Positions 1 through 64,000 of a stretch of DNA of 64,000 bases are shown here, one piece after another. Numbering within the stretch: the first letter of the stretch is position 1; each line of letters opens with the position of its first letter. The translations under genes were made by a program, and so were the position numbers. Below the pieces are notes generated by a model. That model searched no databases. It saw nothing but the letters and a program-made list of their open reading frames with translations, and was not told the DNA's origin. Source of the stretch: Chitinophaga lutea (GTDB lineage: Bacteria; Bacteroidota; Bacteroidia; Chitinophagales; Chitinophagaceae); NCBI RefSeq assembly GCF_003813775.1, contig NZ_RPDH01000001.1, positions 930,001 to 994,000 on the forward strand, read 5' to 3'.

Positions 1-1019
1 TCTATGGCGGCGGCGGCGGCCAGGGTATGACCGGTGAACGGCTTGGTGGAGCTGAAGCGCGGCACGTCAGTGCCGAACAGCCTTTCCAGTGCTTTCCCTT
101 CCGATACGTCGTTATTTAAAGTGGCGGTGCCGTGCACATTCACGTACTGCACGTCGTTCACCGTTCTGCCGCTCATGGCGAGCGCGTTTTTCATGGCCTC
201 GTACGCGCCGTCGCCTTCCGGCGAAGGAGCGGTGGGATGGAACGCTTCGTTGGTATTGCACCATCCGCTCAGTTCCGCCAGTACTCTTGCGCCGCGGCGT
301 TTGGCCAGCGATTCGCTTTCGAGTATGAGGTAGGCCGCGCCTTCCCCGAGGTTCAGGCCGTTACGGTGCTGATCGAAGGGGCGGCAGAATTGTTTGTCGA
401 TATTTTTGAGAGAGTTGAAACCGTTGATGGTAAAACGGGTGAGCGCTTCCGTGCCGCCGCATACCGCCCTGTCCACCAGTCCCTGCTGAATAAGCCGGGC
501 GCCGTACATCAGTGCGTTGGCGGAAGAGGAACAGGCGGTGCTGATGGTGGTCACATATTCGCGGATGCCGGTTGCGTCGGCCATGCGCTGCGTACAGTCG
601 GCGCAATCGAGCACATCGATGTATTGCAGAAAGGTGCCTTCCTTCTGGGGATCGAGGATATCGAAATATACTTTTTCCGTATCGCACATGCCGCCCACAG
701 TAGAGGCGTTGATGAGCGCGGCGGGTAGTTCGGCGGCGTTGGCGATGCCGGCGGATTCGAGCGCTTCGCGGATGGCGATGAGGCCGAGCAGGGTGGTGCG
801 GGTAAAACCGCCCGGCTGCTCCACGCTGGCCATATGGGCCAGTTCTTCAGTGCTGTATTTCACTTCCCCGACAGGCAGCGTTTCCTTGTGAATGGTTTCA
901 ACGTACCGGGTATACCCCAGCCCGCTCTGTTGCAGCCGCAGGCTGCGCAGGTTCTCCACCACATTGCTGCCAATAGCGGATATCATGCCCATACCGGTAA
1001 TAAAAACCCTTTCCGCCAT
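1..1019 (-). CDS. beta-ketoacyl-ACP synthase (KAS I/II type), flexirubin cluster; 3' end off the window
   Basis: This is a thiolase-fold ketosynthase that would condense acyl-ACP with malonyl-ACP during polyene or aryl-chain building. The ATG is at 1019 and 339 codons are readable before the left edge. The protein opens with the usual ketosynthase start (MAERVFITGMG). All three catalytic residues are visible: Cys163 in TACSSSAN, His296 in NVHGTAT and His331 in KPFTGHT. Only the C-terminal 60-80 residues are missing, as judged from the usual length near 410. It starts 14 nt after the acyl carrier protein stop, so the two are cotranscribed. Family assignment is firm; the exact substrate in the flexirubin pathway is inferred from the neighbours. 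Confidence 0.9.
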   Translation of the reverse strand, partial: MAERVFITGMGMISAIGSNVVENLRSLRLQQSGLGYTRYVETIHKETLPVGEVKYSTEELAHMASVEQPGGFTRTTLLGLIAIREALESAGIANAAELPAALINASTVGGMCDTEKVYFDILDPQKEGTFLQYIDVLDCADCTQRMADATGIREYVTTISTACSSSANALMYGARLIQQGLVDRAVCGGTEALTRFTINGFNSLKNIDKQFCRPFDQHRNGLNLGEGAAYLILESESLAKRRGARVLAELSGWCNTNEAFHPTAPSPEGDGAYEAMKNALAMSGRTVNDVQYVNVHGTATLNNDVSEGKALERLFGTDVPRFSSTKPFTGHTLAAAAAI

Positions 1020-1033
1020 ATCTCGTTCAGGTG

Positions 1034-1291
1034 TTATGCCGCTTGTTTGCTTTTGATGAATTCAGCCATCGTCTGCACGCTCTGCAGGATCTTACGGCCT
1101 TCGCGGGGATCTTCCACTTTGATCTGGTATTGCCTTTCGAGCAGCACCATCAGCTCCAGCGAATCAATACTGTCGAGCCCCAGCCCTTCCCCGAACAGCG
1201 GCGCGTTATCGTCGATGTCTTCGGGGCGGGTATCCTGCAAATTCAATGCCTCAATGATTTGCTGTTTCAGTTTCAGTTTTAAAGCTTCCAT
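1034..1291 (-). CDS. acyl carrier protein of the flexirubin cluster
   Basis: An 85-residue acyl carrier protein that would hold growing acyl chains on a phosphopantetheine arm. The attachment site is Ser41 in the motif GLDSIDSLEL, and the length and acidic helix pattern fit the family. It follows the ABC permease by 96 nt and precedes the ketosynthase by 14 nt on the same strand, so it is probably dedicated to this cluster rather than being the housekeeping AcpP. The C-terminus is Lys/Ala rich (KSKQAA). The role as chain carrier is family knowledge; dedication to flexirubin is inferred from position. Confidence 0.92.
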   Translation of the reverse strand: MEALKLKLKQQIIEALNLQDTRPEDIDDNAPLFGEGLGLDSIDSLELMVLLERQYQIKVEDPREGRKILQSVQTMAEFIKSKQAA

Positions 1292-1387
1292 AATGTTGTA
1301 GGTTTCTGCGCTTCGGGCCGCTGCCCACGGCGCATTCCAAGGGAGTAAAAATAAATGTTTTACGGTTGTTACGAAAATGTTTGTTCC

Positions 1388-2680
1388 TCAGCTGATCCTC
1401 CGCTGCTCCACCCACGCGGCAATGCCCAGCATTACCAGTCCACAGCCCAATAACCGTGCAATATCCGGCAGCACGTAGCGCGTATTGCCGTTTCGCAGGT
1501 AAATATCGTTGATGGCGTCGAGGCCCCAGCTGAGGGGCGAGAGCCGGCCGATGGTCTGAATGCCTTCGGGCATTATTTCCAGCGGTATCCAGATGCCCCC
1601 GATGGCGCTCAGTATCACGATCGAAATGGCCCCGAAGTTCAGCGCCTGGTTAGGCGTTTTGAACAGCGTGCCGATCAGGATGCCGTAGGCCGTGGCCGCC
1701 ATCCCGATGCTGAACGCGGTCAGGAAACCGGCAACGTGGTCCACGCCCAGTTGCAGCCTCGGCAGGCCCAGCAGCGGCATCGCGTACAGCCCCACCATCA
1801 TCATGAGGTAAAACTGCACAAGGCAGACGCCTACAAAAAACAGCAGTTTGCCGCCCAGTATTTCGGCATAGTTGCCGGGGATGAGCTTCATCCGCACCAG
1901 GCTGCCGTCTTCCCGCTCCCGTATCATGTTCCCGGCGATGGGTATCACGATGAAGAACATCGCAAAAATGCTCCAGGCCGGCACGTTGTGCTGCACGGAA
2001 TTGGAAATCACGTCGATCTGTTTCCCTTCCCCGATGCTGGTTTCCTGCAAGCCCACGGCTTTGAGCCGGATGGCGGGAAAGGTATCGGTGGCGGTACTGT
2101 CTTTGCTTTTCAGCTGCATCTGTATCCTTTCCAGCAGCAGGTCGGTCTGCACCTGCGTGAGGAAATTGTCCAGCGCCTGCCGGATGGCGCTTTTGAATGC
2201 TTTTTTCGCGGCGGGGTCGAAGTACAGCTGCACGGCCAGCGAATCGTTGGCGATGGCCCTCACGGGCAGCTGCGCAGGGATGCCCATGCGTTTGGAAATA
2301 TCGTTGACGATCTTGTTGGCATTGCTGACGATCTCGCCGGTGGCGCCTTTCGGGATGGTGATGCTGATCTTGTAATCGCCCTCGGCCACCAGCTGCCGGG
2401 CCTGCGCCTCGCTAAGGGGCCGGCCGTTCAGCGAATCGACCACGTTGAACTGCCCGCTGGCGCCCAGCCCTTCGCGGATGTAACGGCCGAGGCGCGCCTG
2501 GTCGTTATCTACCGTGAGGATGTCGAACTTCACTTCCTGGTAATCTTTGAAAGGCGCATCCTGGATGAGGGCCATCACGGTGATCAGCACAACGGGCATG
2601 GCAAACAGCAACGCCAGTCCTGCCTTGTCCCGCAACAACAGCAGCCATTCTTTCCGTATGGTAGCAATGAGCCTTAGCAT
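1388..2680 (-). CDS. ABC-2 type transporter permease
   Basis: A 430-residue membrane subunit of an ABC exporter. One transmembrane segment lies near the N-terminus (about residues 19-38), followed by a soluble extracytoplasmic domain of about 190 residues and then five or six hydrophobic helices, the usual plan of ABC-2 exporters of the YhaP/NatB type. I place the start at 2680 (MLRLIATIRKEW), 8 nt after the stop of the ATPase gene; a longer reading from 2746 would overlap that gene and lacks merit. With the ATPase it forms a transporter inside the flexirubin cluster. Export of the pigment or a precursor to the outer membrane is plausible but inferred. Confidence 0.88.
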   Translation of the reverse strand: MLRLIATIRKEWLLLLRDKAGLALLFAMPVVLITVMALIQDAPFKDYQEVKFDILTVDNDQARLGRYIREGLGASGQFNVVDSLNGRPLSEAQARQLVAEGDYKISITIPKGATGEIVSNANKIVNDISKRMGIPAQLPVRAIANDSLAVQLYFDPAAKKAFKSAIRQALDNFLTQVQTDLLLERIQMQLKSKDSTATDTFPAIRLKAVGLQETSIGEGKQIDVISNSVQHNVPAWSIFAMFFIVIPIAGNMIREREDGSLVRMKLIPGNYAEILGGKLLFFVGVCLVQFYLMMMVGLYAMPLLGLPRLQLGVDHVAGFLTAFSIGMAATAYGILIGTLFKTPNQALNFGAISIVILSAIGGIWIPLEIMPEGIQTIGRLSPLSWGLDAINDIYLRNGNTRYVLPDIARLLGCGLVMLGIAAWVEQRRIS

Positions 2681-2688
2681 CTTCTTGT

Positions 2689-3435
2689 TTAATCCCTTAC
2701 CGCATGCCCGGTGTAATGCAGAAACACATCTTCCAGGTTGCGGCATTGCGGATGTTGTTGTATCAGTGCGGCAGGACTGCCCTGCACCACCATTTTTCCT
2801 TCGTCGATGATCACCACGTCTTCGCAGATCTGCTGCGCTTCTTCGAGCAGGTGCGAGGTGTACAGCACGCTGTGGCCCTGCCGGTTATAGTCGCGCAGGA
2901 ACTGCAGTATCATGGCGCGCGACTGTACATCCACGCCGGCCGTGGGCTCATCGAGCACCAGCAGCTTCGGTTCGTGCAATATGGCGGCGATGATATTGGT
3001 GCGGCGTTTCATGCCGCCGGAGAATTTGCCTACTTCCTTGTCCGCGGCTTTATCCAGCCCGAACAATTGCAGGTAATGCGAAATTTTATCGTGCAGCGCC
3101 TTTCCTTTAAAACCATAGAGGTTCCCGAAATACCGGAGGTTCTCCATGGCCGTGAGCTGCGGGAACAGCGCGATCTGCTGCGGCACCACGCCGATCATGC
3201 GTTTGATATCTTCCCGGTGCGCGGCATCCTGCGGCATGCCGAGGATGTGCACCTGTCCGCCGCCGGCTTTCACCAGGCCGCATAATATCGAAATGGTGGT
3301 GGTTTTACCGGCGCCGTTCGGCCCGAGCAAACCCGTCACCTTCCCGGCCCCGAAGGTGAACGAGAGCCCCTGCAGGCTTGGCGATAGCGCCCCCGCGTAG
3401 GTTTTGTGCAGCTCCTTCACCTCGATGCTGTTCAT
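2689..3435 (-). CDS. ABC transporter ATP-binding protein
   Basis: A 248-residue ATPase that powers the adjoining permease. The Walker A motif is GPNGAGKT (residues 38-45), the signature is FSGGMKRR and Walker B is LLVLDEPTAGVD. The sequence is of the multidrug/NatA-like branch that pairs with ABC-2 permeases. Its ATG overlaps the TGA of the BtrH-like gene by one base (TGATG at 3433-3437), a sign of translational coupling, and the permease follows 8 nt later. The ATPase assignment is certain; the cargo is not visible from the sequence. Confidence 0.95.
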   Translation of the reverse strand: MNSIEVKELHKTYAGALSPSLQGLSFTFGAGKVTGLLGPNGAGKTTTISILCGLVKAGGGQVHILGMPQDAAHREDIKRMIGVVPQQIALFPQLTAMENLRYFGNLYGFKGKALHDKISHYLQLFGLDKAADKEVGKFSGGMKRRTNIIAAILHEPKLLVLDEPTAGVDVQSRAMILQFLRDYNRQGHSVLYTSHLLEEAQQICEDVVIIDEGKMVVQGSPAALIQQHPQCRNLEDVFLHYTGHAVRD

Positions 3436-4433
3436 CAGAATTTTACTTTGGATAAGCGGCGGAATACTTTTTCTTCTTCGTCGGCAATGTGCAGCAGCAT
3501 ATCGCTCAGTTCCCCGTAAGAGATATTATCGGCCGAGCGGGCTTTGCAGACGCGGCCGGCGGCGAATGCGAAATTGCGCCAGAGGTCGCCTACCAGGGTC
3601 AGGTCCCCGCCTATGGATTTCAGTTCTTCTTTGTTCAGCAGTGTGCCGGCTTCCTGCAAGAAAGCGGCGTACATAAAACGGAAACCCGCGCCGCCGGTGC
3701 CGATCTCTTCCTGCATGCGGATGATGTTGCCCAGGTAGAGCGCCGCCCTGCGGTCGCCGTGTTTGGCGGGGTAATCCTTCACCCGCTTCGCCAGGAAACG
3801 GATGCCTTTCACGCCGAAGTGCGGCATGGGTATCTTGAGCATGTAATAACAGGCCTGCTGGATGCCTTCCTTGATGGGCCGCGCAAAATCGACCTGTTTG
3901 GGCACGCTCAACGGGTAATACATTTTCCCTTTCGGTTCGGGGAACCCTTTTGCGAAACGGGCCTGTACGAGGCTTTCCGGGTCTATCTGCGTCACCGTGT
4001 CCATGATCGGGTCGCTCACCAGGTAGTTCTCCCCTTCCTTGCCGAACACCACGAGGTTGTGGGCGTTGAAGTGGAAACGGTAAGAGGCGGGGAAATAAGG
4101 CAGGTAATATACGCTCGACTGCATGCCCACCGGAATGCCCTTTTCAATGATATCATCCAGCGCCTGCATGGCTTTGCCGGGGCTGCTGAATTTGTGGGAC
4201 TGCATCTTGACGCCGAGGCGTTTGCAGACCCTTGAAAAGATCGCGCCCGGCCATATGCGGTAGGTGCTGCCGGGCACGCCGTTCACTTTCACAAAGGGGA
4301 GATGGCCGAAAAAGATGCCGGCCCCGATACCGAACGCCATCGGTTCGCTGATATGCAAACCGTAATGGCGGAAGATATTGGAGATCACCCCGCTTTCGCA
4401 ATGCGCTGTCTGTACGTGATTGAATTGTGTCAT
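3435..4433 (-). CDS. BtrH N-terminal domain-containing protein (acyl-transfer or peptidase-like fold)
   Basis: A 332-residue protein resembling the butirosin-biosynthesis BtrH family, which has a cysteine-protease-like fold and moves acyl groups from carrier proteins. A candidate triad is visible: Cys12 (AHCESG), His125 (FNAHNLVV) and Asp141 (YLVSDP). The C-terminal half is a helical domain of the kind often annotated DUF4872. Such proteins recur in flexirubin and aryl-polyene clusters. It starts 9 nt after the unknown gene upstream and ends overlapping the ATPase start. A role in releasing or transferring an acyl chain from the local acyl carrier protein is an inference. Confidence 0.8.
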   Translation of the reverse strand: MTQFNHVQTAHCESGVISNIFRHYGLHISEPMAFGIGAGIFFGHLPFVKVNGVPGSTYRIWPGAIFSRVCKRLGVKMQSHKFSSPGKAMQALDDIIEKGIPVGMQSSVYYLPYFPASYRFHFNAHNLVVFGKEGENYLVSDPIMDTVTQIDPESLVQARFAKGFPEPKGKMYYPLSVPKQVDFARPIKEGIQQACYYMLKIPMPHFGVKGIRFLAKRVKDYPAKHGDRRAALYLGNIIRMQEEIGTGGAGFRFMYAAFLQEAGTLLNKEELKSIGGDLTLVGDLWRNFAFAAGRVCKARSADNISYGELSDMLLHIADEEEKVFRRLSKVKF

Positions 4434-4442
4434 GTTGTTTGT

Positions 4443-4868
4443 TTATTCGGGGCGCTGAAATGGCAGCAGCGTTCCCTTTTGCAACGTGTCTGCCGGTATC
4501 GCGAATACGGTGGCGTATTTGGCGATCATGCCGGCGCTCAGCGTTTTAAAAACGGCGGGTTTCATATGTCTTTTTACCTGCCACTGGAACTTGCCCACTT
4601 TCCTGGCCAGTAACGGCAGGTCGAGCAGGGTGCGTTCCATATAATAAGCGATGGGGCTCAGTGCGCCGCTTTCCACCTTGTCGCGGGTCGCCGCCACGCG
4701 GTGCTCCACTTCTTCCCAGGCCTGGCCCAGCGCTACGTTCTCCGGTTCCCAGCCCACGCTCGAAACGGGGGCGGTATAGTTGCCCGAAGCATCCACCGCA
4801 TAGAATAACTGTTTGAATGTACCACGATGCAGGTTATCACCATCCTGCGGAACTTCATCTTTTTTCAT
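4443..4868 (-). CDS. conserved hypothetical protein in flexirubin cluster
   Basis: A 141-residue soluble protein with no signal peptide or clear transmembrane segment. I do not recognise a domain. It contains aromatic-rich stretches near the N-terminus (FKQLFYAVD) and a basic, aliphatic C-terminal half. It lies 97 nt after darB and 9 nt before the BtrH-like gene on the same strand, so it is very likely part of the operon. A protein of unknown function in this position suggests a pathway-specific helper, but no catalytic motif can be named. The start at 4868 is the only good methionine at the head of the frame. Confidence 0.75.
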   Translation of the reverse strand: MKKDEVPQDGDNLHRGTFKQLFYAVDASGNYTAPVSSVGWEPENVALGQAWEEVEHRVAATRDKVESGALSPIAYYMERTLLDLPLLARKVGKFQWQVKRHMKPAVFKTLSAGMIAKYATVFAIPADTLQKGTLLPFQRPE

Positions 4869-4965
4869 GGGTGCAGTTTTGAAGCATAAAGTACTATTAC
4901 TGAAATGCAGCAGGAACCGGACATCATAACGGCCACTGCTGCATTACACTATTCTGATGATTGAC

Positions 4966-6102
4966 TTATACTACCGTGATATGCGCGTACGCATACGAGA
5001 ACCTTGCACTCTCCGGCACCATCATCACGATGGTATCGCCTTTCTTCAGTTTGTCCTGGTTGAGCAGCTCTTCCAGCATGAAGTAAGGAGAAGCGGTGCC
5101 CACATTGCCCACGCGGGTGAGGTTGGTGAACCATTTTTCCTGCGGGATGTGCACGCCCAGCCGTGCGATCTCTTCGTCGATCCGGAAACGGAAGTATTCG
5201 GAAGAAAGGTGCGGCAGGAAGTAAGTCAGCTTGCTGATATCGATGTTGTATTTATCCACCAGCTCTTTCCACATCTGCGCGCCGGAAGGAACGATGTTCT
5301 TGCCGAGCAGGCGGGTATCCTGTTTGAAGGAGAACACGCTGTTGGCGGCCCATTCCTCTGGCGTCATGTCGGTCCAGCCTTTGGTGCTGCCGTCTTCGTT
5401 TTTTACCGCGCCCGCGTACATGCAGGTGTCGAGGTTATTGGCGTAAGAGGCGATCTCCACCCAGTCTACCCGCAGCGACAGCCCTTCTTCGTTGGGTTTG
5501 TCCTGGAACAGGGCGGCGCTGGCGCCGTCGGAGAGCATCCATCTTAAAAAGTCTTTTTCGAATGCGATGATGGGATTTTCCGCGAGGGATTTGAGGTTTT
5601 CCGTTTCCGGCTCAAATTTGCGCGACAGCATCCAGCTGGAGAATTTCTCTGAGCCGGTGCTCACGGCGTTGCTGGTGTTGCCGCATTTGATCGACATGTA
5701 GGCGTATTTGAAAGCCTGCATGCCTGCAGCGCAGGCGCCGGTAGCGGCGATCAGCTCAACGGGCTGGCATTTCAGGATGCCGTGCACCATGGCGGCGTGG
5801 TTGGGCAGCAGCTGGTCGGGCGAAGTGGTACCGCAGGCCAGCAGCTGTAACTGTTGCATGGGGAATTTGTTGTCGAACAACATCTTCACGGCCTCGGCAG
5901 TCATCTCTGCGTTGGAGTGCGTGGAGTTCCCTTCTTTATCCAAAGCATAATAACGGGTCTTGATCTTGTTATTTCCCAGAATCATATTTCGGGCCCGGGA
6001 AGGCTTTCCATCAACCATTCCGAGGATGCTTTCCATATCATCGTTCCCTACTGGCTCATTCGGCAGAAATTTGGAGAGCCTCGTAATATATACTTCTTTC
6101 AT
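4966..6102 (-). CDS. darB: beta-ketoacyl-ACP synthase III, DarB-like (dialkylresorcinol/flexirubin biosynthesis)
   Basis: A 378-residue KAS III-type enzyme. DarB joins two beta-keto acyl thioesters to give the cyclohexanedione that becomes a dialkylresorcinol, the half of flexirubin that is esterified to the aryl polyene. The catalytic residues are visible: Cys124 in ATGACAAG, His298 in FLPHLSSE and Asn333 in RVGNVGTAS. The length fits DarB rather than housekeeping FabH (about 320 residues). darA lies upstream on the same strand, with a repeat array between them. The ATG at 6102 begins MKEVYITRLSKFLP, a typical KAS III opening. Naming as DarB rests on the pairing with DarA. Confidence 0.87.
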   Translation of the reverse strand: MKEVYITRLSKFLPNEPVGNDDMESILGMVDGKPSRARNMILGNNKIKTRYYALDKEGNSTHSNAEMTAEAVKMLFDNKFPMQQLQLLACGTTSPDQLLPNHAAMVHGILKCQPVELIAATGACAAGMQAFKYAYMSIKCGNTSNAVSTGSEKFSSWMLSRKFEPETENLKSLAENPIIAFEKDFLRWMLSDGASAALFQDKPNEEGLSLRVDWVEIASYANNLDTCMYAGAVKNEDGSTKGWTDMTPEEWAANSVFSFKQDTRLLGKNIVPSGAQMWKELVDKYNIDISKLTYFLPHLSSEYFRFRIDEEIARLGVHIPQEKWFTNLTRVGNVGTASPYFMLEELLNQDKLKKGDTIVMMVPESARFSYAYAHITVV

Positions 6103-6129
6103 CTGTAGTGATTAGTACTTTTTATTTTG

Positions 6130-6357
6130 GTCAGATGGCGTTTCATCTGGACTTGTTCGTTTTTTATGGGTCAGATGGAATGTTATTTCATCTGGACTTG
6201 TTCGTTTTTTATGGGTCAGATGGAATGTTATTTCATCTGGACTTGTTCGTTTTTTATGGGTCAGATGGAATGTTATTTCATCTGGACTTATTTGATTTTT
6301 TATCGGTCAGATGGAACGTTACTTCATCTGGACGTATTCGTTTTTTAACGGTCAGAT
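6130..6357. repeat. 45-bp tandem repeat array with an inverted repeat in each unit, between darA and darB
   Basis: Copies of GTCAGATG start at 6130, 6170, 6215, 6260, 6306 and 6351, giving spacings of 40, 45, 45, 46 and 45 bp. Each full unit carries GTCAGATG, a spacer of about 11 bp, then CATCTGGAC, so each can fold into a hairpin, followed by a T-rich segment. The first copy is 5 bp short and the last is cut off. In the darA-darB transcript (minus strand) this would be a row of about five hairpins ending some 28 nt before the darB start. Because the unit is a multiple of three it creates false open frames. The rest of 6358-6599 shows no gene. Confidence 0.9.
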
Positions 6358-6599
6358 AGTTACCTGCCCGGTTGTTACAGCGATAAAACAGTAGTGATTT
6401 TTATGTCCGGAACTGCGTATCCTGTTTATTTAACGTTACAAGCGGTGTTTTATTCACCGGATTTTACCCCTGCTTCGGTTTAAGCGGCCGTAAATATAGA
6501 ATTTTGCATGCATTAATTGACCATGGCACCGGGCAGTAACCCGAAATTAATACTAAACTGTCGGCATTCTCGTTTCACTGCAAATTTAAGGAGAAAGAA

Positions 6600-7526
6600 T
6601 CATCCTTCCCGGAGGGAGACGCCTTTATAATAGGTCACATCCTCGTTCAGCTGTTTGCGCCGCAGCAGCAGTTTCAACCATGAAGCTACTGTGGTGAAGG
6701 GCGACAGGAAGGGTATCGCCAGCAACAATATTACGCGGTATAACGTAACACGCCCCTGCCGGCCGGGATCGCCGGGCCCGCCCCTGGCGCTGATGAAGTT
6801 GGCAAAAAAGCGGAACGGTTTTACCCCGCGCATTTCCAGTACGATGAGGCCCGGTTTCATCTCCACGCTTCCCAGCGACAGCAGCTTGCCGTGCAAACCG
6901 CCGAACTCCCTTTGCGCCAGCGCTTCCCCGATGGGGGCGGCAAAACGGGCCGATTCCACGATATCTTTTTCCTGCACCCCCGCCGGCGGGAATACAAAAA
7001 AGGCTTCCTTTTTCCCCTTGGTAGACCAGCGCAGGATGGTGATCAGCGACACCAGGTTATGGTGCGTGTCTACCATCGCAATGTTGCCCACCAGGTTGGC
7101 GCCGATCTGATGCAGGTATTTTTTCATTTTTTCCTGGGCGTTGATCCACATGTTGCGGCAGCCCAGTAAAGTCACTACCGGCCGGTTTTTCAGCAGTTTC
7201 ACCGCCTCCGGGCTCTGCAGGAAGGCGGCCACGGGTTGGGACGGCGACAAAAACCAGGGCTGGTAAGCCATGATCACGAGGTCGAAATGTTCGTCGGGGT
7301 TCACTTTCAGCGGTTGTATGGCCCTTGGCCGCGCCAGCACCGTTTCGGGCATGGCATCGAAAAACGCCTGTTTGGACCAGGGAAAGGGAAAGGGGCTTAC
7401 CGGCACTAATTCCTCATATACCACTTCGGCCTTGCCCTGCAGGGGGCCCAGCACGTTATCGATGATCCTCCTCAGCTGGCCGGTTTGGGTGTAATACACC
7501 ACTAATATCTTCGGTAGTTGACTCAT
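6600..7526 (-). CDS. darA: dialkylresorcinol condensing enzyme / aromatase DarA
   Basis: A 308-residue protein with a flavodoxin-like N-terminus (ILVVYYTQTGQ, residues 7-17), the hallmark of the DarA family. DarA works with DarB to form the aromatic ring of dialkylresorcinols, the lipid half of flexirubin pigments. A hydrophobic stretch near the C-terminus (about residues 265-285) may associate with the membrane. I place the start at 7526 (MSQLPKILVV); an in-frame ATG at 7565 would add 13 residues that look non-coding. It is the first gene of the cluster seen here and is separated from darB by about 500 bp holding the 45-bp repeats. Confidence 0.85.
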   Translation of the reverse strand: MSQLPKILVVYYTQTGQLRRIIDNVLGPLQGKAEVVYEELVPVSPFPFPWSKQAFFDAMPETVLARPRAIQPLKVNPDEHFDLVIMAYQPWFLSPSQPVAAFLQSPEAVKLLKNRPVVTLLGCRNMWINAQEKMKKYLHQIGANLVGNIAMVDTHHNLVSLITILRWSTKGKKEAFFVFPPAGVQEKDIVESARFAAPIGEALAQREFGGLHGKLLSLGSVEMKPGLIVLEMRGVKPFRFFANFISARGGPGDPGRQGRVTLYRVILLLAIPFLSPFTTVASWLKLLLRRKQLNEDVTYYKGVSLREG

Positions 7527-7589
7527 AGACAGGTGTGTCGGATGTTCCAAAAAAGTTGTAAACATACAACAAATCTGGAATTTGTTAGG

Positions 7590-8303
7590 TTAGCGCTTCT
7601 TCACCGTACCGGAGCCGAGTTTGCTGACATTCAGCTGGGGATCTCCCTTGTAACGCACGTCGCCGGAGCCCAGCGTATTGGCTTTCAGCTCGCGGCTGGC
7701 ATGCACGTCCGCATTGCCGCTGCCTGCTATATTCACTTCAGCCGTTTCGGCCAGCAGTTCGTCCGCCTCGCAATTGCCGCTGCCGGCAATGTTCACGTTC
7801 AGGTCGCGGGTCTGCCCTTTCAGCTTCACGTTCCCGGAGCCGGCCACGCTGACCCGCACTTCCGGCGCGTCGAAACTGCCGGAAAGGTCGCCGCTGCCGG
7901 AAAGGTTCAGGCTCAGCCCGCGGTCGGACGCGAAGTGGCTCATCACCTTCACATCGCCGGAACCGTTGACGTTCACCCCTTCTAGTACGGGGGTAATAAT
8001 ATATACCTTCACGTCGCGGTGGGTACGGACGTTTGTATTGGGCTTGAAACGGATCTCCAGGGCGCCGTTGTCGATATTGGATTCTATCAGGGGCACGATA
8101 TTATCTTCCCCTTCGATGCTGAGGCTGCGGGTATTGCCATGGGTGATGAACACGTCCATGGAGCCGCTCACGGCTACGGCGGAGAAATCCCCCACCTGGC
8201 GGTCTTCCTTGGTGACGCGGCCGCTGCCGTCCACCGAATCGCAGGCGGCCAGCACGGTGAGCAATAGCAGGGGAAGGAGAAACAAACGGGAAACTGTTTT
8301 CAT
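7590..8303 (-). CDS. GIN domain (DUF2807) lipoprotein
   Basis: A 237-residue secreted protein. It has a lipoprotein signal peptide ending in LAACDS (Cys21) and then repeated strands built around GSGD or GSGN turns, at least seven of them, which is typical of the head GIN domain and of beta-helix-like folds. Such proteins are common in Bacteroidota and are probably anchored in the outer or inner membrane; their function is not known. It is divergent from guaA, with about 100 bp between them, and lies 64 nt upstream of the darA start region on the same strand. Nothing ties it to flexirubin synthesis apart from proximity. Confidence 0.88.
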   Translation of the reverse strand: MKTVSRLFLLPLLLLTVLAACDSVDGSGRVTKEDRQVGDFSAVAVSGSMDVFITHGNTRSLSIEGEDNIVPLIESNIDNGALEIRFKPNTNVRTHRDVKVYIITPVLEGVNVNGSGDVKVMSHFASDRGLSLNLSGSGDLSGSFDAPEVRVSVAGSGNVKLKGQTRDLNVNIAGSGNCEADELLAETAEVNIAGSGNADVHASRELKANTLGSGDVRYKGDPQLNVSKLGSGTVKKR

Positions 8304-8314
8304 ATACTAAGGTT

Positions 8315-8347
8315 TATAGATAAATGGTGACGCCGAAAAATACAAAG
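8315..8347 (-). promoter_or_regulatory. candidate promoter for the GIN-domain gene
   Basis: On the minus strand a CTTTGTA element (8341-8347) is followed after about 20 bp by TATCTATA (8315-8322). This approximates the Bacteroidota -33 TTTG and -7 TANNTTTG boxes, the latter with two mismatches. It sits 12-40 nt before the ATG at 8303. Weak evidence, based on spacing only. Confidence 0.3.
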
Positions 8348-8390
8348 AATTCTTCAATCCCGAAGCGCAGGGTATTTAATGGGCAAACGC

Positions 8391-8398
8391 TATCTTTG
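8391..8398 (+). promoter_or_regulatory. guaA -7 box (TATCTTTG)
   Basis: TATCTTTG matches the Bacteroidota -7 consensus TANNTTTG exactly. It ends only 7 nt before the guaA ATG (8406), so transcription would begin at or next to the start codon, giving a leaderless or nearly leaderless message. No clear -33 TTTG is seen 19-21 bp upstream. Confidence 0.55.
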
Positions 8399-8405
8399 CA
8401 CCACC

Positions 8406-9944
8406 ATGACAGAAAAGATATTGATCCTCGATTTCGGTTCCCAATACACACAGCTGATCGCACGCAGCATCCGGGAGCTGAATGTTTATTGTGAAATTCA
8501 ACCATGTACGAAGCCCATTACCTGGGAAGACAGTATTAAAGGTATCATTCTCTCCGGTTCCCCGTTCTCCGTGAACGACCCGCTGGCCCCGGTGGTGGAC
8601 ATCAAAGCCATGGCCGACAGGGTGCCCGTACTGGGCGTTTGCTACGGCGCACAGCTGATGGCCAAGGTATTCGGCGGCGAAGTGGCCAAAAGCAGCCACC
8701 GCGAGTACGGCCGTGCGTTTATGGAGCATGCAGACAAAGAAGAACCGTTATTATACGACATCTCGCCCAAGAGCCAGGTGTGGATGAGCCATGCAGACAC
8801 CATTGTGCGCCTGCCCGAGGCTTTCACCCCCATCGCTCATACCGAAAATATCCCGGTGGCGGCTTTCAAAAGCTTCACACTGGCTAAAAATCCGCTCTTC
8901 GCCCTCCAGTTCCACCCGGAAGTGACCCACTCCCTCGAAGGGAAACAGATCATCCGGAATTTCCTCGTGCATATCTGCGGTATTCACCAGGACTGGACGC
9001 CCGCCGCATTCGTAGCCGAAACGGTGGCCCGTATCAAACGGGAAGTAGGCGACAAAAAAGTGGTGATGGCCCTCAGCGGCGGGGTGGATTCCACCGTGGC
9101 CGCCGAACTGATCCACAAAGCCATCGGCCAGAACCTGTATTGTGTGTTCGTAGACAACGGCCTGCTGCGGAAAGACGAGTTCTCCTCCGTACTGGACTCC
9201 TATAAACACATGGGGCTCAATGTAAAAGGCGTGGACGCCCGTGAACTGTTCTACGGCGAGCTGAAAGGCGTCACCGACCCCGAAACCAAACGCAAGATCA
9301 TCGGCCGCCTCTTCATCGAGGTATTCCAGCAGGAATCCGCCGAACTGAAAGATATCGCCTTCCTGGGCCAGGGCACCATTTACCCGGACGTGATCGAGTC
9401 CGTTTCCGTAAACGGGCCTTCCGCCACCATCAAATCGCACCATAACGTGGGCGGTTTGCCGGAAAAAATGAAGATGGGCCTCGTGGAGCCCCTGCGTTTC
9501 CTCTTTAAAGACGAGGTGCGCCGCGTGGGTAAGGAAATCGGCATCAGCGACATCTTCCTGGCCCGCCACCCCTTCCCCGGACCGGGCCTCGCCATCCGCA
9601 TCCTCGGCGAAATCACCCCCGAAAAAGTGGCCATGCTCCAGGAAGCGGACGCCATCTATATCGAGAACCTCCGCGAATCGGGCCTCTACAACCAGGTCTG
9701 GCAGGCAGGCACCATCCTGCTGCCCGTACAGAGCGTGGGCGTGATGGGCGACGAAAGGACTTACGAATTCACCGTGGCCCTCCGCGCCGTAACGTCTACC
9801 GACGGTATGACGGCCGACTGGGCGCATCTCCCGTACGAATTCCTTGCAAAAGTTTCCAACGACATTATCAATAAGGTAAAAGGTATCAACCGCGTGGTGT
9901 ACGACATCAGCTCCAAACCGCCGGCCACTATCGAGTGGGAATAA
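8406..9944 (+). CDS. guaA: GMP synthase (glutamine-hydrolysing)
   Basis: A 512-residue GMP synthase that converts XMP to GMP using glutamine and ATP, the last step of guanine nucleotide synthesis in the cytoplasm. The N-terminal class I amidotransferase shows the nucleophile elbow GVCYGAQ and the later HPE triad segment (QFHPEVTHS). The ATP-pyrophosphatase domain shows the P-loop ALSGGVDST, and the C-terminus ends in the conserved dimerisation segment closing with PPATIEWE. Length matches the family. I use the ATG at 8406 ([11 protein letters not shown]); an upstream in-frame ATG at 8379 would start before the probable promoter box. It stands alone on this strand. Confidence 0.97.
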
Positions 9945-9959
9945 TCTATCATATGTCCT

Positions 9960-10021
9960 GATTACGAATTACGATCAGGCCGCTGCCCCCGGGTATGCAG
10001 GCCGGGCCGTAATTCGTAATC
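9960..10021. terminator. inverted repeat after guaA, terminator-like
   Basis: The arms GATTACGAATTACG (9960-9973) and CGTAATTCGTAATC (10008-10021) are perfectly complementary over 14 bp and are followed by GTCTTTT. The stem could end guaA transcription. The same ATTACGAATT word occurs again in an inverted repeat upstream of tyrS (60658-60689), so it may belong to a small dispersed palindrome family. Confidence 0.6.
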
Positions 10022-10058
10022 GTCTTTTACGGAATGATTTTTGCAAATTTGGCACTGT

Positions 10059-11387
10059 ATGAACCGAATGAAATCTTTAACCAGTCTTGCCGTGATCGCC
10101 ACCCTGCTGGTAACGCTGCAGGCCTGTAGCATTTTCCGCTCGGCGCCGGCTAAAACCGACGGCCCTCCGCCGGAACTGTCGAAGCCCACGAAACCCGAGG
10201 AAAAGAAACCCGAAGAAAAGAAACCCGAAGCAAAAGCGCCATTCAACGTGCCTGCTTTTGCCAAAGAAGTAAAACGCAGCAGCTACAACATCGCCGTATT
10301 TGCCCCGCTTTACCTCGATTCGGTATTTGCCACCTCCCTCGAGATCCCCGGCCGCACCATGCCGCGGTATGTACTGCCCGGCCTCGAGTTCTATGAGGGC
10401 GTGCAACTGGCCCTCGATTCCCTGCAAAGCCAGGGCGCGAAACTGAACGTGACCGTGTACGACAACAAATCCCGCAACAACGACGTGGCCAGCCTCATCC
10501 GCAACCGGCTGCTCGACAATACCGACCTGATCATCGGCGCGGTGAGCACCCCGGAGTTCAAGCCCCTCAGCGACTTTGCCAAACAGAAAGAGATCAACCT
10601 CGTATCCGCCACCTACCCCAACGATGCCGGCATCACCGATAACCCGTTCCTGCTCATCAGCAACAGCACCCTGCGCTCGCACGTGGAAGCCATGCACGAT
10701 TACGCGCAGAGAGGGTTCGCCAATAAAAACATCTTGGTGGTAAGAAGGGCCAGCAACTTCGAAGCCGGCATCGCCGGTAATATCAAAGCCGCTTACGATA
10801 AACTGAGCTACGATAAAAAGAGCCGCGTGCGCGAAGTGATCTGGAACGACGCCACCACCGACCTGCAGCTGACGCAATACCTGCTGACGGACCGTCCCAA
10901 CCTGCTCATCGTCACCGCGCTCGACGAGGCCGGCGCCAAATCCATCCTGCGCAAGCTGGCGGCCCACAAAGCCACCTACCCCATGCAGGTATTCGGCATG
11001 CCCACCTGGGACGTGATGAAGTTCAAGGAGCCGGAATTCGCGGGCATCACCATGTATTATTCCTCTCCGTATTACAACGAAAAAACGGACCTGTACAGCC
11101 GCTACATCACCGACCATTTCCGGAAAGTGTATAAATCGCGCCCGTCCGACATGGCCTTCAAAGGTTTCGAGCTCACGTATTATTTCGTGAAACTGCTCAT
11201 GCAGGACGGCGTGTATTTCAACAAAGACCTGAACAAACCGGCCAACCGCGTGTTCACGAGCTTCAACTTCCAGCCCGTGTACCTGAAAGACGGTGCGGCG
11301 GACATGCCCGATTATTTCGAGAACAAAAATATTTATATCATCCAGAAAGGCGACAGCGCCGACTTCCGGATGAATACCGCATTGTAA
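10059..11387 (+). CDS. type 1 periplasmic-binding-protein-like lipoprotein
   Basis: A 442-residue lipoprotein with a signal peptide ending in LQAC (Cys23). A Pro/Lys/Glu-rich linker with repeated KKPEE words (about residues 40-60) leads to a domain resembling the leucine/branched-chain amino-acid binding fold (Peripla_BP_6), for instance NIAVFAPLYLDS followed later by LIIGAVSTPEFKPLSDFAKQ. No ABC permease or ATPase is adjacent, so it may be a tethered sensor or scaffold rather than a transport component. I use the ATG at 10059; an upstream TTG at 10041 is less likely. It is bounded by an inverted repeat on one side and a strong terminator on the other, so it is probably monocistronic. Confidence 0.82.
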   Translation: MNRMKSLTSLAVIATLLVTLQACSIFRSAPAKTDGPPPELSKPTKPEEKKPEEKKPEAKAPFNVPAFAKEVKRSSYNIAVFAPLYLDSVFATSLEIPGRTMPRYVLPGLEFYEGVQLALDSLQSQGAKLNVTVYDNKSRNNDVASLIRNRLLDNTDLIIGAVSTPEFKPLSDFAKQKEINLVSATYPNDAGITDNPFLLISNSTLRSHVEAMHDYAQRGFANKNILVVRRASNFEAGIAGNIKAAYDKLSYDKKSRVREVIWNDATTDLQLTQYLLTDRPNLLIVTALDEAGAKSILRKLAAHKATYPMQVFGMPTWDVMKFKEPEFAGITMYYSSPYYNEKTDLYSRYITDHFRKVYKSRPSDMAFKGFELTYYFVKLLMQDGVYFNKDLNKPANRVFTSFNFQPVYLKDGAADMPDYFENKNIYIIQKGDSADFRMNTAL

Positions 11388-11408
11388 CACCACATCCTGT
11401 TCAAAGCG

Positions 11409-11446
11409 AAAGCCGCATGGTACCGGAAGGGCATGCGGCTTTTTTG
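11409..11446 (+). terminator. rho-independent terminator
   Basis: AAAGCCGCATG and CATGCGGCTTT form an 11-bp stem around a 12-nt loop and run into TTTTTG. It lies 21 nt after the stop of the binding-protein gene. Confidence 0.85.
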
Positions 11447-11530
11447 TTGCTTGCAAAGAATGGATCCTTTTTACTAATTTTAAGTTGCAATCAACCAGAA
11501 TTTAATCGCCGGGAGGGGCCATACATCGGG

Positions 11531-12097
11531 ATGAGCAGTAAATTAAATAATGAGGACGTGCTGCTGGCGGGCATCGCAGAGGCAGACGGGAAGGCGTTTG
11601 AAACCATCGTCCATCATTATTATCCGCGACTGCTCCCCTTTACCGCCAACCTCACCAAAAACCGGCATGTAGCCGAAGAGATCGTGCAGGAAGTATTTCT
11701 CCGCCTCTGGCAGCAACGGCACGACACGGCGCGCATCTATCATCTCAGCTCCTGGCTGTTCACCATCGCTTCCAACCTGTCGCTCACCTACCTGAAAAGG
11801 AAAGCCGTGGAAGGGCGCCTGCTGCAACTGCTCCGCGACCGGCAGCCGGACCGTACCCTCAACACTGAAGAACAGGTATACTGGAAAGAAAGCGGGCTGC
11901 TCCTCCGCGAAGCCGTACTGCGGTTGCCCCCGCAACAGAAGCTGGTGTATGAACTGAGCCGCCACGAAGGGCTCAGCACCCGGGAAATCGCCAACCGGCT
12001 GCAGCTTTCACCCAATACCGTCAAGAATCACCTCGTTAAAGCCCTGCAAACCATCCGGGATTTTGTGCGTCGCTCCACCGGGCTGTACTTTTTTTAA
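11531..12097 (+). CDS. ECF RNA polymerase sigma factor, FecI-like
   Basis: A 188-residue sigma-70 family factor of the extracytoplasmic function group. Region 2 is visible in AEEIVQEVFLRLWQQR and region 4 in LSTREIANRLQLSPNTVKNH, the helix-turn-helix that reads the -35 element. Start at 11531 (MSSKLNNEDVLL), preceded by a purine-rich stretch at 11511-11518; earlier in-frame methionines lie in the terminator of the preceding gene. It is followed by a FecR anti-sigma and an STN-bearing SusC, the standard three-part cell-surface signalling set in Bacteroidota. It should direct transcription of the downstream SusC/SusD operon when the anti-sigma is released. Confidence 0.95.
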   Translation: MSSKLNNEDVLLAGIAEADGKAFETIVHHYYPRLLPFTANLTKNRHVAEEIVQEVFLRLWQQRHDTARIYHLSSWLFTIASNLSLTYLKRKAVEGRLLQLLRDRQPDRTLNTEEQVYWKESGLLLREAVLRLPPQQKLVYELSRHEGLSTREIANRLQLSPNTVKNHLVKALQTIRDFVRRSTGLYFF

Positions 12098-12169
12098 TTT
12101 TTTTTCGGACGGACTAGTCCTACCATCTCACCTGATAGTTATATATCTGTAGCGCAATTCTATTCCACT

Positions 12170-13351
12170 ATGTTAACACATGAACACGAAAGGCTGAAGC
12201 AGCTGCTGGCCCGGTATGCCGATGGCAGCATCGGCAGCGGTGAAGCGGAGGAACTGTCCCGCTTCCTGCGGGACGACCGGTACGATGAGGCCATCACGGG
12301 CATACTTTCGGCGATGGCCGACAGTGTAGTGCCTGAAGAGGCGGACGCCGCCGCCATCAACCGGATGATCCTGCGGGTAAGGGAAGCGGCGGACGAACGT
12401 GCGGCAACACCCGTGAAGCGGCTTCCGTTATGGGTGAAGCTCGCCGCGGCGGCAGTCATTGTGGGCGTGTGCAGCATAGGAGGATATTTTCTGCTGAACG
12501 ATCAGCAACAGCCTGCCGCTACCGTGCAGCGTTACCGCAACGATGTACAGCCCGGCGGCAACCGGGCGATGCTCACACTGTCTGACGGCAGCACCATCAG
12601 TCTCGACGATGCCCAACAGGGAACGGTGATGCAGCAGGGCGGCATGCAGGCGGTGAAAACGGCCGAGGGAGAGCTCTCCTACAGCGGGCAATCCGCGCCG
12701 GGAGAGGCGGTACAGTACAACACCCTCACCACCCCGGTGGGCGGGCAGTACCGGATCACCCTGCCAGATGGTACCGGCGTGTGGCTGAATGCCGGCAGCT
12801 CCCTCCGCTACCCCACCGCTTTCACGGGGCATGCCCGGAATGTGGAACTGACGGGAGAAGCTTATTTCGAGATCGCCAAAGACGCGTCGAAACCGTTTTT
12901 TGTGCGGGCGGATAATCAACTGACGATTGAAGTACTGGGCACCCGGTTCAACGTACAGGCTTACGCGGACGATCAGCGCATCACCACTACCCTGCTGCAG
13001 GGCGCGGTGAATGTGCGGAAAGACGGGCAGGCGAAACTGCTGGCGCCCGGGCAGCAGGCGGTGTCCATAGGGGATAATACCGTGAGTGTGCTGCATGATG
13101 CGGACACAGAAAGCGCCGTGGCCTGGAAAAACGGGTTGTTCAGGTTCGATGAGGCCAACATAGAAACGGTGATGAAACAACTCTCCCGCTGGTACGGCAT
13201 CAGCGTGGTGTACAGGGGAGCGCCCGTGAAAGAATACTTTACCGCCACCATTCCGCGGAATGTGCCGGTGTCGAAAGTATTCGAACTGCTGGAATTGACG
13301 GGGCTCGTTCATTTTGAAATCGAGGGAAAACAGGTGACGGTAACGCCCTGA
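12170..13351 (+). CDS. FecR-family anti-sigma factor
   Basis: A 393-residue inner-membrane regulator. The cytoplasmic N-terminal part (residues 1-83) should hold the sigma factor. A single transmembrane helix follows at about 85-107 (LWVKLAAAAVIVGVCSIGGY), then a periplasmic FecR domain (for example TPVGGQYRITLPDGTGVWLN) and a C-terminal DUF4974 domain that resembles STN. It would pass the signal from the SusC STN domain to the sigma factor. It starts 73 nt after the sigma gene. A 10-bp palindrome, GGACTAGTCC, lies between them at 12111-12120. The last nine codons, with the stop, are duplicated downstream (see 13325-13458). Confidence 0.95.
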   Translation: MLTHEHERLKQLLARYADGSIGSGEAEELSRFLRDDRYDEAITGILSAMADSVVPEEADAAAINRMILRVREAADERAATPVKRLPLWVKLAAAAVIVGVCSIGGYFLLNDQQQPAATVQRYRNDVQPGGNRAMLTLSDGSTISLDDAQQGTVMQQGGMQAVKTAEGELSYSGQSAPGEAVQYNTLTTPVGGQYRITLPDGTGVWLNAGSSLRYPTAFTGHARNVELTGEAYFEIAKDASKPFFVRADNQLTIEVLGTRFNVQAYADDQRITTTLLQGAVNVRKDGQAKLLAPGQQAVSIGDNTVSVLHDADTESAVAWKNGLFRFDEANIETVMKQLSRWYGISVVYRGAPVKEYFTATIPRNVPVSKVFELLELTGLVHFEIEGKQVTVTP

Positions 13352-13458
13352 TATCCTTTATTGCATACAACCAGAAAGACATGATTAAACAGGAAAACAG
13401 GTGACAGTAACGCCCTGGTATCCGTTATTGCATAAAACCAGAAAGACATGATTAAACA
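13325..13458 (+). repeat. 67-bp tandem duplication of the fecR 3' end
   Basis: Copy 1 (13325-13391) spans the last codons, stop and first 40 bp downstream of fecR. Copy 2 (13392-13458) follows directly and differs at only four of 67 positions by my alignment. One of those changes turns the fecR TGA into TGG. Both copies end in ATGATTAAACA. The duplication sits in the leader of the SusC gene. Confidence 0.9.
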
Positions 13459-13481
13459 ACCAACCATTACTCATTAAAAAT

Positions 13482-13509
13482 CCCGTAGCGGTATGCGGCC
13501 GCTATCGGG
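13482..13509. promoter_or_regulatory. GC-rich hairpin in the SusC leader
   Basis: CCCGTAGCGG and CCGCTATCGGG pair with one bulged base around a short loop, about 60 nt before the SusC ATG. On the minus strand it is followed by ATTTTTAA, so it could act as a minus-strand terminator. In the plus-strand transcript it would be a leader stem without a U-tract. Its function is unknown. Confidence 0.45.
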
Positions 13510-13569
13510 ATAAGATGAGTAATCTGAATCGTAGAGGTATTCGTTTTTACATCACCCAAAATCAAATGT

Positions 13570-16500
13570 ATGACATTCACTGCTTGGTGCCAAAAGCAGC
13601 GGGGCATTTCATGCTCCCACACCAACCAACATCGCAGCGCCCGGAGAGCCGGCCTGCTTACGCTCCTTATCCTCCTTACCACCGTGGCCGGCTACACGCA
13701 GACGGTCACCCTGAAATTCAGGAATGAGCCGCTGGCGAAAGTGTTCCGGGAAATTGAGAAACAGACGGACTTCACTTTCGTGTACGGCAAATCTTTGCTC
13801 GACAATGCCCGGAAAGTAGACATCGCCGTGGAAAAGGTGCCGCTGAAAATTGCGCTGGACATCTGTTTCAAAGACCAGGGGCTCTCCTATGCCATCCGCG
13901 ACAACCGCTATATCGTGGTCACGCGGGCCGCTATTTCCGGCAACGTATCCACCTCCCAGGCGGTGCCGTTGGTGAGAGGGCGGGTAACGGATGAAACGGG
14001 CGTCCCGCTCGCAGGCGTAACGGTCAAAACCACCCATAAAAGCAACAGTACGATGGTGGTGGCCAATACCGATGCAAACGGTTACTTCAACATCAGGGTG
14101 CCGGATAATACGACGCTGGAGTATTCGATGATCGGCTACCACCCCTTTAGCGGCATTGCGCGGCAGGAAGAGAACCAGCAGATCAAGCTGGCCCTCGCCA
14201 CCTCCCGGCTCGAAGAGCTGATAATTACCGGCTACTCCGCCAGGAGCGCCAAAGAGGTGACCGGCGCCGTGCAGAAAGTAACGGGCGATGAGCTGCGGAA
14301 AGGCGTTGCCACCCCCAACGCATTGTCGATGCTCAAAGGCAAAACCACCGGCCTGTACATCACCGAAACCAGCGGTGAAGCCGGCGCAAAGGGGCAGGTG
14401 ATCGAAAGAGGACAATCGTCTTTACCGGTTGCCCCCAACACCAACCCTTACTATGGCCCGCTGCTGGTAGTAGACGGCGTGATCACCAACTACCAGGCCC
14501 TCCAGGACGCGGTGAACCCCGCGGACGTGGAAGATATCACCATCCTGAAAGATGCTTCCTCCACCGCCATCTACGGCTCCCGCGCCGCACAGGGCGTGAT
14601 CGTGGTCACCACGAAAAGAGGGAAACAGGGGAAACTCTCCGCCAACCTCACCATGCAGTACGGCGCACTGCAGCCCAAACGCAACATCCGGTTCATGACA
14701 ACGTCCGAGCTGATCTCGTTCATGGACAAACAGATGGTGCGCTACTGGGAACAAACACCTTCCATCCGCACACAGTTCCCCAACGTGAATGATTTTGTGA
14801 ACCAGCGGAGGACGTATTCAGACGCCGACCGCAACAATAATTTCAACTGGGAGGATGCCATTTACAGCAACGGCGATTTCCGGAACACGGAGCTCAGCAT
14901 CAACAGCGGCTCCGAAAAAACGAAATTCTACGGCGGCATTGCCTGGTATAAGGAAAACGGCGCGCTGTACGACAACTCGTTCGACCGGAAAAGCATCCGC
15001 CTCAACATCGACCAGCAGATCTCCCCACGTTTTACCGCCACCATCAACATCAGTTCCATGGTGGACGTCACGGAAAAACGCAACGGCATCCCCGAACTGT
15101 ACATGATCCAGCCGTTCATGAATCCCTATAACCCGGATGGCACCCTGGCAGACAGCATACCGGTCAAACAATCCAATAACTACGGCCCGGCGTTTACGAC
15201 CTGGACGCAGAACTTCCTCGCCGAAACACCATACGACAATACGAGGATCACGAAGTTTCACAACCACCTTGGCGCATTGAAACTGAAATACGACATCTTT
15301 CCCTGGCTGTATATCCAGAGTTCCAACTCGCTGACCTACACCAACTCCAGCGTCAACTCCTACCTCGACCCGCGTTCGTATTCCGGCAAATACGGCGGCT
15401 TCCCTTACCTGTTTACCCCATCCAGCCCCATATTGCCCAACGGCACGCTGCAGCTCGACGACAGGAAAGCCACCGATTACCTCACGTCCAACACGCTGAA
15501 CTTCCGCAAAGGCTACGGCAAACATTCCGTGAGCGCACTGATTGGCCAGGAATGGGGCAAACGCACGCTCGACGTGATCACCACGAACCTCTACAACATG
15601 ATGCCCGGCGAAAGGAATGCAGGCGCGGCCAAAGGCATCGGTGATGCCATTTACCTTGCCTACATCACACCCGCCACACCGCCCGCGGTGCCCACCGGCA
15701 GTTACGCGGAAAGGGCCACCTTCTCCGTGTTCGGGCAGGCGGACTATAACTACGATCAGCGGTATTATGCAACGCTTTCAGCCCGTACGGATGCTACCAC
15801 CAACTTCGGCCGCGACAAACGGTACGGCACCTTCTACTCTGTGAGCGGTGGCTGGCTGCTCTCGCGCGAATCTTTCCTGGTGGACAACAAAACCATCAGC
15901 ACCTTGCGCCTGCGCGCGGCATACGGCACTTCCGGCCGCGACCTGGGAGACGCCTACATGAATACCACGCTTTATACGGACGGCGCGCGGTATGGCGCAC
16001 AGAACAATATCGGTTCCACCATTTCGCAACTGGCCAACCCCTCCATTTCGTGGGAAACGATGTACAATACCAACCTCGGGCTGGATGCCGGTTTGTGGGA
16101 CCGCGTGCAGGTCACCCTCGACGTATACCACAAGCGAAGCGCCGGATTGTTGCAGCAGGTAACGCTCACTTCCGCACAGGGCTCGCTCAGCCAGTACCAG
16201 AACATCGGAGAGATCATCAACAAGGGCCTGGAGCTGATGCTCAATACGCACAACGTAAAAAGCCCCCGGTTCAACTGGCACACCAACTTCAACATCAGCT
16301 TCAACCGGAACAACATTTCCGCGCTCTACCAGGATTCGCTGCGGGATAACTACTCCGGCGCCTACTACCGCAAAATCGGTGAAGACATCAACGTGATCAA
16401 AGCCATCCGCTATGTGGGCATCAATCCCGCCAACGGCCACATGATCCATGAGAATTTCGATGCTTCCGGAAAAAGGGTGGAAGTGGAAGGTATCGGCGCC

Positions 16501-17073
16501 ACGGCCAAACTCGCCAACTGGCAGGTGGTCGGTTCCGCCACACCGAAGTTCTTCGGCGGCTTCACCAACACTTTCAAATTCGACAATTTCACCCTGAACG
16601 TGGAATGGTGGTTCCAGTATGGCAACTACGTGATGATGGCGCTGGTGAATAACTTCCAGTCGCCCACTTCGCCCCGCCTGGGCCGCAACAACGTGGTGTT
16701 CGGCAGCAACCAGCGCATCTGGGAAAAAGCCGGCGACACCGACGCCAACTATCCCGACATATTCAGCACTAATCCGAATGCCTGGAGCGCTCTTACCTAC
16801 CGCTCTTCCCGGTTGTGGGGCGATGCCAGCCATGCGCGGCTGAGGAACGTACGGCTATCGTACGACCTCCCGCAGCGCCTCGTGCGCCAGTGGAAAATGC
16901 AGAACATCTCCGTGTATGTGAGTGGTGATAACCTCGCCGTGCTCAAGAAAAAAGACTTTGTGGGCGCGGACCCCGAGGGCGCTACGCTCGGTAGCAGCAC
17001 TGCTTACGGAGGCGTCGGCATCGGTTTCGCCAACTCCAGGAGATACCTGGCCGGTTTGAACGTATCATTCTAA
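13570..17073 (+). CDS. SusC/RagA-type TonB-dependent transporter with STN signalling domain
   Basis: A 1167-residue outer-membrane transporter. In order: a long charged n-region and signal peptide (to about residue 45), an STN secretin/TonB short domain (about 50-105, FREIEKQTDFTFVYG), a carboxypeptidase-regulatory-like domain (about 130-215), a plug domain (TILKDASSTAIYGSRAAQGV) and a 22-strand barrel ending in an aromatic residue (LAGLNVSF). It imports an unknown ligand with its SusD partner using TonB energy. The STN domain, together with the upstream sigma and FecR genes, indicates ligand-dependent transcriptional control. The ATG at 13570 is the only in-frame start ahead of the signal peptide. 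Confidence 0.96.
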   Translation: MTFTAWCQKQRGISCSHTNQHRSARRAGLLTLLILLTTVAGYTQTVTLKFRNEPLAKVFREIEKQTDFTFVYGKSLLDNARKVDIAVEKVPLKIALDICFKDQGLSYAIRDNRYIVVTRAAISGNVSTSQAVPLVRGRVTDETGVPLAGVTVKTTHKSNSTMVVANTDANGYFNIRVPDNTTLEYSMIGYHPFSGIARQEENQQIKLALATSRLEELIITGYSARSAKEVTGAVQKVTGDELRKGVATPNALSMLKGKTTGLYITETSGEAGAKGQVIERGQSSLPVAPNTNPYYGPLLVVDGVITNYQALQDAVNPADVEDITILKDASSTAIYGSRAAQGVIVVTTKRGKQGKLSANLTMQYGALQPKRNIRFMTTSELISFMDKQMVRYWEQTPSIRTQFPNVNDFVNQRRTYSDADRNNNFNWEDAIYSNGDFRNTELSINSGSEKTKFYGGIAWYKENGALYDNSFDRKSIRLNIDQQISPRFTATINISSMVDVTEKRNGIPELYMIQPFMNPYNPDGTLADSIPVKQSNNYGPAFTTWTQNFLAETPYDNTRITKFHNHLGALKLKYDIFPWLYIQSSNSLTYTNSSVNSYLDPRSYSGKYGGFPYLFTPSSPILPNGTLQLDDRKATDYLTSNTLNFRKGYGKHSVSALIGQEWGKRTLDVITTNLYNMMPGERNAGAAKGIGDAIYLAYITPATPPAVPTGSYAERATFSVFGQADYNYDQRYYATLSARTDATTNFGRDKRYGTFYSVSGGWLLSRESFLVDNKTISTLRLRAAYGTSGRDLGDAYMNTTLYTDGARYGAQNNIGSTISQLANPSISWETMYNTNLGLDAGLWDRVQVTLDVYHKRSAGLLQQVTLTSAQGSLSQYQNIGEIINKGLELMLNTHNVKSPRFNWHTNFNISFNRNNISALYQDSLRDNYSGAYYRKIGEDINVIKAIRYVGINPANGHMIHENFDASGKRVEVEGIGATAKLANWQVVGSATPKFFGGFTNTFKFDNFTLNVEWWFQYGNYVMMALVNNFQSPTSPRLGRNNVVFGSNQRIWEKAGDTDANYPDIFSTNPNAWSALTYRSSRLWGDASHARLRNVRLSYDLPQRLVRQWKMQNISVYVSGDNLAVLKKKDFVGADPEGATLGSSTAYGGVGIGFANSRRYLAGLNVSF

Positions 17074-17084
17074 AAAAGACGACC

Positions 17085-18551
17085 ATGAAATTAAGAACAA
17101 CATACATCGCTATACTGCTGGCTGCGTTGGGAGGTACCAGCGCCTGCAACAAACAACTGGACAAACTGCGGCCGCATAACGTCACTTTTGAAGAGCAGCA
17201 GTTTTCATCGCCGGCCGGTTACACCAAAGCCGTATGGGGCGTTTACGCCGGGGTGGCCGGCAGAGCGGTTACGGGCGGCTTCAATTACAACGACATGCAG
17301 CTGTTCCTCTCGGAATCGCACGGCAACAACATCCGGGCGCTCGATGCGGCCGTCAATAGATACACCGATGCCTTCAACTATCTCAATTCCGGGGAAAAGG
17401 ACCTCTCACTTACGTACGATTACTGGAGAGGAAGCTATAGTTGCATGCTGCAGATCAACAAAATCCTGGCACATGTAAAAGACGGGGAAACGAACCCCGA
17501 GATCCTCCAGGCCAAAGGCGAGGCATTGTTCCTGCGGGCGTATGTTTATTTTAACCTCGTGCGCCTGTACGGCAGGCCGTATTACCAGAATGCGGCCGGC
17601 AATCCGGGTGTGATGCTGATCGTGACCGACAACAACGGCATCAGCTTTGCGCCGCCCCGCGCCACTGTGAAGGAAACGTACAGCCAGGTGGCGGCCGACC
17701 TCGAAGCCGCTTTGCCCCTGCTGAAGCAGAACAAAGGCAACAGCTTCGCCGGCAGGTACGCCGCCTTCGCCCTGCTTTCCCGTCTGTATCTTTACATGGG
17801 CGGCACTTTCGCGCAACCGGACAATGCCGCTAACCAGAAAGCCAAAGCGTATGCGGATTCTGTTATCCTGAACGGCGGATACACGCTGTTGCAAGGCGCC
17901 GCCTATACCGGTTATTATAACAGCGACAACCCGGCCAACAAGGAAGATGTATTTGCCATCAACGCACAATACGCCAACGGCCTTATCAGCAACCTGTACG
18001 CCATGCCGTCACAGATCAACTATTCCGGCGGGCTGTACCGCCCTTCCCCCGATCTGCTCGGTTTGCTCAGAAGCAACGACCTGCGCAGGAAGTTCTATGT
18101 GAAGAATGTTACGCCGGGCAATCCCAACGATTCGCTGGCCTGCGCGAAGTATATGCTGGGATATGTTTCCCTCTACAGCCAGTCGCCCGCCCGCTACCTG
18201 CGCCTCGCCGAAATGTACCTGAACCGGGCGGAAGCCGCAGTGAAAACCGGTGATAACAACACCGCGCTGGCCGATCTGAACACCATCCGCTTGCGCGCCG
18301 GCATCGGCGACACTACCGGCCTCAGCGGGCAGGCGCTCTTCGATGAAATCCTCAAACAAAGGCGGCTGGAACTGGCGTTTGAAGGGCACGTCAGCTACGA
18401 CTATTTCCGCAACGGTTTGCCGATGGTGCGCAACTACGCCTCCGGCAATTCGGGGCCGATGACTATCCAGGCCACCGATCCCAAAGTGGTGATGCGCGTG
18501 CCCATCGATGAAATCACCGGCAACCCGAACCTGAAACAGAACGAACAGTAA
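17085..18551 (+). CDS. SusD/RagB-like nutrient-binding lipoprotein
   Basis: A 488-residue outer-membrane lipoprotein with a lipobox at SACN (Cys21). The SusD N-terminal helical region and the C-terminal RagB/SusD segment (YLRLAEMYLNRAEA, then KQRRLELAFEGH) are both visible. It caps the SusC barrel and captures the substrate. It begins 11 nt after SusC. No glycoside hydrolase, sulfatase or peptidase gene accompanies the pair, so the ligand cannot be guessed from neighbours; the two thioredoxin-like proteins downstream are the only companions. Confidence 0.95.
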   Translation: MKLRTTYIAILLAALGGTSACNKQLDKLRPHNVTFEEQQFSSPAGYTKAVWGVYAGVAGRAVTGGFNYNDMQLFLSESHGNNIRALDAAVNRYTDAFNYLNSGEKDLSLTYDYWRGSYSCMLQINKILAHVKDGETNPEILQAKGEALFLRAYVYFNLVRLYGRPYYQNAAGNPGVMLIVTDNNGISFAPPRATVKETYSQVAADLEAALPLLKQNKGNSFAGRYAAFALLSRLYLYMGGTFAQPDNAANQKAKAYADSVILNGGYTLLQGAAYTGYYNSDNPANKEDVFAINAQYANGLISNLYAMPSQINYSGGLYRPSPDLLGLLRSNDLRRKFYVKNVTPGNPNDSLACAKYMLGYVSLYSQSPARYLRLAEMYLNRAEAAVKTGDNNTALADLNTIRLRAGIGDTTGLSGQALFDEILKQRRLELAFEGHVSYDYFRNGLPMVRNYASGNSGPMTIQATDPKVVMRVPIDEITGNPNLKQNEQ

Positions 18552-18563
18552 ATTCACATCCAT

Positions 18564-19718
18564 ATGCATCAACTCATCACCACCTGCCTGCTGGCCATCG
18601 GGATTCCCGGAATAGCCGCCGCGCAGGAGTTTACCCTCTCCGGCACTTTTACCGGCAGCAGCACACCTTATCTGTACCTGCGGTACACCAACGATAAAGG
18701 CGTGTGGACGACAGACAGTATCGACGTCAGCAAAACCGGCCGGTTCACTTTCAGGGGAAGCATCGCCGGCCCCGCCCAGGCCAGCCTCACCGGAAAGATG
18801 GCCACCCGCAGCATGGACGACCCGAACTTCGTCGACTTCTTCATCGAACCTGCGCAGATGACAGCCACAGTGAAAGAACATGCCTTCAAACAGATCCATA
18901 TCACCGGCAGCGCCATGCAGGCGGAAATGGACGCGCTCAAGCAGCGGAAGGCGCCGCTGGAAGAAAAATGGAAACCCTTCTTCCGCTCGCTCGATTCGGT
19001 CGGCAAAATCGACAACTTCAAGGCGCAGGAAATGAAAGAAGGACTGAAGCCTTACTACGATGAAATGCAAAAGATCGACTTCGCTTACATCGATTCGCAT
19101 CCGAACGCTTTTCTCACCGCATACCTGCTGAACCGGTACGCTACCAAACTCTCCGCGGAAAAATTATCCGTATATTACAATCAACTGCCCGAACAGGCGA
19201 AAACATCGTTCGGCAAAAGGCTCAAAGAAGAACTGGAGCGCAAGAAGCTGGGCGTGGAAGGCACTATCGCAGCCGCATTCAGCACCACCGACATTAACGG
19301 CCAGCCGCTGGCGCTCAGCGACTACAAAGGAAAGTATGTACTCCTCGATTTCTGGGCCAGCTGGTGTTTACCCTGCCGCAAAGGCAACCCGCACCTGAAG
19401 GAGCTCTACGCCCGCTATAAAAACAAAGGCCTTGAAATCATCGGCGTTTCCGACGACGACAGCAAACCCGAGGCCTGGAAAAAAGCGGTGGCGCAGGACG
19501 GCATCGGTATGTGGAAACATGTGTTGCGCGGCCTCGACTGGGATAAAATCCGCAACAACGTACCCAACGAAAAAGACATCTCGAAAAAGTACGGCATCTA
19601 TTCCCTGCCCACCAAAATCCTCATCGACCCGCAGGGCAAGGTGATCGGGCGGTATGAAGGCGGTGACCAGGACGACGATAAGATGGATGCCAAACTGAAA
19701 TCCGTATTCGGCCAATAA
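18564..19718 (+). CDS. TlpA-like thioredoxin with N-terminal DUF4369-type domain
   Basis: A 384-residue exported thiol-disulfide oxidoreductase. A signal peptide (about residues 1-20) is followed by a beta-rich DUF4369-type domain, a helical middle part and a C-terminal thioredoxin fold with the redox motif CLPC (residues 268-271) in FWASWCLPCRKGNP. Such proteins reduce or exchange disulfides in the periplasm. It begins 12 nt after the SusD gene and is followed 16 nt later by a second protein of the same type, so the four genes form an operon with the SusC/SusD pair. Its substrate is unknown. Confidence 0.92.
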   Translation: MHQLITTCLLAIGIPGIAAAQEFTLSGTFTGSSTPYLYLRYTNDKGVWTTDSIDVSKTGRFTFRGSIAGPAQASLTGKMATRSMDDPNFVDFFIEPAQMTATVKEHAFKQIHITGSAMQAEMDALKQRKAPLEEKWKPFFRSLDSVGKIDNFKAQEMKEGLKPYYDEMQKIDFAYIDSHPNAFLTAYLLNRYATKLSAEKLSVYYNQLPEQAKTSFGKRLKEELERKKLGVEGTIAAAFSTTDINGQPLALSDYKGKYVLLDFWASWCLPCRKGNPHLKELYARYKNKGLEIIGVSDDDSKPEAWKKAVAQDGIGMWKHVLRGLDWDKIRNNVPNEKDISKKYGIYSLPTKILIDPQGKVIGRYEGGDQDDDKMDAKLKSVFGQ

Positions 19719-19734
19719 CTATTAAACGTTTCAT

Positions 19735-20865
19735 ATGCTCAACAGACATGTTTTAACCCTCGCCATGCTCGCCGCTACCACATTGGCTACCGCAGCGGCC
19801 ACCGCACAAACCAACACCGTGGTGGAAGGCAAACTGGCCGGTCTGCAGGAAGGCACGGTGGTGTACCTGGCACCGATATTTGCCTCCTCCACCAAACGTG
19901 ATTCCGTGATCGCCGGTAAAGGCGGCTTCCGTTTTAATATACAGGTAACCGATGGCGACATCTACCTGCTCCAGATTGGAAAAGAGAGGAATGCCGCCGG
20001 CAGCGCGCAGTTATTTTACCTGCAACCGGGTACCCTGCAACTGACCGGCCCCGGCCCGTTGTTGACGGATGCCGTTTACAGCGGCAGCAGCTACGCGGCG
20101 GATCTGAACAGCCTCGCCAAAGCCGCGAAAACGGAACCGGCTTTCATTGAAGCGGCCGCCCTCGGTAAAGCCATGAACGAAGCGTACCAGCAGAAAGACA
20201 CGGTAAAGATGAAAGACCTTCAACAGCAATACCGGCGTGTGGATTCCATCAAATCCATTTATTACAGGGAGTGGGTGCGGCAACACCCCGCTTCTCCCGT
20301 CAGCGCCATGGTGCTTTCATTTTATCTCCGCGAAACGGATATGGACAAATTGCAGCAGCAGCTCAACCAGCTAACGCCCGCCGCGAAAAAGAACGCGCCC
20401 GGTAAAAAGATGCAGCACAGCATCAATGCGTCGAAAGCGACCGCCATCGGCAAGGTGGCGCCGGAGTTCACACAAAACGACACATTGGGCAAACCGGTTT
20501 CCCTGAAAGATTTCCGCGGTAAATACGTGCTTATCGATTTCTGGGCCAGCTGGTGCGTGCCCTGCCGCAAAGAGAACCCGGCGGTAGTGAAAGCGTTCAA
20601 CGCATTCAAAGATAAAAACTTCACCATCCTCAGCGTGTCGCTCGACCGTCAGGATGCAAAAGACAAATGGCTCAAAGCCATCCACGACGACAACCTCACC
20701 TGGACGCATGTATCCGACCTGAATTTCTGGGACAACGCGGTATCGCGCCAGTACGATATCCGTTCCATTCCCGCCAACTATCTGCTGGGGCCGGACGGCG
20801 TCATCCTCGCCAAGAACCTGCGGGGTGAAGAACTGGAGAAGAAACTGGAAGAAGTGATCAAATAA
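19735..20865 (+). CDS. second TlpA-like thioredoxin (DUF4369 plus TlpA domain)
   Basis: A 376-residue exported protein, a distant paralogue of its neighbour. It has a signal peptide ending near ATAAATAQTN, a DUF4369-type domain (about 25-125), a linker helix region and a TlpA domain with CVPC (residues 274-277) in FWASWCVPCRKENP. Both active cysteines are present, so it should be redox active. The gene closes the operon and is followed by a perfect bidirectional terminator shared with the convergent SusD gene. Confidence 0.92.
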   Translation: MLNRHVLTLAMLAATTLATAAATAQTNTVVEGKLAGLQEGTVVYLAPIFASSTKRDSVIAGKGGFRFNIQVTDGDIYLLQIGKERNAAGSAQLFYLQPGTLQLTGPGPLLTDAVYSGSSYAADLNSLAKAAKTEPAFIEAAALGKAMNEAYQQKDTVKMKDLQQQYRRVDSIKSIYYREWVRQHPASPVSAMVLSFYLRETDMDKLQQQLNQLTPAAKKNAPGKKMQHSINASKATAIGKVAPEFTQNDTLGKPVSLKDFRGKYVLIDFWASWCVPCRKENPAVVKAFNAFKDKNFTILSVSLDRQDAKDKWLKAIHDDNLTWTHVSDLNFWDNAVSRQYDIRSIPANYLLGPDGVILAKNLRGEELEKKLEEVIK

Positions 20866-20882
20866 CCGGACAAGACTACAAC

Positions 20883-20917
20883 AAAAAAGGCCGCCTCCAT
20901 GGAGGCGGCCTTTTTTT
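20883..20917. terminator. bidirectional terminator
   Basis: AAAAAAGGCCGCCTCC and GGAGGCGGCCTTTTTT form a perfect 16-bp palindrome around AT. It serves both the plus-strand thioredoxin gene and the convergent minus-strand SusD gene. Confidence 0.95.
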
Positions 20918-20933
20918 ATGGCTGCAAGGAATA

Positions 20934-22697
20934 CTACTCCAGCGTAGGGTTAAACGCTCCGCCCCAGTTGTTGTTCTGCACCAGGTTCCTGTTCCTGTCG
21001 AGAATATCGCTCTGGATGGGGAAGAAATAATATTTCTCCGGCACCACGTTCACTTTCACACCGGAGCGCGGCACCTGCAGCAGGCTGTACCGGAAGTTGG
21101 CTTCCGTCAGCTGGTACGCGGTGGCTTTGGTACGCGCTTCGCTCATGGGCATGTCGGCGCCTCCGGGCTGGATGGCGATGGCTTCCACACCGGTTTTGGT
21201 GGTTCCGTCGAGTCGGTTGAGCATGCGCAGGCGGCGCAGGTCCCAGAAGCGGTGCCCTTCGAAACAGAACTCGATGTTCCGCTCCGCAAGAATAGCCTCG
21301 CGCATGGCTTCGCGGGTGGTGGCCGTGATGCCGTAATTCCCGGCTGCCCCGGGCTCAATACCGGCGCGCTGGCGGATTTCTTTCAGGATAGCAAGCGCTT
21401 CGGCGATCCTGCCGGTTTCATTTGCCGCTTCGGCATAGTTCATCATCACCTCCGCAAAACGCATCAGCACAAAATCCACGTCGTACTGCTGCACTTCCGC
21501 CTGTTTGAGGCGCAGCAGGCTGTTTTTGAGGACGAAGAAACCGGTGTAACGGTCGAGGTTGGTGGAGTTCACCCCGGCAACGGGATTCACCCCGAAATCG
21601 TCCAGCTCGTGCGCGATGCCCAGCGACGTGTACTGGCGTTTGCCCGCCTTGCCTGACACCTCATACACTTTGCCGTTCCACACCACGGATTTATCGAAAC
21701 GCGGGTCGCGGTTCTCCCAGTAGCTTTGCAGGAACTGCGCGTCTGTTTTGTAATACAGGCCGGTAGGATCGTTATACAGCTTGCCGTCTTTCATCGGGAA
21801 AGTTTTCACAAACTCCCAGGTAGGCGTTGAGTTGGCGGGGCCGCGGCTTTCAGAGCCGGGGCGCACACCATTGTCCCACTCGGTGGTTTTATTCGGATAG
21901 GCATTCACCACGGCAAATACCGTTTCGGGGCCTTTTTCCACCAGCGCGATGTCGCTGTAGTTGGTCACCAGGCGGTAACCCTGCGCCTTCAGTTCGTCGT
22001 ACGCCGTTTTGGCGGCGGTGTAGGCATCGTTCCAGTACGCGTTGTTCCAGGGATTGGAAGGATTGAACTGCGGAGACGCTTTGTACAGCAGCACCTTCGC
22101 TTTGAAGGCCATGGCAAAGTTGGCGTCTATTTTCCCATAGTCCGGCGAAGAAGCGAGATGGCGCTTCGGCAGTTTGGCGATGGCTTCGTCGAGATCTTTC
22201 ACGATCAGTTCGAAGCACTCTTTCGTGGAGTTGCGCGGCGTATGCAGGCTGTCTGTATACCGGTCCTGCGGCTCCGTGATATACGGCACCCCGCCGTAAT
22301 ACGTCACCATTTCGAAATACGTGTAGGCGCGCATGAATTTGGCCTGCGCGGCGATCACGTCTTTCAGCTCCTGCTTCAACCCGCCTTCGGCCACATCCTT
22401 GATGGCCTGGTTGATCAGGCGGATGCGGTTGTAATTCCAGATCTTGAATTCACCGTTGGAAATGGTGATACGGTCTGCATACCAGAAAATGCCCGCCAGC
22501 TGTTCGCTTTTCTGCTCCAGGCTGGGGCTCCAGTTGCCGAACATCGGGTAGAGGCCCGCCATGTAAGCATTGGCCAGGTTCTCGTCGTTCCAGACCTCGT
22601 CCGGGTTATAGTTCTTGAGATCCTTGATGTCGAGCACTTTCTTACAGGAAGCAAACATGCCTGCCAACACCAGTATTATTAAGGTTATCTTTTTCAT
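20934..22697 (-). CDS. SusD/RagB-like lipoprotein, second locus
   Basis: A 587-residue lipoprotein with lipobox FASC (Cys18). The SusD fold is seen in the N-terminal half (KFMRAYTYFEMVTYYGG) and the RagB/SusD C-terminal segment (LAERNIEFCFEGHRFWDLRR). I use the ATG at 22697 (MKKITLIIL); two more in-frame ATGs three and nine bases upstream are possible. It follows its SusC by 18 nt. No sigma/anti-sigma pair and no degradative enzyme accompany this pair, so its ligand is unknown. Confidence 0.95.
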   Translation of the reverse strand: MKKITLIILVLAGMFASCKKVLDIKDLKNYNPDEVWNDENLANAYMAGLYPMFGNWSPSLEQKSEQLAGIFWYADRITISNGEFKIWNYNRIRLINQAIKDVAEGGLKQELKDVIAAQAKFMRAYTYFEMVTYYGGVPYITEPQDRYTDSLHTPRNSTKECFELIVKDLDEAIAKLPKRHLASSPDYGKIDANFAMAFKAKVLLYKASPQFNPSNPWNNAYWNDAYTAAKTAYDELKAQGYRLVTNYSDIALVEKGPETVFAVVNAYPNKTTEWDNGVRPGSESRGPANSTPTWEFVKTFPMKDGKLYNDPTGLYYKTDAQFLQSYWENRDPRFDKSVVWNGKVYEVSGKAGKRQYTSLGIAHELDDFGVNPVAGVNSTNLDRYTGFFVLKNSLLRLKQAEVQQYDVDFVLMRFAEVMMNYAEAANETGRIAEALAILKEIRQRAGIEPGAAGNYGITATTREAMREAILAERNIEFCFEGHRFWDLRRLRMLNRLDGTTKTGVEAIAIQPGGADMPMSEARTKATAYQLTEANFRYSLLQVPRSGVKVNVVPEKYYFFPIQSDILDRNRNLVQNNNWGGAFNPTLE

Positions 22698-22715
22698 AAT
22701 CATCATACTTTACCA

Positions 22716-25700
22716 CTAGAATTTAATATCTGCACCGAAGGTGAAGGCTTTCATGACAGGATAAGAATCGTAGTTCTTCTGTTCGGGATCATGAAACTCC
22801 TTCATGGCCGAAAATGCGAACAGGTTGGTGCCGTTGAAGTACACCTGTGCGCTGCTGAGGCGAAGGGCGTTTACCCACGACTTCGGCAGTGAATAGGCCA
22901 GGTTCAGCATTTTCAGGCGCAGGTAAGCGCCGTTGCGGATCCAGAAAGAAGACGAACCTGTACCCGATTCGAACCAGTTGTTGCCCACCGGGCGGGGATA
23001 TTTGCCGTTCGGTGTTTCGGGCGTCCATACATCACCGGCCCAGATGGGATAATAAGGCCGTACGGCGCCGCCGTGCTGGCGCATGCCTTCCCCTTCCTGG
23101 TTACTGATGATGCGGTCGTATCCGCTCACTCCCTGGAAAAGCGTTTGCAGCGCGAAGTTTTTGTAAGAGATATTCAGCCCGATGCCGAAGTTGACGCGCG
23201 GTGCGGCATTCTCTGACAGCAGCTGGTTATCGTTCCCGTCGATTTTACCGTCGGGGCCGGGTTTGTACCCATCCCCGCGCACGTCTTCAAAAATCAGCCC
23301 GCCCAGGTAAGGCTTCCGCCCGAACTGGGTGAAACCCTTCGCCAGCAACTCATCCAGCTGCTCCTGCGTGCGCACGATGCCAAGTGACTTGAGACCGACG
23401 ATGCGGTTGTGCGGCCGGCCGATCCGGGATTCGAAATTCCGGAAACCTCCGGGGCCGAAGGCGGCAGACTCATCGTAAATATCCCAGCGGTCTTTGGCAT
23501 AACCCACATTGGCGGTCACGGAATAATTGATCTGGTTACCGGCTGCTTTGTCGCGCCACTCGAGCGACAACTCGCCGCCCCTGTAAGAGCGCGCGGCATA
23601 GTTTTCCGGCGCCAGCGCCTGGCCATAGTTGTCCGGCAGCCTTACCAGCCGCGAGCCGAGAATGTCGGTTTCCTTGCGCACGAACACGTCCACACTACCG
23701 TTGAGGCGGTTGCGGAGCAGCGCGAAATCGACACCGGCATTGTACGAACGGGAAGTGGTCCACGTCAGGTTCGGGTTGGGCGTGCTGCCCGGCGCAATGG
23801 CCTGGTAGAGCCGGTCGCCGAACATATAACTGCCGGAATTCACATACACGGGATGATACTGGAACGCCGCGATCTTTTCCGCATTCACATTCAGGTCGTT
23901 CCCCGTGATACCGAAAGACGCGCGCAGCTTGAGGTCGTCGAATGCCTTGGTGAGGCTGCGGAACCACGTTTCTTCAGATACGCGCCAGGCGGCGGATACA
24001 GACGGGAAAAAGCCCCAGCGTTTGGTTTCCGGGAAGAGGGTGTTGCCGTCGTACCGGAAAGAAAATTCCGCGATGTAGCGGCTGTCGTAATTATAGTTCA
24101 AACGGCCTATCCACGACTGGCGTGCGCCGATGGAATCCCATCCCCCGGAGTTCCTGAACTGCCGGTCGCTGGGATAGGCAAAAAACTGGTCGTATGCCGC
24201 CACGGGATTTTCCGCACGGGCCATCGCACCATAGCCGCCCATTTCCGCCTGTTCGAATACCGCCAATGCATCAATGCCGTGTTTGCCGAAGTTCCGGGTG
24301 TAGTTCACGAACCAGTTGAACTGGTAGCTCCAGGTGGTATTGATGTCGTAGTTCATGAACGGCTGGTTCTGGCTGAACGTAAAAGTGTTGGTTTTGTTCG
24401 GGTCCGGCGCGGCGGGCAGGAAGCGGTTGCCGTCCGGATCCGCCTGGTTGAACACGTAGTTTTTCTGGTAAGTGAGGAAACGCTTGCGCATGTAGTCTTC
24501 CCCCACATAGTTGCCGGACACTTTGGTGCTCAGGCCCTTTACGTATTTGTCGAGATTGATGTCGAGCGTAAGGATGCTGCTCATCTCCCGCTGCCGCGTA
24601 CGGATATACCGGTTGCCGATCACCTGGTCGATCACGCTCCAGGCCTGCCAGCTGCCCATGGGCGTTTGCACGGGATAGGGCGTTACGTAATCGGCCGGCG
24701 TTCCGTCGGCTTCCGTGTAGAACGGGTAAGTTTTCGGCCAGTTGAATGTTACGCGGTAGAGGTCGGACACGTCGAAGTCATCGTCGCCGGTGAAAGGCCA
24801 GAAAAAGCGGTCGAGATTCTGTTGCGAGCCCGCTATGTTGAGGCTTACCTTGATGGCGTCGCTCACTTTGGCGGTCACGTTGCTGCGCAGGTTGAATTTG
24901 TTGTGCGAGAGGTTTTTGTAAGAACCTTCCTCCCCGCGGTAGCTGATGAGCGAATAATACGTAATCCGCTCCGAGCCGCCCGCCACGCTCAGTGAATGAC
25001 GCTGGCTGTGCGGGTTCTGCCAGATAAAGTCGTGCACGTTGTAGCTCCTGTTCTTAAAATAGTCGAACTCCTCCGGCCCGTTAGGCGGCGCGGTGCCGTT
25101 GAACTGCGCTACGCGGTTCTGGTAGATCAGTTCGTCGGTAGCCGTGGTTTTGTCGGACAGCAGTTCCATGGTGGGGCGGTTGGTGGTGTAGTTGGTCTGG
25201 AAGTTGAACACCGGCTTCTGGGTAGCGCCCTTTTTAGTGGTCACCAGCACCACGCCGTTGCCCGCGCGGGAACCGTAGATGGACGCCGTGGCCGCATCTT
25301 TCAGAAAACTCATCTGGTCTACTTCCGCCGCTTCCAGTGCGTCGAAGTCGGATTTGTCGCGCACTACCCCGTCGATCACATACAGCGGATCGCCGAAGCT
25401 GCCGCGGATGCGCACGGCAGAGCTGGCGCCCGCCAGGCCCGAGGTGTTGGTTACGTTCACACCCGGCGCACGGCCCGCGAGGGCGTTAGACAGGTTGGAT
25501 GGCGCGATGTTCTGGATATCCGCCGATTTGACGGCGGTGATGGCCCCGGTGAGGTTCACCTTTTTCTGCTGGCCGTAACCTACCACCACCAGCTCGTTGA
25601 GGCCTTTGGCCGCCATGGCCATCACCACGTCGATGCGTGGTTTGCCCGCAACAGGCACTTCCTGTTGTTCATATCCTACAAAGCGGAATACGAGCACCGC

Positions 25701-25955
25701 GTCGGCATTCGGAACGCTGAGCGCATACTCGCCGCTGACGTTGGTAACGGTGCCCTGCTGCGTGCCTTTGATGGCAACGGAAACGCCCGGCAGGATGGCG
25801 CCCGTGGCGTCGGTTACTTTACCGGTAATGCGCTGGCCGGTCTGCGCCTGTGCGCCCAGTGCCAGGCAACAGAAAAAAAGCAGCAACTGCACTGCTTTGC
25901 CCAGGCTTCGCGCGGAGAAACCGGTGCCTCCGGCGCTTGGAATAGTTGAATACAT
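22716..25955 (-). CDS. SusC/RagA-type TonB-dependent transporter, second locus
   Basis: A 1079-residue outer-membrane transporter. A signal peptide (LLLFFCCLALGAQAQ, about residues 23-37) leads to a carboxypeptidase-regulatory-like domain (ITGKVTDATGAILPGVSVAI), a plug with SFLKDAATASIYGSRAGNGV and a barrel ending FTFGADIKF. Unlike the transporter at 13570-17073 it has no STN domain, so it is not expected to signal to an anti-sigma factor. The start at 25955 (MYSTIPSAGG) is chosen because it gives a compact signal peptide; in-frame ATGs upstream to 26033 would add up to 26 residues. Confidence 0.94.
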   Translation of the reverse strand: MYSTIPSAGGTGFSARSLGKAVQLLLFFCCLALGAQAQTGQRITGKVTDATGAILPGVSVAIKGTQQGTVTNVSGEYALSVPNADAVLVFRFVGYEQQEVPVAGKPRIDVVMAMAAKGLNELVVVGYGQQKKVNLTGAITAVKSADIQNIAPSNLSNALAGRAPGVNVTNTSGLAGASSAVRIRGSFGDPLYVIDGVVRDKSDFDALEAAEVDQMSFLKDAATASIYGSRAGNGVVLVTTKKGATQKPVFNFQTNYTTNRPTMELLSDKTTATDELIYQNRVAQFNGTAPPNGPEEFDYFKNRSYNVHDFIWQNPHSQRHSLSVAGGSERITYYSLISYRGEEGSYKNLSHNKFNLRSNVTAKVSDAIKVSLNIAGSQQNLDRFFWPFTGDDDFDVSDLYRVTFNWPKTYPFYTEADGTPADYVTPYPVQTPMGSWQAWSVIDQVIGNRYIRTRQREMSSILTLDINLDKYVKGLSTKVSGNYVGEDYMRKRFLTYQKNYVFNQADPDGNRFLPAAPDPNKTNTFTFSQNQPFMNYDINTTWSYQFNWFVNYTRNFGKHGIDALAVFEQAEMGGYGAMARAENPVAAYDQFFAYPSDRQFRNSGGWDSIGARQSWIGRLNYNYDSRYIAEFSFRYDGNTLFPETKRWGFFPSVSAAWRVSEETWFRSLTKAFDDLKLRASFGITGNDLNVNAEKIAAFQYHPVYVNSGSYMFGDRLYQAIAPGSTPNPNLTWTTSRSYNAGVDFALLRNRLNGSVDVFVRKETDILGSRLVRLPDNYGQALAPENYAARSYRGGELSLEWRDKAAGNQINYSVTANVGYAKDRWDIYDESAAFGPGGFRNFESRIGRPHNRIVGLKSLGIVRTQEQLDELLAKGFTQFGRKPYLGGLIFEDVRGDGYKPGPDGKIDGNDNQLLSENAAPRVNFGIGLNISYKNFALQTLFQGVSGYDRIISNQEGEGMRQHGGAVRPYYPIWAGDVWTPETPNGKYPRPVGNNWFESGTGSSSFWIRNGAYLRLKMLNLAYSLPKSWVNALRLSSAQVYFNGTNLFAFSAMKEFHDPEQKNYDSYPVMKAFTFGADIKF

Positions 25956-26451
25956 CTCGATGGTTTTATTGGTTGAGAATATGTGCATAGATGGAACAGT
26001 GAAAAAAACGGTTGACATGCGTGCAGTGATCACGGCGCTCTTGAGTGGCTCATCGTAACAGGTTTTTTAAAGCGGGAACAACAGGGCATAGCTCCGCCCG
26101 GTGGACGTTCGCCCGCAATAATTAAAAGATATATGTCGTGTGTATGCGCGGCGGGCGGTAAGGACATAGCTCCGCCCCGTCAGTCTCTGGCCCGCCTGCA
26201 ATAATTCATTGATGGAACAAATAGGTTTCCGCAGCTTATAACGACTGCATGGTTTTAGTTGATAGCGTTCACTGCGTTGATATGGCTTCGATTTAAACTC
26301 TTAGTGCTTACATACTATCGCCATAAATATAATTCCTGATCCTTCATTTTCATAGTTTTTTTTAACAATTCATTTATTAATAAAGAGTGGCACACAGCTG
26401 TTTTATAGACGCGCAGGGCATATCTTTTTTTCTCGTTATCTTCATCATACC
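25956..26451. other. intergenic region with a degenerate 78-bp direct repeat
   Basis: This gap between divergent genes holds two related blocks: CATAGCTCCGCCC at 26087 and again at 26165, each followed within 25-35 bp by CAATAATT, at a spacing of 78 bp. The left part would be the leader or promoter of the minus-strand SusC. Near the exonuclease start, TATCTTTT at about 26421 approaches the -7 consensus with one mismatch. I see no gene here. Confidence 0.6.
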
Positions 26452-27453
26452 ATGGAACCCGTACTTACTTTTACGGACAACGGCATTTACTGCCCCGCCG
26501 GCGATTTTTACATCGATCCCTGGAAGCCCGTTCCCCGTGCGGTGATCACCCATGCCCATTCCGACCATGCCCGCTGGGGCAACGACCATTACCTCTGCAC
26601 CAAAGATTCGGTGCCGCTGCTGCAGTTACGGCTGGGAAAGGAGATCAGCGCGCAGGGGCTTTCTTACGGCGAAACGTTGCGGTTCAACAATGTGCAGGTG
26701 TCATTTCATCCCGCCGGGCACATGATCGGCTCCGCGCAGGTGAAAGTGACGGTAGACGGGCAGACGTGGGTGGCCAGCGGCGATTACAAAACCGAAAACG
26801 ACGGTATTTCAGGGGCCTTCGAGCCTGTGAAATGCCATGTGTTCATCACCGAATCCACCTTCGGCCTGCCCATCTACCACTGGAAAACGCAGCAGCAGAT
26901 CATGAGCGATATACAGGCATGGATATACAAAAACAAACAGGCCGGTAAAAACAGCGTGCTGCTGGCGTACAGCCTCGGGAAGGCACAGCGGCTGATCTAT
27001 AATCTCCGCGGGGCGGTGGAGCGTTTCCTCGTGCACGGCGCCATTTACAATGCGCACGAAACCCTGTTGCAGCATGGATGGCCCCTGCCACCGGTGGAGC
27101 TCATCACGCACGACACGCCGAAGGAACATTTTGCCGACAGCCTGATCATTTCCCCGCCCTCCGCCGCCGACTCCGCCTGGATGCGACGGTTCGCGCCTTA
27201 TTCGCTGGGCGTGTGCAGCGGGTGGATGCAGGTGAGGGGCAACGCCCGCCGGCAGAACGCCGACGCGGGGTTTGCGATTTCCGATCATGCCGACTGGCAG
27301 GGCCTGCTGCAAACCATCCGGCACACCGGTGCGGAAAAAGTATTCGTCACCCACGGTTTCAGCAGCGTGCTGGCCCGGTATCTGCAGGAAAACGGCATAG
27401 CGGCGGCGGAAGTCAAAACGGACTATGGCAGCGAAGAAGATACAACCGCGTAA
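26452..27453 (+). CDS. ligase-associated DNA exonuclease (metallo-beta-lactamase fold)
   Basis: A 333-residue nuclease of the MBL/beta-CASP-like group found next to ATP-dependent DNA ligases. The metal-binding motif THAHSDH is at residues 33-39 (His34, His36, Asp38, His39), and further ligands appear in FHPAGHMIGSAQ and ISDHADW. It is expected to trim DNA ends before ligation. The ligase starts 3 nt after its stop, so they are translated from one message. Its helicase and phosphoesterase partners occur 4 and 7 kb downstream. Function is family knowledge; activity is not tested here. Confidence 0.93.
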   Translation: MEPVLTFTDNGIYCPAGDFYIDPWKPVPRAVITHAHSDHARWGNDHYLCTKDSVPLLQLRLGKEISAQGLSYGETLRFNNVQVSFHPAGHMIGSAQVKVTVDGQTWVASGDYKTENDGISGAFEPVKCHVFITESTFGLPIYHWKTQQQIMSDIQAWIYKNKQAGKNSVLLAYSLGKAQRLIYNLRGAVERFLVHGAIYNAHETLLQHGWPLPPVELITHDTPKEHFADSLIISPPSAADSAWMRRFAPYSLGVCSGWMQVRGNARRQNADAGFAISDHADWQGLLQTIRHTGAEKVFVTHGFSSVLARYLQENGIAAAEVKTDYGSEEDTTA

Positions 27454-27456
27454 ACC

Positions 27457-29058
27457 ATGCAGCATTTTTCACAACTCATCTCCACCCTGGCGCAGCGCAC
27501 CAAAACCAACGAAAAGCTGGAAGCGGTAAGCCGTTATTTCGCCACGGCCGACGAAAAGGATAAACCATGGGTGCTCGCGCTTTTCAGCGGCCGGCGCCCC
27601 AAAAGGGTCGTGAATTCCACCCAGCTCCGGCAGTGGTGCATGGAGGCCACCGGTTTAACGCCCTGGCTGTTTGAAGAGTGTTACCACACCGTGGGCGACC
27701 TCGCCGAAACCATCGCGTTGCTGTTGCCGCCGCCGGGCGTCCATACCGGCACACAACCGCTGCACTACTGGCTCGACGCACTGCTGAAACTGGAAAAAGC
27801 GCCGGAAGCGGAAAAAGCCGCGTTCATACGCGCAGCCTGGGACCAGATGCAGGCTTCGGAACGTTTTGTGTTCAACAAACTCATCACCGGCGGTTTCCGC
27901 ATCGGCGTATCGCAAAGCATGATGGTGAACGCGCTCGCGCAAACCTACCAGTTGCCGCCCGCCACCGTGTCGCATCTCATCAGCGGTAACTGGGACCCGC
28001 AGCAAACCACCATGGCCGCGTTGCTCAGTGAAGAAAACCGCAATACGGACGATTCGCGGCCCTACCCGTTTTTCCTCGCGTATGCGCTGGAAGTACCGCC
28101 GCAGGAGCTGGGAACGCCCGCAGAATGGCAGGCGGAATGGAAATGGGACGGCATCCGCGGGCAGCTCATCCGCCGTAACGGGCAGCTGTTCATCTGGTCG
28201 AGAGGAGAAGAACTGATCACCGACAAGTTCCCCGAACTGACGGCGCTCTTTGATTTTCTGCCCGACGGCACGGCGATCGACGGGGAAATACTCACATACG
28301 ACGAGGCCGCCGGTCATCCCCTGCCCTTCCAGTTCCTGCAAACCCGCATCGGCCGGAAAAACGTCACCAAAAAACAATTGCAGGAAGCCCCCGTCATTTT
28401 TTACAGTTACGACCTGCTGGAATGGGAACAGCAGGACCTGCGCGAAAAGCCGCTGGCAGAGCGGCGCGCCCTGCTGGAACAACTGGTAACGGCAGTGCGT
28501 CAGCCCGCGTTGAAAATATCGCCCGTTATCCCGTTCGGGGGATGGGAGGAACTGGCCGCGCTGCGGGAACAAGCACGGCACAACGGCAGCGAAGGCATCA
28601 TGCTGAAAAGAAAAAGCTCCGCTTACCAGGTGGGGCGGCGGCGCGGCGACTGGTGGAAATGGAAGATCGATCCCTATACCGTGGATGCGGTGATGATCTA
28701 CGCGCAGAAAGGCCACGGCCGGCGCTCGAACCTGTACACCGACTATACCTTCGCCGTAAAAAACGGCGACCAGCTGGTGCCTTTCGCAAAGGCCTATTCC
28801 GGCCTCACCGATAAGGAGATCGCCGAAGTGGACAACTGGGTGAAACGCAATTCCCTCGAAAAATTCGGGCCCGTCCGCACCGTGAAACCCGAGCTCGTTT
28901 TTGAAATCGCCTTTGAAGGCATCGCCGCTTCCAACCGTCACAAATCAGGCATCGCCCTGCGTTTCCCGCGCATCCACCGCTGGCGGAAAGACAAGCCCGT
29001 GGAGGAGATCAATACCCTCGACGACCTCAAACAGCTGCTCAACGGAATCCCCCTTTAG
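27457..29058 (+). CDS. ATP-dependent DNA ligase
   Basis: A 533-residue ATP-dependent DNA ligase, additional to the NAD-dependent LigA expected elsewhere in the genome. Residues 1-200 form the DNA-binding domain. The adenylation motif is KWDG with Lys229 as nucleophile, motif III is DGEIL, motif IV is EGIMLKR and motif V is WWKWKIDP. The C-terminal OB domain ends at about residue 533. It seals nicks after processing by the exonuclease it is coupled to. A role in DNA damage repair of non-replicating cells is inferred from the conserved ligase-associated gene set. Confidence 0.96.
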   Translation: MQHFSQLISTLAQRTKTNEKLEAVSRYFATADEKDKPWVLALFSGRRPKRVVNSTQLRQWCMEATGLTPWLFEECYHTVGDLAETIALLLPPPGVHTGTQPLHYWLDALLKLEKAPEAEKAAFIRAAWDQMQASERFVFNKLITGGFRIGVSQSMMVNALAQTYQLPPATVSHLISGNWDPQQTTMAALLSEENRNTDDSRPYPFFLAYALEVPPQELGTPAEWQAEWKWDGIRGQLIRRNGQLFIWSRGEELITDKFPELTALFDFLPDGTAIDGEILTYDEAAGHPLPFQFLQTRIGRKNVTKKQLQEAPVIFYSYDLLEWEQQDLREKPLAERRALLEQLVTAVRQPALKISPVIPFGGWEELAALREQARHNGSEGIMLKRKSSAYQVGRRRGDWWKWKIDPYTVDAVMIYAQKGHGRRSNLYTDYTFAVKNGDQLVPFAKAYSGLTDKEIAEVDNWVKRNSLEKFGPVRTVKPELVFEIAFEGIAASNRHKSGIALRFPRIHRWRKDKPVEEINTLDDLKQLLNGIPL

Positions 29059-29128
29059 TCTACAGAATTAGTGTCGGAAAACTGATTTACCTTTATTGCG
29101 CCGGGGGTAAAACCGGTCACCAGAACAT

Positions 29129-29152
29129 CCTTAATGTGAAGGAACATTAAGG
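29129..29152. promoter_or_regulatory. 9-bp inverted repeat ahead of the TauE/SafE gene
   Basis: CCTTAATGT and ACATTAAGG (6-nt loop) lie 71 nt after the ligase stop and 155 nt before the permease ATG. There is no U-tract, so a protein-binding site is as likely as a weak terminator. The half-site ACATTAAG recurs once at about 29180. The rest of 29059-29306 holds nothing else I can name. Confidence 0.4.
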
Positions 29153-29306
29153 AAAAGGAACCAATTCATACGCAAACCAACATTAAGAAAAAACGCAATT
29201 GTTCGCACGCAGGCGACCACCAACCATTGCTATGATATTTGCTTCTTTTTCCCCTTTGCAGCTTCGGATGCTTTGTTAACTATTCACGGAAAATTATCGT
29301 TCGGAC

Positions 29307-30122
29307 ATGGACCTGCTGTCTGCATTATTATTGGTAGGATTAGGATTTTTCATCGGCACTTTCGGTACCCTGATTGGCGCGGGAGGCGGTTTTATACTCA
29401 TGCCCCTGTTGCTGCTCATGTACCCTGACATGCCGCCCGATGTGCTCACCAGTATTTCGCTTGCAGTAGTGTGTCTCAACGCCACCTCCGGTTCCATCGC
29501 CTATGCCCGTAAAAAAAGGATTGACTACAAATCCGCGCTGATATTCTCGGTGGCTACGCTGCCCGGTTCTGTGCTCGGCGCGATGGCCACTACGGCTATT
29601 TCCCGCCATACGTTCAATATGATACTGGGGGGCCTGCTGATGGCCATTGCGATTTTTTTGATGATGAAACCCAAACAGGGCGGCTATTCCGGCCGGGTCA
29701 ACAAAGGCCGGCTTACCGACCGGCACATCATGGAGCGCAGCGGCGAAGAATACCATTTTTCGTTTAATATCTGGTACGGCATCGGCATCAGTTTCCTCGT
29801 CGGTTTCCTCAGCAGCCTGCTGGGTATCGGCGGCGGCATCATCCACGTACCGGCCCTCATCAGCCTGCTCAATTTCCCGATACATATCGCTACCGCCACC
29901 TCCCACCTTATCCTGGCTATTATGTCGGCTTCCGGCACCGTGGTGCACATGGTGCAGGGCTCTTTCTGGGAAGGCTGGCAGATTGCCGTAAGCATCGGCA
30001 TCGGCGTGGTGGCCGGCGCGCAGCTGGGCGCGGGCCTCAGCAGCAAGGTAAAACCCAAGGGCATCATCCTGGCGCTCGCCGGGGCCCTGTTCCTCGTGGG
30101 CATCCGCCTGATCTTTGCCTGA
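29307..30122 (+). CDS. TauE/SafE-family membrane permease
   Basis: A 271-residue inner-membrane protein with about eight hydrophobic helices in two halves. Each half carries the family's glycine-rich motif (GTLIGAGGGFILMPLLLL at about 20-37 and SLLGIGGGIIHVPALI at about 170-185). The family exports sulfite, sulfoacetate or related organosulfur anions, but many members have unknown cargo. It sits inside the ligase-associated repair set without an obvious functional link. The gene is convergent with the NCS2 permease, and the gap between them is filled by decayed copies of that gene's 3' end. Confidence 0.9.
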   Translation: MDLLSALLLVGLGFFIGTFGTLIGAGGGFILMPLLLLMYPDMPPDVLTSISLAVVCLNATSGSIAYARKKRIDYKSALIFSVATLPGSVLGAMATTAISRHTFNMILGGLLMAIAIFLMMKPKQGGYSGRVNKGRLTDRHIMERSGEEYHFSFNIWYGIGISFLVGFLSSLLGIGGGIIHVPALISLLNFPIHIATATSHLILAIMSASGTVVHMVQGSFWEGWQIAVSIGIGVVAGAQLGAGLSSKVKPKGIILALAGALFLVGIRLIFA

Positions 30123-30128
30123 TCAGCG

Positions 30129-30456
30129 CAGCAGGAAACTGAGTACAGATAAAATATACCTTTCCAGAATGATTCGGCTGGTTAGTGCGGCAGGGAACGC
30201 CATATGAGCCATGAGGAAACACGTACCACCACCGGACTGGCTTGCCTGGGTAATACAGCAGGAAACTCAATATGAGCAATACGAAAAGACGTGCAATCTC
30301 CGGGCTGGCTTCCAGATTAGTGCGGTGAAAAACTCAATATGAGCAATGCGGAAATACGTACCGCCACCGGACTGGCTCCCCGATCAATGCAGCAGAAAAC
30401 TCAATACGAACAATACGGATAAAACATACATCACCGGGCTGATCTTCCTGAACTGC
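30129..30456 (-). repeat. about 67-bp tandem array derived from the 3' end of the NCS2 permease gene
   Basis: The permease's own last codons and stop (30384-30456) head a row of related units starting at 30129, 30188, 30256, 30323 and 30390 (spacings 59, 68, 67 and 67). Each begins with a variant of CAGCAGAAAACTCAATA and contains a CACCGGRCTGGCT-like core. The unit at 30323 is the closest to the coding copy and the one at 30129 is the most decayed and abuts the TauE/SafE stop. The array fills the whole gap between the two convergent genes; no hairpin terminator is seen there. Confidence 0.85.
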
Positions 30457-31706
30457 CCGGTGAATACTTTCAGCAGTACGTACGACAGCATGCCGAATAC
30501 GATGCCCTCCGCGATGCTGTAGGTATAAGGCATCATGACGATGGCCAGGAACGCGGGAATCGCTTCCGTCGTATCGTTGAAATCGATCTTCACGACGGCT
30601 CCCATCATCAGCATTCCCACCACAATCAGCGCCGGCGCTGTGGCCGCAGCCGGTATCATGGCGAAAAGCGGCGCGAAAAACAATGCCAGCAAAAACATGC
30701 CCGCCACCGTAACCGCTGTAAGGCCCGTTCTGCCGCCGGTGGCAATACCGCTCGCGCTTTCCACGTACGCCGTTACCACGCTGGTGCCCAGCAGTGCGCC
30801 CGCTGTAGTGCCTACCGCATCGGCAAAGAGCGCCTGTTTCGCGCGGGGAATGCGGCCCTGCGCATCGAGCAGTCCGGCTTTGCTGCAAAGCCCGATAAGA
30901 GTGCCCACGGTATCGAACAGGTTGACCATAAGCAGGGTGAAGAGGATCACCACCATGTCCATCGTAAATATTTTATCGAACTCCAGCTGAAAGGCGATGG
31001 GCGACAGGGAAGGCGGCAGGCTCACGATGGAGCCCGATGCCGGCCAGCTGGTGATGCCCAGCGGGATGCCCGCCAGGGTGCCGGCCAGGATACCCAGCAA
31101 CAGGGCGGCGTTCACTTTTTTGTACATCAGCACCGCGGATACGATCAGGCCCGTGAGCGCGATCAGCGGGCCGGCACTGGTGATGTTCCCGATTTTGAGG
31201 ATCACCCCGTCGAGCCGCCCCTCTCCCACATGGCGCATCCCCGTTTCGATGATGCCCGCGTTGGCCATGCCGATCAGTGCGATCAGCAGGCCGATGCCGA
31301 CCGAGATGGCATGTTTGAGATTTTCAGGAATACTGTTGATGATCGCTTCGCGGATGTGGAACAGCGACAGGAAAATAAAGATGATGCCTTCCAGGAAAAC
31401 AGCCGTGAGTGCAAACTGCCAGCTGTACCCCATGCCCAGCACAATGGTGTAGGCGAAAAAGGCGTTCAGGCCCATGCCCGGTGCGAGGCCGATGGGCAGC
31501 CGTGCGTACAGCCCCATCACCAGCGTACCGATCGCCGCCGCCAGCGCCGTGGCGGTGATCAGGGCATTGGCATCCATGCCGGTTTTCGACAATATCATGG
31601 GATTGACGGCCAGGATGTAGGCCATGGTGGAGAAAGTGGTGAGCCCCGCCAGCAATTCCTTCCGGACGGTGGTGCCGTTCTCCTGCAAACGAAAAAAATC
31701 ACGCAT
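30384..31706 (-). CDS. NCS2-family (AzgA-like) purine permease
   Basis: A 440-residue inner-membrane transporter of the adenine/guanine/hypoxanthine branch. About 12-14 hydrophobic segments are present. Family motifs include GLTTFSTMAYIL near the N-terminus, the substrate-region LAPGMGLNAFFAY, and the second half FDTVGTLIGLCSKAG. It imports purine bases with protons for salvage. I choose the ATG at 31706 (MRDFFRLQENGTT) because a -7 box lies directly before it; the frame stays open to 31763. It is divergent from the helicase gene with only 46 bp between starts. Confidence 0.93.
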   Translation of the reverse strand: MRDFFRLQENGTTVRKELLAGLTTFSTMAYILAVNPMILSKTGMDANALITATALAAAIGTLVMGLYARLPIGLAPGMGLNAFFAYTIVLGMGYSWQFALTAVFLEGIIFIFLSLFHIREAIINSIPENLKHAISVGIGLLIALIGMANAGIIETGMRHVGEGRLDGVILKIGNITSAGPLIALTGLIVSAVLMYKKVNAALLLGILAGTLAGIPLGITSWPASGSIVSLPPSLSPIAFQLEFDKIFTMDMVVILFTLLMVNLFDTVGTLIGLCSKAGLLDAQGRIPRAKQALFADAVGTTAGALLGTSVVTAYVESASGIATGGRTGLTAVTVAGMFLLALFFAPLFAMIPAAATAPALIVVGMLMMGAVVKIDFNDTTEAIPAFLAIVMMPYTYSIAEGIVFGMLSYVLLKVFTGQFRKISPVMYVLSVLFVLSFLLH

Positions 31707-31710
31707 GCAG

Positions 31711-31718
31711 CAAAGGTA
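31711..31718 (-). promoter_or_regulatory. -7 box (TACCTTTG) of the purine permease
   Basis: Minus-strand TACCTTTG fits TANNTTTG exactly and ends 4 nt before the ATG at 31706, so the transcript would start at the initiation codon. The same geometry is seen for guaA, another purine gene. Confidence 0.5.
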
Positions 31719-31752
31719 GGCTTTGAGCAATTTTTTCCTAATTTCAATCCGC

Positions 31753-34179
31753 ATGAAAAACACACCCGGATGGCAAAAGATAGCGCAGTGGCTGGCAGAG
31801 AAAGACCTGAAGCCGTTCGCATTCCAGGAAGAAGCGTGGGAGCACTACCTCCATGGCCGCTCCGGCCTGGTGAACGCCCCTACGGGCTTCGGTAAAACAT
31901 TTTCATTGTTCCTCGGCGTGGTCATCCGCTGGATCAACGACGGCAGTCCCAAAACCAACGGCCTGCAGATGCTGTGGGTTACCCCGCTCCGGGCACTGGC
32001 CAAAGACATCGGCCGCGCCATGGAAGAAGCCCTCCACGAACTGCGCATTCCCTGGAAAGTGGGCATCCGCAGCGGCGACACGGCTACCAGCGAACGCGAA
32101 CAACAGAAGCGCCGCATGCCGGAAATACTGATCATCACGCCTGAATCCATTCACATCCTGCTTGCGCAGAAAGAATATTACAAACGTTTCGAAGGCCTGC
32201 ATACCGTCGTGATCGACGAGTGGCACGAACTGCTCGGCAGTAAACGCGGCGTACTGGTGGAGCTGGGCCTCAGCCGCCTCCGCGGGCTGCAGCCTGCCCT
32301 GCAGACCTGGGGCATTTCCGCCACCATCGGCAACCTCGACGAAGCGCTCGACGTGCTCATGGGCAACACGCCGGTGGAGCGGGCCATCGTGCGGGCCACG
32401 GTGAGCAAAGCCATCGAAGTGCATTGCATCCTGCCCGATGAAATCGAAAAATATCCCTGGGCCGGCCACCTCGGCATCCGGCTGTTGCACAAGATCATGC
32501 CCGTGATCGAAAAGAGCCGCACCACGCTGCTGTTCACCAACACCCGCGGGCAATCCGAGATCTGGTACCAGCAAATCCTGAAAGCCTACCCTGAAATGGC
32601 CGGCGTGATGGCCCTGCACCATGGCTCCATCGACGCCGAACTGCGCATCTGGGTGGAAGATGCCCTGCACACCGGCACCCTCAAACTGGTGGTATGCACC
32701 TCCAGCCTCGACCTGGGCGTGGATTTCAGGCCGGTCGATACCGTCATCCAGGTAGGCAGCCCCAAGGGCGTAGCCCGCTTCCTGCAGCGCGCCGGCCGGA
32801 GCGGCCACCAGCCAGACGCCGTGAGCCACATCTGGTTCCTCCCCACCCACTCGCTGGAACTGGTGGAAGCCGCCGCGCTGAAAGACGCCATGAAAGAAAA
32901 CCTCATCGAAAGCCGCATGCCCGTTGTGCTGGCGTACGATGTGCTGCTGCAATACCTGATGACGCTCGCCGTATCCGACGGTTTCAATGCCGCCGAAATA
33001 TGGGCCGAAGTGAAATCCACCTTCTGTTACCGCGAGCTGGAGCCCGAAGAATGGCAGTGGATGCTCGCGTTCATGACTACCGGCGGGGAAGCCCTCAACA
33101 GTTACGACGAGTTCCGGAAACTGCACCTGGTGGGCGACCGCTACTATTGCGTAAGCCGCCAGCTGGCCATGCGCCACCGCCTGCACATCGGCACCATCGT
33201 AAGCGACGCCATGCTCAAAGTGCGGTATATGACCGGCGGTTTCATCGGCCTCATCGAAGAATATTTCATTTCCCGCCTTTCGCCCGGCGACAGCTTCAGC
33301 CTCAGCGGCAACAACCTGGAGTTCGTGATGATCAAGGATATGACGGTGCTGGTGCGCAAATCCAAATCCAAAAAGAGCATCGTTCCCAGCTGGAACGGCG
33401 GCCGCATGCCCCTTTCGGCCAACCTCGGCATGATGCTGCGCCGCAAGTTCCACGAAGCCATGAACGGCATTGCGCAGGAAGAGGAAATCACTATCCTGCG
33501 GCCGCTCTTCGACCTGCAGCAAATGCTCTCCCACATCCCGCAGGAAAACGAACTGCTGCTCGAACAGATCGAAACCAAAGATGGTTACCACCTCTTTGTA
33601 TTTCCCTTCGAAGGCAGGCTGGTGCACGAAGTGATGGCCGCGCTGCTCGCCTGGCGCATCAGCCAGCAGCACCCGATCTCGTTTTCGATTGCCATGAACG
33701 ACTACGGCTTCGAACTGCTGTCTGACCAGCCCATCCCGGTAGACGATACCAATGCCCAGGAACTGTTTTCCCCCGAAAACCTGACGGCCGACCTGCAAAG
33801 CAGCGTGAACGCCACCGAAATGGCGCGCCGCAAATTCAGGGACATTGCCGTCATCGCCGGGTTGATTTTCCAGGGTTACCCCGGTAAACACAAGGCCAAC
33901 CGGCACCTGCAATCGTCCGCGTCACTGCTGTTCAACGTTTTCCACGATTACGACCCGCAGAACCTCCTGTTGCGGCAGGCGTTCAATGAGGCGTTTTTTT
34001 ACCAGATGGAAGAAGCACGCCTTCGCGACACGCTGGAGCGTATCGCGAAACAGCAGATCGTGATCACCTTCCCGCAGCGGCTGACACCTTTCTGCTTCCC
34101 CATTAAAGTCGACAGTCTCCGCGAACAGCTCACCAGCGAAAAGCTGGAAGACCGCATCAAAAAAATGATCGTGTGGTGA
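31753..34179 (+). CDS. ligase-associated DEXH-box DNA helicase (Lhr-type)
   Basis: An 808-residue superfamily 2 helicase of the Lhr-core type. Walker A is APTGFGKT (about residues 42-49), Walker B is VIDEWHE, motif III is ISATIG and motif VI is QRAGRSGHQ. The Lhr-specific winged-helix and C-terminal regions occupy residues 430-808. These enzymes translocate 3' to 5' on single-stranded DNA and work with the linked ligase, exonuclease and phosphoesterase in DNA damage responses. I use the ATG at 31753 (MKNTPGWQ). It is followed after 24 nt by the DUF6157 gene and then pdeM, which looks like an operon. Confidence 0.94.
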   Translation: MKNTPGWQKIAQWLAEKDLKPFAFQEEAWEHYLHGRSGLVNAPTGFGKTFSLFLGVVIRWINDGSPKTNGLQMLWVTPLRALAKDIGRAMEEALHELRIPWKVGIRSGDTATSEREQQKRRMPEILIITPESIHILLAQKEYYKRFEGLHTVVIDEWHELLGSKRGVLVELGLSRLRGLQPALQTWGISATIGNLDEALDVLMGNTPVERAIVRATVSKAIEVHCILPDEIEKYPWAGHLGIRLLHKIMPVIEKSRTTLLFTNTRGQSEIWYQQILKAYPEMAGVMALHHGSIDAELRIWVEDALHTGTLKLVVCTSSLDLGVDFRPVDTVIQVGSPKGVARFLQRAGRSGHQPDAVSHIWFLPTHSLELVEAAALKDAMKENLIESRMPVVLAYDVLLQYLMTLAVSDGFNAAEIWAEVKSTFCYRELEPEEWQWMLAFMTTGGEALNSYDEFRKLHLVGDRYYCVSRQLAMRHRLHIGTIVSDAMLKVRYMTGGFIGLIEEYFISRLSPGDSFSLSGNNLEFVMIKDMTVLVRKSKSKKSIVPSWNGGRMPLSANLGMMLRRKFHEAMNGIAQEEEITILRPLFDLQQMLSHIPQENELLLEQIETKDGYHLFVFPFEGRLVHEVMAALLAWRISQQHPISFSIAMNDYGFELLSDQPIPVDDTNAQELFSPENLTADLQSSVNATEMARRKFRDIAVIAGLIFQGYPGKHKANRHLQSSASLLFNVFHDYDPQNLLLRQAFNEAFFYQMEEARLRDTLERIAKQQIVITFPQRLTPFCFPIKVDSLREQLTSEKLEDRIKKMIVW

Positions 34180-34203
34180 GATTTCAATAAATTTGGGACG
34201 GAT

Positions 34204-34617
34204 ATGAAAACGACCAATTATATCAACACCTTCATCGAGGTGGCGGAAGATTGTCCCGTAACGGAGGCAGAAGTGCCCACCCCGCGCGGCGAGGCTAAAA
34301 CCGCCGCCAGCATTCAGTTCGAGACGGTGATCGATCATCCGTACAGGTTCACGTCTGACGATGTGCTGTTCAAGGTATACGCCATCAAGAACAATATCAA
34401 CGGCGCCGCCGCGCTCGCCGCCGAAAGGGAAAAATTCTTCTCGAAGGGGCAGCCCTGCATGCGTGCCTCCCCGCTTACCAAGCGGTACGGCTGGGGCGTG
34501 CACAGCGACGCCAGCGGTAAAATCGCGCTGTATGCCCTCGGGTCGCCGGAGTATAAAAAACTGGCGAAAGACAAAAGTGTTGAACATGTAAAAGCCATGC
34601 GTTCCAAGCGCGGGTAA
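34204..34617 (+). CDS. DUF6157-family protein
   Basis: A 137-residue soluble protein of unknown function that I assign to DUF6157 by its conserved blocks: an opening in NYINTFIEVAEDCP, the middle FTSDDVLFKVYA and a C-terminal SPLTKRYGWGVHSDASGKIAL. There is no signal peptide or catalytic motif that I can name. It is packed between the helicase (24 nt) and pdeM (10 nt) on the same strand, so it is probably made with the repair proteins. Whether it takes part in repair or merely hitchhikes is open. Confidence 0.82.
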   Translation: MKTTNYINTFIEVAEDCPVTEAEVPTPRGEAKTAASIQFETVIDHPYRFTSDDVLFKVYAIKNNINGAAALAAEREKFFSKGQPCMRASPLTKRYGWGVHSDASGKIALYALGSPEYKKLAKDKSVEHVKAMRSKRG

Positions 34618-34627
34618 AGGATAACTT

Positions 34628-35275
34628 GTGGAGGATATTACATTTGATTTCAGGGGTCATAGCTGGCGGCTTTCAGCCGGAAGGGCCGTTTATTGGAAAG
34701 CGGAGAACACGCTGATTGTGGCTGACCTCCATGTGGGAAAATCCGCGCATTTCAGGAAGGCAGGCATTGCCGTGCCGGCCAACATCGTACAGGAAGATTT
34801 GTATCGCCTGCAGCGGCTCATCACACAATACCGGCCCCTGCGCATCATTGTGGTGGGTGATATGTTCCACAGCTCCGCCAACAACGAAGTGCAGTATTTC
34901 AAACTCTGGCGGCAGCAGTTCCCCCATATCATTTTCGACCTGGTCACCGGCAACCACGACATTATGGATCCGGCGGTCTACGCTTCCCTCGACATCCGCC
35001 TGCACGATTTCCTCGAGATGCAGGATATTTATTTCATACATGATGCCGAAGACAAGCCCGCTGTACTAAGCAGTTATGTCTTGTCCGGGCACATTCACCC
35101 CGGTGTGCGGATGGTGGGATACGGGCGGCAGAGTTTGCGCCTGCCGTGTTTTTATTTCGGTGCGGAGGTGGCGGTGCTGCCTGCGTTCAGTGAGTTTACA
35201 GGCACTTACACGATGGAAAGGGAGCCCGCGGCGGAGGTGTTTGTGATTGCGGAGAGGAAGGTGTTGCGGGTGTAG
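34628..35275 (+). CDS. pdeM: ligase-associated DNA damage response endonuclease PdeM
   Basis: A 215-residue calcineurin-like metallophosphoesterase. The metal ligands are visible as VADLHVGK (DxH), VVGDMFHS (GDxx), VTGNHD and LSGHIHPG (GHxH). PdeM is the fourth partner of the Lhr-type helicase, MBL exonuclease and ATP-dependent ligase, with reported DNA endonuclease activity in the family. The start appears to be GTG at 34628 (reading VEDITFDFRGHSW), 10 nt after the DUF6157 stop, because no ATG lies between that stop and the first conserved block. It ends the operon. Confidence 0.9.
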   Translation: MEDITFDFRGHSWRLSAGRAVYWKAENTLIVADLHVGKSAHFRKAGIAVPANIVQEDLYRLQRLITQYRPLRIIVVGDMFHSSANNEVQYFKLWRQQFPHIIFDLVTGNHDIMDPAVYASLDIRLHDFLEMQDIYFIHDAEDKPAVLSSYVLSGHIHPGVRMVGYGRQSLRLPCFYFGAEVAVLPAFSEFTGTYTMEREPAAEVFVIAERKVLRV

Positions 35276-35402
35276 GGAGCACGCCCATCCGGGAAGGTAA
35301 ATTCATCTCTTCTGCAATATTCAAGATTACATTTCTGCTACATTTCTTCTTGATAATCATACGCAGTTTCTCTGGGCGAAGGATGATTGCATCAATATAA
35401 AA

Positions 35403-35426
35403 AGTGCCGGAACAACTTCCGGCACT
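35403..35426. terminator. hairpin downstream of pdeM
   Basis: AGTGCCGGAA and TTCCGGCACT pair perfectly over 10 bp around CAAC. It lies 128 nt after pdeM and is preceded by AAAA but followed by GCTTAATGG, so it reads as a better terminator on the minus strand. It may be a two-way transcription stop between pdeM and the repeat region. Confidence 0.55.
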
Positions 35427-35588
35427 GCTTAATGGCTAACTTGGGGAGAAACAACGGCTGGGGGAACAACGATGAAACGTATTACGCTGATAGGCGTCAT
35501 ACTTACGGTTAACGAACAACGATGAAGGCGACGCCCAATTATTCACACCTGGGCGAAATTCTTCAGGCTCTAACAAACAATTTCAGAA

Positions 35589-36080
35589 AACGATGGCTGT
35601 TGGTTGCTTATTGCAATTCCGTTGAACTGACATGTATCAATGCATTGCTTAAAGTAACTGATCAATGCTTGTCTATTTTCACCACCTCACCAACCCGAAA
35701 CCCCATCCCTGCATTGACTGCTAACGAAAACGATGGCTATTTTCAACTTTACGGAAACTGCATTTCCAAGGTAACAAACGGGGCACTCTTCACTTTTCAC
35801 CACCTCACCAACCCGAAACCCCATCCCTGCATTGACAGCTGACGGAAACGATGGCTATTTTCAACTTTACGGAAACTGCATTTCCAGGGTAACAAACGGG
35901 CATCTTCACTTTTCACCACCTCACCAACCCGAAACCCCATCCCTGCATTGACAGCTGACGGAAAACTGGTGGTTATTGCCGCTTATTGCGACGTCTACGT
36001 GTTTAACGGGCATCTGCGGAAAGATGGAAACCGGCAGTTGTTTACTGCTTATCACAACGCCAAAGCCGCAACAGCAAACG
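35589..36080. repeat. about 117-bp direct repeats in the pdeM to S24-repressor gap
   Basis: The block CACCACCTCACCAACCCGAA starts at 35680, 35798 and 35914 (spacings 118 and 116). A second landmark, AACGATGGCT, occurs at 35589, 35729 and 35847 with a decayed form near 35964. Two units are nearly identical and the outer ones are degraded. Short open frames across it repeat the same peptide and shift frame, so I do not call a gene. The full gap 35276-36156 (881 bp) holds this array, the hairpin at 35403 and nothing else that I can support. Confidence 0.85.
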
Positions 36081-36156
36081 CATCGCGTTTCACAGCAAAC
36101 AACACCGGTAAGGTTCCCTTAAGACCTTGGTGCATTCTTCCGGCCTGTAACGGGTA

Positions 36157-36912
36157 TTAATTCTTCATTTGTTTTTTGAGCATGCTCACCTGTTCCTGCA
36201 GCTGGCTGACCATCCCTGCGAGGTGGTTTACGCTCATACGGTGCTGCTGGCCCATTTTCTGGATCACGGCGTCGGCCTGCCAGATTTCGAGCACTTCGTC
36301 CATATTGACGGGATACGGATCATATTGCGGGTTATCCGATACGAGGGTTACTTTGCTTTTGGAACGGTTGCTTTTTACCACTCTTTTATACACGATACCT
36401 TCGCGGTTGGTCACCACGATGTACGCCTCATTGTTCCGGATATCCTCCCAGCCGTCCACTTTGTGACATACCACCACGGAGCCGGATGGCGTGGGCAACA
36501 TGGAATCACCGGCGATCTCGAACGCGCGGTAACTGCCTGCCCCCAGCATGGGCAGCGTGAAGGTGTTCAGCTCTTCAATGAACTCATCGTCATTGAAGCC
36601 GGCCAGGTAACCGGCCGCCGCTTTGACGGGCACAAACACCACGTTCTGACGTGAGCTGTTGCCCAGCTTCTGCTGACGGCGCCGCTCCAGGAAGCTTTCT
36701 TTCTGCGAGCTCAGGTCGCGGCGCAACAGATCGTCGATGGATACACGAAACATATCGCTGACCTGCTCCAGTACTTCCGTACGGGGCTCCGCCCTTTCTT
36801 CTTCATACGCCCCAAGCAGGGAACGTTTGATGTTGAGGCGGTCGGCAAATTCCTGCTGCGTCCAGCCCTTTTGCTTGCGCAGGTATTTCAGATTACGGCA
36901 AACAGTAGACAT
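36157..36912 (-). CDS. LexA/CI-like repressor: XRE helix-turn-helix plus S24 self-cleaving peptidase domain
   Basis: A 251-residue repressor. Residues 4-62 form an XRE helix-turn-helix (GWTQQEFADRLNIKRSLLGAYE). Residues 93-215 form an S24 domain with the Ala-Gly cleavage pair at 100-101 (VKAAAGYLAG), the nucleophile Ser137 (AGDSMLP) and the general base Lys176 (GIVYKRV). A short coiled-coil tail (SQLQEQVSMLKKQMKN) follows. It should lose repression on RecA-stimulated self-cleavage, like LexA or phage CI. Two CTAA-N5-TTAG palindromes cover its own promoter and two more cover the dinB promoter, so it probably represses itself and dinB. It may be the SOS regulator of this genome, or one of several. 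Confidence 0.92.
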   Translation of the reverse strand: MSTVCRNLKYLRKQKGWTQQEFADRLNIKRSLLGAYEEERAEPRTEVLEQVSDMFRVSIDDLLRRDLSSQKESFLERRRQQKLGNSSRQNVVFVPVKAAAGYLAGFNDDEFIEELNTFTLPMLGAGSYRAFEIAGDSMLPTPSGSVVVCHKVDGWEDIRNNEAYIVVTNREGIVYKRVVKSNRSKSKVTLVSDNPQYDPYPVNMDEVLEIWQADAVIQKMGQQHRMSVNHLAGMVSQLQEQVSMLKKQMKN

Positions 36913-36914
36913 CC

Positions 36915-36950
36915 CTAAATTATTTAGTACAACAATGCTAACAAAATTAG
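36915..36950 (-). promoter_or_regulatory. two CTAA-N5-TTAG operators over the repressor's own promoter
   Basis: CTAAATTATTTAG lies at 36915-36927 and CTAACAAAATTAG at 36938-36950, with centres 23 bp apart. On the minus strand the second contains TAATTTTG, an exact -7 box (36942-36949), and a TTTG lies 21 bp further upstream. A protein bound there would block the promoter. The first operator ends 3 nt from the ATG. Confidence 0.75.
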
Positions 36951-36993
36951 CAATTATTTTTTGTATTTACCAAATTATTCTCCAGGCAAGGCT

Positions 36994-37001
36994 TATTTTT
37001 G
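36994..37001 (+). promoter_or_regulatory. -7 box (TATTTTTG) of the small membrane protein gene
   Basis: TATTTTTG matches TANNTTTG and lies 21 nt before the ATG at 37023, a normal leader length. No well-placed -33 TTTG is seen. Confidence 0.5.
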
Positions 37002-37022
37002 TTCCGGACAAACTCAATTCTT

Positions 37023-37484
37023 ATGCAAACTGTTTTAGGTATTCACTCCATCGTAAGGTGGCTGATACTGCTCTTCGGGCTCTGGGCCGTTATTCGTGCA
37101 ATCATCGGCGTTAGCAGCAAATCCGCTTATGGCGGCGCCGATACCAAGGCCGGTCTTTTTTTCATGATATTCCTCGACATCCAGTTCCTGGTGGGTATTA
37201 TCCTCCTGTTCATCAGCCCCATCACCCAAAGCGCCTTCGGCGACATGGGCGCGGCCATGGGCAATAAAGGCCTCCGCTTTTACACCGTGGAACATGAAAT
37301 ACTGGGATTGGCGGCAGTTGCACTGGTGCACATCGGCCGCAGCAAAATCAAAAAGCTGACGGACGACGCCAGAAAACATAAAACCGCGCTGATCTTCTTC
37401 GGCATCGCAATGGTGCTCATCCTGGCCCTGATCCCCTGGCCGGGCCGCGAAGTAGTGGGCAGAGCGCTGTTCCCTTCTTTCTGA
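37023..37484 (+). CDS. small four-helix membrane protein (cytochrome b/CopD-like)
   Basis: A 153-residue protein with four hydrophobic helices, at about residues 6-24, 38-58, 85-105 and 120-138. Histidines lie in the first and third helices (GIHSIVRW, VEHEILGLAAVALVHIGRSK), which would suit haem binding, so annotations of this family as cytochrome b or CopD-like are reasonable but unproven. I use ATG 37023 (MQTVLGIHS) rather than a TTG at 36999, because the -7 box overlaps the latter. It is divergent from the S24 repressor and ends in a bidirectional terminator. Confidence 0.75.
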   Translation: MQTVLGIHSIVRWLILLFGLWAVIRAIIGVSSKSAYGGADTKAGLFFMIFLDIQFLVGIILLFISPITQSAFGDMGAAMGNKGLRFYTVEHEILGLAAVALVHIGRSKIKKLTDDARKHKTALIFFGIAMVLILALIPWPGREVVGRALFPSF

Positions 37485-37500
37485 TCATTGTCAAACGCAT

Positions 37501-37547
37501 AAAAAAAAGTAAGGACCGTCTATCTGATACGGTCCTTACTTTTTTTA
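37501..37547. terminator. bidirectional terminator
   Basis: An A-rich run and GTAAGGACCGT pair with ACGGTCCTTAC and a T-run around a 9-nt loop, giving a stem of at least 18 bp. It separates the convergent small membrane protein and SdpI-family genes. Confidence 0.95.
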
Positions 37548-37564
37548 TCCCGGGGACGCTTGCC

Positions 37565-38239
37565 TTATCCCTGTGTTTTATAAAATAAACGGTAAGAATA
37601 AATGTACGGCAGCGCAGCCAGCGCGCCGGCCGCAAAAATAAAGAGGAATACGCCGCTCACCACAGTGAGGAACATCCCCGCCACGATGATGACAATCCCC
37701 CCGTACAGCCACAACTTCCCTGCCATATCGTGCGTTTCCACCCAGATATCCACACTTTTCAGCGTCCATGGCGTACGGACACCCACAAAATTATTGGGCT
37801 TCAGATGCCGCAGGTACACGCCGATGAAGGAAACCATCAGCCCCACCCCGATAAACACCCATTTTTCCAGGAAAATACCGCGCCCGACGCTTACGAGGTA
37901 AATAATAACGGTTGTAAACACCGCCAGGTAAATATGTATACGGAATCGTATACGGTAATAATCCCGTATATGCTCCGGCGTCTGCTCGGGATGCACATCG
38001 TCCTCTTCCGGCTTTGGAATGTAACGGAACAAGGCGTAAAGCAGGAAATTGGTAAAAAAGAGGAAAATCATCAGCAACAGGAATTCGCCTTTGTCACCCA
38101 CCCTGTCGGGCACCCCGTTCAGGTTATAGTTGGTGGGAATGGTTTCAGGAAGGCTGCCCCAGATAATGCCGAGATAAATCATGGGGCCAAGCAGCAGGGC
38201 GAGCAGGAGGAACTCCTTGACATAATCCGGATGTTTCAT
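37565..38239 (-). CDS. SdpI/DUF1648-family membrane protein
   Basis: A 224-residue membrane protein. The N-terminal DUF1648 block (IPTNYNLNGVPDRVG after a first helix) is followed by about four further helices. The SdpI-like motif is LKPNNFVGVRTPWTLKS. In Bacillus SdpI gives immunity to the SdpC toxin and titrates a repressor at the membrane; most members elsewhere are of unknown role. The gene is divergent from dinB, with 195 bp between starts. The operator cluster at 38324-38409 lies in that gap and might affect both. Confidence 0.88.
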   Translation of the reverse strand: MKHPDYVKEFLLLALLLGPMIYLGIIWGSLPETIPTNYNLNGVPDRVGDKGEFLLLMIFLFFTNFLLYALFRYIPKPEEDDVHPEQTPEHIRDYYRIRFRIHIYLAVFTTVIIYLVSVGRGIFLEKWVFIGVGLMVSFIGVYLRHLKPNNFVGVRTPWTLKSVDIWVETHDMAGKLWLYGGIVIIVAGMFLTVVSGVFLFIFAAGALAALPYIYSYRLFYKTQG

Positions 38240-38323
38240 GAGTCATATTTTTTTGGTCATTCAACGCCAGGCGTCAACACTCTTTCCGGTAAAAAACCAG
38301 GGGAGGAATGTCACAGCTGGTGG

Positions 38324-38409
38324 ATTAGTTCTCTACTAATACTACATCCTTCGTGCCAAAAAGTTCAAAAATAACATACTAACAACTTTAGCTTTACTAA
38401 TATTTTTAG
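38324..38409 (+). promoter_or_regulatory. operator cluster over the dinB promoter (two CTAA-N5-TTAG sites and an everted pair)
   Basis: CTAACAACTTTAG lies at 38379-38391 and CTAATATTTTTAG at 38397-38409, centres 18 bp apart. The same half-sites occur in the opposite order at 38324-38340 (ATTAGT-TCTCT-ACTAAT). A candidate dinB promoter overlaps: TTTA at 38387, 19 bp, then TATTTTCG at 38410-38417, one mismatch from the -7 consensus. The matching sites at the S24 repressor promoter make that protein the likely binder. Confidence 0.72.
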
Positions 38410-38434
38410 TATTTTCGTTGTAAACAAAAGGTAT

Positions 38435-39682
38435 ATGCTGCTGGATGGCCAAAGGACGATTGCTCATTTTGACATGGATTGTTTTTTCGTCTCCGTGGAA
38501 TGTCTGAAAGACCGGAGCCTGAAAGGCAAACCGCTCCTCGTGGGCGGGCGGGGCGACCGTGGCGTGGTGGCAGCCTGCAGCTATGAGGCGCGCACCTTCG
38601 GCATTCACTCCGCCATGCCCATGAAAATGGCGCTGCGCTTATGTCCGCATGCGATCGTGCGCGGCGGCGATGCGGAGGAATACAGCCGCTTCTCCGCGGA
38701 AGTGACCGCCATGATCTCCGAGGAAGCGCCTTTGTATGAAAAGTCGTCGATCGACGAGTTTTACCTCGACCTCACCGGCATGGACAAATATTTTGGTACC
38801 ATGAAATGGACCAGCGAATTAAGGCAGAAGATTATCCGGAAAACCCAGCTGCCGATCTCCCTGGGGCTGGCCTCCAATAAAATGGTGTCGAAAGTGGCCA
38901 CCAACGAGGCCAAGCCTAACGGGCAGCTCTCCATTCCCTTTGGGGACGAAAAAACATTCCTCGCCCCCATGGCCGTGGATAAAATCCCGATGGTAGGGAA
39001 AGAAACAGCCGCCCAATTACGGCGGCGCGGCGTGGAAACGGTGAAAACCCTCAGCGAGATCCCCATCGGCCTGCTGGAAGCCTGGCTGGGCAAAAACGGC
39101 ATCTCGTTATGGAAAAAAGCCAACGGGATCGACGAAACGCCCGTCATCCCCTATCACGAACAGAAATCCATTTCAACGGAAAATACTTTTTCCTCCGATA
39201 CGATCGACCTGCAATTCCTGCACAGCGAACTGGTACGGATGACGGAGAAAATCGGTTTCGAGCTGCGGCAGCAGGACCGCCTCACCGGCTGTATCACGGT
39301 AAAAATCCGGTATTCGGATTTCGAAACGGTCACCAAACAGATGAGTATTCCCTATACGTCGAGCGACCATGTGCTGCTGGAAAAAGTGAAGGAACTGTTT
39401 CACAAGCTGTACGACCGCCGTCTGCTCGTACGGCTGATCGGGGTGCGTTTCAGCCATCTCGTGTCCGGCAATTACCAGATCAGCCTGTTCGAGGATACAC
39501 ATGAAATGATTTCACTCTATCAGGCGATCGACAGCATCAAAAGCCAGTTCGGTTGGGAATTCATCATGCGCGGCAGCAGCAGCGCGCCGAGATTCGAGCC
39601 CGGCCTGCAACCGTTTATGAAAGAAAAAGCGCCGGTGAAGGAGGCCGTTTTCAAACGGCGGTATCCGGGTTGGGGAAGATGA
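38435..39682 (+). CDS. dinB: DNA polymerase IV, Y-family translesion polymerase
   Basis: A 415-residue Y-family polymerase that copies past DNA lesions at the cost of errors. The palm motifs IAHFDMDCFFVSVE (metal-binding Asp) and SSIDEFYLDLTG (catalytic Asp-Glu) are intact. The helix-hairpin-helix thumb (VDKIPMVGKETAAQLRRRG) and little-finger domain follow. The length is somewhat greater than that of E. coli DinB (351). The basic C-terminus (AVFKRRYPGWGR) follows a spacer that could carry a clamp-binding peptide. The ATG at 38435 lies 18 nt after the -7 box. Control by the S24 repressor is inferred from shared operators. An 82-bp repeat array begins just after the stop. Confidence 0.95.
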   Translation: MLLDGQRTIAHFDMDCFFVSVECLKDRSLKGKPLLVGGRGDRGVVAACSYEARTFGIHSAMPMKMALRLCPHAIVRGGDAEEYSRFSAEVTAMISEEAPLYEKSSIDEFYLDLTGMDKYFGTMKWTSELRQKIIRKTQLPISLGLASNKMVSKVATNEAKPNGQLSIPFGDEKTFLAPMAVDKIPMVGKETAAQLRRRGVETVKTLSEIPIGLLEAWLGKNGISLWKKANGIDETPVIPYHEQKSISTENTFSSDTIDLQFLHSELVRMTEKIGFELRQQDRLTGCITVKIRYSDFETVTKQMSIPYTSSDHVLLEKVKELFHKLYDRRLLVRLIGVRFSHLVSGNYQISLFEDTHEMISLYQAIDSIKSQFGWEFIMRGSSSAPRFEPGLQPFMKEKAPVKEAVFKRRYPGWGR

Positions 39683-39703
39683 AGGGATGATTCTTCAACG
39701 TAT

Positions 39704-40446
39704 GAAATGAAGGTTCGTTCTACCGGTGATATCAGAAACCTGACCGGATAAATGTACTGTGAGAGCAGGCTTTGGATCGGAAGAAATGAAGACGTTCTTT
39801 CTGCCGGTGACGTCAGGAAGGTTCGTCGGGCAAAAGTACAGGGAGACGAGGTTTGGGATTGGAAGAAATGAAGACGTTCTTTCTACCGGCGACATCAGGA
39901 AGGTTCGTCGGGCAAAAGTACAGGGAGACGAGGTTTGGGATTGGAAGAAATGAAGACGTTCTTTCTACCGGCGACATCAGGAAGGTTCGTCGGGCAAAAG
40001 TACAGGTGAGACGAGGTTTGGGATTGGAAGAAATGAAGGCGTTCTTTCTACCGGCGACATCAGGAAGGTTCGTCGGGCAAAAGTACAGTGAGACGAGGTT
40101 TGGGATTGGAAGAAATGAAGGCGTTCTTTCTACCGGCGACATCAGGAAGGTTCGTCGGGCAAAAGTACAGGGAGACGAGGTTTGGGATTGGAAGAAATGA
40201 AAGCGTTCTTTCGTCCAGTGGTAACAGAAAGGTTCGTCGGGCAAAATACAGATGAGACGAGGTTTTGGATTGAAGGAAATGAAGGCGCTCTTTCTGCCGG
40301 TGGCAACAGGAAGATTCTTCGGGAAAAAGTTGGGTGGGACGAGGGTTTGGATTGGAAGACGTAAAGACGATGTTCCTGCCGGTGGCGTCAAAACGAAAGG
40401 ACACAAATAAATTTTCAAGGGATGACATACAACATCAAATAACCGC
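39704..40446. repeat. 82-bp tandem repeat array between dinB and dnaE2
   Basis: The landmark GAAATGAAG followed by a CGTTCTTTCTNCCGGYGAC-like block recurs with repeat starts at 39788, 39870, 39952, 40035, 40117, 40199 and 40281, spacings of 82 or 83 bp, plus a decayed unit at about 39706 and another at about 40364. Inner copies are almost identical. The array fills nearly the whole 771-bp gap. The unit is not a multiple of three, so apparent open frames on both strands only restate the repeat in changing frames. Each unit carries TACTTTTG on the minus strand, an exact -7 word, but no matching -33 element. Confidence 0.93.
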
Positions 40447-40453
40447 AGCATTC

Positions 40454-43438
40454 ATGTACTTAAACTGCAAATCATGGTTCAGCCTGCGCTATGGCACCAT
40501 CCGCACCACGGAGCTCGTGGCGCTGGCGCGGGAAAACGGCATCACGGCAATGGCGCTGACCAATATCAACGCCACTACCGACAGCTGGTTCTTCGTGCTC
40601 GAATGCCAGAAAAACGGCATTAAGCCCATCCTCGGCGTGGAGTTCCGCAACGGGCCGGATTTCAAATACATCCTACTGGCCCGCAATATGGAAGGCTGGA
40701 TGCATATCAACCAATTCCTTTCCCGGCACCTGCAGCAGGATATTCCATTCCCCGATAAAGCCCCCTTGCTGGAGCACACTTTTGTGATCTATGCCTGGGG
40801 CGCCCGTCACCCGGACAGCCTGGCGGCCCACGAGCTGGCAGGCATCCGGCCGCGGGAAATCAGCAAACTGTTCCGCGTAGACACCAAAAAGTACGCCCGC
40901 AAACTGGTCATCCTCCAGCCCCTCACCTTTTCGGACCGCGAAGGGCACGAACTGCATACCGTGCTCCGGGCAGTCGACAATAACATGCTCATCAGCCAGC
41001 TGCCCGTCTCGGAAACAGCCGGCATCGACGAAGGCTTCATCCCCCCGCTGCAACTGCTGGAACATTTTAAAGAGCTCCCGCACATCGTGCAAAACACCAT
41101 CCGGGTGATGCATGAATGCGACATGTACCTTCAGCCGGGGCAGCACCTCACCAAAAAACGGTTCACCCACAGCCGTGAAGCGGATCGCGAACTGCTGCGC
41201 GACCTTGCCCTGGAAGGCATGGGCTACCGCTATCCGCCGTACGGCACGGAAGAAGCGCGGCGCAGGATCGAAAAAGAACTGGACATCATCAACACCCACG
41301 ATTTTAACGCCTATTTCCTCATCACCTGGGACATTATCCGCTACGCCAAACATCGCGGCTTTTTCCATGTGGGGCGTGGCAGCGGCGCCAATTCCATCGT
41401 GGCGTACTGCCTCGGCATCACCAATGTGGATCCCATTGCGCTCGATCTGTATTTCGAACGTTTCCTCAATCCGTACCGCACCTCGCCGCCTGATTTCGAC
41501 CTGGATTTTTCGTGGCGCGACCGAGATGATATCACCCGCTATATTTTCGAGAAATACACGAGCGACCATACCGCCCTGCTAGGCACCGTATCCACCTTCC
41601 AGACCAACTCCATCGTGCGCGAGCTGGGCAAGGTGTATGGGCTGCCGAAGGGCGAGATAGATAAAATCCTGGAACACCCTTACGAAGTGAAACTCGGTGG
41701 CGACAATATCCACCAGCGCATCATCCGTTTCGGGAAAATGCTGGTGCAGAACCACGAAGGCGAAACGCAGCCCTACCCTAACCAGCTGAGCATTCACGCC
41801 GGCGGCATCCTGATCAGCGAAGCCCCCATTTACCGGCACTGCACCACGCACCTGCCGCCCAAAGGATTCCCCACCGCGCAGCTCGACATGCACATGGCCG
41901 AAGCCATCGGCCTGTACAAGTTCGATATCCTGAGCCAGCGCGGCCTCGGGCACATCCGCGATACGATGGATTATGTCCGGGAAAACAAAGGCATCACCTT
42001 CGATATTCACGACAGCAAACCTTTCATGGAAGACGAAGCGGTGAAAAAAAACCTGCAGACCGTCAACACCATCGGCTGCTTTTACATCGAGTCTCCCGCC
42101 ATGCGACAATTGCTGCTCAAACTCCGCTGCAGCGATTACATCACACTCGTGGCCGCCAGTTCCATTATCCGTCCCGGTGTGGCGCAGGCCGGCATGATGC
42201 GGCAGTATGTGTACAACTACAATCACCAGGACGAAGTGAAATACCTGCACCCGGTGATGGAAAGCCTCATGAAAGAAACCTTCGGCGTGATGGTGTACCA
42301 GGAAGACGTGATCAAAGTGGCGCATTATTTCGCCGACCTCGACCTGGCGGATGCGGACATCCTGCGAAGGGCTATGGCAGGGAAGTACCGCGGTCAAAAC
42401 AACTTCGAAAAAATAAAGCAGCAGTTTTTCGACAACTGCGAACGGCTGGGCCGCGACCCGGTGGTGAGCCAGGAAGTATGGCGGCAGATTTCCAGCTTCG
42501 CCAACTTCTCCTTTTCGAAAGCCCACTCCGCCAGCTTCGCCGTGGAAAGTTACCAGAGCCTCTATCTCAAAACCTATTTCCCGGCAGAGTTCATGGTGGC
42601 GGTGATCAATAATTTCGGGGGATTCTATAACCGGGAACTGTATTTCCGGGAACTCCAGAAAACGGGCGTCCAGCTCCATCCGCCGTGTATGAACAACAGC
42701 CTCTACGCCACCCGTATCACCGGCAACGACGTGTACACCGGCTTTATCCACGTGGACCGGCTGGAGCAGGCCTTCATCGAAAAAGCGCTCGCAGAACGCG
42801 CGCTCAACGGGCCTTACACCGGCCTCGAAAATTTCATGGACCGCACCAGCCCCAAACCCGAGCAACTGGAGATTTTAATCCGTATCGGTGCATTCAAATT
42901 CACCGGTCTCACCAAAAAACAATTGCTGTGGGAAAGCTCCGGCCTGCTGAAACTTTCCGGCAGCGACGACTATAACCCGCGCCTGTTCAGCGAGCCTTCG
43001 CGCGACTGGCAGCTGCCCCACCTCGCATACCACCGCCACGAAGACGCGTTCGATGAAATCGAACTGCTCGGCTTCCCGCTGTGCTCTCCGTTTGATGTAC
43101 TGGAGCACGACACCAGCGGCTACCTCCCCGTGGCCGCCATGAAAGAGCATCAGGGGCAGCATGTAAAAATGCTCGGCTACTTCGTGACCATCAAACACGT
43201 ATACACCAGCAAAAACGAGCCTATGTGCTTCGGCACCTTCCTCGACCGGGACGGAGGTTTCCTCGATACGGTGCATTTCCCCGACAGCCTGCGCAAATAT
43301 CCTTTCATGAAGGGCGGCTTCTACATACTCGAAGGCCGTATCACGGAAGAATTCGGGGTATTCACGCTGGATGTGAGTTATATGCGGAAGATCGGGTACT
43401 TCGAAGACAAGGCCCCGGCGTTGAAAAATGCGATGTAA
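40454..43438 (+). CDS. DnaE2-like error-prone DNA polymerase III alpha subunit
   Basis: A 994-residue C-family polymerase, shorter than replicative DnaE and close in size to DnaE2. The catalytic region is intact (FHVGRGSGANS, then PPDFDLDF with the metal-binding aspartates). The helix-hairpin-helix and C-terminal OB fold are present. The N-terminal PHP domain has lost its usual ligands: CKSWFSLRYG stands where HSxYSLLDG is expected and LTNINATT where LTDHGNM is expected, so it should lack metal-dependent nuclease activity. I use ATG 40454 (MYLNCKSWFS); codons upstream belong to the 82-bp repeats. Pairing with dinB and the S24 repressor suggests damage-induced mutagenesis. Its 3' end is duplicated. 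Confidence 0.9.
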   Translation: MYLNCKSWFSLRYGTIRTTELVALARENGITAMALTNINATTDSWFFVLECQKNGIKPILGVEFRNGPDFKYILLARNMEGWMHINQFLSRHLQQDIPFPDKAPLLEHTFVIYAWGARHPDSLAAHELAGIRPREISKLFRVDTKKYARKLVILQPLTFSDREGHELHTVLRAVDNNMLISQLPVSETAGIDEGFIPPLQLLEHFKELPHIVQNTIRVMHECDMYLQPGQHLTKKRFTHSREADRELLRDLALEGMGYRYPPYGTEEARRRIEKELDIINTHDFNAYFLITWDIIRYAKHRGFFHVGRGSGANSIVAYCLGITNVDPIALDLYFERFLNPYRTSPPDFDLDFSWRDRDDITRYIFEKYTSDHTALLGTVSTFQTNSIVRELGKVYGLPKGEIDKILEHPYEVKLGGDNIHQRIIRFGKMLVQNHEGETQPYPNQLSIHAGGILISEAPIYRHCTTHLPPKGFPTAQLDMHMAEAIGLYKFDILSQRGLGHIRDTMDYVRENKGITFDIHDSKPFMEDEAVKKNLQTVNTIGCFYIESPAMRQLLLKLRCSDYITLVAASSIIRPGVAQAGMMRQYVYNYNHQDEVKYLHPVMESLMKETFGVMVYQEDVIKVAHYFADLDLADADILRRAMAGKYRGQNNFEKIKQQFFDNCERLGRDPVVSQEVWRQISSFANFSFSKAHSASFAVESYQSLYLKTYFPAEFMVAVINNFGGFYNRELYFRELQKTGVQLHPPCMNNSLYATRITGNDVYTGFIHVDRLEQAFIEKALAERALNGPYTGLENFMDRTSPKPEQLEILIRIGAFKFTGLTKKQLLWESSGLLKLSGSDDYNPRLFSEPSRDWQLPHLAYHRHEDAFDEIELLGFPLCSPFDVLEHDTSGYLPVAAMKEHQGQHVKMLGYFVTIKHVYTSKNEPMCFGTFLDRDGGFLDTVHFPDSLRKYPFMKGGFYILEGRITEEFGVFTLDVSYMRKIGYFEDKAPALKNAM

Positions 43439-43517
43439 CCCACAATGGATGCAAGTTGCATGCGGGAGACCGGATACTTCGAAGACAAGGCCCCGGCGTT
43501 GAAAGATGCGATGTAAA
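43370..43517 (+). repeat. 78-bp tandem duplication of the dnaE2 3' end
   Basis: The last 23 codons with the stop (from 43370) are repeated from 43448 at a spacing of 78 bp. By my alignment 8 of 69 positions differ and all eight are transitions. Copy 2 still reads GYFEDKAPALKDAM then TAA in its own frame but lies after the gene's stop. A terminator follows directly. Confidence 0.92.
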
Positions 43518-43520
43518 AAG

Positions 43521-43547
43521 AAACGCTCCGTTAATAACGGAGCGTTT
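43521..43547. terminator. rho-independent terminator after dnaE2
   Basis: AAACGCTCCGTTA and TAACGGAGCGTTT pair perfectly over 12-13 bp. It lies directly after the duplicated dnaE2 tail and can act on both strands, ending dnaE2 and the convergent lysC operon. Confidence 0.88.
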
Positions 43548-43663
43548 CGTATAATTTTCCCGTAGACGTAACCGGGCGTTTATTTCTGTAGTCTGATCAT
43601 ATCAGGATTGTCGCGAAGTTTGCCGCAACCTGGCGTCGATGCCAGAGAAGCAGCGCCTCAAAC

Positions 43664-44986
43664 CTATTCCAGCCCGAACAGCCCCTGGTTCAGCAGCTGC
43701 AGGGTTTTTTCCTTGTGCTGCCCGCCTACCAGGATGGAAATGTTATGGCGGCTGCCGCCGTAGGAGATCATCCGTAAAGGCACTTCGTTCATCGCTTCAA
43801 ACAGCTTTTTGAGGATGGAAGGCGTAGCCGCCACTTCGTTGCCCACGATGGAAACGATCGCCTGGTGGTGGTCGAGTTCCACGGTACCGAAAGGCTGCAG
43901 TTCTTTCAGGATCTGATCGAGGTTCTTCTGATCGTCGATCGTGAGGGAAACGGCCACTTCGGAAGTGGTGATCATATCGATGGGCGTGCGGTATTTTTCG
44001 AACACCTCGAATATTTTGCGGAGGAACCCGTAAGCCAGCAGCATACGGCTAGATTTGATCTTGATGGCGATGATGCCGTCTTTCGCAGCGATGGCCTTCA
44101 CCCCGTTGCCGTTCGGCATTTCGGTAATGATGGTGCCTTTTGCTTCCGGCTGCATGGTGTTCAGCAGTTTCACGGGGATGTTAAAATGCTGTGCGGGCCA
44201 GATGGAAGCCGGGTGCAGGATCTTCGCGCCGAAGTAAGCCAGCTCGGCCGCTTCGTCGAACGACAGCTGGTCGATCGGGAAGGTTTTTTTCACGACGCGC
44301 GGGTCGTTATTGTGCATACCATCGATGTCTGTCCAGATCTGGATTTCAGACGCCCTGATGGCGGCGCCGATGAGGGAAGCGGAATAGTCGCTGCCGCCGC
44401 GTTTGAGGTTATCCACCTCTCCGCGTGCGTTGCGGCAGATATAACCCTGGGTGATGAACAGCGTGTCGCCTTTATGCTGATCGATCAGCGCGCTCAGTTT
44501 CACCTTCATGCGGGGGATTTCCGGCTCTTCGAACTCGTCGATGCTCATGAATTCCAGGGCAGGCAGCAATACGGCTTTGATGCCTGCGTCGTCGAGGTAG
44601 GCGCAGAACAGTTTGGTCGACAGCAGTTCGCCTTGCGCCAGGATGTCTTTATTGAGCGCTTCGTTGAAAGATATTCTCAGGATGATGTTCAGGAACTCAA
44701 AATGTTCGTCTACAATCGCCTTTGCTTTCTCACGGGCGGCCTCGCCTTTTACCAGTTCGGTGCAAAAGGTGCGGTAGTGGCTTTCCAGCTTGTCGATCTG
44801 CTGCTTGGCCTGTTCCTTCTTACCTTCCACCAGGGACTGGCTGATTTCCACAAGGGCGTTGGTGGTGCCCGACAATGCAGACAATACCACGATCTTGGCA
44901 TCGCTGTCTGCAGTGATCAACTTCGCTACGGCATGCATGCGCTCAGGTTTACCAACCGAGGTTCCGCCAAATTTTAAGACTTTCAT
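43664..44986 (-). CDS. lysC: aspartate kinase
   Basis: A 440-residue monofunctional aspartokinase, which phosphorylates aspartate at the entry to the lysine, threonine and methionine pathways. The kinase motif KFGGTSVG is at residues 4-11 and LKRGGSDYSASLIGAA marks the nucleotide and substrate site. Two ACT domains, for feedback regulation, fill the C-terminus (about 300-440). It ends the minus-strand operon with the Ldh-family dehydrogenase (24 nt upstream) and the DUF3467 gene. The gap 43548-43663 holds no gene. Confidence 0.95.
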   Translation of the reverse strand: MKVLKFGGTSVGKPERMHAVAKLITADSDAKIVVLSALSGTTNALVEISQSLVEGKKEQAKQQIDKLESHYRTFCTELVKGEAAREKAKAIVDEHFEFLNIILRISFNEALNKDILAQGELLSTKLFCAYLDDAGIKAVLLPALEFMSIDEFEEPEIPRMKVKLSALIDQHKGDTLFITQGYICRNARGEVDNLKRGGSDYSASLIGAAIRASEIQIWTDIDGMHNNDPRVVKKTFPIDQLSFDEAAELAYFGAKILHPASIWPAQHFNIPVKLLNTMQPEAKGTIITEMPNGNGVKAIAAKDGIIAIKIKSSRMLLAYGFLRKIFEVFEKYRTPIDMITTSEVAVSLTIDDQKNLDQILKELQPFGTVELDHHQAIVSIVGNEVAATPSILKKLFEAMNEVPLRMISYGGSRHNISILVGGQHKEKTLQLLNQGLFGLE

Positions 44987-45009
44987 TTGTAGTTAAGGTA
45001 TATATATGC

Positions 45010-46086
45010 TTAAAAATCAATTTTAAATTTCATCGCGATCTCTCCCAGGTCTTTTACCACGGGGGCCAGAAGGGGGATGCCGCTTTGGCGTCTTTCCGCT
45101 TCCATTTCCCGCTCCGGGTCGCCCGGGATCAGCACTTTCTCCTGTCCCTTCACGGTGGCGGCGTTCCGGAAGCGGCCTATCCAGTTGTCCATATGCGATT
45201 TGAACTCATCCGCCGGGCGGAAGGCGTCTACACGCATGGCGCCGAAGAAGTGGCCCAGGCCTTTACCCACCGGATCGGGCGGCAAAGGCAGGAAACTCAC
45301 GAATGGCGGCGCCCAGGGGCCGTAATTGGCGCCTGAAAACACGGCCGAAAATATATCAACTATTGCACCCAGGCAATACCCTTTATGACTTCCATGCTCC
45401 CGGTCGCCTCCCAGCGGCAGCAAAGCGCCCCCGCTTTTCAGTTCGTTGGGGTTGGTGCTGGGCACGCCCTGTTTGTCCTGGATCCACCCCAGCGGCGCTT
45501 CCTGCTCCTTGCGTTGCAGGATTTCCAGTTTGCCGTTGGCGGCGGTGGTGGTCGCGAAATCGGCCACAAATGCAGGCTGTTGGCCGGCAGGAATGGCTAC
45601 GGCGATGGGATTGGTACCGAGCATGCGCTCGGTGGCGAAGGTGGGCGCAACAAGAGGGCTGGCATTGGTCATCGCCATCCCGATCATATCGTGCTCCAGC
45701 GCCATCATGGCGTGATAACCGGCGATGCCGAAGTGATTGGAGTTCCGCACGCTCACCCAGCCGGTACCGGCCGTGCGGGCCTTTTCCAGGGCCACTTTCA
45801 TGGCGAAGGGGGCTATCACCAGCCCAAGGCCGCTATCACCGTCCACTACCGCCGTGCTGGGCGTTTCATGCACGATCCTGATATCGGGCCTGGCGTTGAT
45901 GCGGCCGGCTTCCCAGAGGCGGATATAGCCCGACAATCGTGCTACCCCATGGGAATCGATGCCGCGGAGGTCGGCGGACAATAACACCGTTGTGGCCAGT
46001 GCGGCCTCTTCCGGCGAGCAGCCCATCTTTGTAAATACATCCTGGGTAAATGCGTGCAGGTGCTCGTAAGGAAAAACTTGTTCCAT
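45010..46086 (-). CDS. Ldh-family NAD(P)-dependent oxidoreductase (malate/L-lactate dehydrogenase type)
   Basis: A 358-residue member of the type 2 malate/L-lactate/ureidoglycolate dehydrogenase family, which is unrelated to the Rossmann-fold LDHs. Visible blocks are DSHGVARLSGYI (with the catalytic His), NSNHFGIAGYHAM and MTNASPLVAP. The exact substrate cannot be set from sequence: malate, 2-ketogluconate, delta-1-piperideine-2-carboxylate and others are known in the family. It starts 9 nt after DUF3467 and precedes lysC by 24 nt, which hints at amino-acid metabolism, perhaps on the lysine side. Confidence 0.9.
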   Translation of the reverse strand: MEQVFPYEHLHAFTQDVFTKMGCSPEEAALATTVLLSADLRGIDSHGVARLSGYIRLWEAGRINARPDIRIVHETPSTAVVDGDSGLGLVIAPFAMKVALEKARTAGTGWVSVRNSNHFGIAGYHAMMALEHDMIGMAMTNASPLVAPTFATERMLGTNPIAVAIPAGQQPAFVADFATTTAANGKLEILQRKEQEAPLGWIQDKQGVPSTNPNELKSGGALLPLGGDREHGSHKGYCLGAIVDIFSAVFSGANYGPWAPPFVSFLPLPPDPVGKGLGHFFGAMRVDAFRPADEFKSHMDNWIGRFRNAATVKGQEKVLIPGDPEREMEAERRQSGIPLLAPVVKDLGEIAMKFKIDF

Positions 46087-46095
46087 GCTCTTGAA

Positions 46096-46407
46096 TTATG
46101 CCTGCGCGGTAGGACCACCGAAATTCATCGGGATGGAAACAGGTTCCTGGTCCTGGATGGTGCCATGTGCGGATTCGTATTTTTTAATATTATCAACCAT
46201 TGCCTTCATCAGCCGCTTGGCGTGCTGGGGCGTAAGAATGATACGCGACTTCACCTTGGCCTTCGGAAGGCCGGGCATCACATTAATAAAATCTACCACA
46301 AACTCTGACGGTGAATGTGTTATGATTGCCAGATTGGCATATGTCCCGTCTGCAATTTCCTCACTCAGCTCAATATTGAGCTGCTGTTGCTCTTCTTGTT
46401 TTTCCAT
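46096..46407 (-). CDS. DUF3467 protein
   Basis: A 103-residue protein of the DUF3467 family, widespread in Bacteroidota and of unknown function. It begins with a glutamine/glutamate-rich stretch (MEKQEEQQQLNIEL) and contains AIITHSPSEFVVDF and ILTPQHAKRLMKAM, the conserved core. The start is set at 46407; upstream codons run into the terminator of the previous operon. It heads a three-gene operon with the Ldh-family dehydrogenase and lysC. Confidence 0.88.
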   Translation of the reverse strand: MEKQEEQQQLNIELSEEIADGTYANLAIITHSPSEFVVDFINVMPGLPKAKVKSRIILTPQHAKRLMKAMVDNIKKYESAHGTIQDQEPVSIPMNFGGPTAQA

Positions 46408-46460
46408 TATGGGTGGATTAATACGGTACAAAAATATAAAAAGCCTTTTTAATGCCACGA

Positions 46461-46494
46461 AAAAAAGGCCGGCCCCACGGGGAGGCCGACCTTT
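46461..46494 (-). terminator. terminator of the third SusC/SusD operon
   Basis: Read on the minus strand, AAAGGTCGGCCTCCCC pairs imperfectly with GGGGCCGGCCTTT and runs into a T-tract. It lies about 80 nt after the lipoprotein stop and ahead of the DUF3467 gene. Confidence 0.8.
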
Positions 46495-46575
46495 GACATT
46501 GTAGCCACGTAGCTTCAAAATCTAAATCATGCTATAAAAAAGCCACAGAGGCTAAAGTCCGGACGGAACAACTGC

Positions 46576-47454
46576 TTATTTGCGGGTAATGGTTTCCCGT
46601 ACGATACGCGGCGCGGCGGTGTTATACGCATAGTTCAGCGTAAACGATTTGGTGGCCGGGTCGTATTTGTTCACCCCGTAGCTCATGTCGATGTTCGGCG
46701 TAGCGCCTGCGGGCACGAGGGTTACGGAATTATCGGCATTGATGGTGATTTTCATCTGGTAGCCGGAACCACCCAGGTCGCCCAGGTTGGCCAGTACGGT
46801 ACGGGGACCGATGGTTTGCAGTAACTTCTCCTCGTCGATGGCCCTCGGACCATTTACGGGGTGGAAGAACGTACCGCTTGCCTGGTATTTGCCGTCCCAT
46901 TCGTTCTTGATGATCACTTCCACCAGCGCCACTTTTTTCGAGGAGGTCACCACCCCGTTCACGGCTTCCGTCATCACGAACGGCATGGCGTACTGTTTGG
47001 TGAGGTCGAGCAGGCCGGTGTTGATGTTGATCTTGATCGACTTGGAGATTTCACCGCTGGGGAACTTCAGATCGTACACCCCGTTGGCAAAAGGTACCGA
47101 GGGATCCAGCGTATAGGAATTGGCCGGCAGCGGAATGAACGTCCGGTGGCGGGAAGCGTTGATCTTGGTGATCAGGTTGGGATCTGCGCTGAGCTTCACC
47201 GATGTTTCCCCATTCAGCACCGCTGCATTATGCGGCGCCCTCACCACTTCGAGTACGTTCAGGGCCTGCGGGCTGTTTTTATAATCCACACCTACGATGA
47301 TCATGGAATCTTTCACGGCAGGGATGCTGACGATGGTTTGCCCGGCGCCGTTCATGCCTTCTTCCTTATCGCAGGAAACGATGCCCGCACAAACGCCCAG
47401 GAGCAGCAGTGCTGTTTTGCAGTATTTAACTATGATTTGCATAACTGATTTCAT
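46576..47454 (-). CDS. surface lipoprotein with DUF1735-like N-terminal domain (SusE-position)
   Basis: A 292-residue lipoprotein with lipobox IVSC (Cys28). The first half resembles DUF1735 Ig-like domains of Bacteroidota glycan-binding lipoproteins (VDYKNSPQALNV, then SYTLDPSVPFANGVYDLKF). The second half resembles the DUF4361-type domain seen after it, ending in NTAAPRIVRETITRK. It is third in a SusC-SusD-lipoprotein operon, 18 nt after SusD, where accessory surface binding proteins are usually found. Binding of a glycan is probable by family, but the ligand is unknown. Confidence 0.82.
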   Translation of the reverse strand: MKSVMQIIVKYCKTALLLLGVCAGIVSCDKEEGMNGAGQTIVSIPAVKDSMIIVGVDYKNSPQALNVLEVVRAPHNAAVLNGETSVKLSADPNLITKINASRHRTFIPLPANSYTLDPSVPFANGVYDLKFPSGEISKSIKININTGLLDLTKQYAMPFVMTEAVNGVVTSSKKVALVEVIIKNEWDGKYQASGTFFHPVNGPRAIDEEKLLQTIGPRTVLANLGDLGGSGYQMKITINADNSVTLVPAGATPNIDMSYGVNKYDPATKSFTLNYAYNTAAPRIVRETITRK

Positions 47455-47472
47455 TTAGCTTTAAAAGGTAAC

Positions 47473-48954
47473 CTACTTGTCCCACCAAACTTTGGTATCG
47501 TGCGTATCGCCACCCATGCGGCTTACGGCTTCGTCGTACGCTGTTTTGTTGAGCGTGATCTCATTCACGGGGAATGCATACCGGCGGGGGATTTTTTTGC
47601 TGGCGTTCACAGCATGAATGGTGGGTTTGAGGAAGGGCCAGCCGGTCCTTCTCCATTCAGCCCAGCCTTCCCAGCCATTGGGATAGAGCGCGATCCATTT
47701 CTGGGTGCCCAGTTTCCTTTCGCGCTCGCCACCGGCCCAGGAGATTTTGGCGTCGGCGATGTAAGCATCATATTTGGCCTGATCGAACACACCCCATTGC
47801 TGCCAGGATGCTTTGATGGCATCTTTGTACAGTTGCTCGGCGTTCTCGCCGGTCCAGCCCAGCAGCGCCGCTTCGGAGCGGCACAGCAGGATCTGTGCGG
47901 CAGTGATCACGTAGTCGGGAGAAGTTTCACCCGTGATGGCGTCGCCTACTTCGGAGTAAGAAGGATGGGAAGCAGACCAGTCGATCAGCAGCTCACGGGT
48001 CAAACCGTAAGGCACCCCGATGATCTGTCCGCCGTGCGGGTTGCTGTATACATTCACACGGGGATCCGCGTACAGTTTTAAGGTATCCGCAAAGGTGGCG
48101 CTGATCGCGTAGTCGCTGCGGCCGTCGTACATCTGGTACCAGGGGTTTTTGAAAGAACCGCCGGGCCATTTCATGTTCACGTTTTCGCTGTTGAGATCCA
48201 CCAGGCCGGCGGGATCCGCCAGTGCAGCCTGGAATTCCTTTTTGCCGATATCGCCGGCTTCCGCATTGCGTTTGGACAGGCGGAGCGCCAGTATCATCCG
48301 CAGGGAATTACCGAAACGTTTCCAGTCCGCCACATTGCCCTTGAACAGGATGTCGCCTTTCAGCGAGGCCCCGTTGTCGAACTGTGCGATCGCTTCTTTC
48401 AGTTCCTTGAAAAGATCCGTATAGATGTCTTTCTGTGCGTCGTATTTCGGCGTCACTTTACCGGTGAGCGCTTCGGTATAAGGCACGTCGCCCCACTGGT
48501 CCGTTACCAGCGCAAAGAAATATGCTTTCAAAATACGCGCGGCGGCCAGCTGGTTCGCGTTGGAACCGCCGGAGATTACCGTCGGCAGCGATTTGGTAGC
48601 ATCGTCGCTGTTGTATTTGATGATCTGGTACAGATCTTCGAGCGGACCGGCGTAGAACGGCGCCCAGTTCCGCGCCGTCACGGAATACTGTGATTCGTCC
48701 GGGTACTGGGTTTGTGAGTTATACTGCACGTACATCGCTCCTTCGTTGAGGAAACGCACGTCGAACGCATACGTTGCCGTCATAGCCCTGCCGCTGCCCA
48801 TGTACTGTAACGCACCGGTCAGCAAAGCAGATGTAACGGGTTCTTTGGTAGAGTTCGGCGATACGTTGGTATCTCCGAAATCGCGGCAGGCTTCCATGCT
48901 GAACAGTGCCGTGCTCAGCAATCCGATATATAATGGCCTCAAATATTTTTTCAT
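47473..48954 (-). CDS. SusD-like lipoprotein, SusD-like_2 family, third locus
   Basis: A 493-residue lipoprotein with lipobox MEAC (Cys23). The opening after the lipid anchor, RDFGDTNVSPNSTKEP, and the later segment WIALYPNGWEGWAEWRRTG are typical of the SusD-like_2 branch rather than the classical SusD at the other two loci. It pairs with the SusC 11 nt upstream. No enzyme genes accompany it. Confidence 0.94.
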   Translation of the reverse strand: MKKYLRPLYIGLLSTALFSMEACRDFGDTNVSPNSTKEPVTSALLTGALQYMGSGRAMTATYAFDVRFLNEGAMYVQYNSQTQYPDESQYSVTARNWAPFYAGPLEDLYQIIKYNSDDATKSLPTVISGGSNANQLAAARILKAYFFALVTDQWGDVPYTEALTGKVTPKYDAQKDIYTDLFKELKEAIAQFDNGASLKGDILFKGNVADWKRFGNSLRMILALRLSKRNAEAGDIGKKEFQAALADPAGLVDLNSENVNMKWPGGSFKNPWYQMYDGRSDYAISATFADTLKLYADPRVNVYSNPHGGQIIGVPYGLTRELLIDWSASHPSYSEVGDAITGETSPDYVITAAQILLCRSEAALLGWTGENAEQLYKDAIKASWQQWGVFDQAKYDAYIADAKISWAGGERERKLGTQKWIALYPNGWEGWAEWRRTGWPFLKPTIHAVNASKKIPRRYAFPVNEITLNKTAYDEAVSRMGGDTHDTKVWWDK

Positions 48955-48965
48955 GATCTGATTTT

Positions 48966-51900
48966 TTAGAATCCTAACTTGATATTTAAACCGATGGAAC
49001 GAACGCCGGGCATCTGACCGTTTTCACCGAAACGACCGGACAGCTCGGACGGGTCAAAGCCTTTCTCTTCTGCGTGAATCAACCACACGTTTCTTGCCAC
49101 AACAGAAACATTCGCACGGGTAAATATTTTCTTCGTCATTTTAGATACCGGGAAGTTGTAGCCGAGGCTTACTTCGCGCAGTTTGATGAAAGATGCGTCA
49201 TAGATAGACATGTCCGCGATGTTTGAGTTGGTGCGGAACTGATGCCAGTAGGTTTGTGCGTCCACATATGTTTTAACGGGTTTGCCGTCTTCATCCACAC
49301 CGGATACAGCTACACCACCGCCATCGGCCACCGGGTCACGAACCGGGATGCCTTTGTCGTTCAGCACGGCAGTTTTAGCGGTCAGGCCGGAGAAGGAGCC
49401 CCAGAAATCAGACAGGGAGAAATATTTGCCGCCTTTCTGGAAGTCTACCACTGCGGAGAGGTTGAATCCTTTGTATTCGAAGGAGTTGAACCAGCCGCCG
49501 GTGAAGTCGGGCAGTACGGAACCGAAGTAGAGGTTCTGCTCCATCATGTAGGTGCCGTCTGTATTCAGTACCGGCTGGCCATTGAGGCGTTTGATACCGT
49601 TACCGCGGAGCTGGCCCCAGGTTTCACCTTCTTTATGCACCACTGTCGCCACGCCGAAAGCCACGGCGGCACCGCCTCTGTCGCCATTCGGAAGGGTATA
49701 GGTTTTCACGTCTTCCGTCAGTTCCACCACTTTGGAGGTGCCTTTGGCGAAGTTTAGCGTGGTTTCCCAGGTGAAGTCTTTCGATTTAACAGGAACGCCT
49801 GTCAGTAACACTTCGATACCGCTCCTTTGCAGCCTGCCGGCGTTGATGGTTTTGGTAACGAAGCCGCTGGCGTTGGATACGTTCACGGTCAGGATTTCAT
49901 CCTTTTTATCTTCGTTGTAGTATGTAAACTCAGCACCCAGGCGGCTGTTGAAAAAACGTACGTCCGCACCGATCTCGAAAGAACCGGAGAGCGAAGGCCT
50001 GATTTCCGAGTTAGGCAGGGTGTTGGGCGTTTGCATGATAGAGTTGCCGTCGAAGAGGTTGGAGCCTACGGTGTACAGCAGGTCGAGACCGTACGGGTCG
50101 AGGTCGGAACCGATCTTGGCGTAGCTGCCCCTGATCTTGCCGTAGTTCAGTGCGGGGAAACCTTCTTTCAGCCATTCGCTGAAGATCACGCTCGCACCCA
50201 CGGAAGGATACCAGTAAGAGTTGTTATCCTTGGGCAGCGCGGAGCTGATGTCGTTACGCAGCGACATATCGAGGAAGTAGGTTTCTTTCCAGCCCAGTGT
50301 TGCACGGCCGTAAGCGCTCCGTACCGTTTTGTTGGTGCGGTTGTTACGGTAAGAGATCGGGTCTTTCGAGTTGCTGAGCGCAAACAGGTCCGGTACAGTG
50401 AAACCATTGTTGGTATTGGCCTGTATTTCGGAAAATTTGTTTTTGCGGACGTTACCACCGAGGTTCACATCCACGCTCAGGCCGTCGAAGAAGTTATTGG
50501 TGTATGTGGCCAGTACTTCGAAGTTGTCTTCGCGGGTGAGCGTCTGACGGGTGTCGTAGCCCTGTTTGATACCCGTTTGGGTAGCACTCGTTTCGATGAT
50601 ATAAGGCGTTTTGTTTTCGTAGTTGGTATTGAGCTCGTTCCTTCTTACAAAACCGGCGATACGGAAGTGATCGTTCAGTTTGTAGGTAAGGCTGAGATCA
50701 CCGAAGAGGCGGTTCCTGTTCTGGATATTTTCGATGTTATCGAAATAGGAGAACGGGTTGTACCAATAGTTACCGCCGTAGAACTTCAGCTCGTTGGCGG
50801 AGGTATAGGAATCCGGGTTCAGGTGGTTCCAGCTGGCCAGTGAGCCCTGGGGCGCGCGGAGGTTCCGGTATTGCTTCAGTTTAGCCATATCCAGGTCGCG
50901 GTGGAACCACTGGTTGAATGAACCGGTGGAGTTGTTGGAATAACCGTCGATGAACTCACCGTCGAGCTTTTCCGTTACGTAATACACGTTGGAAGCGATG
51001 GTGAAGTGTTTGCCGAGGTCGAACGAGTTTTGTGTAGAGAGGCTGTATTTGCTCAGTTTGGAGCCCGGCATCACACCCTGGCGTTCCAGGTTGGTGAGTG
51101 ACACGCGGATGCTGTAACCATCGTCCGCCTTGCTGAAGTTGATGTTGTTGTTCGCAGAAATACCGGTGTTGTAGAAGTCGCGCACGTTATTTTTCTGCGG
51201 CAGCAGTTTGGCGGTTTTACCGAATTCCGCGCCGGGATACCAGGCGTACCAGGGAATATATTCCTGGCCTACCATGCGTGGGCCCCAGCTGGCGTCATCG
51301 GAATAATCGTGATAGAATTTGCCGTCGAGCGCCTTCCAGGAATCAGGCTGGCCCGGCTGCCAGGTGTAGCGGCTGAGCTCGTATTTACCACCGCCCGCGT
51401 ATTCGTTCTGATAATTCATCAGGTTGGTAACGCGGTCGAAAGTGGTGGTGGAGTTGAGTTCCAGGCCGATACCGGATTGACGGCGGCCTTTTTTGGAGGT
51501 GACGATCACCACGCCCGCATCTGCGCGCTGGCCGTACAGCGCCGTAGCGTTGGGGCCTTTCAGCACAGATACGTTTTCAACATCGTCCATATTGATGTCG
51601 TCCGGATTTACCGGCGTACCATCCAATACAAACAATGGGTTTTTATCCTGGAGCGAACCGGCGCCGCGCAGACGAACCACTGCGCCTTCGCCGATCTTCG
51701 CTCCGGATTGACCCATAATTTGTACCCCGGCTACTTTACCAGCCAGTGAGGAGTTGATGTTGGTTTCGCGGGTTAATGCCAGTTTGGCCGCATCTACCTG
51801 TTGCACTGCGTAGGATACGGATTTCTGGCTGCGCTTGATACCCAGGGCCGTTACGACTACTTCCTGGAGGTTGGTGTTATCAGGCGCGAGTGTGACGTTC

Positions 51901-52169
51901 AGGTTGGACTCACTGCCGGCTGCCACTTCTTTCAGCGTAAACCCGATGCTTCTGATCACGAGAACGGTGTTGTTCCCGGTTACATTGAGTTTGAAATTGC
52001 CGTTTTGATCTGTGGTAGTACCTGAAGTAGTGCCTTTTACCTGGACGGTGGCGAACGGTACAGGGGCCCCATCTTCCCCTATCACCTTACCTGTCACCTG
52101 GCGCTGCTGTGCATAGGCCAACGTGACAATCACCATAAGCATGGCGATGAAAAGCAAAGCTTTTTTCAT
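48966..52169 (-). CDS. SusC/RagA-type TonB-dependent transporter, third locus
   Basis: A 1067-residue outer-membrane transporter with a signal peptide (about residues 1-20), a carboxypeptidase-regulatory-like domain (VTGKVIGEDGAPVPFATVQV), a plug domain (SVLKGPNATALYGQRADAGV) and a barrel ending in an aromatic residue (IGLNIKLGF). There is no STN domain. It is first in the operon with the SusD-like_2 protein and the DUF1735-like lipoprotein. A long AT-rich region upstream probably holds its promoter. Confidence 0.95.
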   Translation of the reverse strand: MKKALLFIAMLMVIVTLAYAQQRQVTGKVIGEDGAPVPFATVQVKGTTSGTTTDQNGNFKLNVTGNNTVLVIRSIGFTLKEVAAGSESNLNVTLAPDNTNLQEVVVTALGIKRSQKSVSYAVQQVDAAKLALTRETNINSSLAGKVAGVQIMGQSGAKIGEGAVVRLRGAGSLQDKNPLFVLDGTPVNPDDINMDDVENVSVLKGPNATALYGQRADAGVVIVTSKKGRRQSGIGLELNSTTTFDRVTNLMNYQNEYAGGGKYELSRYTWQPGQPDSWKALDGKFYHDYSDDASWGPRMVGQEYIPWYAWYPGAEFGKTAKLLPQKNNVRDFYNTGISANNNINFSKADDGYSIRVSLTNLERQGVMPGSKLSKYSLSTQNSFDLGKHFTIASNVYYVTEKLDGEFIDGYSNNSTGSFNQWFHRDLDMAKLKQYRNLRAPQGSLASWNHLNPDSYTSANELKFYGGNYWYNPFSYFDNIENIQNRNRLFGDLSLTYKLNDHFRIAGFVRRNELNTNYENKTPYIIETSATQTGIKQGYDTRQTLTREDNFEVLATYTNNFFDGLSVDVNLGGNVRKNKFSEIQANTNNGFTVPDLFALSNSKDPISYRNNRTNKTVRSAYGRATLGWKETYFLDMSLRNDISSALPKDNNSYWYPSVGASVIFSEWLKEGFPALNYGKIRGSYAKIGSDLDPYGLDLLYTVGSNLFDGNSIMQTPNTLPNSEIRPSLSGSFEIGADVRFFNSRLGAEFTYYNEDKKDEILTVNVSNASGFVTKTINAGRLQRSGIEVLLTGVPVKSKDFTWETTLNFAKGTSKVVELTEDVKTYTLPNGDRGGAAVAFGVATVVHKEGETWGQLRGNGIKRLNGQPVLNTDGTYMMEQNLYFGSVLPDFTGGWFNSFEYKGFNLSAVVDFQKGGKYFSLSDFWGSFSGLTAKTAVLNDKGIPVRDPVADGGGVAVSGVDEDGKPVKTYVDAQTYWHQFRTNSNIADMSIYDASFIKLREVSLGYNFPVSKMTKKIFTRANVSVVARNVWLIHAEEKGFDPSELSGRFGENGQMPGVRSIGLNIKLGF

Positions 52170-52840
52170 AAAAAGAGATTCAGATTTTGGATGATGAACT
52201 TGTAATACTAAAAATTGGCGGTAATAGAATGAATTAAATAATGTCAGATTGGATTTAGGTCATAGCGATGATTTAGATTTTGTTTAAAATTGATTAGCGG
52301 TTGATATAAAATAATGTCTGATCATATAGGTTTTACGGTTAGCATGTTGCATACGTTTCCCGTAATAAAATTGCTTTATTACAAACCTGGGTTGCTACAA
52401 TAAGTAAGGTTCATGGTAATAGAATGGCGATCTTTACCGTCGGTTGACTAAACGTTGAGATGCTCTGGATAACTTATTTCTCGGTTTAAATTTTGGCTTA
52501 TTAATTTTCTCTCTTACCCCTAATTATTTCAGCGTTCAATTTTCGCTCCCTTCAAGTTCAGTATTTTGGATGACATTTGTAAGATAGGATTTTTTTTATT
52601 TTCAAAAATACATGGGTTAAAATAATGTTAAATCACATCAACTAGATAATTTCACAAGCGCATGTGAATCAACAAGATAAGATGATAATATTATTTAAAA
52701 AAATATTTATCCCTGTTTCACCCTCATGGTAAAAAGTGGCTGATTCTACTGATAATTCGGGATTTTTCGGGAGGTCGCGAACGACGATATGTTAATGCTT
52801 TGCTGGCAAGCGATCTGCCGGTTGCAAATTTGCAAGTTCT
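52170..52840. other. AT-rich intergenic region upstream of the third SusC
   Basis: This 671-bp gap lies between the SusC start and the stop of the helix-hairpin-helix gene. It is markedly more AT-rich than the genes on either side. I see no coding frame. A 14-bp perfect palindrome, TTGCAAATTTGCAA, lies at 52822-52835 close to the stop of the gene to the right. The promoter of the minus-strand SusC operon must lie here, but I cannot pick one with confidence. Confidence 0.6.
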
Positions 52841-54730
52841 CTAAAACCCGCACTGCAATTGCAATTGCAAACTATTACTACCGGGCGCATACTGCCAGCG
52901 GCACCATGCGGTGAAGGCCCCACCCAACCGACACTGCACCAACAACTGTGCATTCCATCCCGTACCGGCATACCGGGCCAGCGCATTGTCGCCGGGAAAC
53001 CCCTGACCCGCCAGGTATACCGCTTTTTCCCCGCCCGTTTCGAACCAGGTATACCCGGCGCCCACACGCCATTGCCGCCAGCGCGCTTCAAATTGCTGGT
53101 GCACCAGCCAGGCCGCCGGAGCGGCCTGTACCCGGCACTTCCAGCTGATCGCACGGGCCACGACGGGCATGGTGAACTGGCAACGGAATTGTTGCGCCGG
53201 GATGAGAGAATCAACGGTAGCCGGTTGTTTATACTGGTACCGGATTTGAACGGCGGTGTGCTTATCGGGCTGCCAGCTCAGGGCCGCCAATGCATCGTAC
53301 CCCTGTGTGGGCGCATGGATACGGTACCGCAGCCAGGGAAAGCGGAACACATCCGCATAAGCCGCTATCTGCCAACGGCTGTTAACGCGGATGTGCAATG
53401 CGGCATACAGGCCGGACTCATTGCCTGCCGCCGGCTGTTCACCAAAGGCATTGGCATAAAAGGCCTGGTAGCCCCTTGCTTCATGTCGGAATACGAATCC
53501 TGCATCGACGTTCCGGTGAAGGGCCGCCAGCAGACCCTGCAACACCGCATACTCCCGGTTTTTATTCACCGCCGCCTCACCGAAGAAATGAACGTTCCGC
53601 CAGGTAGCGGCATAGTCGATGCCGGCATTGACGAACGTATGCCCGTCTGCACCGAACAGGCGGTACGGGGCACCGTCCTTAATGAAGGGCTTTGAAAACC
53701 GGTGCGCCAGCACGTTGAGCGCCACATGCCCCTGCGGGAGCAGCCATTTACTGACGGCGCCGGCGGTGTATTGCAGAACGGCGCCGCGCTTGGCCACCTC
53801 GGCCGCATTCCGGTGATAACCGCTGCTGGTAAGGGAGCCGCTACTGTCTGCCATGTCGAGGGAGCGGCGTGACAGGAAAGCGGTCCATTCCAGGCGCCCT
53901 GTTTTGAGGGTGAGGCCCGCTCCCCGGTAATAGTAAAACTCCCCCGCCGATGCATAAGGCCGCAGCACCTCCCCTTCCCGGCGCAGCTGCACGACATTCG
54001 CGCTTTTCCCGAACGACAACCCGTGCCATTGAATGAGGCCCTGCCCCATGTTGACGGTGAAGTCGCCCAGCGCGAGCGCCTTTAATCTCCCTGGCCGCCG
54101 GAGGAACAGGTGCGCGCCATAGTGATCGAATCCTTGCCGTTGAGCGCCCCTGAAAAACTGTTCGCCCGCGTCTTTCTCCATCACCACGCCCCAGCTGAGA
54201 TGCGGTAAAAACTGGTAGCGATATCTTAACATGAGCTTATCGGCGCTGCCGCTGTAATTGTTCTTCATCCTGTCACCATTCCCCAACGGCCGCCCATAAC
54301 GCAGGAGCAACACATGTTTCCCGCGGCGCAGGTAATCTTTCAGATGATACACCGGTTCCAGGTCATTGCCCGCCCGCACATACGGCAGCAGGGTTTGTAT
54401 CAGCGGCAGGTCGAACCCCGGCACCGCCTGCAATTCGTAAAGGCTGATCAGCGGCCCGAGCAGTTGCCGGTAAGCAAGGAACTGTTCAACCTGCATGCCG
54501 CTGAGCAATCCAAGCGCATGCAGCGACGCCGCGTCGGCCGTATTGAGGTTCAGCTGGCGCACGGTGCGCGCCTCCCTTTCCTGGAAAGTTTCATCGTTTT
54601 CCAGCTGCGCATGCTCCTGTTCCGGCAGCTGTTCCAGCTGTTCTTCGTGCTGCGCCTGCAGGGAATGACTGCACAATAGCAAAAAGATCAGCCATTGCAG
54701 CCGGCCATAACTGGTCCTGCCACATTTCAT
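52841..54730 (-). CDS. helix-hairpin-helix protein with probable outer-membrane beta-barrel
   Basis: A 629-residue exported protein. A signal peptide (LIFLLLCSHSLQAQ) is followed by a Glu/Gln-rich stretch and then a ComEA-like helix-hairpin-helix segment (LNLNTADAASLHALG, then YELQAVPGFDLPLIQ, about residues 55-125). The rest (about 140-629) alternates polar and aromatic residues in the manner of a beta-barrel and ends in aromatic Phe (QLQLQCGF). I use ATG 54730; the frame is open to 55555 but the upstream part overlaps the next gene on the same strand. The combination suggests an outer-membrane protein with a periplasmic DNA- or protein-binding head. Function is not known. Confidence 0.8.
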   Translation of the reverse strand: MKCGRTSYGRLQWLIFLLLCSHSLQAQHEEQLEQLPEQEHAQLENDETFQEREARTVRQLNLNTADAASLHALGLLSGMQVEQFLAYRQLLGPLISLYELQAVPGFDLPLIQTLLPYVRAGNDLEPVYHLKDYLRRGKHVLLLRYGRPLGNGDRMKNNYSGSADKLMLRYRYQFLPHLSWGVVMEKDAGEQFFRGAQRQGFDHYGAHLFLRRPGRLKALALGDFTVNMGQGLIQWHGLSFGKSANVVQLRREGEVLRPYASAGEFYYYRGAGLTLKTGRLEWTAFLSRRSLDMADSSGSLTSSGYHRNAAEVAKRGAVLQYTAGAVSKWLLPQGHVALNVLAHRFSKPFIKDGAPYRLFGADGHTFVNAGIDYAATWRNVHFFGEAAVNKNREYAVLQGLLAALHRNVDAGFVFRHEARGYQAFYANAFGEQPAAGNESGLYAALHIRVNSRWQIAAYADVFRFPWLRYRIHAPTQGYDALAALSWQPDKHTAVQIRYQYKQPATVDSLIPAQQFRCQFTMPVVARAISWKCRVQAAPAAWLVHQQFEARWRQWRVGAGYTWFETGGEKAVYLAGQGFPGDNALARYAGTGWNAQLLVQCRLGGAFTAWCRWQYAPGSNSLQLQLQCGF

Positions 54731-54819
54731 CCGGCCAGGTATCAGGTGATCAAACCTTATACTGCCACTTACTATTAGCCGATGTTCCCTTTGTTGTATG
54801 CCCTTCCTTCCCATTCTTC

Positions 54820-55533
54820 CTATTCCCGTCCCCATACCAGCGTCACCCCGGGTGTAATGCCCAACAACAAATGATAACTCCCCGTAACGCCCACCTGCAA
54901 ACGCCCTGCCCTGAATGCCGCACCGGCGAATTGCGTGGGCGGCGCGGCGGAAAACCCGGCCAGCAGCCATAAAGCATCTGCCGGCCGGTAAAGGCACTGT
55001 ACCCGCGTAAACAGCGGCAGCTGCGCTTCTTTCCGCCATTCCCCCTCCAGCCGCAAGCCGGGCGCCGGCAGATAATACACCGATGCCGTGTAGGCGCCGG
55101 ATGCTCCACCCGGCCCGTAACAATGCAGCCCCACCCTTAATTCCTTCGTCAGTTTCCAGACAAGCCCCAGCTCCGCCTCCAGCGCCTGCGCCCGGTAATT
55201 CAGGCACACCGCAGCCCGCAACCGTTCGCCCAGCGGCAGGGCATACCCCAGTCCCGCCAGCTGCTCCCGGTACAAAGGGAAACCGAACTGCCACAACTTG
55301 AACCCCAACACGCCGGCAGACACCGGCATGCCTAACGCCAGCGCGTACACGTTCATTTCCTTCAACAGGAAACGCCGCTCCGTATACAATCCTGCTGCGG
55401 GATGCTGCACATCCGCCATCGCGCCGGGATTCCTGAATACCTGAAATACGCTGGAAAAACTGCCGCCCGCGGGAAACTGCGGCATCTGTATGCATAACAA
55501 CTGCATCAACAGCTGACAAACAATGATCTTCAT
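54820..55533 (-). CDS. hypothetical outer-membrane-type protein
   Basis: A 237-residue protein with a probable signal peptide (about residues 1-22) and amphipathic beta-strand patterning through to LLLGITPGVTLVWGRE. The early block FRNPGAMADVQHPAAGLY recalls the N-terminus of PorV/PorQ-like proteins of the type IX secretion field, but I cannot assign it with confidence. It lies 89 nt upstream of the helix-hairpin-helix gene on the same strand and is probably cotranscribed with it. Confidence 0.65.
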   Translation of the reverse strand: MKIIVCQLLMQLLCIQMPQFPAGGSFSSVFQVFRNPGAMADVQHPAAGLYTERRFLLKEMNVYALALGMPVSAGVLGFKLWQFGFPLYREQLAGLGYALPLGERLRAAVCLNYRAQALEAELGLVWKLTKELRVGLHCYGPGGASGAYTASVYYLPAPGLRLEGEWRKEAQLPLFTRVQCLYRPADALWLLAGFSAAPPTQFAGAAFRAGRLQVGVTGSYHLLLGITPGVTLVWGRE

Positions 55534-55703
55534 ACCTTTTACTGCTGGTTAACAAACATCAGCAAGATAGCAGCAGCCGGTATCTCCGCCAAAAAAAACA
55601 TCTCCGGATTCAGGAGCATCAGCTGCCAAACCCGGAGATATTTTTTATCGTAACCCGCCGTGACGGCGCGGTGCGAAGTGACCCGAAAATCAGGTATATT
55701 GCT

Positions 55704-56336
55704 TTAAAACAACCCGTACAGTTCGGAATCTATTTTAGAAATGATCTCACCGAGATCTTCGTCCTTTTCAGGGAATTTGTTCTTGTCCACATCGATGATC
55801 AGCAAAGGCCCGTCCTTGTATTTCTCGATCCATGAATTGTAAAACTCATTCAGCCGCTTGAGGTAATCCAGCCGGATATTCTCTTCGTACTCGCGCCCCC
55901 GCTTCTGGATCTGCGCCACCAGCGTAGGCACGGACGCCTGCAGGTAAATCAGCAGATCGGGCGGCTTCACCATCGATTTCAGCGTCTCGAAAAAGTTGAA
56001 ATAGTTGTCGAAGTCGCGCTTCGTCATCAGCCCCATTTCATACAGGTTGGGCGCAAAAATGTGCGCGTCCTCGTAAATGGTGCGGTCCTGGATAACGGTT
56101 TCCTTGCCGTGCTGGATATCCACCAGCTGCTTCAGCCTGCTGTGCAGGAAGTACACCTGCAGGTTAAACGACCAGCGGGGCATATCGTCGTAAAAATCGC
56201 TCAGGTAGGGGTTATGCTCCACATCCTCGAACTGGGGCGTCCATTTGTAATGCTTCGCCAGCATTTCGGTCAGCGTGGTTTTGCCTGCGCCGATATTGCC
56301 GGCTATCGCAATGTGCTTGATTTTATTTTTTGCCAT
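55704..56336 (-). CDS. deoxynucleoside kinase
   Basis: A 210-residue deoxynucleoside kinase of the dGK/dAK family, which phosphorylates salvaged deoxynucleosides. The P-loop is GNIGAGKTT (residues 13-21), the substrate motif is QDRTIYEDAHIF and the lid region is RGREYEENIRLDYL. Its stop lies about 150 nt from the preceding gene's start and the trpS stop is 20 nt upstream, so it may share a transcript with trpS. Confidence 0.92.
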   Translation of the reverse strand: MAKNKIKHIAIAGNIGAGKTTLTEMLAKHYKWTPQFEDVEHNPYLSDFYDDMPRWSFNLQVYFLHSRLKQLVDIQHGKETVIQDRTIYEDAHIFAPNLYEMGLMTKRDFDNYFNFFETLKSMVKPPDLLIYLQASVPTLVAQIQKRGREYEENIRLDYLKRLNEFYNSWIEKYKDGPLLIIDVDKNKFPEKDEDLGEIISKIDSELYGLF

Positions 56337-56355
56337 GCATGGGGGAATGAACGAA

Positions 56356-57360
56356 TCAATAATAATTTAAACCCATCAGTTTGCGTGCTTCCTGTAAAGT
56401 CTGTACCGCAGACGCACGGGCCTTCTCGGCGCCTTCCCGCATGATGCGGTTCAGGTAAGCCTGGTCGTGCTCGATGGCTTCCGCCCTTTCGCGGATGGGT
56501 TTAATGAAAGCCGCCATGTCTTCCGCCAGCTGCTTTTTCAGATCGCCGTAACGGATGCCGCAGTTGTTGAAAGCATCGGTGAAATGCTGCACGGTATCGG
56601 GTGTAGACACCAGGCGCATGATGGTAAAGAGGTTGCTGATATAATCCGGCATCACGGAATTGGGTTCCTGCGGGCCGCTGTCTGTTTTGGCTTTTTTGAT
56701 TTTGCTGCGGATGGCGTCGTCGCTGTCGTTGAGGTAAATGGTGGCGTTCTGGTTTTCGCTTTTGCTCATTTTCCCGTTACCGTCGAGGCTCATGATACGG
56801 ATAAGATCGTCGCCGAAATTGAAGGGGACCGGTTCGGGGAACAGCTGCCCGTAGCGGTTGTTGAAACGCTGCGCGAAGTTGCGGCTCATCTCCAGGTGCT
56901 GCTCCTGGTCTTTTCCCACGGGCACTTTATAACCGCGGTGAATGAGGATGTCGGCCGACATGAGCACCGGGTACGTCAGCAAACCGGCATTCACGTTATC
57001 GGGGTTCTGGCGCACCTTGTCTTTGAACGTGGGCACTTTTTCCAGCTCACCTTTATACGCCATCATATTGAGCATGAGATACAGCTCGGCAATTTCAGGC
57101 ACGTCGCTCTGCACATAGAGGGTCACCTTTTCCGGGTCGAGGCCGGAGGCGATATTTTCCGCCAGCACCCGGAACACGTTGCCGCGAAGGGCCTTCGGAT
57201 CGGGGTGGGTGGTAAGGGAATGCCAGTCCGCCACGAAGAAATAACAGTTATACTCCTCCTGCATGCGGATGTAGTTGCGGATGGCCCCAAAATAGTTCCC
57301 GAGGTGCAATATGCCGGTAGAGCGGATGCCGCTCACAACGATTTCTTTTTCCTTTCCCAT
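56356..57360 (-). CDS. trpS: tryptophanyl-tRNA synthetase
   Basis: A 334-residue class I synthetase that charges tRNA-Trp. The HIGH-type motif is STGILHLGNYFGA (about residues 14-26) and the KMSKS loop is GNGKMSKSENQ. Length fits the bacterial enzyme. I use ATG 57360 (MGKEKEIVVSG); an in-frame ATG at 57393 would add 11 residues. It is divergent from gatC. Confidence 0.96.
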   Translation of the reverse strand: MGKEKEIVVSGIRSTGILHLGNYFGAIRNYIRMQEEYNCYFFVADWHSLTTHPDPKALRGNVFRVLAENIASGLDPEKVTLYVQSDVPEIAELYLMLNMMAYKGELEKVPTFKDKVRQNPDNVNAGLLTYPVLMSADILIHRGYKVPVGKDQEQHLEMSRNFAQRFNNRYGQLFPEPVPFNFGDDLIRIMSLDGNGKMSKSENQNATIYLNDSDDAIRSKIKKAKTDSGPQEPNSVMPDYISNLFTIMRLVSTPDTVQHFTDAFNNCGIRYGDLKKQLAEDMAAFIKPIRERAEAIEHDQAYLNRIMREGAEKARASAVQTLQEARKLMGLNYY

Positions 57361-57474
57361 ATCGGGGCGCAATTTAAGAAAATTGGCCGCCATTTATCCC
57401 TAATTTTGCGAACCGGTCACATTTATCGGTGATATCGGTACTATTTATTAGCTTTAATTCGTTAATTTGAACTC

Positions 57475-57765
57475 ATGGAAGTGAATGATGCCCTGATCCG
57501 GCAGCTGGGAACCCTGGCAAGGCTGGAAATCAACCCGGGAGAAAGTGAAGAGATCCGGCAGGACCTCCAAAAAATGATCACCTTTGTGGAGAAACTGGCG
57601 GAACTGGACACGAAAGATGTGAAACCATTGCTGCATATGACTGCTGATACCAACGTGCTCCGCAACGATGAAGTGCTACCCGGTATCAGTCGTGAAGAAG
57701 GCCTTAAAAATGCGCCTGCCCATACTGAGGAGTATTTCAGCGTCCCTAAAGTAATCAAGAAATAA
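57475..57765 (+). CDS. gatC: Asp-tRNA(Asn)/Glu-tRNA(Gln) amidotransferase subunit C
   Basis: A 96-residue GatC, which stabilises GatA in the transamidation route to Gln-tRNA or Asn-tRNA. The family opening (LIRQLGTLARLEINPGE) and the C-terminal segment LRNDEVLPGISREEGLKNAP are conserved. GatA and GatB are not nearby. The next gene starts 3 nt after its stop, so it is cotranscribed with an ABC ATPase. Confidence 0.93.
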   Translation: MEVNDALIRQLGTLARLEINPGESEEIRQDLQKMITFVEKLAELDTKDVKPLLHMTADTNVLRNDEVLPGISREEGLKNAPAHTEEYFSVPKVIKK

Positions 57766-57768
57766 ACT

Positions 57769-58485
57769 ATGGCCCAGTCTTCTGTCATCCATCTGGAACA
57801 AATCAGGAAAAGCTATTTCATCGGGAAAAATGAACTGCCCGTACTGAAAGGCGTATCCCTCGACATTTTCAAGAACGAGTACGTAGCCCTGATGGGCCCG
57901 TCCGGTTCCGGCAAATCCACCCTGATGAACATTCTCGGGGCGCTGGATACGCCTACCAGCGGCAAGTACGTATTGAGCGGGCATGATGTGAGCAGGATGG
58001 AAGACAATGAGCTGGCCCGTATCCGCAACCAGGAAATCGGTTTCGTTTTCCAGCAGTTCAACCTGATGCCCCGCCTTTCCGCCCTCGAAAACGTGGCCGT
58101 ACCGCTGATCTATGCCGGTATCAGCAAACGCGACCGGGAAGAGAAGGCCCGTTTGATGCTGGAGAAAGTAGGCCTCGGCGACCGGTACAAACACAAACCC
58201 AACGAGCTCTCCGGCGGCCAGTGCCAGCGTGTGGCCATCGCCCGCGCCCTGGTGAACGACCCTTCGCTCATCCTCGCCGATGAGCCCACCGGTAACCTCG
58301 ACACGAAAACCTCGATCGAGATCATGGAGATCTTCGGCAAAATCCACGCTTCCGGCAACACCGTGGTGCTGGTAACGCACGAAGAAGACATCGCCGCACA
58401 CGCCCGCCGGATCATCCGCCTGCGCGACGGCCTCATCGAATCCGACAAACTGAACGAAATCAGGGAAGCAGTCAGCACCAACTGA
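57769..58485 (+). CDS. LolD/MacB-type ABC transporter ATP-binding protein
   Basis: A 238-residue ATPase of the LolD/MacB/FtsE branch. Walker A is GPSGSGKST, the signature is [15 protein letters not shown] and Walker B is [12 protein letters not shown]. It probably energises a MacB-like or LolCE-like permease encoded elsewhere, because none is adjacent. It lies 3 nt after gatC and is closed by a strong terminator. Confidence 0.93.
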
Positions 58486-58506
58486 CCACACCCGTAACAT
58501 ACCCGG

Positions 58507-58534
58507 GGCGGCAGCATGTTCTGCCGCCTTTTTT
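58507..58534 (+). terminator. rho-independent terminator
   Basis: GGCGGCAG and CTGCCGCC form a perfect 8-bp stem around CATGTT, followed by TTTTTT. It lies 21 nt after the ABC ATPase stop and 30 nt before the next start codon. Confidence 0.93.
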
Positions 58535-58563
58535 ATTTCTTTACCTTCGTAAAAACGGCGATT

Positions 58564-59124
58564 ATGGCAATGAAGATATACACCAAAACGGGCGACAAAG
58601 GCAAAACCTCCCTGATCGGCGGCACCAAAGTTGCCAAGAGCCACCTCCGGATCGAAACGTACGGCACGGTAGACGAATTGAATTCCTGGCTGGGGCTGGT
58701 GAACGATTATATGGAAGAAACCGCCGTAAAGACGCTCATCCGCGAGATACAGGACCGCCTCTTTACGGTGGGCGCTTCGCTGGCCACGGACCCGGATAAA
58801 GACACCAAAATGAAAATCCCCGACCTGCATGAGGCCGACGTGCAGGTGCTCGAAAACAGCATCGACCAGATGAATACCGTATTGCCCGAAATGAAATTTT
58901 TTGTGCTGCCCGGCGGCCACAAAGCCGTGTCGCACTGCCACATCGCCCGCTGTGTATGCAGGCGCGCGGAAAGGCTGTGTGTGAACATGCAGGAACAGGA
59001 TATGCACGTGGAACCGCTGGTGCTGCAGTACCTCAACCGGCTGAGCGATTACCTGTTCGTACTGGCGCGGTATGTGGGCCATCAGTTGCAGGCGGAAGAA
59101 ATCCCCTGGCGGCCGCGGGTATAA
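58564..59124 (+). CDS. cob(I)yrinic acid a,c-diamide adenosyltransferase, PduO type
   Basis: A 186-residue PduO-type adenosyltransferase, which transfers adenosyl from ATP to cob(I)alamin. The conserved opening KIYTKTGDKGKTSLIGG, the middle ETYGTVDELNSWLG and the C-terminal ARCVCRRAER are present. A -7-like TACCTTCG lies at 58542-58549, just after the terminator. It ends one base before the stop of the convergent minus-strand gene. Other cobalamin genes are not nearby, so it likely serves salvage. Confidence 0.94.
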   Translation: MAMKIYTKTGDKGKTSLIGGTKVAKSHLRIETYGTVDELNSWLGLVNDYMEETAVKTLIREIQDRLFTVGASLATDPDKDTKMKIPDLHEADVQVLENSIDQMNTVLPEMKFFVLPGGHKAVSHCHIARCVCRRAERLCVNMQEQDMHVEPLVLQYLNRLSDYLFVLARYVGHQLQAEEIPWRPRV

Positions 59125-59823
59125 CTACTTGACTACTTTCGTGATTTCGGTGCTGCCCATCACCTTATTGCCTTCTTTCCCGTAATTCACGGTTTTCACC
59201 ACACCAAAGCCCGGCGCGAACCATTCCGCTGCGTTGAAAGGCATTTCCATGTCTTTTCCCATCATGTTCATTTTGAAACTGGCGGCATAGGTGATTTTGT
59301 AACAGTCCCAGGTACCGGCCGGCGTGGTCACTTTCTCTTTCCCCGTCACCTTGCGGTCTTTCACCGCGTAATCCATCTTCATCTTCATGCCGTTGGCCTC
59401 GGTATCCATGCTGAAATTACCATCGGACAACTTCTGCCCCACAGACAGCGTTCCGGGATAACTGAGGTAGGCAGCGGAGGTTTTGGCTGAACCGGCTCCC
59501 TTGCCGCCCGGCATGGAAGGCATGTTCATTTTCATGTCCACAAAAATGCCGTTGCCGTTGCATTTGAAAGTACCCTGGCCGGATGTGATGGTTTTCCCGT
59601 CTTTCCCCGAAAAAACAGACGTGAAGGAGGAAACCAGGTCTCCCCCTTCTTTTTTGACATCGGCTATCTTAAAATGCTGCTTGCCAATGGAAGCGCCTTC
59701 GCCGTTAAAAACGGTCATTTCCACTTCCGAGTTGGACACCATGTAGTAATAACTCCTGCAATCCTGCGCAGCAACAGCGAGAGCAGTCAGAAAAAACGTG
59801 GCAGTTATCCAGAGACGTTTCAT
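59125..59823 (-). CDS. secreted TapB/DUF3108-like protein, copy 1
   Basis: A 232-residue exported protein with a signal peptide ending AVAAQDC. The body is beta-rich and carries the family block TPAGTWDCYKITYAA and the C-terminal EWFAPGFGVVKTVNYG. The family is widespread in Bacteroidota and of unknown function. It is paralogous to the next gene on the same strand, 49 nt upstream, so an old tandem duplication is likely. It is convergent with the adenosyltransferase, with no gap between the stop codons and no terminator visible. Confidence 0.8.
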   Translation of the reverse strand: MKRLWITATFFLTALAVAAQDCRSYYYMVSNSEVEMTVFNGEGASIGKQHFKIADVKKEGGDLVSSFTSVFSGKDGKTITSGQGTFKCNGNGIFVDMKMNMPSMPGGKGAGSAKTSAAYLSYPGTLSVGQKLSDGNFSMDTEANGMKMKMDYAVKDRKVTGKEKVTTPAGTWDCYKITYAASFKMNMMGKDMEMPFNAAEWFAPGFGVVKTVNYGKEGNKVMGSTEITKVVK

Positions 59824-59872
59824 TGGGGTTCGATTGTGTTATTCAATTTACGCATTTAGACGCAAACGTTGC

Positions 59873-60580
59873 TCATTTTGTCAGTTTGGTGAGCACCTGC
59901 GTGCCGTAGGGTTCTTTGCTTTTGCCTCCCGGCGAAAGATGATGGGTTTTAACAACGCCGAAACCGGGCGCAAACCATTCCCGGCCCCCAAGCTGGGATG
60001 CCGAGCCACCGTCCCCCGGCCCGTCCAGTGAGGAATTGGCGTCATAAGTGATGACACAACAGGTCCAGGTACCGGCAGGGGTAGTGATTTTTTCTTTTCC
60101 AACCACCTTCCTGTTCTTTATCTGGTAGTGCAGCTTCATTTTTTTGCCATTCACGGTCGCTTCCGTGCGCACATAGCCATCCGGCAATTTCGTTCCCACC
60201 GACAACACCGCCGGATACCTGAGATAGCCGCCGGTAGGCATTGCGGCAATCCTGTAGCTGATCAGGGGCATATACACAAAATACTGCTGTACGTCCACCG
60301 AAGCGCCCGTACTATCGCATTTAAAATCAAAACTGCCTTTGGAAACCGTTCTGCCGGTCCTGTCGGTCAGCGTTGCCCGGATATTAGCCATCACTACCCC
60401 CTTGTCATTTTTCACGCTTTCCACCTTATACACAGCTTTCCCATCCGGCAGGCCGCCAATGTTATAAAGAGAAATTTCCGCGGAGGCCTGCGGCGTGCTG
60501 TAAAAATATTTGTTGCAGTCCTGTGCGGCAACGGTCCCTGCCGCCAGCAGACAGGTAAGAGATAACAGGAAACATTTCAT
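59873..60580 (-). CDS. secreted TapB/DUF3108-like protein, copy 2
   Basis: A 235-residue paralogue of the previous gene. It shares the signal peptide end (TVAAQDCNKYFY), TPAGTWTCCVITYDA and EWFAPGFGVVKTHHL. The two proteins differ widely elsewhere, so the duplication is not recent. Two adjacent cysteines replace the single Cys in the conserved block. Function is unknown; surface or periplasmic location is inferred from the signal peptide. Confidence 0.8.
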   Translation of the reverse strand: MKCFLLSLTCLLAAGTVAAQDCNKYFYSTPQASAEISLYNIGGLPDGKAVYKVESVKNDKGVVMANIRATLTDRTGRTVSKGSFDFKCDSTGASVDVQQYFVYMPLISYRIAAMPTGGYLRYPAVLSVGTKLPDGYVRTEATVNGKKMKLHYQIKNRKVVGKEKITTPAGTWTCCVITYDANSSLDGPGDGGSASQLGGREWFAPGFGVVKTHHLSPGGKSKEPYGTQVLTKLTK

Positions 60581-60657
60581 AGATATACGTTTGTAATATG
60601 CAAACTACTCGTAATACCGGATTTGCTACTTGAAATATATCAAACTGTTTATCAACC

Positions 60658-60689
60658 AATTACGACTTCCGCCTTCCGAATTCGTAATT
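60658..60689. repeat. small inverted repeat with ATTACGAATT word
   Basis: AATTACGA and TCGTAATT are perfect 8-bp arms 16 bp apart. The minus strand reads ATTACGAATT, as in the inverted repeat after guaA (9960-10021). It lies just upstream of the tyrS -7 box. Confidence 0.5.
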
Positions 60690-60696
60690 GAATCCG

Positions 60697-60704
60697 TAGG
60701 TTTG
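60697..60704 (+). promoter_or_regulatory. tyrS -7 box (TAGGTTTG)
   Basis: TAGGTTTG matches TANNTTTG exactly and ends 18 nt before the tyrS ATG, which gives a leader of about 12 nt. A -33 TTTG is not obvious. Confidence 0.55.
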
Positions 60705-60722
60705 CAAAAATTTTTCTGATTC

Positions 60723-62006
60723 ATGGATTTGATTAAGGAATTGCGCTGGCGGGGAATGGTGCAGGATATTAAGCCGGGCACGGAGGAACAGTTGCAAAAG
60801 GAAATGACCACGGCTTATATCGGTTTTGACCCTACGGCAGACTCCCTTCACGTGGGCAACCTCGTTCCCATTATGCTGCTGGTGCACCTGCAGAAGGCGG
60901 GGCACAAACCCCTGGCTCTCGTAGGCGGCGCAACCGGTATGGTGGGCGACCCTTCCTTCAAGGCGGAAGAAAGAAAGATGCTCGACGAAGAAACGCTGCT
61001 GCATAACCAGCGCTGCATCAAAGCGCAGCTGGAAAGGTTCCTCGATTTCGACCCCGCCAGACCCAATGCGGCCGAAATGGTGAATAACTACGACTGGTTC
61101 AAGGGCATCACCTTCCTCAGCTTCATCCGCGACGTGGGCAAACACATCACGGTGAACTATATGATGGCGAAGGATTCGGTGAAAAAACGCCTCGAAGGCG
61201 AAAGCGGCATGTCGTTTACCGAGTTCTCCTACCAGATGATCCAGGGTTATGACTTCTACCATCTTTACAATACGAAGAACTGTAAAATGCAGATGGGCGG
61301 CTCCGACCAGTGGGGCAATATCGTAACCGGCACCGAGCTGGTGCGCCGCATCGGCGGCGGGGAAGCCTACGCTTTCACCTGCCCCCTGATCAAAAAGGCG
61401 GACGGTACCAAATTCGGCAAATCGGAGAAAGGCAACATCTGGCTCGACCCGAAAAAGACCACGCCCTACGAGTTTTACCAGTTCTGGCTGAATGCCGGCG
61501 ACGAAGACGCGGTGAACTACATCAAAACCTTCACCTTCCTCGACGAAGCCACCATCAACGCCCTCGTGGAAGAACACCAGCAGGATCCCGGCAAACGCGT
61601 GCTCCAGAAACGGGTGGCTAAAGAAGTGACGAGCTTCATCCACGGCGAACAGGAATATGAGTTCGCCATCACCACCTCCCAGATCCTCTTCGGCAACGCC
61701 TCCGTGGACGTACTGAAATCGCTGTCTGAAGAGCAGCTGCTGAAGGTCATGGCCGGCGTGCCCCAGTTCGAAGTAACCGCCACCGACCTGGCCGCGGGTA
61801 AAGACGTGGTGAGTTTCCTGGCCGATGCGGGCATCTTCCCCAGCAAAGGCGAAGCCCGTAAAACCATCCAGAATGGCGGCGTAAGCATGAACGGCAGCAA
61901 AATCACCGCCATCGACCAGCCGATCAACAACGATGCGCTCATCATCGGGAAAAACATCCTCTTCCAGAAAGGGAAGAAAAACTATATCCTCGTGAAAGTG
62001 GTGTAA
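60723..62006 (+). CDS. tyrS: tyrosyl-tRNA synthetase
   Basis: A 427-residue class I synthetase that charges tRNA-Tyr. The HIGH-type motif is [10 protein letters not shown], the tyrosine-binding block is [13 protein letters not shown] and the KMSKS-type loop is KFGKSEKG. An S4 RNA-binding domain is at the C-terminus ([18 protein letters not shown]). The ATG at 60723 starts [13 protein letters not shown] terminator hairpin follows 19 nt after the stop. Confidence 0.97.
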
Positions 62007-62024
62007 TCCACCCCTCACGGGTCG

Positions 62025-62060
62025 AACGGCGCAGCTTACTCCGGTACTGCGCCGTTTTTT
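62025..62060 (+). terminator. tyrS terminator overlapping the rhodanese gene end
   Basis: AACGGCGCAG and CTGCGCCGTT form a perfect 10-bp stem with a T-run after it. One arm lies in the last codons of the convergent rhodanese gene (reading NGAVPE on the minus strand) and the stop codon of that gene is in the loop. Confidence 0.88.
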
Positions 62061-62407
62061 ATGCCCTGCTCTACCGGGTACCCCTTCCTCAGCCAGACGG
62101 ACAGCCCGGCGGTCATCACATACACCTTTTCGAAGCCCATGTTCCGCGCGCGTTTGGCGGCATAGGGCCCCGCGCCGCAAAGCGCGTCCGAGCAATAAAA
62201 CACCAGCGTGGTGTTGGGGTCGGCGCCGAGGTCCTCGGCGGAATAATCTCCCGGGTCCAGGTGCCTGGCCCCGGGGAGATGATGACGGCGGAAGGAGGAA
62301 ACAGGGTTGTTATCGATGGTGACAAATCCGGGCTTACCGAGCATCTGCCGCACCTCTTCGGGGCTTATTTCCGTAAGGCCGAAGAGCTTGGTGGTAGTGA
62401 TTCTCAT
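62036..62407 (-). CDS. rhodanese-like domain protein
   Basis: A 123-residue single-domain rhodanese. The conserved segment after strand 2 (FVTIDNNPVSSFRRHHLPGARHL) and the active-site loop (FYCSDALCGAGPYAA) are visible. The loop cysteine YCSDALC is in the right place, with a second Cys six residues on, so a sulfur-transfer or redox role is possible. I use ATG 62407 (MRITTTKLFGL); the frame is open to 62461 but that part is not convincing. It is convergent with tyrS and shares its terminator sequence. Confidence 0.88.
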   Translation of the reverse strand: MRITTTKLFGLTEISPEEVRQMLGKPGFVTIDNNPVSSFRRHHLPGARHLDPGDYSAEDLGADPNTTLVFYCSDALCGAGPYAAKRARNMGFEKVYVMTAGLSVWLRKGYPVEQGIKNGAVPE

Positions 62408-62727
62408 GGCTTTTTTCGACAAATGTCCTCCCCCACGGTGACAAGGGTATGTCAGCAGCAATGGCCCGGAGGGAACATTTTCCCGGCAACGGGCCGCTTA
62501 TCCGGGCAAAACAATTGATAATCAATACTATGCCAACCTATCTGCCTCCTTACAGGCGGCAAAAAGCGATCGTGGAAAAGATTGAGCGCTCTCGGGCGCA
62601 TCTGCCATGTTACTCTAAAACATACAATATCAACACATTATAATAATCCACTTGTCAATGCTTGAACCGAATATGGTATCAAATTGTCTGAAACCGTTAC
62701 TGCTATTGTGTTTATAAGTATATACGC

Positions 62728-62800
62728 CCTATATACGTCCTATATACGTTCTATTTGCTTCCTATATGCTTCCTTCTTTTAAAGGAAGGAAGCATATAGG
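62728..62800. repeat. 11-bp microrepeat leading into a perfect inverted repeat
   Basis: Units of 11 bp start at 62728 and 62739 (both CCTATATACGT), 62750 (TCTATTTGCTT), 62761 (CCTATATGCTT) and 62772. From 62761 the sequence CCTATATGCTTCCTTC is mirrored by GAAGGAAGCATATAGG, with about 8 bp between the arms. There is no U-tract. The gap 62408-62933 holds this element, the terminator at 62872 and no gene I can support. Confidence 0.75.
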
Positions 62801-62871
62801 GCTTAAATAGGAAAAATATAGACTGAAAGAACTGTTTATAATAATGAGATGACCAGTGTGCCGATAAACAA

Positions 62872-62914
62872 GAAAGGGGCTGCAACCGGCTTTTACCAGT
62901 CACAGCCCCTTTTT
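62872..62914 (-). terminator. terminator of the amidohydrolase gene
   Basis: On the minus strand AAAAAGGGGCTG pairs with CAGCCCCTTT across a 20-nt loop. It lies 20 nt after the amidohydrolase stop. The T-run is short. Confidence 0.72.
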
Positions 62915-62933
62915 CAGGAAGGCCTTCGGCCCG

Positions 62934-64000
62934 TTACTTCAGGTCGTACTTGTATTTATACCTTTCGTACAGTTGTTTGTGTTTGTCTTCCAGGCTTACC
63001 TCGCGGCCCTGGATGTAGGCACGGGTGATCACGCTGCTTTTCATATCGAGGATATCGCCGGTGCTCACCACGATGTTGGCGTCTTTACCTACTTCCAGCG
63101 AACCGGTTTTGTCGGCGATTCCCAGGATTTTGGCCGGGTTGAGGGTTACGGCGCTCAGGGCCTCCTCTTTGCTCAGGCCATAGGCGCCTGCGGTGCCTGC
63201 ATTGAAGGGCAGGTTGCGCTGCTGCCAGAAACCTTCGTTGCTGATGCAGAACAGGATGCCGGCTTTCTGTAACTGGGCGGCGGTTTTGTAAGGCTGGTCC
63301 ACATCATCGTCGGCCATTACGGGCAGGCTGTGCGGCTGCGCCAGCACTACCGGGATGTTCTGTTTTTTCAGCACATCGGTAATGAGCCAGGCATCGGTGC
63401 CGCCCACGATCACCACGTCGAAGCCGAATTCTTTGGCGATGTCGGTGGCTACGATCAGCTCTTTCACCAGGTCGCAATGGATGAAGAGTTTCTGTGAGCG
63501 GTCGAACAGGCCTTTTACGGCTTCGTATTTCAGGTTGGTTTCGCTGTGTTTGGCTTCAGCCAGGTAGCCTTTGGCCGCGCGGAAAAACGCTTTGACTTCG
63601 TCTATCTTGGCCATGGCGGCTTTTACGGCATCGTTGCTGGGACCTGCGGCGGAACTGCCGAAGGGGTTGCTGCGGGCCATCAGGCGGGGCATGTAGAAAT
63701 GAATGCCGTTATCGGTTTTATACGCCGCGTCTTCCCAGTTCCAGGCATCTAGCTGTACCACGGAAGAGCTGCCGCTGATGAGGCCGCCCTGCGGCACCGC
63801 ATGCGCCAGCAGAATGCCGTTGGTGCGCAGGGTGGCGATCACTTTGGAATCGGTGTTGTACGATACGATGGAGCGTACGGAAGGATTGATCTCCCCTACC
63901 TCTTCATAGTCGTTGGTGGCTCGTACGCTTTCCACCTCGGTCAGGCCCAGGCTGCTTTCCGGCGCAATGAGGCCGGGGTATACGTGCTGCCCCTGCAGGT
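62934..64000 (-). CDS. amidohydrolase-family protein (imidazolonepropionase-like), N-terminus off the window
   Basis: The C-terminal 355 or so residues of a metal-dependent amidohydrolase. The frame runs off the right edge upstream of the family block GQHVYPGLIAPESS, so the true start is outside the window. The visible part includes the residues around VIVGGTDAWL and the C-terminal composite strand region LEVGKDANIVVSTGDI, typical of secreted imidazolonepropionase-like proteins in Bacteroidota. The metal-binding HxH motif, if present, would be outside the window or poorly conserved. The substrate is unknown. Confidence 0.87.
   Translation of the reverse strand, partial: LQGQHVYPGLIAPESSLGLTEVESVRATNDYEEVGEINPSVRSIVSYNTDSKVIATLRTNGILLAHAVPQGGLISGSSSVVQLDAWNWEDAAYKTDNGIHFYMPRLMARSNPFGSSAAGPSNDAVKAAMAKIDEVKAFFRAAKGYLAEAKHSETNLKYEAVKGLFDRSQKLFIHCDLVKELIVATDIAKEFGFDVVIVGGTDAWLITDVLKKQNIPVVLAQPHSLPVMADDDVDQPYKTAAQLQKAGILFCISNEGFWQQRNLPFNAGTAGAYGLSKEEALSAVTLNPAKILGIADKTGSLEVGKDANIVVSTGDILDMKSSVITRAYIQGREVSLEDKHKQLYERYKYKYDLK

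Follow-up and report, generated by a model that had tools for sequence, protein, structure and literature searches.

CTAA-N5-TTAG sites at the S24 repressor and dinB promoters of Chitinophaga lutea match the known Bacteroidota SOS operator

The window, i.e. the whole 64-kb stretch of DNA that was analysed, carries an S24-type repressor gene and two DNA polymerase genes with the following features:

36157..36912, minus strand: repressor gene, 251 aa, with an HTH_3 N-terminal domain, a Peptidase_S24 domain and a predicted C-terminal heptad helix at about 228-250
36915..36927, no strand: start-proximal repressor operator site, exact match to CTAA-N5-TTAG, conserved in relatives
36938..36950, no strand: start-distal repressor operator site, CTAA-N5-TTAG, enclosing the -7-like box TAATTTTG
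36949 down to 36942, minus strand: -7-like element TAATTTTG of the repressor promoter, within the site 36938-36950 and with TTTG 21 nt upstream
37023..37484, plus strand: divergent neighbour gene without Pfam match (open frame listed from 36999), sharing an intergenic region with the repressor gene
38379..38391, no strand: dinB operator site 1, CTAA-N5-TTAG, enclosing the TTTA -33-like element 38387-38390
38397..38409, no strand: dinB operator site 2, CTAA-N5-TTAG, abutting the -7-like box TATTTTCG (from 38410)
38435..39682, plus strand: dinB-type Y-family polymerase gene, 415 aa (IMS 2.6e-46; DNA polymerase IV models)
40412..43438, plus strand: DnaE-type DNA polymerase III alpha gene, start unsettled, without an exact operator of its own

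All four exact sites lie where the first-pass annotation had placed them, and its impression that the window holds no further copies is right for exact matches; four copies with one mismatch are found elsewhere in the window. The sites are 23 bp apart (start to start) at the repressor promoter and 18 bp apart at the dinB promoter. Windows simulated with a first-order model contained on average 0.40 exact sites and at most 3 in 300 runs, as compared to the four observed. Two sites in the repressor intergenic region did not occur in any of 20,000 simulations, and the simulated fraction for two sites in the dinB upstream region was 0.0001. A chance origin of the sites is ruled out by these simulations together with the conservation at orthologous promoters.

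The promoter consensus used here is TTTG/TAnnTTTG. It had been proposed that in each promoter a site overlaps a -7 or -33 element, and this holds: the -7-like box of the repressor lies inside a site, and at dinB the TTTA is part of site 1 and precedes by 19 nt a -7-like box which has one mismatch to the consensus and abuts site 2. Counting the own one, 86 upstream regions contain an exact site, and in only nine of them does a strict TAnnTTTG box overlap or abut the operator. For the looser TA-N1..3-TTTG, a pattern picked only after the strict-box result was known, the number is 42 of 86 versus 9.1 expected. A scan for sigma-70 promoters was uninformative. Repression would act by blocking the promoter.

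The repressor matches the Pfam profiles HTH_3 (1e-13) and Peptidase_S24 (2.1e-10), and it is the only Peptidase_S24 match at E 0.001 in the 6.61-Mb genome. Pfam gave no match to the winged-helix N-terminal domain of LexA, which we take to be PF01726; HTH_3 was found instead. The Ala100-Gly101 cleavage pair and the Ser137/Lys176 dyad reported from the first reading are present at these positions and are invariant in an alignment of 28 sequences. In an AlphaFold model (mean pLDDT 75.2, pTM 0.47) the N-terminal region is entirely helical, and the C-terminal domain, rich in strands, is followed by a terminal helix at 228-250 with a block pLDDT of 74-75 over 231-250. Counting only sequences with letters at the given position, hydrophobic residues occupy the helix positions 228, 231, 235, 238, 242 and 245 in 100% of 87-88 close sequences and in 90-100% of 10-12 diverged ones; at the intervening positions of the close group their share is mostly near 0%, with the exception of 234. 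As judged from its sequence, this hydrophobic pattern is a coiled-coil heptad. In a listing of 120 out of 7775 homologues, a Chitinophaga alhagiae protein (98% identity) is the nearest entry with a species name, and several of the Chitinophaga proteins are already annotated as LexA family transcriptional regulators.

Sequences similar to the divergent neighbour gene were found near the repressor in three relatives (G006 and G106, 58-63%; G054, 42%) and none near the repressor at two other loci (L040, L041). The dinB and dnaE genes are probably transcribed jointly. Between them, an 82-bp unit is repeated in tandem about 7.4 times (39750-40359), and shorter tandem repeats are present at 35676-35964 (118-bp unit, 2.5 copies) and at the 3′ end of dnaE (43368-43516; 78-bp unit, 1.9 copies).

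Two operators, CTAA-N5-TTAG and GGA-N5-TCC, have been described for a new family of S24 repressors which runs the SOS response of Bacteroidetes (Sanchez-Osuna et al. 2021, PMC8565304, cited here from the part of its text available to us). Because the same motif was published as SOS operator in 2021, the observation made in the window is correct but not new: the sites look like the known Bacteroidota SOS operator. For P. actiniarum, an EMSA that included arm and spacer mutants demonstrated binding to CTAA-N5-TTAG, and RT-qPCR demonstrated that mitomycin C is an inducer. The Chitinophagaceae are named among the families with large CTAA-N5-TTAG regulons (PMC8565304). A damage-responsive regulon with an operator unlike the LexA boxes of E. 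coli or Bacillus, as suggested by the first-pass annotation, is thus what the available text reports for the same motif and repressor type in related species.

By the published description, the repressor resembles LexA of the CTAA-N5-TTAG group (P. actiniarum WP_025606010.1) in its operator sequence, in having one or more sites per promoter, and in combining HTH_3 (PF01381, the N-terminal domain of the Bacteroidetes non-canonical LexA) and S24 domains with Ala-Gly, Ser and Lys and a C-terminal helix. All of these features, including the motif in the own promoter, are observed in our protein and its gene, the helix as a prediction of the structure model; the positions and the conservation of the sites and the genes behind them are observed as well. 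The motif also precedes the core SOS genes recA, dinB, imuA, PA0069 radical-SAM, radC and parE, and the published regulon likewise comprises recA, dinB, imuA-imuB-dnaE2, splB, radC and topoisomerase IV; we read the PA0069-type radical-SAM gene as corresponding to SplB (COG1533) of that study. No essential difference from this group was found in the available description (PMC8565304). The GGA-N5-TCC group (S. agarivorans), primarily from Flavobacteriaceae, has the same protein architecture and role but another operator. Classical LexA (E. coli, Bacillus) shares the repression logic and the S24 domain, whereas the repressor studied here has a different operator and an HTH_3-type all-helical N-terminal domain; the classical winged-helix N-terminal domain is absent. 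PMC8565304 gives the function of the C-terminal helix as unknown, and its available part does not use the term coiled coil. Relative to that part, our additions are an orphan gene, the near-fixed spacing of paired sites, the heptad pattern and a possible hand-over of imuA to a class-B paralogue (see below).

A repressor match was found in 110 of 117 genomes of the family (own included). Every listed relative with an E-value no higher than 1.1e-65 was taken as a close orthologue, 89 in number, and inspected for sites within 150 bp. The expectation that the motif is conserved upstream of repressor orthologues was confirmed in 85 of these 89; the four loci without an exact site are L034, L074, L099 and L108. 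Two or more exact sites are present in 46 of the 89, and 44 of these 46 have a spacing of 22-24 bp. Of eleven control palindromes one matches at 4 of the 89 loci, three at one locus and seven at none.

The same expectation for dinB held in part. The matches listed contained 30 dinB loci, and with the own copy set aside an exact site precedes 9 of 29, as compared to four control palindromes matching 1/29 each. The remaining 20 lack it, and 17 of them were followed upstream: one lies at a contig end, two have no dnaE match, and 14 are preceded by dnaE. In all 14 dnaE-dinB units the leading dnaE has an exact site no more than 250 bp upstream (two controls match 1/14 each). This leaves 6 of the 20 site-less dinB genes unaccounted for.

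A genome-wide enrichment of the motif was not found. As only 27 exact sites exist in the genome, compared to 65 for the pattern read backward, the motif is scarce overall and unenriched. It is also rarer than the backward control in 26 of 28 relatives counted, the exceptions being G005 and G013. The 27 sites fall at 24 places, and 10 of them, at 7 places, lie upstream of genes on the published regulon list, namely the repressor gene, dinB, the PA0069-type radical-SAM gene (two exact sites), recA, imuA (followed by an imuB-like gene), radC and parE. At the other 17 places there is no published regulon gene, and some of these sites lie within genes. By position only, others are near a dam-type methyltransferase gene, a peroxiredoxin gene, a 2′-5′ RNA ligase-like gene, greA and small HTH genes. 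The Dam-family adenine methyltransferase gene (L006:595-1485; G000:C1:1093930-1094817) starts 22 bp downstream of an exact-site centre; considered as a conserved regulon member, it has no close orthologue in 58 relatives (best identity 41%). The peroxiredoxin (AhpC/TSA) gene (L026:2043-2597; G000:C3, site at 718398) starts 36 bp from a site centre. A second, distant DinB-type polymerase (34% identity) is encoded at G000:C2:1146903-1147919.

In the genus, an exact site precedes the PA0069 radical-SAM gene in 21/21 cases (two sites in 20, mostly 21 bp apart), parE in 21/21 (one control palindrome, through one arm, matches 6/21) and imuA in 13/15 (two sites in 9). In the other families of the order, where the target promoters were compared independently of their repressors, the site is found at 2 of 6 PA0069 loci and 0 of 8 parE loci, with one control matching 1/8; one weak PA0069 locus and two parE matches without loci were set aside. 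Upstream of recA, the exact site is present in 27 of the 30 genomes examined that encode a close orthologue of the repressor (two controls match 1/30 each) and in 0 of 25 genomes with a diverged repressor match only or none (one control matches 2/25). The 30 genomes were drawn from the 89 in approximate order of handle number, and two further genomes were dropped as their upstream sequence was lacking. One of the 25, G082, has a diverged repressor which retains an exact site in its own promoter (L118).

These data bear on the possibility of a local or prophage-derived repressor that controls itself and dinB only, with no global SOS response. Phage repressor families do match the protein (phrog_4, 4.6e-27), and some diverged paralogues in relatives lie next to a polymerase cassette, without a paired operator of theirs at recA. 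However, the exact sites before recA, imuA, the PA0069 radical-SAM gene, radC and parE, and a recA site which tracks the close orthologue, make such a restricted role very improbable. That the sites are due to chance or to another regulator with the same palindrome is hardly credible, for although many copies in the genome lie in genes or beside unrelated genes, the conservation at orthologous promoters far exceeds that of control palindromes, and the diverged repressors mostly have different palindromes at the equivalent place.

We therefore consider it almost certain that the 251-aa S24 repressor is the SOS master repressor of this genome and belongs to the CTAA-N5-TTAG type of Bacteroidota non-canonical LexA. 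By analogy to published relatives, it would bind CTAA-N5-TTAG palindromes, often paired and overlapping or abutting promoter elements, and so block transcription of its own gene, of dinB (probably together with dnaE) and of other repair genes. Upon DNA damage, RecA filaments would induce the repressor to cleave itself at Ala100-Gly101, with Ser137 and Lys176 as the catalytic dyad, and the regulon would be released. In this way a published SOS operator was recovered from a blind reading of raw sequence, and the comparison indicates that the operator holds in a genus with a compact regulon. Since the system is known, its interest as a discovery is low; that of the extensions is moderate, as they offer a functionally uncharacterised protein family that may be damage-inducible, and a natural series of repressors in which recognition segment and operator change together and the paired layout stays.

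The first extension concerns an orphan gene of 224 aa (L025:2041-2715; G000:C3:585120-585791), which starts 34 bp from an exact-site centre. Its product has no match in Pfam, NCBIfam or PADLOC and a weak one to a PHROG of unknown function (3.6e-05). A protein search returned 11 proteins including the query, and the three named ones are from Chitinophaga. In a sample of 58 relatives, made up of the genus and other families of the order, the gene was found in 14 of 35 and 0 of 23 genomes, respectively. The exact operator is located within 200 bp upstream in 12 of the 14 relatives of the genus, and no control palindrome matches. In the other two (L243, L244) the orphan gene follows another gene, and two sites and one site, respectively, lie about 480-510 bp upstream, near the start of that gene. 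The leading gene in L244 encodes an S24 domain and no HTH and is therefore UmuD-like. In L246 the second gene downstream of the orphan encodes SRAP. The structure model is of low confidence (mean pLDDT 66.8) and gave 0 PDB fold matches at E 0.001 or better. As a guess, the product might be a modulator of damage tolerance.

The second extension comes from twenty diverged repressors (31-39% identity), 19 of which lack CTAA-N5-TTAG. By eye, 12 were assigned on the alignment to class B and five to class C (L127, L129, L131, L133, L136); L118, which has the CTAA motif, L120 and L124 were left out. Eleven of the 12 class-B promoters (L125 misfits) contain a pair of 15-bp palindromes near GTTAYYAATAATAAC exactly 23 bp apart. 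The own promoters of class C have weaker TCCAA-N5-TTGGA-like palindromes, 18 bp apart in three of the five. The motif scores were 134.5 for class B (34.0-44.6 in five shuffles) and 75.9 for class C (20.5-30.7 in shuffles), a comparison somewhat favouring the real searches, as the shuffled ones had fewer restarts and iterations. In the close group the recognition segment reads KRSLLGAYEE or near; much of class B has a SKLNAHEN or KLAALES type instead, and much of class C has GRTTIANYE.

At dinB the class-B pair was found at one of four loci (G056, where dinB is adjacent to the repressor). At recA no pair was found in 10 loci, all from genomes that lack a close orthologue; two of these genomes (G082, G099) have repressors outside classes B and C, and two of the 10 loci have single matches with scores of 10.4 and 14.7 (training sites 10.8-19.2).

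Both genus imuA genes without CTAA-N5-TTAG (L353 in G117, L355 in G127) are arranged head to head with a repressor gene whose product best matches class-B proteins (65% and 51%). In place of CTAA-N5-TTAG they have paired class-B-like sites 23 bp apart, with scores of 15.9 and 18.5 at the former and 9.4 and 14.3 at the latter; among the remaining imuA loci (15 in all) one has a single match. Both genomes retain exact CTAA sites at PA0069 and parE (among the 21/21 each), thus the global operator persists there. This possible hand-over of imuA agrees with the published model, in which repressors duplicate and their motifs diverge, as well as with the case of E. anophelis, as given in the available part of PMC8565304. 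The diverged regulator of E. anophelis (TTAC-AAATT-GTAA) resembles class B in that the repressor gene lies opposite an error-prone polymerase gene and has its own palindrome. The class-B sites differ from it in three respects: they are GTTAYYAATAATAAC-like and form pairs with a spacing of 23 bp, they occur in the family of the window, and in two genomes they lie beside imuA.

Taken jointly, the reading that the orphan family is a new SOS effector and that part of the regulon has passed to private diverged paralogues with a changed recognition segment has, in our opinion, about an even chance of being right. As both the pair spacing of about 23 bp and the heptad helix are kept through the operator switch, they suggest that the C-terminal helix couples two dimers on paired sites.
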